From the IMG/VR virus record IMGVR_UViG_3300027969_000429, positions 1 through 23,599 of that record: 23,599 nucleotides of DNA; one strand, written 5' to 3'. Source of the stretch: a virus. Numbering within the stretch: position 1 is the stretch's first letter; each line of letters begins with the position of its first letter. The notes beneath the pieces are model-generated. The model worked only from the letters and a program-made list of their open reading frames with translations, searched no databases and was not told the origin of the DNA. Made by a program: the position numbers and the translations under genes. Shown here in pieces: positions 1-23,599 of this stretch.

Positions 1-53
1 TGGAGGACCAGATTCGCGAGGTACTTGACAGACCTGTACCACCTGTGTTATAA
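1..53 (+). CDS. 3' end of an upstream gene (partial)
   Basis: Frame 3 is open from the window edge and reads EDQIREVLDRPVPPVL before a TAA at 51-53. That stop lies inside the TATAAT box of the first promoter cassette. The C-terminal residues are therefore encoded by the promoter itself, as in the gene ending at 2904, whose last residues are KVLDKAIAPVL. The resemblance of the two ends reflects the shared promoter DNA and not necessarily shared ancestry of the proteins. Too little is present to say what the protein is. Frame 2 would instead end at a TGA (26-28) inside the -35 box, so the frame choice is not certain. Confidence 0.4.
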   Translation, partial: EDQIREVLDRPVPPVL

Positions 54-82
54 TACAGCTTTTCAACCAACCGATAGAGGAC
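25..82 (+). promoter_or_regulatory. Promoter-leader-RBS cassette, copy 1
   Basis: TTGACA at 25-30, an 18-bp spacer containing ACCTGT twice (direct repeat, 9 bp apart), and an extended -10 TGTTATAAT with the hexamer at 49-54. The leader ends in the shared pyrimidine/ACC-rich stretch and the ribosome site AGAGGA (76-81), seven bases before the ATG at 89. Five further copies lie at 475, 2322, 2876, 3217 and 3565. The core fits the sigma-70 consensus, so the host polymerase should read it early in infection (inference). Confidence 0.9.
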
Positions 83-88
83 AGAAAA

Positions 89-379
89 ATGGCAAAGACA
101 ATCGACACTCCCGTGATCACCGAGCAGATGGTGGACGAATTGGCGCAGGTGCGTGACCAGCTTCGCGCCCTGACCGCCCGCGAGAAGCATCTGAAGGAGA
201 TCTTTCGCAAGGGCGGCGAAGCCGTCTACCGTGGTCGCGCCACGCAGGTCTCGATCAAGTTCACCACCGAGCGTCGCATGGACGTCACCGCCGCCCGCGC
301 CGCGCTGGGCGAAGAATGGGTCGCCGACCACCTCGTGGACGTCGAGAAGATGAACATCACGCAGATGGACCTCGTATGA
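89..379 (+). CDS. Small coiled-coil phage protein, unknown function
   Basis: A 96-aa protein starting seven bases after AGAGGA of cassette 1. Residues 10-42 are charged and helical, likely a coiled coil with a REKHLKE stretch. The rest is a small alpha/beta tail with a GRATQVSIKFTTERRMD segment followed by a short helix ending in ALGEEW. This layout, an N-terminal helix followed by a short beta segment and a D-x-x-A-x-R-A-x-L-G motif, is frequent among small phage proteins of unknown role. Its stop overlaps the next start as ATGA. No enzymatic motif is visible. Confidence 0.85.
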   Translation: MAKTIDTPVITEQMVDELAQVRDQLRALTAREKHLKEIFRKGGEAVYRGRATQVSIKFTTERRMDVTAARAALGEEWVADHLVDVEKMNITQMDLV

Positions 380-471
380 AAGACGCGCTGCTTTGGATCG
401 CTTCCGGCTTCATGTTCGCGATCATGTTCGGGCTCGCATTCTTCATCGACTGGACCCCGCCGATCGTCTGA
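376..471 (+). CDS. 31-aa single-pass membrane peptide
   Basis: A very short gene that starts in an ATGA overlap with the preceding stop and ends at TGA 469-471, directly before the second promoter cassette. The product is MKDALLWIASGFMFAIMFGL followed by AFFIDWTPPIV. Residues 4-24 are almost wholly hydrophobic, giving one membrane segment with a short Asp-Trp-Thr-Pro-Pro tail. The stop-start coupling and exact fit between neighbours support it. Small membrane peptides in phage early regions often act on the host envelope or on superinfecting phage, but nothing here identifies the role. Confidence 0.6.
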   Translation: MKDALLWIASGFMFAIMFGLAFFIDWTPPIV

Positions 472-474
472 TAC

Positions 475-531
475 TTGACAGACCTATGGCACCTGTGTTA
501 TAATCAAGCTTTTCAACCACCAATAGAGGAC
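475..531 (+). promoter_or_regulatory. Promoter-leader-RBS cassette, copy 2
   Basis: TTGACA at 475-480, 18-bp spacer, TGTTATAAT with hexamer 499-504, leader ending in CCAATAGAGGAC, and AGAGGA at 525-530, eight bases before the ATG at 539. The spacer keeps only the promoter-proximal ACCTGT; the first copy has changed to ACCTATG. Confidence 0.9.
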
Positions 532-538
532 TCCTACC

Positions 539-1516
539 ATGGCACACGAATTAGACTTTTCCAATGGCCGCACCAACATGGCTTACGTCGGCGAGACCCC
601 GTGGCACGGGCTCGGCCAAGTGCTGACCCCGGACGCCAGCATCGACACATGGGCCCGCGAAGCCGGGTTCGACTGGGAAGTGAAAAAGGGCGCGATCGCC
701 TATGAGGTGCGCGACGAGAACGACGCCCCGCTGCGTATGCAGACCGTGCCGAAACGCTGGGCGCTGTACCGCTCCGACACCGGACAGCCGCTCTCGGTCA
801 TGTCGAGCAACTATCACATCACCCAGCCCCGCGCCGTGATGGAGTTCTTTCGCGACCTGACCGAGGTGGGCGGCTTCAAGATGGAGACCGCCGGGATGCT
901 GCGCGACGGCGCGACCTATTGGGCGCTGGCCCGGGCTGACGACACCTTCGACGTCGGCGGCGGCGACATCGTGCTCCCCTACCTGCTGCTGGCCACGTCG
1001 TGCGATGGTACGCTGTCGAACGTCGCCCAATTCACCACGACTCGCGTGGTCTGCGCCAACACGCTGGGCGTGGCCGTCGATAACAAGAGCGGCCAAATCC
1101 GCGTGCCTCATTCGACGAACTTCGATCCGGTCCGATTCAAGACCGAACTCGGGCTCGTGGGCGGCTCCTGGGATTCGTTCAAGGTGAACGCCAAGGCGCT
1201 GGCGAAGCGGACTGTGTCGAAAGAGGAAGCGACTCGCTACTTCGTCGACGTGTTCTACGGCGCAGAGGAAGAGGTGGACGTGACCACCAAGCGCCCGATG
1301 ATCGAGATGGTGACGAAGATCTATTTGGACGGCGTGGGCCAGCGTACGAAGACCGCGACCGGGACGGCATGGGGGCTGCTCAACGCGGTGACCCGCTTCG
1401 CCGATCACGAGCGCAAGGCCGATTCGCGCGATACCCGGCTGCAGTCGGCATGGTTCGGCGCTGGCGCACGTCTCAAGCGCGACGCGCTGGACACGGCATT
1501 GGCACTGGTAGCATGA
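539..1516 (+). CDS. DUF932 / TIGR03299-family phage-plasmid protein
   Basis: A 325-aa protein whose N-terminus (MAHELDF, then TPWHGLGQVL) and central block (LLATSCDGTLSNVAQFTTTR, then VVCANTLGVAV) are hallmarks of the DUF932 family, often annotated as phage/plasmid-like protein TIGR03299. Length is normal for the family. Members occur on phages and plasmids; the biochemical role is not established, though an association with recombination or replication genes has been noted. It starts eight bases after the RBS of cassette 2. A long open frame on the opposite strand (551-1408) is a GC-content shadow. Family assignment is strong; function is unknown. Confidence 0.9.
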   Translation: MAHELDFSNGRTNMAYVGETPWHGLGQVLTPDASIDTWAREAGFDWEVKKGAIAYEVRDENDAPLRMQTVPKRWALYRSDTGQPLSVMSSNYHITQPRAVMEFFRDLTEVGGFKMETAGMLRDGATYWALARADDTFDVGGGDIVLPYLLLATSCDGTLSNVAQFTTTRVVCANTLGVAVDNKSGQIRVPHSTNFDPVRFKTELGLVGGSWDSFKVNAKALAKRTVSKEEATRYFVDVFYGAEEEVDVTTKRPMIEMVTKIYLDGVGQRTKTATGTAWGLLNAVTRFADHERKADSRDTRLQSAWFGAGARLKRDALDTALALVA

Positions 1517-1530
1517 AAGGGGGCAGAGTC

Positions 1531-2325
1531 ATGGCAACACGCATCCAATGGTCAGCGACAGAACGCGCGGCGATCGCGCAACAGATCCGAGTGATCCGGG
1601 CGAAAGACCCGGGGCTCTCCCACCCGAAAGCGCTGCTGTGCGCGGCGCAGATGGTCCTGCCAATGTCGCGACGGCGAAAGATCACCGACGGCGTGGTCTA
1701 CGCGCTGAAGGGCTGGGTTAACGACATCCGGTACGAGCCGATCCCGGAGCCAGCACCCGCGCCGGTGCTAGACCCGATACCCGAGCCGCCGAAATCTGCG
1801 GTCTCGATCGGTGATCTGGCGCTGGCGCTAGTGCGCGAAATAACCCGTGAGGTCATGCGCGAAATGCGAGCGGAGCGCGAACGCGAGGAAGCAGAGAGCG
1901 AGCGCGAGCGCTACCGCGACCTATCTGATCGGGTGAGCGCCGGGATGGCCCGCGACCTCGAAAGACAGCAGGGGCGCGAGAATATGAAGCTGCGCGACTA
2001 TCTGGCGCGGGGCGAATTCGAGAAGCCCCGGCGACTTTCGATCGTAGTGCTAGGCATACAGCCAACACAAGCGCACATAGTGAGGGAGGCCTACCGGGGG
2101 CGCGACATTGATTTCGACTTGTACGATTCGGACGCGGCTGCGAAACGCGAGGTGGTGCGGCGCGACGTGGTTGTGCTGATGACGAAGTTCATTTCGCACA
2201 GCGTGCAGGAGCGGTGGCGACCAGCGGTGGCCCGCGATAACTTCGCGTGTTTGGTGTACTGCAACGGTGGGGTGACGGAACTATGCGCCGAGATCAATAA
2301 CGTGCTTAGCGTACGAGGTCATTGA
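1531..2325 (+). CDS. DUF2325-like C-terminal domain protein with charged linker
   Basis: A 264-aa protein. I chose the ATG at 1531 because AAGGGGG (1517-1523) lies seven bases upstream; an ATG at 1513 overlapping the previous stop would add MKGGRV. Residues 1-66 form a helical basic domain, 68-88 a proline-rich linker (PIPEPAPAPVLDPIPEPP), and 95-155 a highly charged Arg/Glu helix, likely a coiled coil. Residues 168-260 carry an LSIVVLGI strand, a DVVVLMTKFISHS motif and a late VYCNGG loop. This matches the order in DUF2325, a small Rossmann-like domain of unknown role. The TGA lies inside the -35 box of cassette 3. The family call is from memory. Confidence 0.8.
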   Translation: MATRIQWSATERAAIAQQIRVIRAKDPGLSHPKALLCAAQMVLPMSRRRKITDGVVYALKGWVNDIRYEPIPEPAPAPVLDPIPEPPKSAVSIGDLALALVREITREVMREMRAEREREEAESERERYRDLSDRVSAGMARDLERQQGRENMKLRDYLARGEFEKPRRLSIVVLGIQPTQAHIVREAYRGRDIDFDLYDSDAAAKREVVRRDVVVLMTKFISHSVQERWRPAVARDNFACLVYCNGGVTELCAEINNVLSVRGH

Positions 2326-2378
2326 CAAAGGTATGGGACCCGTGTTATAATGCGGGTTTCCACCAACCAATAGAGGAC
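2322..2378 (+). promoter_or_regulatory. Promoter-leader-RBS cassette, copy 3
   Basis: TTGACA at 2322-2327, 18-bp spacer, TGTTATAAT with hexamer 2346-2351, leader ending in ACCAATAGAGGAC, and AGAGGA at 2372-2377, seven bases before ATG 2385. The TGA of the preceding gene (2323-2325) lies within the -35 hexamer. The spacer is diverged (GGTATGGGACCCG) and lacks the ACCTGT repeats of copies 1, 5 and 6. Confidence 0.9.
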
Positions 2379-2384
2379 AACACC

Positions 2385-2537
2385 ATGGCACAATCAATCA
2401 CCCAAGCGCTCACCTCCGACTGGATCGATCGCAACATGCGCATGTACGGCGTCGCCGACATCGACGAGTGGAACGCAGCATGCGCGATTGCGCAACCTAC
2501 AAATCCGTCGGTGCTAACATGGTCATCGCCGGACTGA
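2385..2537 (+). CDS. 50-aa protein, unknown function
   Basis: The gene of cassette 3. The open frame extends upstream through the promoter, but the AGAGGA site seven bases before ATG 2385 fixes the start. The product begins MAQSITQALTSDWIDRNMRM and ends PSVLTWSSPD. It is short, polar and mildly acidic, with an amphipathic first half and no recognisable domain. The 3' third overlaps the next reading frame, and its TGA overlaps a downstream ATG as TGATG. I do not recognise it. Confidence 0.65.
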   Translation: MAQSITQALTSDWIDRNMRMYGVADIDEWNAACAIAQPTNPSVLTWSSPD

Positions 2538-2668
2538 TGTCCGACGCGCAGGAACTGATGGCGCACGGCGACGTGGAGCGTGCACGCAAGACACTGAACA
2601 TCGCGAAATCTGTGCTGTTCGACGTGATGGACGGCGAAATGGTCGGCTGCGTGGCGGATTGCTCATGA
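2480..2668 (+). CDS. Small helical protein, unknown function; start uncertain
   Basis: The frame from 2480 gives 62 aa; GAGTGGA (2466-2472) lies seven bases before this ATG. In-frame ATGs at 2519 and 2537 are alternatives; 2537 sits in a TGATG overlap with the previous stop and would give 43 aa (MSDAQELMAHGDVERARKTL and onwards). That part is clearly helical (AQELMAHGDVERARKTLNIA), like a short TPR-type helical pair. The gene ends in an ATGA overlap with the next. The amino-terminal extension overlaps the preceding gene by 58 bases, which makes the shorter forms credible. Function unknown. Confidence 0.55.
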   Translation: MRDCATYKSVGANMVIAGLMSDAQELMAHGDVERARKTLNIAKSVLFDVMDGEMVGCVADCS

Positions 2669-2904
2669 GCCGCACGATCACCTACCCGGACTTGATGGCG
2701 CTGTTCAAGCGCAAATTCGCCGAAGCCGACATCGGCCAGTGCCGCCGTGCGCTGCAGGACTGCTACGAAACGCTGCGCATCCACGAGCGTCAACCCGGAT
2801 CGGAAGAGTACGTGCGAAAGCTGTGGTGCGAAATCGACGCGATCCGGGATCGGCAGATGGCGTGCCAAAAGGTACTTGACAAAGCTATAGCGCCCGTGTT
2901 ATAA
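2665..2904 (+). CDS. 79-aa protein whose C-terminus is encoded by the next promoter
   Basis: It starts in an ATGA overlap with the preceding gene and begins MSRTITYPDLMALFKRKFAE. The body is helical and charged with three cysteines but no spaced metal motif. The last residues, KVLDKAIAPVL, are read from the -35 and spacer of cassette 4, and the TAA at 2902-2904 is part of its TATAAT box. The natural C-terminus may therefore have been replaced by promoter sequence. I do not recognise a family. Confidence 0.7.
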   Translation: MSRTITYPDLMALFKRKFAEADIGQCRRALQDCYETLRIHERQPGSEEYVRKLWCEIDAIRDRQMACQKVLDKAIAPVL

Positions 2905-2931
2905 TCGAGTCTTTTACCACCAATAGAGGAC
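2876..2931 (+). promoter_or_regulatory. Promoter-leader-RBS cassette, copy 4
   Basis: TTGACA at 2876-2881, 18-bp spacer, TGTTATAAT with hexamer 2900-2905, leader ending in CCAATAGAGGAC, and AGAGGA at 2925-2930, eight bases before ATG 2939. The upstream gene terminates inside the -10 hexamer. This copy has the most diverged spacer (AAGCTATAGCGCCCG). Confidence 0.9.
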
Positions 2932-2938
2932 ACCTACC

Positions 2939-3220
2939 ATGATGATTTTGAACACCACCGCCGACATCATTGACGCGATCGTTAATCGCGGCCTGATCCC
3001 GATCGAGTACCGCAGCATCTACGGCGGCACGTGCGTCGGGTGCGAAATCAAAGAGGGCGACAACATGGACGACCTGCACAAGCCGGGTGCGATCGTGACG
3101 CACAATGGCCGCGACTTCGTCGTCTACTGGCCCCACGCCCCGTGGGACGACAACGTCGTCGAGTACATCTCTACCCTGATGGACCCGTCGGCCTTCGCCG
3201 CCAACTACTGGGGGTATTGA
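2939..3220 (+). CDS. 93-aa acidic protein, unknown function
   Basis: The gene of cassette 4; ATG 2939 is eight bases after AGAGGA, and a second ATG follows immediately. The protein starts MMILNTTADIIDAIVNRGLI and has a GGTCVGCEIKEGD segment with a single Cys-x-x-Cys, followed by an aromatic acidic C-terminus (VYWPHAPWDDNVVEYI and AANYWGY). A lone CxxC is not enough to call a zinc site. The TGA (3218-3220) lies within the TTGACA of cassette 5. Not recognised. Confidence 0.75.
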   Translation: MMILNTTADIIDAIVNRGLIPIEYRSIYGGTCVGCEIKEGDNMDDLHKPGAIVTHNGRDFVVYWPHAPWDDNVVEYISTLMDPSAFAANYWGY

Positions 3221-3275
3221 CAGCCTGTACCACCTGTGTTATAATCGAATCTTTCGCAACCAACCAATAGAGGAC
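3217..3275 (+). promoter_or_regulatory. Promoter-leader-RBS cassette, copy 5
   Basis: TTGACA at 3217-3222, a 17-bp spacer, TGTTATAAT with hexamer 3240-3245, leader ending in ACCAATAGAGGAC, and AGAGGA at 3269-3274, seven bases before ATG 3282. The spacer is identical to copy 6 and differs from copy 1 by one missing base. The previous stop codon lies in the -35 hexamer. Confidence 0.9.
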
Positions 3276-3281
3276 AGCATC

Positions 3282-3557
3282 ATGAACAAAGCACGCCGCA
3301 CCGCCATCACCACCGAAGTCGCCAAAGCTCGGGATCTGCTCGCGCAACTGAGCCGCTGCGCGACCGCGCTCGAAACGCTGAAAGACCAAGAGCAGGAATG
3401 CTACGACAACATGCCGATGGGCCTGCAGGAATCGGACGGCGGCGAGAAGATACTCGACACCGCGACCATGCTGGAGCAGTGCGTCGCCGATATGGACGGA
3501 GCGATCAACGAAATCACGAGCAGCATGGACGAAATCGAGGAAGTCGTGGCCGCGTAG
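3282..3557 (+). CDS. Small acidic coiled-coil phage protein
   Basis: A 91-aa protein, almost entirely helical and acidic towards the C-terminus. It contains EQECYDNMPMGLQESDGGEK, a motif with the pattern E-x-x-x-Y-D-N-M-P-x-x-L-Q-x-S that I recognise from many small phage proteins of unknown function, there also flanked by long heptad-like helices. The N-terminus MNKARR plus the two coiled-coil halves around the NMP turn suggest a helical hairpin. It is driven by cassette 5 and followed at once by cassette 6. Role unknown. Confidence 0.8.
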   Translation: MNKARRTAITTEVAKARDLLAQLSRCATALETLKDQEQECYDNMPMGLQESDGGEKILDTATMLEQCVADMDGAINEITSSMDEIEEVVAA

Positions 3558-3564
3558 CCAATAC

Positions 3565-3622
3565 TTGACAGCCTGTACCACCTGTGTTATAATACGATCT
3601 TTCACCACCACCAATAGAGGAC
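3565..3622 (+). promoter_or_regulatory. Promoter-leader-RBS cassette, copy 6
   Basis: TTGACA at 3565-3570, a 17-bp spacer with the CCTGT repeat, TGTTATAAT with hexamer 3588-3593, leader ending in ACCAATAGAGGAC, and AGAGGA at 3616-3621, seven bases before ATG 3629. The upstream gene ends at TAG 3555-3557, just outside the -35 box. Confidence 0.9.
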
Positions 3623-3628
3623 ATCAAA

Positions 3629-4150
3629 ATGCAAATCGCCATCATCACCGCCACCAGTGAGCAAGTCGAAATCGTCGCCGTCAAAGGCGGCTGGTCCACG
3701 ATTCGTGCCACCAATTCGCTGATCCGCTTCGAGCGCAAGGTGCGCAACAGCGCACTGAGCGACCACGCGGAGATCACCGCGCAGAAAGCGCCCACTACCG
3801 CCAAGCTGGTGGCCGAGAAGCTGGCTAAGCCCGCCGTCAGCGTGGAAGCCGTGCAGGAAGGGCGCAAGAATGGCGTCGTCTTCGCTGGCTACCTACCCCA
3901 ATACGAAGCGTACGCCGCGAAACGCGCCGACGGCACGACCAAGCGCTCGATCGACAAGGGCGACAACGTGGCCGTGCTCCTGCGAAATCTGGACCTGGGC
4001 GACGTCTACGACACCGTCTCGAGCGCGACCGGCACGTCGGTGGCTGACCTCTTCCACCGCTTCGGCCACCTCAACCCCGGCATGCAGCGCATGAATCTGG
4101 GCAACATGTTCCGCCGCGCCCTGCGCGAAGCCGCCGCCGCGACCGCTTGA
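3629..4150 (+). CDS. 173-aa basic protein, unknown function
   Basis: The last and longest of the small cassette genes. Residues 1-45 form a beta-rich N-terminal part (MQIAIITATSEQVEIVAVKG). A basic Ala/Lys-rich linker follows (about 45-80), and then a helical C-terminal domain with a SIDKGDNVAVLLRNLDLGDV stretch and a SVADLFHRFGHLNPGMQRMN stretch. Phages sometimes place late helical domains of this kind on DNA-associated proteins, but no known motif is visible. The gene ends seven bases before a TTCG-loop hairpin. Not recognised; coding is well supported by the cassette and codon pattern. Confidence 0.8.
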   Translation: MQIAIITATSEQVEIVAVKGGWSTIRATNSLIRFERKVRNSALSDHAEITAQKAPTTAKLVAEKLAKPAVSVEAVQEGRKNGVVFAGYLPQYEAYAAKRADGTTKRSIDKGDNVAVLLRNLDLGDVYDTVSSATGTSVADLFHRFGHLNPGMQRMNLGNMFRRALREAAAATA

Positions 4151-4155
4151 ATCCC

Positions 4156-4171
4156 CGGGGCTTCGGCCCCG
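4156..4171 (+). terminator. TTCG-loop hairpin, possible weak terminator
   Basis: A perfect 6-bp stem CGGGGC/GCCCCG closes a TTCG loop (4162-4165) a few bases after the stop at 4150. It is followed by a C-rich run and not a T-run, so intrinsic termination would be weak; it may instead protect the 3' end of the message. A longer relative with the same loop lies at 17627-17646. Confidence 0.45.
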
Positions 4172-4211
4172 TCCCCCCGCCGTTCCACAACCACCGAAGG
4201 AGAATGAGAGC

Positions 4212-4427
4212 ATGACACGACAAATCGAAACACGAATCCGACTGCACGAGGGCACGTTCAAGGGCGAAATCCTGGCCGACGGCATGCGCGGCATCTTCGA
4301 GGCCACGGTCTCGGGCCAGCGCTTGGACGCGACGTTCGTCCAGCACGAGCGGTCCGAGAAGGACATCGACCAATGGGCGCTGTTCCAGCTCTTGCAGCGC
4401 TGGATCGAAACGAATCTGGCCGGGTGA
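4212..4427 (+). CDS. 71-aa protein, unknown function
   Basis: First gene of a run of five overlapping genes without promoter cassettes. AAGGAGAA lies about nine bases before ATG 4212. The protein starts MTRQIETRIRLHEGTFKGEI and appears to be a small beta-rich fold followed by a C-terminal helix (DQWALFQLLQRWIETNLAG). It has no recognisable motif. Its stop overlaps a possible GTG start of the next gene. Confidence 0.7.
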   Translation: MTRQIETRIRLHEGTFKGEILADGMRGIFEATVSGQRLDATFVQHERSEKDIDQWALFQLLQRWIETNLAG

Positions 4428-4432
4428 GCGCC

Positions 4433-4600
4433 ATGGACGCAATACGACTGGCATTGAAAGCGGCGGAGCACGCCCTGCGACTGGACAACCGGTACGCGAA
4501 AGAATTCGGCCTACCCGGCATGGAATCCGACACCAAGAAAGCGCTGGCCGCAGTGCGTGCGGGGCTGCGTGCGCTCAAGGCGCTGGAGGCGCGAGCATGA
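4433..4600 (+). CDS. 55-aa helical protein, unknown function
   Basis: The chosen ATG at 4433 gives MDAIRLALKAAEHALRLDNR at the N-terminus; a GTG at 4424 in a GTGA overlap with the previous stop would add three residues. The protein is two Ala/Leu-rich amphipathic helices around a GLPGMES turn. Neither start has a strong ribosome site, so translational coupling is likely. It ends in ATGA. Not recognised. Confidence 0.6.
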   Translation: MDAIRLALKAAEHALRLDNRYAKEFGLPGMESDTKKALAAVRAGLRALKALEARA

Positions 4601-4908
4601 CCGAACTGATTCGACGAGGACCGGGCTGCTGCGTCGTCAACGGGCGCTTGGCGGGTATGCGGGTATATTCGGTCCAACCGGGCATCGAGAGCGCCCCGGA
4701 GACCCCACGGGAGCCCCGGGCGACCCCGCCGCGTGTCGAGGCTGCTCCGGACCGGGCACGCCAACTGGTGCAGGAGTGCGACGGGCGGGCGGCACGGGTG
4801 GCGCTGTGCAAGCGCTTCAAAATCAACCCCGCGATCCTGGACGCGCCGAACGCCGGGGTGGCGACCATGCGGCTACTGAACGCACTGCGAAAGGCGGGTG
4901 TGCGGTGA
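4597..4908 (+). CDS. 103-aa protein with possible DNA-binding helices
   Basis: It starts in an ATGA overlap, with GGAGG (4585-4589) seven bases upstream. Residues 1-25 contain a GPGCCVVNGRLAG segment, 30-50 are a proline/arginine-rich linker, and 51-103 are helical (DRARQLVQECDGRAARVALC, then NALRKAGVR). The helical part resembles a short helix-turn-helix in composition, but I cannot place the turn with confidence. It ends in a GTGA overlap with the next gene. Function unknown. Confidence 0.65.
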   Translation: MTELIRRGPGCCVVNGRLAGMRVYSVQPGIESAPETPREPRATPPRVEAAPDRARQLVQECDGRAARVALCKRFKINPAILDAPNAGVATMRLLNALRKAGVR

Positions 4909-5198
4909 GCCCGATGGCTGAGGACTTCGCCACGCTGGGCGTTCGCACGTTAGGGGACGCCGAGGCTCGAATGGCTCGGATTCTGGAAAAGAACCAGCAC
5001 TGGCGGGAGTGCGCCGATGGCTCGTACGAAATGGCGCTCATGCTGGACGGCTATTGGGTGCTCGAAGCGATCGCCATCGAAATGCGGAGGGCCACGGGAG
5101 CGGCTCAAGAGGGTTCGGGCTATATTAGTACCGATACTATACCCGCAGACGCAACGGAGGGCCACGGAGATACCTCTCCGGGGTGTCCGGAGCTATGA
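4905..5198 (+). CDS. 97-aa protein, unknown function
   Basis: The GTG at 4905 overlaps the previous stop (GTGA), with AAAGGCGGG about six bases upstream; an ATG at 4914 is an alternative. Residues 5-65 are helical and acidic (EDFATLGVRTLGDAEARMAR and MLDGYWVLEAIAIEMRRATG). The C-terminal 30 residues are a low-complexity Gly/Thr/Ser/Asp tail read through a region that contains a 13-bp direct repeat and an AT-rich dyad, so that part may be shaped by a DNA or RNA signal. It ends in an ATGA overlap with the nuclease gene. Confidence 0.6.
   Translation: MSPMAEDFATLGVRTLGDAEARMARILEKNQHWRECADGSYEMALMLDGYWVLEAIAIEMRRATGAAQEGSGYISTDTIPADATEGHGDTSPGCPEL
5085..5167. repeat. 13-bp direct repeat flanking an AT-rich dyad
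   Basis: CGGAGGGCCACGG occurs at 5085-5097 and again at 5155-5167. Between them is an AT-rich island in otherwise GC-rich DNA (about 5119-5142) that can fold as CGGG, TATA, GTA paired with TAC, TATA, CCCG around a CCGA loop, with bulges of one and three bases. It lies just upstream of the nuclease start at 5195 and could be a local regulatory element. Confidence 0.35.
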
Positions 5199-5620
5199 GG
5201 CTCCCTGAGCAGCGGCTGAACGACTGGATCGCGAAATGGCTCGCTGGGCGGGCGCTCGTGGAACGCGTCGAGAACCGGGTGAAGCGGGACACGCCCGACA
5301 TCTTCGTGGCCACACCGGCATGGGCCGGGTGGATCGAGTCGAAGGTGCTCCCGGCGTTCCCGAAGCGAGCGACCACCGCCGTGCGACTGGAACACTGGAC
5401 CACCGGGCAACGCTACTTCATGCAGCGGCTGCTTCCGACTGCGGCGAAAGGGTGGCTGGTGTGCCGGGTGGCCGACGAGGTCTTCGTGTTCAACGGCGCG
5501 AAGCTGGCGACTCACGGGCAGGACTGGACCGAGTCGGACTGGCGGGCGATGGCCGTCGTGGTGCAAGTGCGAAACGATCACGGTGGGGCGCTGCTTGCGG
5601 CACTGGGCGCGGTGTGTTAG
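5195..5620 (+). CDS. Probable PD-(D/E)XK (VRR-NUC-like) nuclease
   Basis: A 141-aa protein starting in an ATGA overlap (MRLPEQRLNDWIAKWLAGRA). It shows the order expected of small phage VRR-NUC or endonuclease-VII-like PD-(D/E)XK enzymes: an N-terminal helix with acidic residues (E23, E26), TPDIF with Pro34-Asp35, then WIESK with Glu48 and Lys50 as the E-x-K half, then TTGQRYFMQRL and a late beta strand (DEVFVFNG). Such enzymes cut DNA using a metal ion and serve in recombination, junction resolution or packaging. Its TAG stop lies inside the -10 hexamer of the next promoter. The family call rests on motif order alone. Confidence 0.75.
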   Translation: MRLPEQRLNDWIAKWLAGRALVERVENRVKRDTPDIFVATPAWAGWIESKVLPAFPKRATTAVRLEHWTTGQRYFMQRLLPTAAKGWLVCRVADEVFVFNGAKLATHGQDWTESDWRAMAVVVQVRNDHGGALLAALGAVC

Positions 5621-5623
5621 AAT
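5595..5623 (+). promoter_or_regulatory. Extended -10 promoter overlapping the nuclease stop codon
   Basis: TTGCGG at 5595-5600, a 17-bp spacer and TGTTAGAAT with the hexamer at 5618-5623. The TAG stop of the nuclease gene (5618-5620) forms the first half of the -10. Predicted start near 5630, leading into the structured gene-free region. It resembles the six cassettes in the CGGTGTGT...AAT core but has none of their leader. Confidence 0.5.
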
Positions 5624-5626
5624 CCC

Positions 5627-5727
5627 GGTGTGGCTAGGTGGCCTTCGGGCCTGAGGTAAAGACTTAAGATCCAAAGTCGCGCCGCCACCCATCGTCGTGC
5701 AATGCGACGTGCAGCCATCGCGCTGCG
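5627..5727 (+). ncRNA. Candidate structured RNA or leader
   Basis: From the predicted start near 5630 the sequence can fold into several helices. An outer stem pairs 5627-5634 with 5681-5689 (one bulged C, one G-U). Inside it are GGCC-TTCG-GGCC and GACTT/AAGTC (5661-5665 with 5674-5678). Downstream are CGTCG/CGACG (5693-5697 with 5705-5709) and GCAGC/GCTGC (5711-5715 with 5722-5726). No open frame here looks coding. It contains CTTAAGATCC, reminiscent of a tRNA-Leu anticodon loop, but it lacks a T-arm and a paired anticodon stem, so I do not call a tRNA. Confidence 0.35.
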
Positions 5728-5740
5728 GAACCGGCAAATA

Positions 5741-5963
5741 CCCCGTTCCACTGTTCCACCAAGATGGAACGCCCAATGGAACGCCTCTCCCATTCGAAAA
5801 AAGACCCTCTGTTCCATCGTTCCATGCATACGCGGGGAAAAAGCCCGTGTTTTAAAACCTGGATATGGGGGGATTATCGGTGGAACGATGGAACAATACT
5901 CTTCTCTCGAATGGAGAAGCCGTTCCATTGCTGTTCCATCTTGGTGGAACGATGGAACAAGAA
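5741..5963. repeat. 220-bp imperfect palindrome of GTTCCA/TGGAAC hexamers
   Basis: Twelve hexamers are arranged as three groups of two GTTCCA followed by two TGGAAC: 5745, 5753 / 5765, 5777; 5811, 5819 / 5881, 5889; 5922, 5933 / 5945, 5953. The left arm (about 5741-5826) and the reverse complement of the right arm (about 5880-5963) align along their whole length with few differences. An 18-bp block (GTTCCACCAAGATGGAAC, 5753-5770) has its exact reverse complement at 5933-5950, and a 14-bp block (5811-5824) at 5881-5894. The centre contains the palindrome GTTTTAAAAC (5849-5858). It lies 260 bp upstream of the small-terminase gene. Candidate roles are packaging site, origin or operator. Confidence 0.85.
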
Positions 5964-6045
5964 CGACGCTCTTCAGACGGCGGTCACTGCTGCTGCTCCA
6001 CTTGGGGTTATTCGGAATTGTCTCACGTGCGCGCGTAAATCCGGA

Positions 6046-6074
6046 TTGACACGAAGCTCTCGTAGTCCTATAGT
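6046..6074 (+). promoter_or_regulatory. Sigma-70-like promoter feeding the tandem-repeat region
   Basis: Perfect TTGACA at 6046-6051, a 17-bp spacer and TATAGT at 6069-6074. The first of two 46-bp repeats begins inside the -10 hexamer, so a protein binding the repeat dyad would cover it. It would transcribe into the small-terminase gene at 6224. Confidence 0.6.
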
Positions 6075-6161
6075 CCAGAACTATTGAAAGTGGCTCTTCG
6101 ATAGCTTCCGACTTCATAGTCTATGACTATCGGCGGTGACTCTTCGATAGCTTCTTTCCGC
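6070..6161. repeat. Two 46-bp tandem repeats with dyads, operator-like
   Basis: Unit 1 starts at 6070, unit 2 at 6116. Over 39 aligned positions 31 agree, including an exact CTCTTCGATAGCTTC at 6094-6108 and 6140-6154. Each unit opens with a dyad: ATAGT-CCAGA-ACTAT (6070-6084) and ATAGTC-TAT-GACTAT (6116-6130). Unit 1 overlaps the -10 of the promoter at 6046. The layout fits cooperative binding of a dimeric regulator, or of the small terminase encoded next. Confidence 0.8.
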
Positions 6162-6186
6162 AGCCAAATGCCGACAAATCCGCCTA

Positions 6187-6216
6187 TTGCGTGCCTCTCG
6201 CGGCCTGTGTTTTAAT
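6187..6216 (+). promoter_or_regulatory. Extended -10 promoter at the small-terminase start
   Basis: TTGCGT at 6187-6192, an 18-bp spacer and TGTTTTAAT with the hexamer at 6211-6216, preceded by CCTG as in the six cassettes. The expected start point, six to eight bases downstream, falls at about 6223-6224, where the ATG of the small-terminase gene begins. Confidence 0.5.
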
Positions 6217-6223
6217 TCGCACC

Positions 6224-6883
6224 ATGTGGATGACCGACGAAAAGCTGCTCGAAGACCGTGGTGCCGAAACCATCGCGGAATACGAAAGACGCGCCCATGT
6301 GCCGATCAAGGTGCTGCTCGACGCGATTCGACGTGACCGCGTGCGCCACCCGGTGAATTCGGTCTCTTTCTCTCCGGAAGCTCTTAGCTGCAATTTGCCT
6401 GACGTCGAGGCCCGTGGCGACCTGCAGCTGCACGAGGAGACGAAAGCCTACAAAATGCTGGTCTTTATCGCCGAGTTCCGGGACGGCCCCGATACTGCGA
6501 AATTCAGCATGCGGCACGCTTACACGACGGCGGGCATTGCACGGCAGACGATTTCGGACTGGCGCTCCTACCATAAGCTGTTCGACGGCATCGTGGACGC
6601 GATCCAAGAGGAGATGATCGACACGATGCGAGCCGAGGCTTACCGCCGGTCCGTAGTCGGCGTGGACGAGCCGCTGGTGCACCAAGGCCTCAAGACGGGC
6701 GAGACGGTGAAAAAGTACAGCGATTCGCTCCTGCAGTTTACGCTGTCGGGCTACGACTCGAAATTCCGCTCGAAAGACGTGAACATGAACGTCTCGGGCT
6801 CCCTGGATTCGACCATCAACATCGAAGGTGTCCGTGATCGCCTCGCCCAGCGTCTCCAGCAAAAATCGCTCAAAGAAGAGTAG
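6224..6883 (+). CDS. terS: Terminase small subunit
   Basis: A 219-aa protein immediately upstream of and overlapping the large terminase. Residues 75-135 contain a helix-turn-helix-like segment (TTAGIARQTISDWRSYHKLF), followed by a helical oligomerisation region and a C-terminal part (LLQFTLSGYDSKFRSKDVNM, then a SGSL turn) of the kind found in phage small terminases. Small terminases bind the packaging site and hand DNA to the motor. I chose ATG 6224; the ATG at 6230 is also possible. Neither has a ribosome site, and a promoter -10 ends only eight bases upstream, so translation may be leaderless. The role rests on position plus fold pattern. Confidence 0.8.
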   Translation: MWMTDEKLLEDRGAETIAEYERRAHVPIKVLLDAIRRDRVRHPVNSVSFSPEALSCNLPDVEARGDLQLHEETKAYKMLVFIAEFRDGPDTAKFSMRHAYTTAGIARQTISDWRSYHKLFDGIVDAIQEEMIDTMRAEAYRRSVVGVDEPLVHQGLKTGETVKKYSDSLLQFTLSGYDSKFRSKDVNMNVSGSLDSTINIEGVRDRLAQRLQQKSLKEE

Positions 6884-8270
6884 AGCGCTGGCGCTGGACC
6901 CGGCGAACTGGAACGAGTTCGTGTCGGAGTTGTCCGACCGGGAAGCGCTGGAGCTGTACTACGACTGGCCGACTTTCGCGCGACCCAACCAGCTAATCCC
7001 GCCCGGTGACGCGTGGACCTACTGGCTGATCCTCGCGGGCCGGGGTTGGGGCAAGACCCGGTGCGGCGCGGAGTTCGTGCGCTACCACGTCGAGAACAAG
7101 CTGGCGGGCCGAATAGCGCTGATCGCGGAGGACGCGGGCGACGCGCGGGACGTCATGATCGAGGGCGAATCGGGGATCCTGGCGATTTCGCACCCGCGCT
7201 GCAAACCGATCTACTCGCCATCGAAACGCCGCGTGGAGTGGCCCAACGGCGCGATCGCGACGATCTACTCGGACAACGACCCGGAGACGCTGCGCGGACC
7301 CCAGCACGATTTGGCATGGGTGGACGAACTGGCGAAATTCCGAAATGCCGAGACCATGTGGTCCAACTTGATGTTCGGGCTGCGACTGGGCCAGCGCCCC
7401 CGCGTTTGCATCACGACCACGCCCAAGCCGATCCCCATCGTGCGGCGACTCATGGACGACGAGCGCACCTGCCTGACCACGGGCACGACGCACGAGAATT
7501 TCTACAACCTCGCCCCGACGTTTCGTAACGAAATCATCAGCCAGTACGAGGGCACGCGGATCGGGCGGCAGGAGCTGTACGCCGAGGTGATCGACCCGGA
7601 AGACTACGGCATCGTGAAACGCCAGTGGTTCAAAATCTGGGACGCCGACAAGCCGCTCCCGGACTTCCTGTACGTGCTGCAGTCCTACGACTGCGCCTAC
7701 ACCGAGAAGACGATCAACGACCCGACCGCGTGCAGTGTCTGGGGCGTGTTCCGACCCAACGCGGACGCCAAAATGTCGGTGATGCTAATCGACTGCTGGG
7801 AGGACCACCTCGCCTACCCGGACCTCAAGCCCCGAATCGTGGACGAGTACGCCGCGATCTACGGCGAACCGGGCAAGAAGGTGGACCTAGTGCTCGTGGA
7901 GGACAAGGCGTCGGGGATCAGCATACTGCAAGACCTGCAGCGGGCGGGCATCCCGTGCCGCGCCTACAACCCGGGGCGGGCCGACAAGGTCCAGCGGCTG
8001 CACCTAGTGGCCAACATCATCGCCCATGGCCTCGTCTACGTCCCCGAGTCCACGCTGCACCGGGGTCACCCGCGCGACTGGGCCGAAGTGCTGGTAAGCC
8101 AGATCTGCTCGTTCCCCGAAGCCGAGCGGGACGACCTGACTGATACGACGTCGCAAGCGCTGCGACTGCTACGCGACATGGGCTTCCTGCTGGTGGACCC
8201 CGTCGCACCCGACACCGACTACGTGGATGAAGAGTACCGCACCCGAGTGGAGAACCCTTATGCCCAATGA
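6834..8270 (+). CDS. terL: Terminase large subunit (packaging ATPase-nuclease)
   Basis: From GTG 6834 (GAAGG five bases upstream) the product is 478 aa; GTG 6828 would add two residues. The ATPase half has a Walker A motif GRGWGKT (69-75), Walker B LAWVDE (160-165) and a coupling motif ITTTPKP (193-199). The nuclease half has the acidic positions expected of the RNase H-like fold: YDCAY (D286), VLVEDKASG (E356, D357) and RDDLTD (D433, D434). It drives DNA into the prohead and cuts at the end of packaging. It overlaps the small-subunit gene by 50 bases and the next gene by 11. Length is normal. Confidence 0.95.
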   Translation: MIASPSVSSKNRSKKSRALALDPANWNEFVSELSDREALELYYDWPTFARPNQLIPPGDAWTYWLILAGRGWGKTRCGAEFVRYHVENKLAGRIALIAEDAGDARDVMIEGESGILAISHPRCKPIYSPSKRRVEWPNGAIATIYSDNDPETLRGPQHDLAWVDELAKFRNAETMWSNLMFGLRLGQRPRVCITTTPKPIPIVRRLMDDERTCLTTGTTHENFYNLAPTFRNEIISQYEGTRIGRQELYAEVIDPEDYGIVKRQWFKIWDADKPLPDFLYVLQSYDCAYTEKTINDPTACSVWGVFRPNADAKMSVMLIDCWEDHLAYPDLKPRIVDEYAAIYGEPGKKVDLVLVEDKASGISILQDLQRAGIPCRAYNPGRADKVQRLHLVANIIAHGLVYVPESTLHRGHPRDWAEVLVSQICSFPEAERDDLTDTTSQALRLLRDMGFLLVDPVAPDTDYVDEEYRTRVENPYAQ

Positions 8271-9498
8271 CAACGAATCATTCTTCGACCCGACCGATCT
8301 GGCCATGTTCGCCGGTCCCCGCGCATCCGTGCCGCTCATGTCGCTGCTCTACTCGAAAGAGGCGAACGCGGGCACAGACTACGAGCGTTTTGCACAGCAG
8401 CGAGCGTACGAAATGGCGATGGTCGAGCGCCAACGGAATGCACAAATGCAGCGGGCAATCGAAATGCGCCGCCAGCAGGAACTGGACGCACGCATACCGC
8501 CCGAGGTGCAGCGCTTCTACATTAACTCGCGCTACGACCCCAATACCGCGACCCGGCGGGCGGATTACGAAATCCCACCGGCGCGTAATTTCGGATCACC
8601 CGGCAGCGAAATGCGAGCCGCACCCCGCAGATTCCAAAAGGGCGGCAGCGCTCGAAAGACGCTGCAGCAGATGATGGACGAGTTGCTAGTGCGCGGGACC
8701 AAGACGGCGGTGAAAGACACGCCCGACATCGGACGACGAGCACTGTTCGGGCTGCGCCCCCAACAGGATTTCCCGCTGGCCAAGCTCCACCCGGACATCG
8801 AGAAGGCGACCGAGTCGCGAATCACCAAGGCGCTGAAAGGCGCGCCGCAGGTAACGGAGAAATCGGTAGAGGTCAACCCGGCCACGGGCTCGATCAAGTC
8901 GACGTTGCAGTCGGTGGCCAATACCCCGCTGAGCCGTCGCACGGTGCTCTCCGCCACTGCCGGTCAGGCGCTGCGGCACATGATTCCCGGGCTGGACGAC
9001 CTCGCGCCGGGGGTGGGCGATGTAGCGAAAGTAGCCGACACGGTGGTCAAAGCGGCTGCACCGGCTTTCACCATGGACATGGTTCCAGCACTGATTGGTG
9101 AGGCCATTCGGAAAGGGATGAGTGAAAAGCAGGCGGTGGCTCACGTTCGAAGTCTAGTACCTGCAGCCGAAGACAAGTTCTTCCTGGACGACTTGTACCA
9201 TTTGTACAAGAACCCTGAGACGTTCAACGCCGAGGATGACTTGCTGCGACCGGGCGACGTCATGCGGGGTTATTTGGGCGGAGCGGAGGAAGCACCATTA
9301 ATGAGCATGCGCCCCCAGATTCGCGAAATGCGGCAACGTGCACCGGACGTTTACGATGATCTGAAACAGTACTCGCGCGATATTTCCGGTTCCTCGATCG
9401 AGAACGCATTCGATAATGGCCTGATTCGCAGCGACGAAGAAGCCGAGATGTTCATGCGCAACGACCCCAAGTTCTACGACATACTCCAATCGCGTTGA
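8260..9498 (+). CDS. 412-aa protein between terminase and portal, unknown
   Basis: ATG 8260 overlaps the terminase stop; GAGTGGAG lies about seven bases upstream. The protein starts MPNDNESFFDPTDLAMFAGP, has a Gln/Arg-rich helix (about 45-76), a basic segment with KGG at 127-129 (RFQKGGSARKTL), then a mainly helical C-terminal half. The KGG motif recurs in three other proteins of the window. Its position suggests a virion or internal head protein, but I recognise no domain. Sequence bias towards helices and absence of a signal peptide fit a structural or ejected protein. The TGA (9496-9498) lies within a TTGACA. Confidence 0.8.
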   Translation: MPNDNESFFDPTDLAMFAGPRASVPLMSLLYSKEANAGTDYERFAQQRAYEMAMVERQRNAQMQRAIEMRRQQELDARIPPEVQRFYINSRYDPNTATRRADYEIPPARNFGSPGSEMRAAPRRFQKGGSARKTLQQMMDELLVRGTKTAVKDTPDIGRRALFGLRPQQDFPLAKLHPDIEKATESRITKALKGAPQVTEKSVEVNPATGSIKSTLQSVANTPLSRRTVLSATAGQALRHMIPGLDDLAPGVGDVAKVADTVVKAAAPAFTMDMVPALIGEAIRKGMSEKQAVAHVRSLVPAAEDKFFLDDLYHLYKNPETFNAEDDLLRPGDVMRGYLGGAEEAPLMSMRPQIREMRQRAPDVYDDLKQYSRDISGSSIENAFDNGLIRSDEEAEMFMRNDPKFYDILQSR

Positions 9499-9509
9499 CA
9501 TGTTAAAAT
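9495..9509 (+). promoter_or_regulatory. Extended -10 element before portal, possible collapsed promoter
   Basis: TTGACA (9495-9500) is followed directly by TGTTAAAAT (hexamer 9504-9509), so the two boxes are only three bases apart. Relative to the cassettes this looks like loss of 15 spacer bases. The extended -10 could still act alone. The previous gene's TGA falls inside the TTGACA. The portal ATG is at 9533 with AAGGA seven bases upstream. Confidence 0.35.
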
Positions 9510-9532
9510 CGCGCACCGCAAAGGACTGAAGA

Positions 9533-12043
9533 ATGGCAACACTGTTACCACCCGAGCAAATGCAGCCGACGCCAGGGCCGGAAGACGAGCAGGGGATGAT
9601 GTTCGACCTCGACGACCCGATGGCCGAGGTGGAAGAGCAGGAAGACGGGTCAGCCATCGTCCGGATGGACGAGTTCAAAGGGCCGACGGAGAACGAGGAT
9701 TTCTACTCCAACATGGCCGAGCGCCAAATCCTGAGCATCGATCTGGACAATCTCGCGCTCAAGTACATCAAGCTGCTGGATAACGACAAAGAGGCACGGG
9801 AAGAGCGGGACAAGAAATACGAAGAGGGACTGCGCCGCACCGGCATGGGCAACGACGCCCCCGGTGGCGCGAATTTCAATGGCGCATCTAAAGTCGTGCA
9901 CCCAGTGTTGGCCGAGGCGTGCATTGATTTCGAGTCGCGGGCGATCAAGGAGCTATTTCCCCCGGACGGCCCGGTGCGCACGCACATAGTGGGCGAGGTG
10001 GACGAAGAGGCGACGGCACGGGCCGAGCGCAAACGCGACTTCATGAATTGGCAGCTCACGGAGCAGATCAAGGAGTTCCGGGACGAGCAGGAGCAGATGC
10101 TGACCCAGCTACCACTGGGCGGCTCGCAGTTCATGAAGATGTGGTACGACGAGAAGAAAAAGCGGCCCTGCGCCGAGTTCGTCGCGATCGACAACATCCT
10201 GCTGCCATTCTCGGCGGTGAATTTCTACACCGCACAACGGGTGACCGAGGTGCAGGACATCACGCAGGAGACATTCGAGGACCGGGTGGCCAGCGGGCTG
10301 TACCGCGACATCGACATCATCAAGGCATCGATGGAGCCCGAGATATCGAAAGCCGAGAAGGCGAATAACAAGATCGAGGGTCGCGAATTCCAAGAGAACG
10401 ACGACGGAATACGCAAGGTCTATCACATCTACACGATGCTGGAGCTGGAGGACGATAAGGAGTCGGGCGGCGAACTCGCGCCCTACATCCTGATGATCGA
10501 CGACCTTTCCACCGAAGTCGTCGGCCTGTACCGGAATTGGGAAGAGGGCGACGAGAGCATGGAGAAGCTCGATTGGCTGATCGAGTTCAAATTCATCCCG
10601 TGGCGCGGTGCCTACGCCATTGGTCTCCCACACCTCATTGGTGGTCTCGCTGCCGCTATCACTGGCGCATTGCGCGCATTGCTGGACACGGCGCACATCA
10701 ACAACGCGGCGACGATGATCAAGCTGAAGGGGGCGAAAGTCTCCGGCCAGTCGCAGCAGGTGGACGTCACCCAAGTAACCGAGATCGAGGCAGGTCCGGG
10801 TATCGACGATATCCGCAAGATCGCGATGCCGATGCCGTTCAACCCGCCGTCGCCGGTCCTGATGGAGCTGCTGGGGTTCCTGACCAACGCGGCCAAGGGC
10901 GTGGTGACCACAAGCGAGGAGAAGATCGCGGATGTGAACGCTAACGCGCCAGTCGGAACTACTCAGGCGCTGATCGAGCAGGGTGCTGCCGTGTTCTCCG
11001 CTATCCACGCCCGCCTCCACGATTCCCAGCGCCGGGTCTTGCTGGTCCTACAACGTATCAACCGCTGGTATCTGGACGAGATGCGCAAGGGCGACATCGT
11101 CGCGGAACTGCCGATCAAACGCGAGGACTTCAATCGCAATACCGACGTGATCCCGGTGAGTGATCCGCACATCTTCAGCGAAACGCAGCGGATGGCGCAG
11201 ATACAGGCGGTGATGTCCTTCATGGACAAGTACCCCGACATGTTTGATCGTCGGGCAGTCATCCAGCGGGCGCTGAAGCAGATGAAGATTCCGAACCTTA
11301 CCGAGCTGATGCCTTCGGCGGTGGAGCCGAAAGAGCTGAACGCAGCGGAGGAGAACGCATCGATGGCGATTGGTCGCGCGGCATTCGCGTACCCCCATCA
11401 GAACCAGTTGGCGCACATCCAGACGCATTTGGACTTCGCGCTCGACCCGATGCTGGGCTCGAACCCTATTTTTGCCCCCATTTTCCTACCCCCTTGCATG
11501 GAGCACTTGAAGCAGCACATCATGCTCTGGTACATGGGCCACATGAACGGATACGTCGAACAGTCACTCGGCAAAAAGCCGGAGGATTACGACATCCCCG
11601 GAATCACAGGCGATATCGACAAGCTGTATGCGCTGGCGTCGCAGCATACCGACATGGATGTGAAACAGGCATTCTCCCGTGTCATGCCCGCCATTCAGAA
11701 GCTCATGCAGACGCTGCAGCAGTTCGCGCAGAAGCCGCCGATGGACCCTGCGGACCAAGTGATACTGCAGACGTCCATGGCGGAGACCCAACGGCGGACG
11801 CAGAAAGATCAGATGGACGCGCAATACAACAAAGCGAAGCTTCAAGGCGACCTGCTGGACAAGAACCGGGCGCAGCAGATCAAAATCGCGATCAACGCCG
11901 CCGACAACCTTACCGAAGAACGGATCAAGACTGCAGAGCTGACGCACGACGCGGCGGCGCTTCAGCACGAGCAGGAAAAGACTGCAATGACCGCGCTGCA
12001 AGGCGCACAAGAAACCCTAGGAGTACCGTATGGCAACCAGTGA
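9533..12043 (+). CDS. Portal protein
   Basis: An 836-aa protein directly after the terminase block. It has an acidic N-terminus, a typical portal core with a GASKVVHPVLAEACIDFESR segment, wing and stem regions, a FIPWRGAYAIGLPHLIGGLA segment followed by helical stem residues (ALRALLDTAHINNAATMIKL), and a C-terminal coiled coil rich in Gln, Lys and Glu. It is expected to form the twelve-fold ring at the capsid vertex through which DNA passes. The length is larger than siphovirus portals and nearer to podovirus-type portals. AAGGA (9521-9525) precedes ATG 9533. Its last codons overlap the next gene. Confidence 0.9.
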   Translation: MATLLPPEQMQPTPGPEDEQGMMFDLDDPMAEVEEQEDGSAIVRMDEFKGPTENEDFYSNMAERQILSIDLDNLALKYIKLLDNDKEAREERDKKYEEGLRRTGMGNDAPGGANFNGASKVVHPVLAEACIDFESRAIKELFPPDGPVRTHIVGEVDEEATARAERKRDFMNWQLTEQIKEFRDEQEQMLTQLPLGGSQFMKMWYDEKKKRPCAEFVAIDNILLPFSAVNFYTAQRVTEVQDITQETFEDRVASGLYRDIDIIKASMEPEISKAEKANNKIEGREFQENDDGIRKVYHIYTMLELEDDKESGGELAPYILMIDDLSTEVVGLYRNWEEGDESMEKLDWLIEFKFIPWRGAYAIGLPHLIGGLAAAITGALRALLDTAHINNAATMIKLKGAKVSGQSQQVDVTQVTEIEAGPGIDDIRKIAMPMPFNPPSPVLMELLGFLTNAAKGVVTTSEEKIADVNANAPVGTTQALIEQGAAVFSAIHARLHDSQRRVLLVLQRINRWYLDEMRKGDIVAELPIKREDFNRNTDVIPVSDPHIFSETQRMAQIQAVMSFMDKYPDMFDRRAVIQRALKQMKIPNLTELMPSAVEPKELNAAEENASMAIGRAAFAYPHQNQLAHIQTHLDFALDPMLGSNPIFAPIFLPPCMEHLKQHIMLWYMGHMNGYVEQSLGKKPEDYDIPGITGDIDKLYALASQHTDMDVKQAFSRVMPAIQKLMQTLQQFAQKPPMDPADQVILQTSMAETQRRTQKDQMDAQYNKAKLQGDLLDKNRAQQIKIAINAADNLTEERIKTAELTHDAAALQHEQEKTAMTALQGAQETLGVPYGNQ

Positions 12044-12209
12044 TGCAGAGCAAAAAAGCGTGAACGTCCCCCAGCACAAGCGCATGGCAATGGGCGCACC
12101 TATTCAAGGCAGCTCGATGGGCGGTTCGACAGGCAGCGAAAGTAAATCGCAGTCTTCCAGCGAGTCCAAACCCCGCGTCGGCGCATTGATGCAAGCCAAG
12201 AAGAAATAA
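12030..12209 (+). CDS. 59-aa Ser/Gly-rich protein after portal
   Basis: ATG 12030 lies inside the last codons of portal, with AGGAG about seven bases upstream. The product starts MATSDAEQKSVNVPQHKRMA, has a GSSMGGSTGSESKSQSSSES low-complexity centre and ends in a basic GALMQAKKK tail. It ends in TAATG, coupled to the next gene. Disordered and basic, it looks like a small structural or accessory head protein; no family recognised. Confidence 0.65.
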   Translation: MATSDAEQKSVNVPQHKRMAMGAPIQGSSMGGSTGSESKSQSSSESKPRVGALMQAKKK

Positions 12210-12397
12210 TGAGAATCCTCGAAGACTTAATTGGTGCTATTGAGTCGAAAAAGGCGGGGATTTTGAAATCGTTAGTTAGTGGTCATGCCACTACCTTCGA
12301 TACCTACCAACGACTGGTAGGGCAGCACCAAGGGCTTGAAGAAGCTCTGGGTATTTTGAATGACCTTTTAAAGGAAAAAGATGACGACGACAGATAA
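12209..12397 (+). CDS. 62-aa helical protein, unknown function
   Basis: It starts in a TAATG overlap with the previous stop. The sequence MRILEDLIGAIESKKAGILK continues into a second helix (QHQGLEEALGILNDLLKEKD) and ends in an Asp run. Similar small proteins with a GLEEAL-type helix lie near the portal of other short-tailed aquatic phages (from memory). The gene is more AT-rich than its surroundings. It overlaps the co-chaperonin gene by 17 bases. Function unknown. Confidence 0.75.
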   Translation: MRILEDLIGAIESKKAGILKSLVSGHATTFDTYQRLVGQHQGLEEALGILNDLLKEKDDDDR

Positions 12398-12821
12398 TCA
12401 GTCGGGTGCTTCGAATGAAGCGCAACTGCGGGAAGCATTTCCCGACATAGACCCCGGCGCAATTCCTGTAGGTGGCCGTATTCTCGTCCAGTGGCGAGCA
12501 GTGGCCGAACGTGTTTCACCGGGTGGTCTAATACTTCCCGAAGAGACAAAAGAGACAGAGAAATGGAACACGCAGGTCGCGAAAGTGATCTCCATGGGTT
12601 CCCTAGCTTTCAAGAAGCGCGACACACTCGAGCCGTGGCCGGAAGGCACTTGGATCGAAGTGGGAGACTACGTTCGAATGCCCAAATGGGGCGGCGACCG
12701 GTGGGAAGTACCTTTCAAAACCGGCAACGGCGAAGCTAAGGCACTTTTCAGTATCTTCAACGATCACGAGGTGATTGCAAAAGTCACTGGTGACCCCATG
12801 AAAGTGAAGGCATACCTATGA
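12381..12821 (+). CDS. Phage GroES-like co-chaperonin
   Basis: A 146-aa protein with the order of a GroES fold: PVGGRILVQ (30-37) for the first strand, SPGGLILPEET (46-56) for the mobile loop and following strand, VAKVISMG (66-73), then VGDYVRMPKWGG (94-105) and an end strand FNDHEVIAKVTGD (126-138). Bacterial GroES is about 97 aa; the extra length is in an N-terminal tail and a wider middle loop. Phage versions such as T4 gp31 cap the host GroEL so that the capsid protein can fold. Its place among head genes fits that. AAGGA precedes ATG 12381. Confidence 0.8.
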   Translation: MTTTDNQSGASNEAQLREAFPDIDPGAIPVGGRILVQWRAVAERVSPGGLILPEETKETEKWNTQVAKVISMGSLAFKKRDTLEPWPEGTWIEVGDYVRMPKWGGDRWEVPFKTGNGEAKALFSIFNDHEVIAKVTGDPMKVKAYL

Positions 12822-13801
12822 GCACTACCGAAAAAGTAGACTTGCAAATGCAAGAGGACGCGGACGGCTCCGCTGTGGTCTCTCTACCCCCCGGAGAATC
12901 CCCGAACGAGAGTCAGAACCGCCCAGAATCCAATGCCGAACCTCGTGACGATCACGAGGACGATGACGGAACCCCGGAAGATAACACGCCGCACGCCGAC
13001 CCGGAGCGAGAAGCTATTCGACTTGCTCGACGCGAGGAGCGAGTACTCAAGAAGAAGCTCACGAAAGCCCGAGCGACCGAATCGACCCATCTGATCAACT
13101 CGCTGAAACGTCAGAATGAGCAGATGGTCGAGCGACTGGCCGTGCTTGAGAAACGGACGGCTGGAGCGGATGTTGCGCGGTTGGACAAAGCCATCGAGGA
13201 CTCTCACGTCCGGCTCCAATATGCGAAACACAAGATCAAAGAGGCTACCGAAATGGCCGACGGTGCGGCACTGGCCGACGCGCAGGAAGCGTGGTACGAC
13301 GCCCGTCGCCAAGTCGAAGCTCTGGATGCTCTAAAAAAGAAGACCATCAACGACACCCCCGGACAATCCGTCCCCCGCTCTCCGGACCCCCGGCTCAAGA
13401 AGCACGCGGGTGATTGGATGTCGCGAAATTCGTGGTACGACCCCAACGGGGGCGACACGGACAGCCAGATCGCGGTGAAGATCGACGAGGCTCTCGTACG
13501 CGAAGGCTGGGACCCGACAAGCCAGGATTACTGGGAAGAGCTGGATAATAGATTGACAAAATACCTTCCTCACCATTATAATGGTGTATCTGGCGAAAGG
13601 TCGCCGGAAAGGAGACCCCGTTCCGTGGTTACAAGCTCAGGTCGTGAATCAGCACCGTCCGCAAGGCCGAATGAATTCCGCTTGTCTCCCGATCGCGTCA
13701 AAGCGATCAAAGAGGCTGGCAGGTGGGATGACCCGACCGAACGCAGCAAGATGATTCGCAAATATGCCGAGTATGACCGTAATTCACAGAATCGGAGTTA
13801 A
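12818..13801 (+). CDS. Scaffold-like protein
   Basis: A 327-aa protein in an ATGA overlap with the co-chaperonin. Residues 1-70 are acidic and disordered (DDHEDDDGTPEDNTP), 70-165 form a long charged coiled coil (KRQNEQMVERLAVLEKRT), and the C-terminal part has an aromatic NSWYDPNGGD loop and a basic end. Acidic-tail plus coiled-coil proteins just before the capsid gene are usually internal scaffolds of the prohead. No protease motif is seen. A promoter and a 16-bp palindrome are embedded at 13553-13586. The role is inferred from position and composition. Confidence 0.75.
   Translation: MSTTEKVDLQMQEDADGSAVVSLPPGESPNESQNRPESNAEPRDDHEDDDGTPEDNTPHADPEREAIRLARREERVLKKKLTKARATESTHLINSLKRQNEQMVERLAVLEKRTAGADVARLDKAIEDSHVRLQYAKHKIKEATEMADGAALADAQEAWYDARRQVEALDALKKKTINDTPGQSVPRSPDPRLKKHAGDWMSRNSWYDPNGGDTDSQIAVKIDEALVREGWDPTSQDYWEELDNRLTKYLPHHYNGVSGERSPERRPRSVVTSSGRESAPSARPNEFRLSPDRVKAIKEAGRWDDPTERSKMIRKYAEYDRNSQNRS
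13553..13586 (+). promoter_or_regulatory. Internal promoter with palindromic operator over the -10
   Basis: TTGACA at 13553-13558, an 18-bp spacer and TATAAT at 13577-13582, both perfect hexamers inside the scaffold-like gene. The -10 sits in a perfect 16-bp palindrome CACCATTATAATGGTG (13571-13586). A dimeric repressor there would block the promoter. It would add transcription of the capsid genes from 13805 on. Confidence 0.6.
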
Positions 13802-13804
13802 ACC

Positions 13805-14347
13805 ATGAAAGACGACCGCCTTAAAAAAGATCTGACCGCTGGTGGACGCGAATCCCGCGCAACGCAGGATAGCCGTCGCAGTGCCGCCACAAACGAGTTA
13901 GCGACAGAACAGGAGCGTCGTAGGATGTTCCGGAACGAGTGGATTCAAGAATCCCTCCCCAAGCCCCCGGATATCCCGGGATACCATCTATGTTGGCTTT
14001 CCACCACCAACAGCTACGACCCTATCCATAAGCGCATTCGCATGGGATATGAGCCAGTGATGATCGAGGAAGTTCCAGGCTTTGAGAACTACAAAGTTAA
14101 AGCCGGTGAAATGACTGGATTTGTCGCGTGTAATGAAATGATACTGTACAAGATGCCTGACGACGTCTATCAGTCCATCATGGCCGAACTGCACCACTAC
14201 GCTCCCCAAGAAGACGCGGACTCAATACGGCACAACATCGAATCTCAATCGCAACAGCGAGACAGTAACGGTAAGCGCCTAGGTCAAGTTGAAGGTGAAG
14301 GCATAGATTTGCTTGATATCACCATGCCCGTTCCGGTATTTACCTGA
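13805..14347 (+). CDS. 180-aa head-region protein, unknown
   Basis: GGAGTTAAACC precedes ATG 13805. Residues 1-45 are a charged helix (basic, polar), followed by a compact part with CWLSTTNSYDPIHKRIRMGY, then PVMIEEVPGFENYK, and a helical tail (YAPQEDADSIRHNIESQSQQ). The CWLSTTNSYDPI stretch is conserved, to my memory, in proteins next to the capsid gene of uncultured aquatic phages, where the role is unknown. Position between the scaffold-like and capsid genes implies a head or vertex component. Confidence 0.8.
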   Translation: MKDDRLKKDLTAGGRESRATQDSRRSAATNELATEQERRRMFRNEWIQESLPKPPDIPGYHLCWLSTTNSYDPIHKRIRMGYEPVMIEEVPGFENYKVKAGEMTGFVACNEMILYKMPDDVYQSIMAELHHYAPQEDADSIRHNIESQSQQRDSNGKRLGQVEGEGIDLLDITMPVPVFT

Positions 14348-14378
14348 CGGATTTCGAACTTGTTTACTGGAGAGATAT

Positions 14379-14951
14379 ATGTCTTCTACTAATCAACCGT
14401 TCGGTCTGGTTCCATCGTTCCATCCTACTGGTTTGGATCGCGCTGTTGCCTTGACTGACGGTATTGCTTCGGGCTACAGCTCGGCCATCTTAAAAGGCCA
14501 GCCAGTAGCTCTCAACAGCTCCGGCGTTATCGTCGCCGCTACTGCTGGCAGCGCCTACCAAGGCGCGTTCGCTGGTGTGCAGTGGACCGATACAACTGGC
14601 CGTTTCCGCGTGTCCAATTACTGGCCCGCGTCCACCGCGTATATTACCGGTTCGTGCGTAGCTTATTACTACAGCGATCCTAATATCGTTTATGCCATCC
14701 AAGCTGATGGTTCTTTAGCTCAGACCTCTATTGGCGATCAAGCGAACTTCTCCAACATCACCGCTGGTTCTACGACCACTGGCTTGTCGGCTTGCACGAT
14801 CTCCACTTCGTTGGTTGGCACTAGTGCCGTTGGTGACTTGCGCATCATCGGATTGTATACCGGCGTGGATAACGCTTGGGGTGACTCGTACACCGTGGTT
14901 AACGTCCAAGTTAGCCGCAGCCAGTACGTTGCTACCATTAACGCTATTTAA
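14379..14951 (+). CDS. Decoration-like structural protein
   Basis: The ATG at 14379 follows GGAGAG by seven bases; the open frame extends further upstream, but without a start site. The 190-aa product begins MSSTNQPFGLVPSFHPTGLD and is mostly beta-rich with Thr, Ser and Gly. It ends just before the major capsid gene, whose start has AAGGAGA. Small beta-rich proteins next to the capsid gene often bind the outside of the capsid. This is inferred from composition and position. Confidence 0.75.
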   Translation: MSSTNQPFGLVPSFHPTGLDRAVALTDGIASGYSSAILKGQPVALNSSGVIVAATAGSAYQGAFAGVQWTDTTGRFRVSNYWPASTAYITGSCVAYYYSDPNIVYAIQADGSLAQTSIGDQANFSNITAGSTTTGLSACTISTSLVGTSAVGDLRIIGLYTGVDNAWGDSYTVVNVQVSRSQYVATINAI

Positions 14952-14964
14952 GGAGACATAAAAA

Positions 14965-15879
14965 ATGGCTGCTCCAATGAGAAGTACGGACTTTCGTTCG
15001 ATTGTTGAACCGATCTTGAACGAATGCTTCGACGGCGTTTATGACCAACGTACCGACGAATGGTCGCGGGTTTTCCGCGAGCAAAACGGTATTCCCCGCA
15101 ACTACCACGAAGAGCCCGTCCTGTACGGATTCGGCGCTGCGCCTCAACTGCCTGACGGAACTCCGGTTTCGTACCAGCAGGGTGGCGTGCTCTTCCTCCA
15201 ACGCTACGTGTACAATGTATATGGCCTCGCCTTCGCATTGACCAAAGTGCTGGTCGAAGACGGCGACCATATCCGCATCGGTCAGGTCTATGCTCGTCAC
15301 TTGGCTCAGTCTCTCATCGAGACCAAAGAGACCCTGTGCGCGAACATTCTGAATCGTGCTTTCAACAGCTCGTATGTCGGTGGTGATGGCGTCTCGCTCA
15401 TCAACACTGCACACCCGCTGGCGATTGGCACGTTCAGTAACCAACTGTCCACCGCCGCGAACCTGTCGCAGACATCGCTCGAGCAGATGCTGATTCAGAT
15501 CCGTCAAGCAGTGGATAACAACCAGAAGAAGATTCGTTTGGTGCCTAAGCAGTTGGTCGTTGCCCCCGGTAACGTCTTCCAAGCTGAAGTGCTGCTCAAA
15601 TCCGTTCTGCGTGCCGGTACTGCCAACAATGACATCAACCCAGTGAAATCCATTGGTCTGATGGCTGAAGGCGCTACCGTCATGTCTCGTTTGACTAACC
15701 CCAATTCTTGGTGGATTCAGACCGACGCACCTGAGGGCATGAAGCTCATGATGCGCCGTAAGCTGGAGAAGACCATGGAAGGTGACTTCGAGACTGACTC
15801 CATGCGCTACAAGGCGACCGAGCGTTACATCCCCGGATGGACCGATCCTCGCGCTGTGTACGGTACTCCCGGACTGTAA
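14965..15879 (+). CDS. Major capsid protein
   Basis: A 304-aa protein with an AAGGAGA site before ATG 14965. The sequence has HK97-fold features: an N-terminal helix, then a long E-loop-like stretch (GFGAAPQLPDGTPVSYQQGG), a spine-helix region, a VAPGNVFQAEVLLKS segment and C-terminal beta strands with NSWWIQTDAPEG followed by a basic KLMMRRKLEK patch. It forms the capsid shell. Codon use is rich in preferred codons, as expected for the most abundant protein. It is followed by a strong hairpin. The family within HK97-fold proteins is not certain. Confidence 0.85.
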   Translation: MAAPMRSTDFRSIVEPILNECFDGVYDQRTDEWSRVFREQNGIPRNYHEEPVLYGFGAAPQLPDGTPVSYQQGGVLFLQRYVYNVYGLAFALTKVLVEDGDHIRIGQVYARHLAQSLIETKETLCANILNRAFNSSYVGGDGVSLINTAHPLAIGTFSNQLSTAANLSQTSLEQMLIQIRQAVDNNQKKIRLVPKQLVVAPGNVFQAEVLLKSVLRAGTANNDINPVKSIGLMAEGATVMSRLTNPNSWWIQTDAPEGMKLMMRRKLEKTMEGDFETDSMRYKATERYIPGWTDPRAVYGTPGL

Positions 15880-15892
15880 CGGGAACTGGCTT

Positions 15893-15920
15893 TCGGGGGT
15901 GAGCCGCTAATCACCTCCGA
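15893..15920 (+). terminator. Hairpin after the capsid gene
   Basis: A 10-bp stem pairs 15893-15902 with 15911-15920 (one G-U pair) around an 8-base loop, fourteen bases after the capsid stop. A short CCTTTATT follows. It may end part of the transcript and set a high capsid-to-downstream ratio, or protect the message. Confidence 0.5.
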
Positions 15921-15959
15921 CCTTTATTAACATCGGTCAAACTTTTCAAGGAGCAGACC

Positions 15960-16922
15960 ATGCCTCAATTCTCAGATGACCTATTCTTAGGTCCGGCACA
16001 GACCTACATGGGTCTCGGCCTTCGCCCCTATACCACCACCTTCACGGGTTCGATGGCGACCACGACTTTGACTGTAACCGCGCTGTTGCAAGGCGCTCCG
16101 ATTGTGGTGGGTATGTACGTTGACGGTTCTAGCGTAACCGACGGAACCTACATCACCGGCTACGGAACCGGGACCGGCGGCACTGGTACTTACACCATCA
16201 ACCAGTCCGTGACCGCTTCGAGCACCACGATGTACGCCCATGGCAACATCGGCTTGGACGACCCCTCCCCTATGGACTTGGGTGTTGGACCATTGGGTCG
16301 CGTTTACATCTGGGATATCATGCCCCAAGCCGCAGTGACTAACAATATCGCCGCGTCGCAGACTGCCGCCGCTGCCGGTGCTGTAACACTGACCGCTGGT
16401 ACTTCCTCGAAAGCTATTACCACCGCGAGTGGCGTGTCTGTGATCCAGTTGGACTGCCCCCGCGCCGTTAAAGTGAACTGCTCCACCACTGCCCGTGCTT
16501 TCACCATCACTGGTTATGATTATTACGGCCAGTTGATGACCGAGACGATCACGGTGGCTGTTGCCGGTACTGCCGTCACTGGTAAGAAAGCCTTTTTCTC
16601 AGTCTCCGGCGCGACCATTGCTGGTTCCGCTACCGCCGTCTTGATCGGCACGAGTGATAAATTGGGCATTCCAGTTCGCGTGTTTAATGCAGGCTACATC
16701 ACCAGCGTGAAAAGCAATGACACACTGGCGCAAGACGCTGGTACATTCGTTGCTGCAGATCAAAACACTGCGACTGCGACCACCGGCGACGTTCGCGGAA
16801 CTTACACTCCCGCTACGGCATCGGACGGTATCTGCCGCACCGTGATGACCATCGCCCTGCCCGGTATTGCCGTTGGCCCCACCGCTACTCGCGTTGGTGC
16901 TCTCGGCGTCACTCAAGCCTAA
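15960..16922 (+). CDS. Beta-rich virion protein with an inserted repeat-type domain
   Basis: A 320-aa protein; AAGGAG lies about nine bases before ATG 15960. Residues 1-24 and 95-320 form one structural unit ([20 protein letters not shown], then [20 protein letters not shown]). Between them, residues 25-94 read as a self-contained beta-rich insert with the pattern [35 protein letters not shown] and ASSTTMYA. I recognise that pattern from inserted domains in many phage structural proteins. The role of the whole protein is unknown; position suggests a head or tail structural component. Confidence 0.75.
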
Positions 16923-16933
16923 AGGAGAACGAC

Positions 16934-17623
16934 ATGGGACAATTTAAACCGATGGTGAAAATGGAGACCACTGAGCCTTCAGTGACTCTGCATCTCAAAA
17001 AAGGCGGATCAGCTTCTTTTGAGCGCATGATTAAAGAGGGCGTGCCAAAGATGGGCGACAAAAAGCCTGTTAAGAAGGCCGACGGCGGCATGATGGGCGC
17101 ATTGTCTCGTTCGTCTCCGATGCTCAACATCCCTATGGGCAACCCCGGCGCTGCTCGCGCACTTGCCGCGAAGCGTATGGCTGGCCGTCGCCCCGCTCCT
17201 CCTATGGGTCGCATGCCCATGAAAGAGGGTGGGGACGCAGACATGGCGCAGGATAAGGCCATGGTCAAGAAGGCATTCAAGCAGCATGACGCGCAAGAGC
17301 ACAAAGGCGGCAAAGGCACCAAGCTGGAGCTCAAAAAGGGCGGCAAGCCGATGAAGAAGGCGACTGGCGGCGTAGTGAATGGTCAAGGTGGTTACGCCAC
17401 TGGCGGTGTCGTTGACGGCCAAGGCGGGTACGCTACTGGCGGCGTAGTCAACGGCCAAGGCGGCTTCAAGAAGGGTGGTGCCGCAAAAAAGCCTTTTGCT
17501 ACGGGGGGAAAAGTTGATTCTGGCGCTCCCGTACAGATGCCACAGGGCAGTAAGCCCAAACCCGGCCCAGTAGAGATCACGCGACTCGCCGGAACTTACA
17601 AGCGCGGCGGCGAAGTGTGCTAA
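16934..17623 (+). CDS. Glycine/lysine-rich KGG-repeat protein
   Basis: A 229-aa, strongly basic, low-complexity protein with AAAGGAGA before ATG 16934. It carries KGG at several points (LKKGGSASF, KGGKGT, LKKGGKPM, FKKGGAAK, YKRGG) and three 12-residue repeats ATGGVVNGQGGY (143-178, the middle one with Asp). No ordered domain is evident. Such proteins are found in head regions of uncultured aquatic phages; the function is unknown. DNA binding or capsid interior packing is a guess based on charge. Confidence 0.75.
   Translation: MGQFKPMVKMETTEPSVTLHLKKGGSASFERMIKEGVPKMGDKKPVKKADGGMMGALSRSSPMLNIPMGNPGAARALAAKRMAGRRPAPPMGRMPMKEGGDADMAQDKAMVKKAFKQHDAQEHKGGKGTKLELKKGGKPMKKATGGVVNGQGGYATGGVVDGQGGYATGGVVNGQGGFKKGGAAKKPFATGGKVDSGAPVQMPQGSKPKPGPVEITRLAGTYKRGGEVC
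17360..17467 (+). repeat. Three in-frame 36-bp tandem repeats
   Basis: Three consecutive 36-bp units encode ATGGVVNGQGGY, ATGGVVDGQGGY and ATGGVVNGQGGF. They differ mostly at third codon positions, so the repetition is kept at protein level and is not a fresh duplication. Confidence 0.85.
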
Positions 17624-17626
17624 CCA

Positions 17627-17646
17627 GTGGGGGCTTCGGCCCCCGC
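17627..17646 (+). terminator. TTCG-loop hairpin
   Basis: An 8-bp stem (one T-G pair) GTGGGGGC/GCCCCCGC closes a TTCG loop (17635-17638) four bases after the stop at 17623. It has no T-run after it. The same loop and stem type occurs at 4156-4171. It may act as a partial terminator or RNA stabiliser. Confidence 0.5.
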
Positions 17647-17662
17647 TCCCTTGGAGATTCTT

Positions 17663-18082
17663 ATGGCTATTACGGCTACTTCCCAGACCATATTTGATGG
17701 CGAGCGCATCGCGATCATGAAATTTTACGCGACAATGGGTGCGACCGAGAATGAAACGAACGTAGTCAAGGTCAACCCTTCCACTCTTGGAGCTTCCGCT
17801 GCGGGCGGCGCTTGCAACGGGGTAACGATTCTGAAAGTCACGGCGCTCACGCACGGGCTGGAAGTGCAGATGAACTGGGTCGCCACTGCACCAGTGGTGA
17901 TCGAAACCGTTCCGCAGAACAGTCAGTACACGCAAGACTACACCAAAATTGGTGGTCTAACCAACAACGCTGGCGCAGGCAAAACCGGCGGTATCTCTTT
18001 CACTACCCTGGATGGGGCCGCTGGCGACACCTACACCGTGGTGTTGGAAATGCAGAAGTCTTACGTTAATCCGGTGTCGTAA
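17663..18082 (+). CDS. 139-aa beta-rich structural protein
   Basis: TTGGAG lies about six bases before ATG 17663; upstream in-frame sequence is only the hairpin. The protein (MAITATSQTIFDGERIAIMK) is beta-rich with Thr and Asn, a central THGLEVQMNWVATAPVVIET strand pair and an end strand DTYTVVLEMQKSY. It resembles small virion proteins that follow the capsid gene in other phages, but I cannot name a family. Its TAA overlaps the next ATG as TAATG. Confidence 0.75.
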   Translation: MAITATSQTIFDGERIAIMKFYATMGATENETNVVKVNPSTLGASAAGGACNGVTILKVTALTHGLEVQMNWVATAPVVIETVPQNSQYTQDYTKIGGLTNNAGAGKTGGISFTTLDGAAGDTYTVVLEMQKSYVNPVS

Positions 18083-18456
18083 TGCCAAGCAAATCAGCCG
18101 CTCAACACCGACTGATGATGGCTGCTGCCCACACCAAGGGCGGGTTCGGCGGCGTTCCACAAAAAGTAGGTAAGGAGTTCGCAAATGCTGACAAAGGTAA
18201 AAAATTCGCTAAAGGCGGTCCGAGCTTGGCTATCGGGCGTGGTGAAAAGCTTCCTGCCAAAGAAGGGGCAGGACTAACGGCCAAGGGCCGAGCCAAGTAC
18301 AACCGGGAGACCGGGTCGAACTTGAAAGCCCCACAACCGCAAGGCGGTTCCCGGCGCGATTCATTCTGTGCTCGAATGGAACCGGCAGCGAAGGCCAGCG
18401 AAAAGGGTAGTCGCGCAAGGGCTTCAATGCAGCGATGGAACTGCCCCGGATGGTAG
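18082..18456 (+). CDS. DUF6321-like small basic protein
   Basis: A 124-aa basic protein in a TAATG overlap. It begins MPSKSAAQHRLMMAAAHTKG, has VGKEFANADKGKKFAKGG (29-46), then a C-terminal part with GAGLTAKGRAKYNRETGSNL, followed by KAPQPQGG, SFCARM and a RASMQRWNC end. That N-terminal PSKSxAQHRLM start is widespread in aquatic phage head regions, and the second half matches DUF6321 (GLTAKGRAKYN, SFCARM, RWNC). Role unknown; basic charge hints at nucleic-acid contact. Domain names are from memory. Confidence 0.8.
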   Translation: MPSKSAAQHRLMMAAAHTKGGFGGVPQKVGKEFANADKGKKFAKGGPSLAIGRGEKLPAKEGAGLTAKGRAKYNRETGSNLKAPQPQGGSRRDSFCARMEPAAKASEKGSRARASMQRWNCPGW

Positions 18457-18473
18457 TGCGTCGTACGAGCGTG

Positions 18474-18482
18474 TGGTAAAAT
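18474..18482 (+). promoter_or_regulatory. Extended -10-like element
   Basis: TGGTAAAAT with hexamer 18477-18482 lies in the gap between two genes, 30 bases before ATG 18512. There is no good -35. It resembles the element before portal (TGTTAAAATCG). Weak evidence. Confidence 0.3.
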
Positions 18483-18511
18483 CGGTAGTCAACCGGCACC
18501 TAGGAGCAGTA

Positions 18512-18973
18512 ATGGCAGAAAGAGATAAACTCAGAAAAGCCGACAGTGGGGCTGCCCGCGCCGGTATGAGCTTCGCCGGAACCGGCAGCGGTCTCGCTGG
18601 AACTGGTGCGGCTATGGCTCGACGTGGCATCGGTGGCGATGGTCCTTCTCTCGGCGAAAGAGAAGGGGATTTCATGAGTGCGGCGGATTTACATAGCACC
18701 TTGGAAAAGAATGGTAGAGCATCTGATAGGTATGATAGCTTATCGTTAGGCCTAAACAATGCGGATAGAAAATATCAGCTATTGCATCGACGGAGTTCAA
18801 ACGGAGTTGATGACGAAGACTTTGCAAATTACGATAACCCGTACGCCGCTCAGAATGAGTTCGATTTCCGGCTTGCGAAAGCAAAGCAGGGGTATGCCAA
18901 AGGCGGTTCTGTGAGCATGAAAGAGTGCAAGGCGAACACCTCTTCAAAGAACAAAGCATCCCCGAATTGGTAA
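18512..18973 (+). CDS. 153-aa KGG-motif protein
   Basis: ATG 18512 follows AGGAG by about five bases; the open frame runs further upstream without a start site. The protein begins MAERDKLRKADSGAARAGMS, is glycine/alanine-rich at first, then polar and charged. It ends with FDFRLAKAKQGYAKGGSVSM, and finally a short basic tail. The YAKGG motif matches those of three other proteins in the window. Function unknown. Confidence 0.7.
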   Translation: MAERDKLRKADSGAARAGMSFAGTGSGLAGTGAAMARRGIGGDGPSLGEREGDFMSAADLHSTLEKNGRASDRYDSLSLGLNNADRKYQLLHRRSSNGVDDEDFANYDNPYAAQNEFDFRLAKAKQGYAKGGSVSMKECKANTSSKNKASPNW

Positions 18974-18976
18974 TCT

Positions 18977-20038
18977 ATGGCATATTCCGGAACCACTGGG
19001 ACTACCGTAATCACAGTTCAAACGCTGATTGATCATGGCGCTCGGCGCTGCGGCAAGCTAGCGGAAGAGCTGACTTCGGAGCAGGTGCTTTCCGCTCGTC
19101 AGTCGCTTTTCTTTCTCCTCTCGAATCTTATCAACATCGGCATTCAGTATTGGGCGATTGACAAGAAGGTCTATGGGTTCAGCCCCGATCGCTACATTTA
19201 CGACCTCCCGCTGGGTGGTAACGACGTGCTCAATGCACTCTATCGCTGGATGTCGCGCCCGAATGGGGCGTACACGTCGTCCGCTGGCGGCACGATAGCG
19301 AACGTCTACGACGGCGACGTGGATACGATCTGCACTCAGACGTCCACTAATGGTAACATCTCGGTTAATTTTGGACCTTCGAACCCGATATACATCGGCT
19401 CGATAGGGTTCCTCCCGGCCTCCTCCGGTACTTGGTCGATCATCTTGGAATATTCAAGCGATGGTAGTAGCTGGAGTACTCTCGTGGACCTCGGAACGAT
19501 CCCCGTCGTCGACAACGAATGGGTGTGGACCGATATCGACAATGGTCAGACCGTACCCTACTACCGCATCCGGGCGTACAACGGGACCACGTTAAGCCTC
19601 CGCGAGCTATACTTCGGGAACAATTCGACCGAGATCACCATGTCGCGGCTGAATCGCGACGACTACACGAACCTGCCGAACAAGAATTTCACAGCTAATC
19701 AGCCGTTCCAGTTCTGGTTCAACCGTACCGTTCCTCAATCGCAGATCTGGCTTTGGCCTACTCCGCAGAACGCGTTCTACCAGATGACGGTGTGGTACTC
19801 GCGGCAGATCATGGACGTGGGTGACCTGTACGGCGAGTTGGAAATACCCCAGCGCTGGTACGAGGCGGTGCTCATGATGCTTTCGCATCGTATGTCGCTG
19901 GAACTCCCCAATGTGCCGCTCGACCGTGTGCAGTACTTAGAGGTTCAAGCGGACAAGTACCTCACTCTTGCCGAGCAAGAAGAGCGCGACAAGTCGCCGA
20001 TCTACTTCGCCCCGAACATCTCAGTGTACACTAACTGA
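18977..20038 (+). CDS. Head-tail connector with inserted discoidin-like domain
   Basis: A 353-aa protein starting three bases after the preceding stop. The N-terminal part (VQTLIDHGARRCGKLAEELT, ARQSLFFLLSNLINIGIQYW) and the C-terminal part (FQFWFNRTVPQSQIWLWPTP, then LSHRMSLELPNVPLD) fit together as an adaptor or tail-tubular connector of the podovirus gp4/gp11 type. Residues about 95-216 form a separate insert with ANVYDGDVDTICTQTSTNGN, SVNFGP, IGSIGFLP, LEYSSDGSSWSTL and YYRIRAYNGT. This is the order of an F5/8 type C (discoidin, galactose-binding) fold. The insert may display a sugar-binding domain on the virion surface. Confidence 0.75.
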   Translation: MAYSGTTGTTVITVQTLIDHGARRCGKLAEELTSEQVLSARQSLFFLLSNLINIGIQYWAIDKKVYGFSPDRYIYDLPLGGNDVLNALYRWMSRPNGAYTSSAGGTIANVYDGDVDTICTQTSTNGNISVNFGPSNPIYIGSIGFLPASSGTWSIILEYSSDGSSWSTLVDLGTIPVVDNEWVWTDIDNGQTVPYYRIRAYNGTTLSLRELYFGNNSTEITMSRLNRDDYTNLPNKNFTANQPFQFWFNRTVPQSQIWLWPTPQNAFYQMTVWYSRQIMDVGDLYGELEIPQRWYEAVLMMLSHRMSLELPNVPLDRVQYLEVQADKYLTLAEQEERDKSPIYFAPNISVYTN

Positions 20039-20039
20039 T

Positions 20040-20399
20040 ATGCCCATATTTCTTGACACACGCGGCTTATCGGACATCGCTATCGCGATATGCGACCGGT
20101 GCAAGATGAAGCGCCCGCACGCGGTGATGAGGAATGATCCGAATTTTCCTGGTCTGCGAGTGTGCAACCAAGGGTGCGCGGACCAACTGGACCCCTATCG
20201 CTTACCAGCACGCAAGACGGAGCGGATCACAATCCGATTTCCCCGGCCTGATGCGAATATCGATGCTGGTGATAACTACTTGATCGCTGGTGGCACGAAC
20301 GAGTACCAAATCTCGACTGAGCAAAACACGCAGACGCCGACGCTCACGGGTAACAAGGATACGATAGCTCCCAATCCACCAGATAACACGAGCACATAA
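20040..20399 (+). CDS. Small zinc-finger-like virion protein
   Basis: A 119-aa protein starting one base after the connector stop. Residues 1-60 contain CDRCKMKRPHAVMRNDPNFP then LRVCNQGCADQLDPYRLPAR. The Cys18-x2-Cys21 and Cys42-x3-Cys46 pairs could hold one zinc ion. A PNFPGLRVC then DPYRLPARKTE sequence is common in proteins at this place in aquatic phages (from memory). The C-terminal half is Thr/Asn-rich and disordered. Ends in TAATG. Function unknown. Confidence 0.75.
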   Translation: MPIFLDTRGLSDIAIAICDRCKMKRPHAVMRNDPNFPGLRVCNQGCADQLDPYRLPARKTERITIRFPRPDANIDAGDNYLIAGGTNEYQISTEQNTQTPTLTGNKDTIAPNPPDNTST

Positions 20400-22741
20400 T
20401 GTCGGCACAAGTAACTATTGGTCAATTACCCACGGCTGGCGCGATCACCGGATCGGAGCTTGTGCCTGTGGTCCAAAATGGGGTCACGGTCCAGACTACC
20501 ACTGGTGCGATCGCTGGGTCCCCTACGCAGACCTACACCTACCTGACGGTCACCCAGACCCCGCAGTTGGCCAACAGCCGCTATATCGGCGTGACCAATG
20601 GGCTGGTCATTACCGATGGTGGTTCCCAAGGGGTGCTAAATATCAGCACCACAGGCGCTTTGCTGTCGTTGGTAAACTCCGGCACTGGCTTCCAAGTGAA
20701 GACGACTGCAACGGACCTTGCGGCTCGTTCTATCGCTATCTCTAACGCTGGTCTGTCCATCACCAATGGAAGCGGCGTTTCGGGCAATCCAACAATCTCG
20801 CTTACCGGGCAAGTTCTAAATTTGGCTAATCTCAGTGCGAACGGAATGATGACCATCTCGTCCGCAGGTGCGATCAGCGCCGTGACGATTTTAGGCACAA
20901 CCGATCAAGTTACGGTCACCAACGGAAGCGGCATAAGCGGTGCGCCTCTGATCGCTTTGGCGGATAACCCCATCCTTGGCGGGACCGCGAGCCTGACTCT
21001 GCCCATTGGAACTACCGGGAATCGTCCCGCGTCCGCAGTCAACGGGATGTTTCGGTACAACACCTCGACATCACGGTTCGAAGGCTATCAAGGCGGCGCG
21101 TGGGTCACAGCGGGCACTGGTGACGGAACCGTGACCTTGGTATCCGGTACAAACGATCAAATCACAGTAGCAACGGCGTCAACGACCCCCGTTGTCAGCT
21201 TGGCGTCAAACCCCGTAATACCGGGCACTGGCAGCGTTGTCGTCCCCGTGGGAACCACTGCCCAGCGCAGTTTGGGGCCAATCAACGGGATGTTCCGCTA
21301 CAACAGCACCATTGCGCTGTTTGAGGGCTACATCAACGGTGCGTGGACCAGCCTCGCATCTGGCTCGGGCGTAACGTCTATCGCCACAGGCACCGGCTTG
21401 ACGGGTGGCCCAATCACTTCGACAGGCACGATCTCCATTGACAGCACCGTGGTGACCCTAACGGACACGCAGACGCTGACGAACAAGACTATCAGTGGTG
21501 CGTCCAACACACTGTCCAACATTGCCAACGCGTCGTTGACGAACAGTTCGGTGACCTACAACGGCGTAGCCGTGGCGCTCGGGGCGTCCGGGACTATCAC
21601 GGCGTCAACCACCAATGCGCTGACCATCGGCACGGGCTTGAGCGGAACCAGCTTCAATGGCTCTAGCGTCGTGACGATTGCCATCGATTCCACCGTGGCG
21701 ACCTTGACTGGTACGCAAACGCTGACCAATAAGACTATCAGCGGCTCGAGCAACACCCTGACCAACATCGCCAATGCCAGTCTGACCAACAGTTCCCTGA
21801 CGGTTGGGACCACGGCGATCAGCCTTGGCTCAAGCAGTCTTACGCTGGGCGGCTTAACTTCGGTGGCCGTCACTCAAGACCCGACCTCTGCCTTGCAACT
21901 GGCTACCAAGCAATATGTGGACGCGGTGGCCGAAGGGCTGCATATCCATGCGTCTTGCGCTGCGGCAACCACGGGAACGCTTGCTTCAATTACTGGCGGC
22001 ACGGTGACCTACAACAACGGCACAGCAGGCGTTGGGGCAACCCTGACCCTGTCGGTGGCCCTAACCACGCTGGATGGCTACACGCTGCTCAATGGTGACC
22101 GTGTGCTTGTGAAGAACGAGGCCACCACTGCCAACAACGGCATCTACACATGGGCCACTGGCGGCACGGTGTTGACCCGCGCAACGGACTTTGACACCGC
22201 AACCGAGATGGCAAGCGGCGACTTCACGTTTGTAACCAACGGAACCCTGTACGCCAACACCGGATGGGTGCAGACCAACCCAGTCACCGTTGTCGGAACA
22301 AGCCCGGTCACTTGGATTCAATTCTCTGGCGCGGGAACCTACACCGCAGGCACGGGCCTGACGCTGACCGGAAGTCAGTTCAGCATTACCAACACGGCGG
22401 TCACCGCCGCTGCATATGGCTCGGCCACACAGACCGGAACCTTTACGGTCAATGCGCAGGGCCAGTTGACGCTGGCCGGGAATACCACGGTGACCCCAGC
22501 GGTTGGCTCCATCACTGGTCTGGGCACGGGCGTGGCTACCGCGCTGGCAATTGCCATCGGTTCTGCTGGTGCGCCAGTCACCTTTAACGGCGCTTTGGGA
22601 ACCCCAAGCAGCGGCACGGTGACCAACCTCACTGGGACTGCTTCGATTAACATCAACGGTACTGTTGGGGCTACCACTCCGACAACGGGCAACTTCACGA
22701 CTGTGACTGCCACAACTGGAATATTTGGAGGTACTTTCTAA
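20399..22741 (+). CDS. Tail-fibre protein with internal repeats
   Basis: A 780-aa protein of low complexity, rich in Thr, Ser, Gly, Asn and Ala, as in trimeric fibre shafts. It starts MSAQVTIGQLPTAGAITGSE, contains a duplicated block ending FRYN-x-F-EGY-GAW (about 21045-21110 and 21285-21345), a duplicated TQTLTNKTISG-SNTL-NIANASLTNSS block (near 21470 and 21717), a central TKQYVDA segment of fibre type, then a DGYTLLNGDRVLVKNEATT segment with VLTRATDFDT. The last third repeats TGTASININGTVGATTPTTG. Expected to be part of the adsorption apparatus. Its TAA overlaps the next ATG. Confidence 0.8.
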   Translation: MSAQVTIGQLPTAGAITGSELVPVVQNGVTVQTTTGAIAGSPTQTYTYLTVTQTPQLANSRYIGVTNGLVITDGGSQGVLNISTTGALLSLVNSGTGFQVKTTATDLAARSIAISNAGLSITNGSGVSGNPTISLTGQVLNLANLSANGMMTISSAGAISAVTILGTTDQVTVTNGSGISGAPLIALADNPILGGTASLTLPIGTTGNRPASAVNGMFRYNTSTSRFEGYQGGAWVTAGTGDGTVTLVSGTNDQITVATASTTPVVSLASNPVIPGTGSVVVPVGTTAQRSLGPINGMFRYNSTIALFEGYINGAWTSLASGSGVTSIATGTGLTGGPITSTGTISIDSTVVTLTDTQTLTNKTISGASNTLSNIANASLTNSSVTYNGVAVALGASGTITASTTNALTIGTGLSGTSFNGSSVVTIAIDSTVATLTGTQTLTNKTISGSSNTLTNIANASLTNSSLTVGTTAISLGSSSLTLGGLTSVAVTQDPTSALQLATKQYVDAVAEGLHIHASCAAATTGTLASITGGTVTYNNGTAGVGATLTLSVALTTLDGYTLLNGDRVLVKNEATTANNGIYTWATGGTVLTRATDFDTATEMASGDFTFVTNGTLYANTGWVQTNPVTVVGTSPVTWIQFSGAGTYTAGTGLTLTGSQFSITNTAVTAAAYGSATQTGTFTVNAQGQLTLAGNTTVTPAVGSITGLGTGVATALAIAIGSAGAPVTFNGALGTPSSGTVTNLTGTASININGTVGATTPTTGNFTTVTATTGIFGGTF
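21463..21795 (+). repeat. Internal duplication in the fibre gene
   Basis: The block beginning TLTNKTISGASNTLSNIANA (near 21476) returns 246 bp later as TLTNKTISGSSNTLTNIANA. DNA differences are mostly synonymous. The preceding IDSTVVTL and IDSTVATL motifs are also duplicated. Confidence 0.8.
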
Positions 22742-23599
22742 TGGCTGCAACTGGCTTCACCCCTATCTCGCTGTACTACAGCGCCACGGCGTCGGCGGTT
22801 CCGCTGGCCGCAAATCTTGTCGCAGGAGAGCTTGCGCTGAACACCAACGACGGCAAGCTGTACTACAAGAACAGCAGCAACGTGGTGACCCTGCTTGCGG
22901 GAGCTACATCTGGCCCAGCGGGCGGCAGCAACACCCAAGTGCAGTTCAACTCCTCGGGCGTTTTGGCTGGTTCGGCCAACATGACCTTCAACGGCACAAT
23001 TCTGACCGCTGCTGGGTTTTCTGGCCCTCTCAACGGCACTGTAGGCGCAACGACTCCTACGACTGGCGCGTTCACTACGCTGTCTGCCACGGGCGTTGCA
23101 ACTTTCTCCGCTGGCACAGCGGCACTTCCCGCCATCACCACAACGGGCGACACCAACACAGGCATCTTCTTCCCCGCTGCTGACACCATTGCTTTTACCA
23201 AAGGCGGTGCGGAGGCTATGCGTATCAACTCCAGCGGCAATGTTGGCGTTGGAACTACTACGCCAACCAACGGAAAATTTGAAGTTTCTGGAGTATCCAA
23301 CACTGTTGCAATGGCAATCAGTGGAGCAGCTTCTTCTACCAATATTGGTTTGTATGTTTCCACAGACGCCATTACTGGCTCTTATAGACCCATAGTTGCT
23401 TATACATCAGCAACAACTGGTATTAGTTTACTTTTTGAAAATCTTGCTAATGTTTCAACCGCAGATTCAAAGGTTGTTCTTGCCGTTGCCAGTGGTTCAG
23501 CAGGTGACCCAAAAATCACATATACCGTTGGCGGTGTAGGGGGCTGGGCAACTGGCCTTGACAATTCTGACTCGGACAAATTTAAACTTTCTTTTGGAG
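22741..23599 (+). CDS. Second tail-fibre protein (3' end outside the window)
   Basis: The frame opens at ATG 22741 in a TAATG overlap and stays open to the window edge (286 codons). It starts MAATGFTPISLYYSATASAV, then a block LVAGELALNTNDGKLYYKNS, the repeat NGTVGATTPTTGAFTTLSAT shared with the end of the preceding gene, and GDTNTGIFFPAADTIAFTKG followed by EAMRINSSGNVGVGTTTP. The last motif is a very common phage fibre linker found before variable receptor-binding or chaperone ends. From about 23270 the codons turn AT-rich. A C-terminal intramolecular chaperone may follow outside the window. Confidence 0.8.
   Translation, partial: MAATGFTPISLYYSATASAVPLAANLVAGELALNTNDGKLYYKNSSNVVTLLAGATSGPAGGSNTQVQFNSSGVLAGSANMTFNGTILTAAGFSGPLNGTVGATTPTTGAFTTLSATGVATFSAGTAALPAITTTGDTNTGIFFPAADTIAFTKGGAEAMRINSSGNVGVGTTTPTNGKFEVSGVSNTVAMAISGAASSTNIGLYVSTDAITGSYRPIVAYTSATTGISLLFENLANVSTADSKVVLAVASGSAGDPKITYTVGGVGGWATGLDNSDSDKFKLSFG

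Follow-up and report, generated by a model that had tools for sequence, protein, structure and literature searches.

Paired GTTCCA repeat arrays as candidate replication origins in a family of lake phages

Introduction

The closest described systems are the Rep-iteron origins of SaPI and PICI elements (PMC6092414, PMC7581432). A PICI has one origin, which lies directly 3' of a VapE-type rep gene and has an AT-rich centre (PMC6092414, PMC7581432). Such origins have two sets of short iterons around a central region, with direct pairs at 8 bp, steps of 11 bp and inverted inner pairs about 70 bp apart, and this grammar, when found 3' of rep in SaPI-type islands, marks a proven iteron origin. The array described here shares this repeat layout.

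Two other systems invite comparison. Phage P4 has two separate cis sites, ori and crr, with inverted and direct short repeats and a link to a primase-helicase. The locus analysed here is similar in that two separate cis repeat sites are tied to a primase, but here about 20 kb separates the sites, and the primase, which has no fused helicase, is apparently a different protein from the one that binds the repeats. The oriV of RSF1010 combines iterons with the oppositely oriented initiation sites ssiA and ssiB, placed side by side, and with an AEP-type primase, RepB'. Iterons, two oppositely oriented sites and an AEP-type primase are also the ingredients of the present system, where, unlike in RSF1010, the two sites do not adjoin.

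In the open-access literature we found no paper on the replication origins of 2-aminoadenine phages. Here we analyse a repeat array in a viral DNA, its counterparts in related phages, and the functions that could account for them. By the window we mean the whole stretch analysed, a complete IMG/VR record of 23,599 bases that is classed as linear, as fragments often are.

Results

Anatomy of the array

Twelve copies of the hexamer GTTCCA or its reverse complement TGGAAC lie within 214 bp of the window (5745-5958), starting at 5745, 5753, 5765, 5777, 5811, 5819, 5881, 5889, 5922, 5933, 5945 and 5953. They are housed in the 600-bp gap that separates a phrog_2165 gene from the gene of the small terminase subunit, terS (Table 1). 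A preliminary description of this DNA had reported all twelve as a nested palindrome upstream of the terminase, and we located every one of them; the 18-bp block at 5753-5770 indeed has its exact reverse complement at 5933-5950. The outer arms extend over 46 bp with 76% complementarity (5745-5790 and 5913-5958). The middle group does form perfect inverted arms, which span 15 bp (5810-5824 and 5881-5895) rather than the 14 first given, but it is a pair of pairs split by a 56-bp core and not a compact set of four. Within this core, GTTTTAAAAC occupies 5849-5858. The 8-bp spacing between hexamers that had been pointed out is present, together with spacings of 11 and 12 bp.

The window as a whole holds 31 copies of the hexamer, where 12.1 are expected. 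When the window was shuffled 100 times by a first-order Markov model, the most frequent hexamer of any 214-bp stretch never exceeded six copies, against the twelve observed, which bears out the earlier remark that ordinary intergenic DNA does not look like this. Rfam and tRNA scans gave no matches, and neither did a blastn search of the array region against phages. A lone GTTCCATCGTTCCA within a coding gene, at window positions 14409-14422, is probably there by chance.

Table 1. Features of the array region (window coordinates)
Feature	Coordinates	Strand	Remarks
Whole array (putative iterons)	5745..5958	.	12 x GTTCCA/TGGAAC, two inverted halves of six
Left outer quad	5745..5782	.	GTTCCA-N2-GTTCCA-N6-TGGAAC-N6-TGGAAC
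Left arm	5783..5810	.	with TCCCATTCGAA element; from inverted-repeat analysis and consensus of relatives
Left inner pair	5811..5824	.	GTTCCATCGTTCCA
Core	5825..5880	.	asymmetric, 56 bp (TGCATACGCGGGG...GTGTTTTAAAACCTGGATATGGGGGG...), GC 0.50
Right inner pair	5881..5894	.	TGGAACGATGGAAC
Right arm	5895..5921	.	with TCGAATGGAGAAG, complementary in part to left arm
Right outer quad	5922..5958	.	GTTCCA-N5-GTTCCA-N6-TGGAAC-N2-TGGAAC
phrog_2165 gene	5183..5620	+	last early gene before the array; VRR-NUC-like by eye
Promoter-like site	6046..6074	+	TTGACA-N17-TATAGT toward terS, 11/12 matches
Two 39-bp direct repeats	6070..6154	.	each opening with ATAGTC-N3-(G/A)ACTAT palindrome
Terminase small subunit (terS)	6224..6883	+	phrog_4044; first gene past the array
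Terminase large subunit (TerL)	6828..8270	+	query used for finding relatives

Paired arrays in relatives

A search with TerL yielded 80 viral loci, and 53 stretches in viral contigs fitted a pattern in which two inner pairs are separated by 40-70 bp, with two such stretches in many genomes. The pattern of the left outer quad (hexamers at 0, 8, 20 and 31/32) recurs in most array-bearing terL relatives. Two arrays each are present in G005, G007, G012, G014, G006, G016 and G004, the terS array of G007 being decayed. The search for arrays before terS in relatives, which the preliminary description had recommended, was successful, and it brought to light a second one in the genomes complete enough to tell: one array of the pair lies upstream of terS, the other upstream of an AEP primase gene (phrog_21866, PF22548), which is the first gene past it. 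The early segment between the arrays measures 19-22 kb in eight lake-family genomes. We infer that a second array is present in the genome of the window too, whose early region falls outside the window. A prophage in an alphaproteobacterial MAG (L223) has a primase-related gene, an array, a small gene and terL, in this order.

The geometry of the arrays is conserved. The downstream gene was identified for 76 unique arrays (50 terS, 26 primase), and in these the inner set is 82-86 bp long in 46 of the terS arrays and 19 of the primase arrays. The cores of both arrays are homologous in the relatives and are oppositely oriented relative to the downstream gene: 41 terS arrays have the forward orientation and none the reverse, 17 primase arrays have the reverse and none the forward, and 18 are undecided. 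Because core orientations at terS and at the primase are opposed, the two copies of a lake-family genome are mutually inverted.

Inverted copies, seen by eye also in the isolated phage SH-Ab 15497, and core palindromes such as CTGTCGCAAGCTTGCGACAG could belong to a site of recombination, resolution or partition, used by a recombinase, a telomere resolvase or a centromere-binding protein, or to a point of module exchange; structural modules were swapped at just these borders, and replication modules were kept. However, the copies are direct, by eye, in the isolates PMBT28 and Kokobel2, no recombinase or partition gene was recognised among the proteins scanned, and terminal repeats in the records of G005 and G007 close each of these into a single circle. 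We regard such a function as improbable.

Association with the replication module

The phage G005, whose TerL is about 81% identical to that of the window, encodes PurZ (NF038379, 350 against a cut-off of 300) and DpoZ (NF038380, 798 against a cut-off of 500), both above the curated limits and in keeping with a genome in which 2-aminoadenine (Z) takes the place of adenine, and it also has MazZ-like and YfbR-like (DatZ-like) genes. The window's phage presumably has 2-aminoadenine DNA too, the PurZ/DpoZ region lying outside the window. The early module of G005 further includes a histone-deacetylase-domain protein (L140 1602-2438; PF00850, 1.4e-32).

Isolated phages with primases 40-45% identical to those of the lake family have similar arrays. 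The 2-aminoadenine isolates SH-Ab 15497, PMBT28 and Kokobel2 share with the lake family the primase, SNF2, gp33-like, gp34-like, UvrD, DpoZ, PurZ, MazZ and DatZ genes, and paired arrays bracket the replication module in these three as well as in K21lambda1 and PSA28. The word is GTTCCA in PMBT28, K21lambda1 and PSA28, but differs from that of the lake family in SH-Ab 15497 (GGTTGC) and Kokobel2 (GGTTCCA). In contrast, the structural modules of SH-Ab 15497, PMBT28 and Kokobel2 are unrelated to those of the lake family, and the family's capsid, portal and terminase proteins had no match in these phages or in K21lambda1. Conversely, ctpbd312 (MW202545) has a major capsid protein (MCP) 88% identical to that of the lake family, but its record gave no primase match and the 28 kb examined contain no array. 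The arrays travel with the replication module, since they are kept across unrelated structural modules and are absent from the region of ctpbd312 that was read.

These results bear on an earlier suggestion, that of a packaging (cos/pac) site, which TerS, the product of the gene at 6224, would recognise. The array does lie 5' of terS, in the window and in the family. Yet a second, equal array stands at the primase. Where terminases are unrelated, the arrays still go with the replication module, and the late-border array of PMBT28 and Kokobel2 lies kilobases from the terminase genes. The recognition helices of TerS also vary widely and freely within the GTTCCA word class, which makes TerS unlikely as the binder; it appears to be the neighbour of the array and not its partner. 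We consider a packaging function very improbable.

Beyond these phages the picture is less clear. Distant primase relatives seemingly lack arrays when scanned at a threshold of seven hexamers, a weak result because isolates carry smaller arrays. There was no clear array in S-2L and a weak one in Barton. The phage phiVC8 (L425), a 2-aminoadenine phage of another type, has an array of GTGGACAC words at 9-bp spacing and a CCCGTCCGACGGG hairpin at about 38275-38530.

Word swaps and the binding protein

Both arrays use GTTCCA in G005, G012, G014, G006 and G016; G004 and G015 have GTTACA/GTTCCA mixtures, and G017 has GTATCC with 9-bp spacing. More generally, where relatives lack GTTCCA arrays, a different word is set in a similar geometry, and the words match between both arrays of one genome while differing from genome to genome. 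When the two arrays of one genome are compared, word positions agree at 90-100%, whereas the non-word sequence is about 0.70 identical, the level that a gappy aligner reaches on shuffled sequence. This disfavours gene conversion, which would have homogenised the non-word sequence as well. Geometry is kept and the word changes in both arrays together, a pattern explained by selection through one trans-acting protein that reads both. The proposal that the arrays are the target of a sequence-specific DNA-binding protein, one of those made at the outset, is well supported by these comparisons, and the protein is most likely encoded by the phage.

The same observations bear on whether such arrays could arise by chance, from a miniature inverted-repeat element or from a host interspersed repeat. 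Some Saprospiraceae and Gemmata genomes are rich in GTTCCA hairpin repeats, but these differ in having a compact layout, and the phage arrays stand apart in keeping to fixed positions and a conserved geometry and in changing their word in concert. The miniature element, which the preliminary description had listed as an option, can be discarded, because the copies occupy two fixed sites and their non-word sequence is at the random level instead of homogeneous. We find all three of these derivations scarcely credible.

Among the cellular repeats, dense compact GTTCCA hairpins were seen in L153-L232 (Saprospiraceae, Gemmata and planctomycete MAGs), with very many in Saprospiraceae C1_MAG_00026. 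The Bacteroidaceae MAG RUI392 has a similar dispersed element (L215 1129-1337, L228 196-394), in which GTTCCA pairs enclose 70 bp of AT-rich DNA; chromosomal genes lie next to it, and TTTCTGTGACA/TGTCACAGAAA flank the copy in L228.

Sister genomes with different words allow candidate binders to be compared. Judged by the primase, SNF2, gp34-like and UvrD proteins, the distance of G037 and G017 (GTATCC) from G039 (GTTCCA) is roughly the same as that between the two. A single column separates the word classes in the primase (V412M) and in UvrD (D363E), and none does in the SNF2 helicase, gp33-like and gp34-like proteins. With zero or one discriminating column each in word-swapped sister genomes, these expected replication proteins are probably not the binders, which counts against an origin.

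The primase C-terminus looked like a winged helix by eye; it is near-identical in sister genomes with differing words, and we rejected it as the binder. It gave no profile match to the C-terminus of SaPI Rep. For a structure model of the primase (pLDDT 88, pTM 0.51), the CAPP Prim-Pol domain was a match and RSF1010 RepB' (3h20, E 4e-4, TM 0.21 on the query) a weak one, and we take the latter to reflect only the shared AEP core; beyond the AEP domain, the C-terminus of the model had no convincing match in the PDB. Nor does the product of a phrog_8941-like gene (3629-4150) seem an obvious binder, its GMQRMNLGN motif being near-constant across word classes.

Promoter-like sites near the arrays

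In the window, the array is followed by a promoter-like site directed toward terS and by two direct repeats (Table 1), which are spaced 46 bp apart and the first of which overlaps the -10 of this promoter. These repeats could be an operator; palindromes resembling their ATAGTC-N3-(G/A)ACTAT are found one at a time, and in a part of the relatives only. Promoter-like sites also occur downstream of 25 of the 26 lake-family primase arrays and after the late-border array of PMBT28, K21lambda1, Kokobel2 and SH-Ab 15497, and in many relatives GTTCCG or a similar half-word lies inside the spacer of the primase promoter.

Such sites would equally suit transcription control, and in this respect speak against a plain origin. 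A phage regulator might bind both arrays and govern the early (primase) and late (terS) units, perhaps by looping, which would account for there being two arrays for two main transcription units and for a binder that is seemingly none of the conserved replication proteins. This is the main rival of the origin, alone or in combination with it. But a sigma70-like site scoring at least 9 lies downstream of just 7 of the 50 lake-family terS arrays, about as in shuffles (10/76), although late promoters need not be of the sigma70 type. Furthermore, twelve sites around a fixed 84-bp inner set exceed the usual needs of an operator, and the same grammar is that of a proven origin in PICIs. A regulatory hub is, in our judgement, a real but somewhat unlikely possibility.

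Other elements recur near the arrays. About 22 of the 26 lake-family primase arrays have a near-perfect TTGACA-N17-TATAAT on the opposite strand, some 30 bp before the primase start and pointing into the array; the isolates lack this motif, which may simply be an accidental feature of the conserved CCACCGAGGTGG leader. A terminator-like hairpin of the type AAGCCCC(C)GTCCGACGGGG turns up repeatedly in L421, L422, L427 and lake-family arrays, either next to an array or placed between its inner and outer hexamers.

Likeness to island origins

Some staphylococcal SaPI-type islands use the word GTTCCA itself. In L109 and L125, which are elements unrelated to the phages, a Rep of VapE type (499 aa, scoring 841 bits against 7pds) is followed by a GTTCCA array. 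L109 matches the SaPI rep region of OL690335 at 68% DNA identity, and the array of OL690335 keeps this geometry but is built of the word TGTCCC; other SaPI-type islands have TGTCTT or TGTCTA words. In the islands L429-L439 and L316, Reps that are 94-100% identical go with differing words (GTTCCA, TGTCTT). The Rep differences fall in the last ~40 residues, with K, R, P or L at IG-x-Q[YH]GF, and judging by these sequences this part looks like a natural specificity segment of SaPI Rep.

Discussion

The likeness to SaPI and PICI origins makes replication the best-fitting function of the arrays, although the analogy is not a proof. We give an even chance to the array belonging to a pair of replication origins or forming half of a bipartite one. 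An origin had been among the first suggestions for this DNA, and it is the one that the comparison with islands favours.

The parallel has its limits. In PICIs a single origin lies 3' of rep, whereas the phage genomes have two arrays each, one preceding an AEP primase gene and one preceding terS, and that of the window sits between the phrog_2165 gene and terS. The phage arrays are doubled, and belong to free-living tailed phages. No VapE/D5-type Rep was recognised among the family replication proteins scanned. An AT-rich centre was not found either in the window (Table 1) or in the family, where mean core GC is 0.52/0.49 and that of the flanks 0.55/0.52, and GC skew shows no switch at the arrays. 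The array may work like a PICI origin, but its core composition, skew and gene order are unlike those of a standard one. PMC8599892 describes 2-aminoadenine DNA as more stable. A:T-rich DNA should then be harder to melt when it carries 2-aminoadenine, and we conjecture that this might explain the missing AT-rich core.

If the arrays are origins, each would be an iteron platform of twelve hexamer half-sites, in two inverted sixes around a core of ~56 bp. In intact genomes one copy precedes terS, where early and late genes meet, and its partner precedes the primase; together they bracket the replication and 2-aminoadenine module. The binding protein would coat the iterons and either pull the halves of the array together or seat two hexamers facing each other; twelve sites arranged as two sixes would perhaps suit two initiator hexamers. 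Once bound, it would distort or open the core and assist in loading the replication helicase along with the AEP primase; in the array before the primase, this binding might double as a control on the promoter of that gene. Initiation activity, double-hexamer loading and autoregulation are all steps that this model would predict. Its most specific form combines paired twelve-site origins of double-hexamer type, a binder for which the word switches in both arrays at once, and the absence of the AT-rich melting region of other iteron origins, as Z replaces A. We hold this combination to be doubtful.

For the cultivated phages SH-Ab 15497, PMBT28 and Kokobel2, the arrays provide a concrete candidate site for the start of replication. 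The word swaps between sister genomes offer a route to the binding protein, and to the way in which an initiator and its site may change specificity together.
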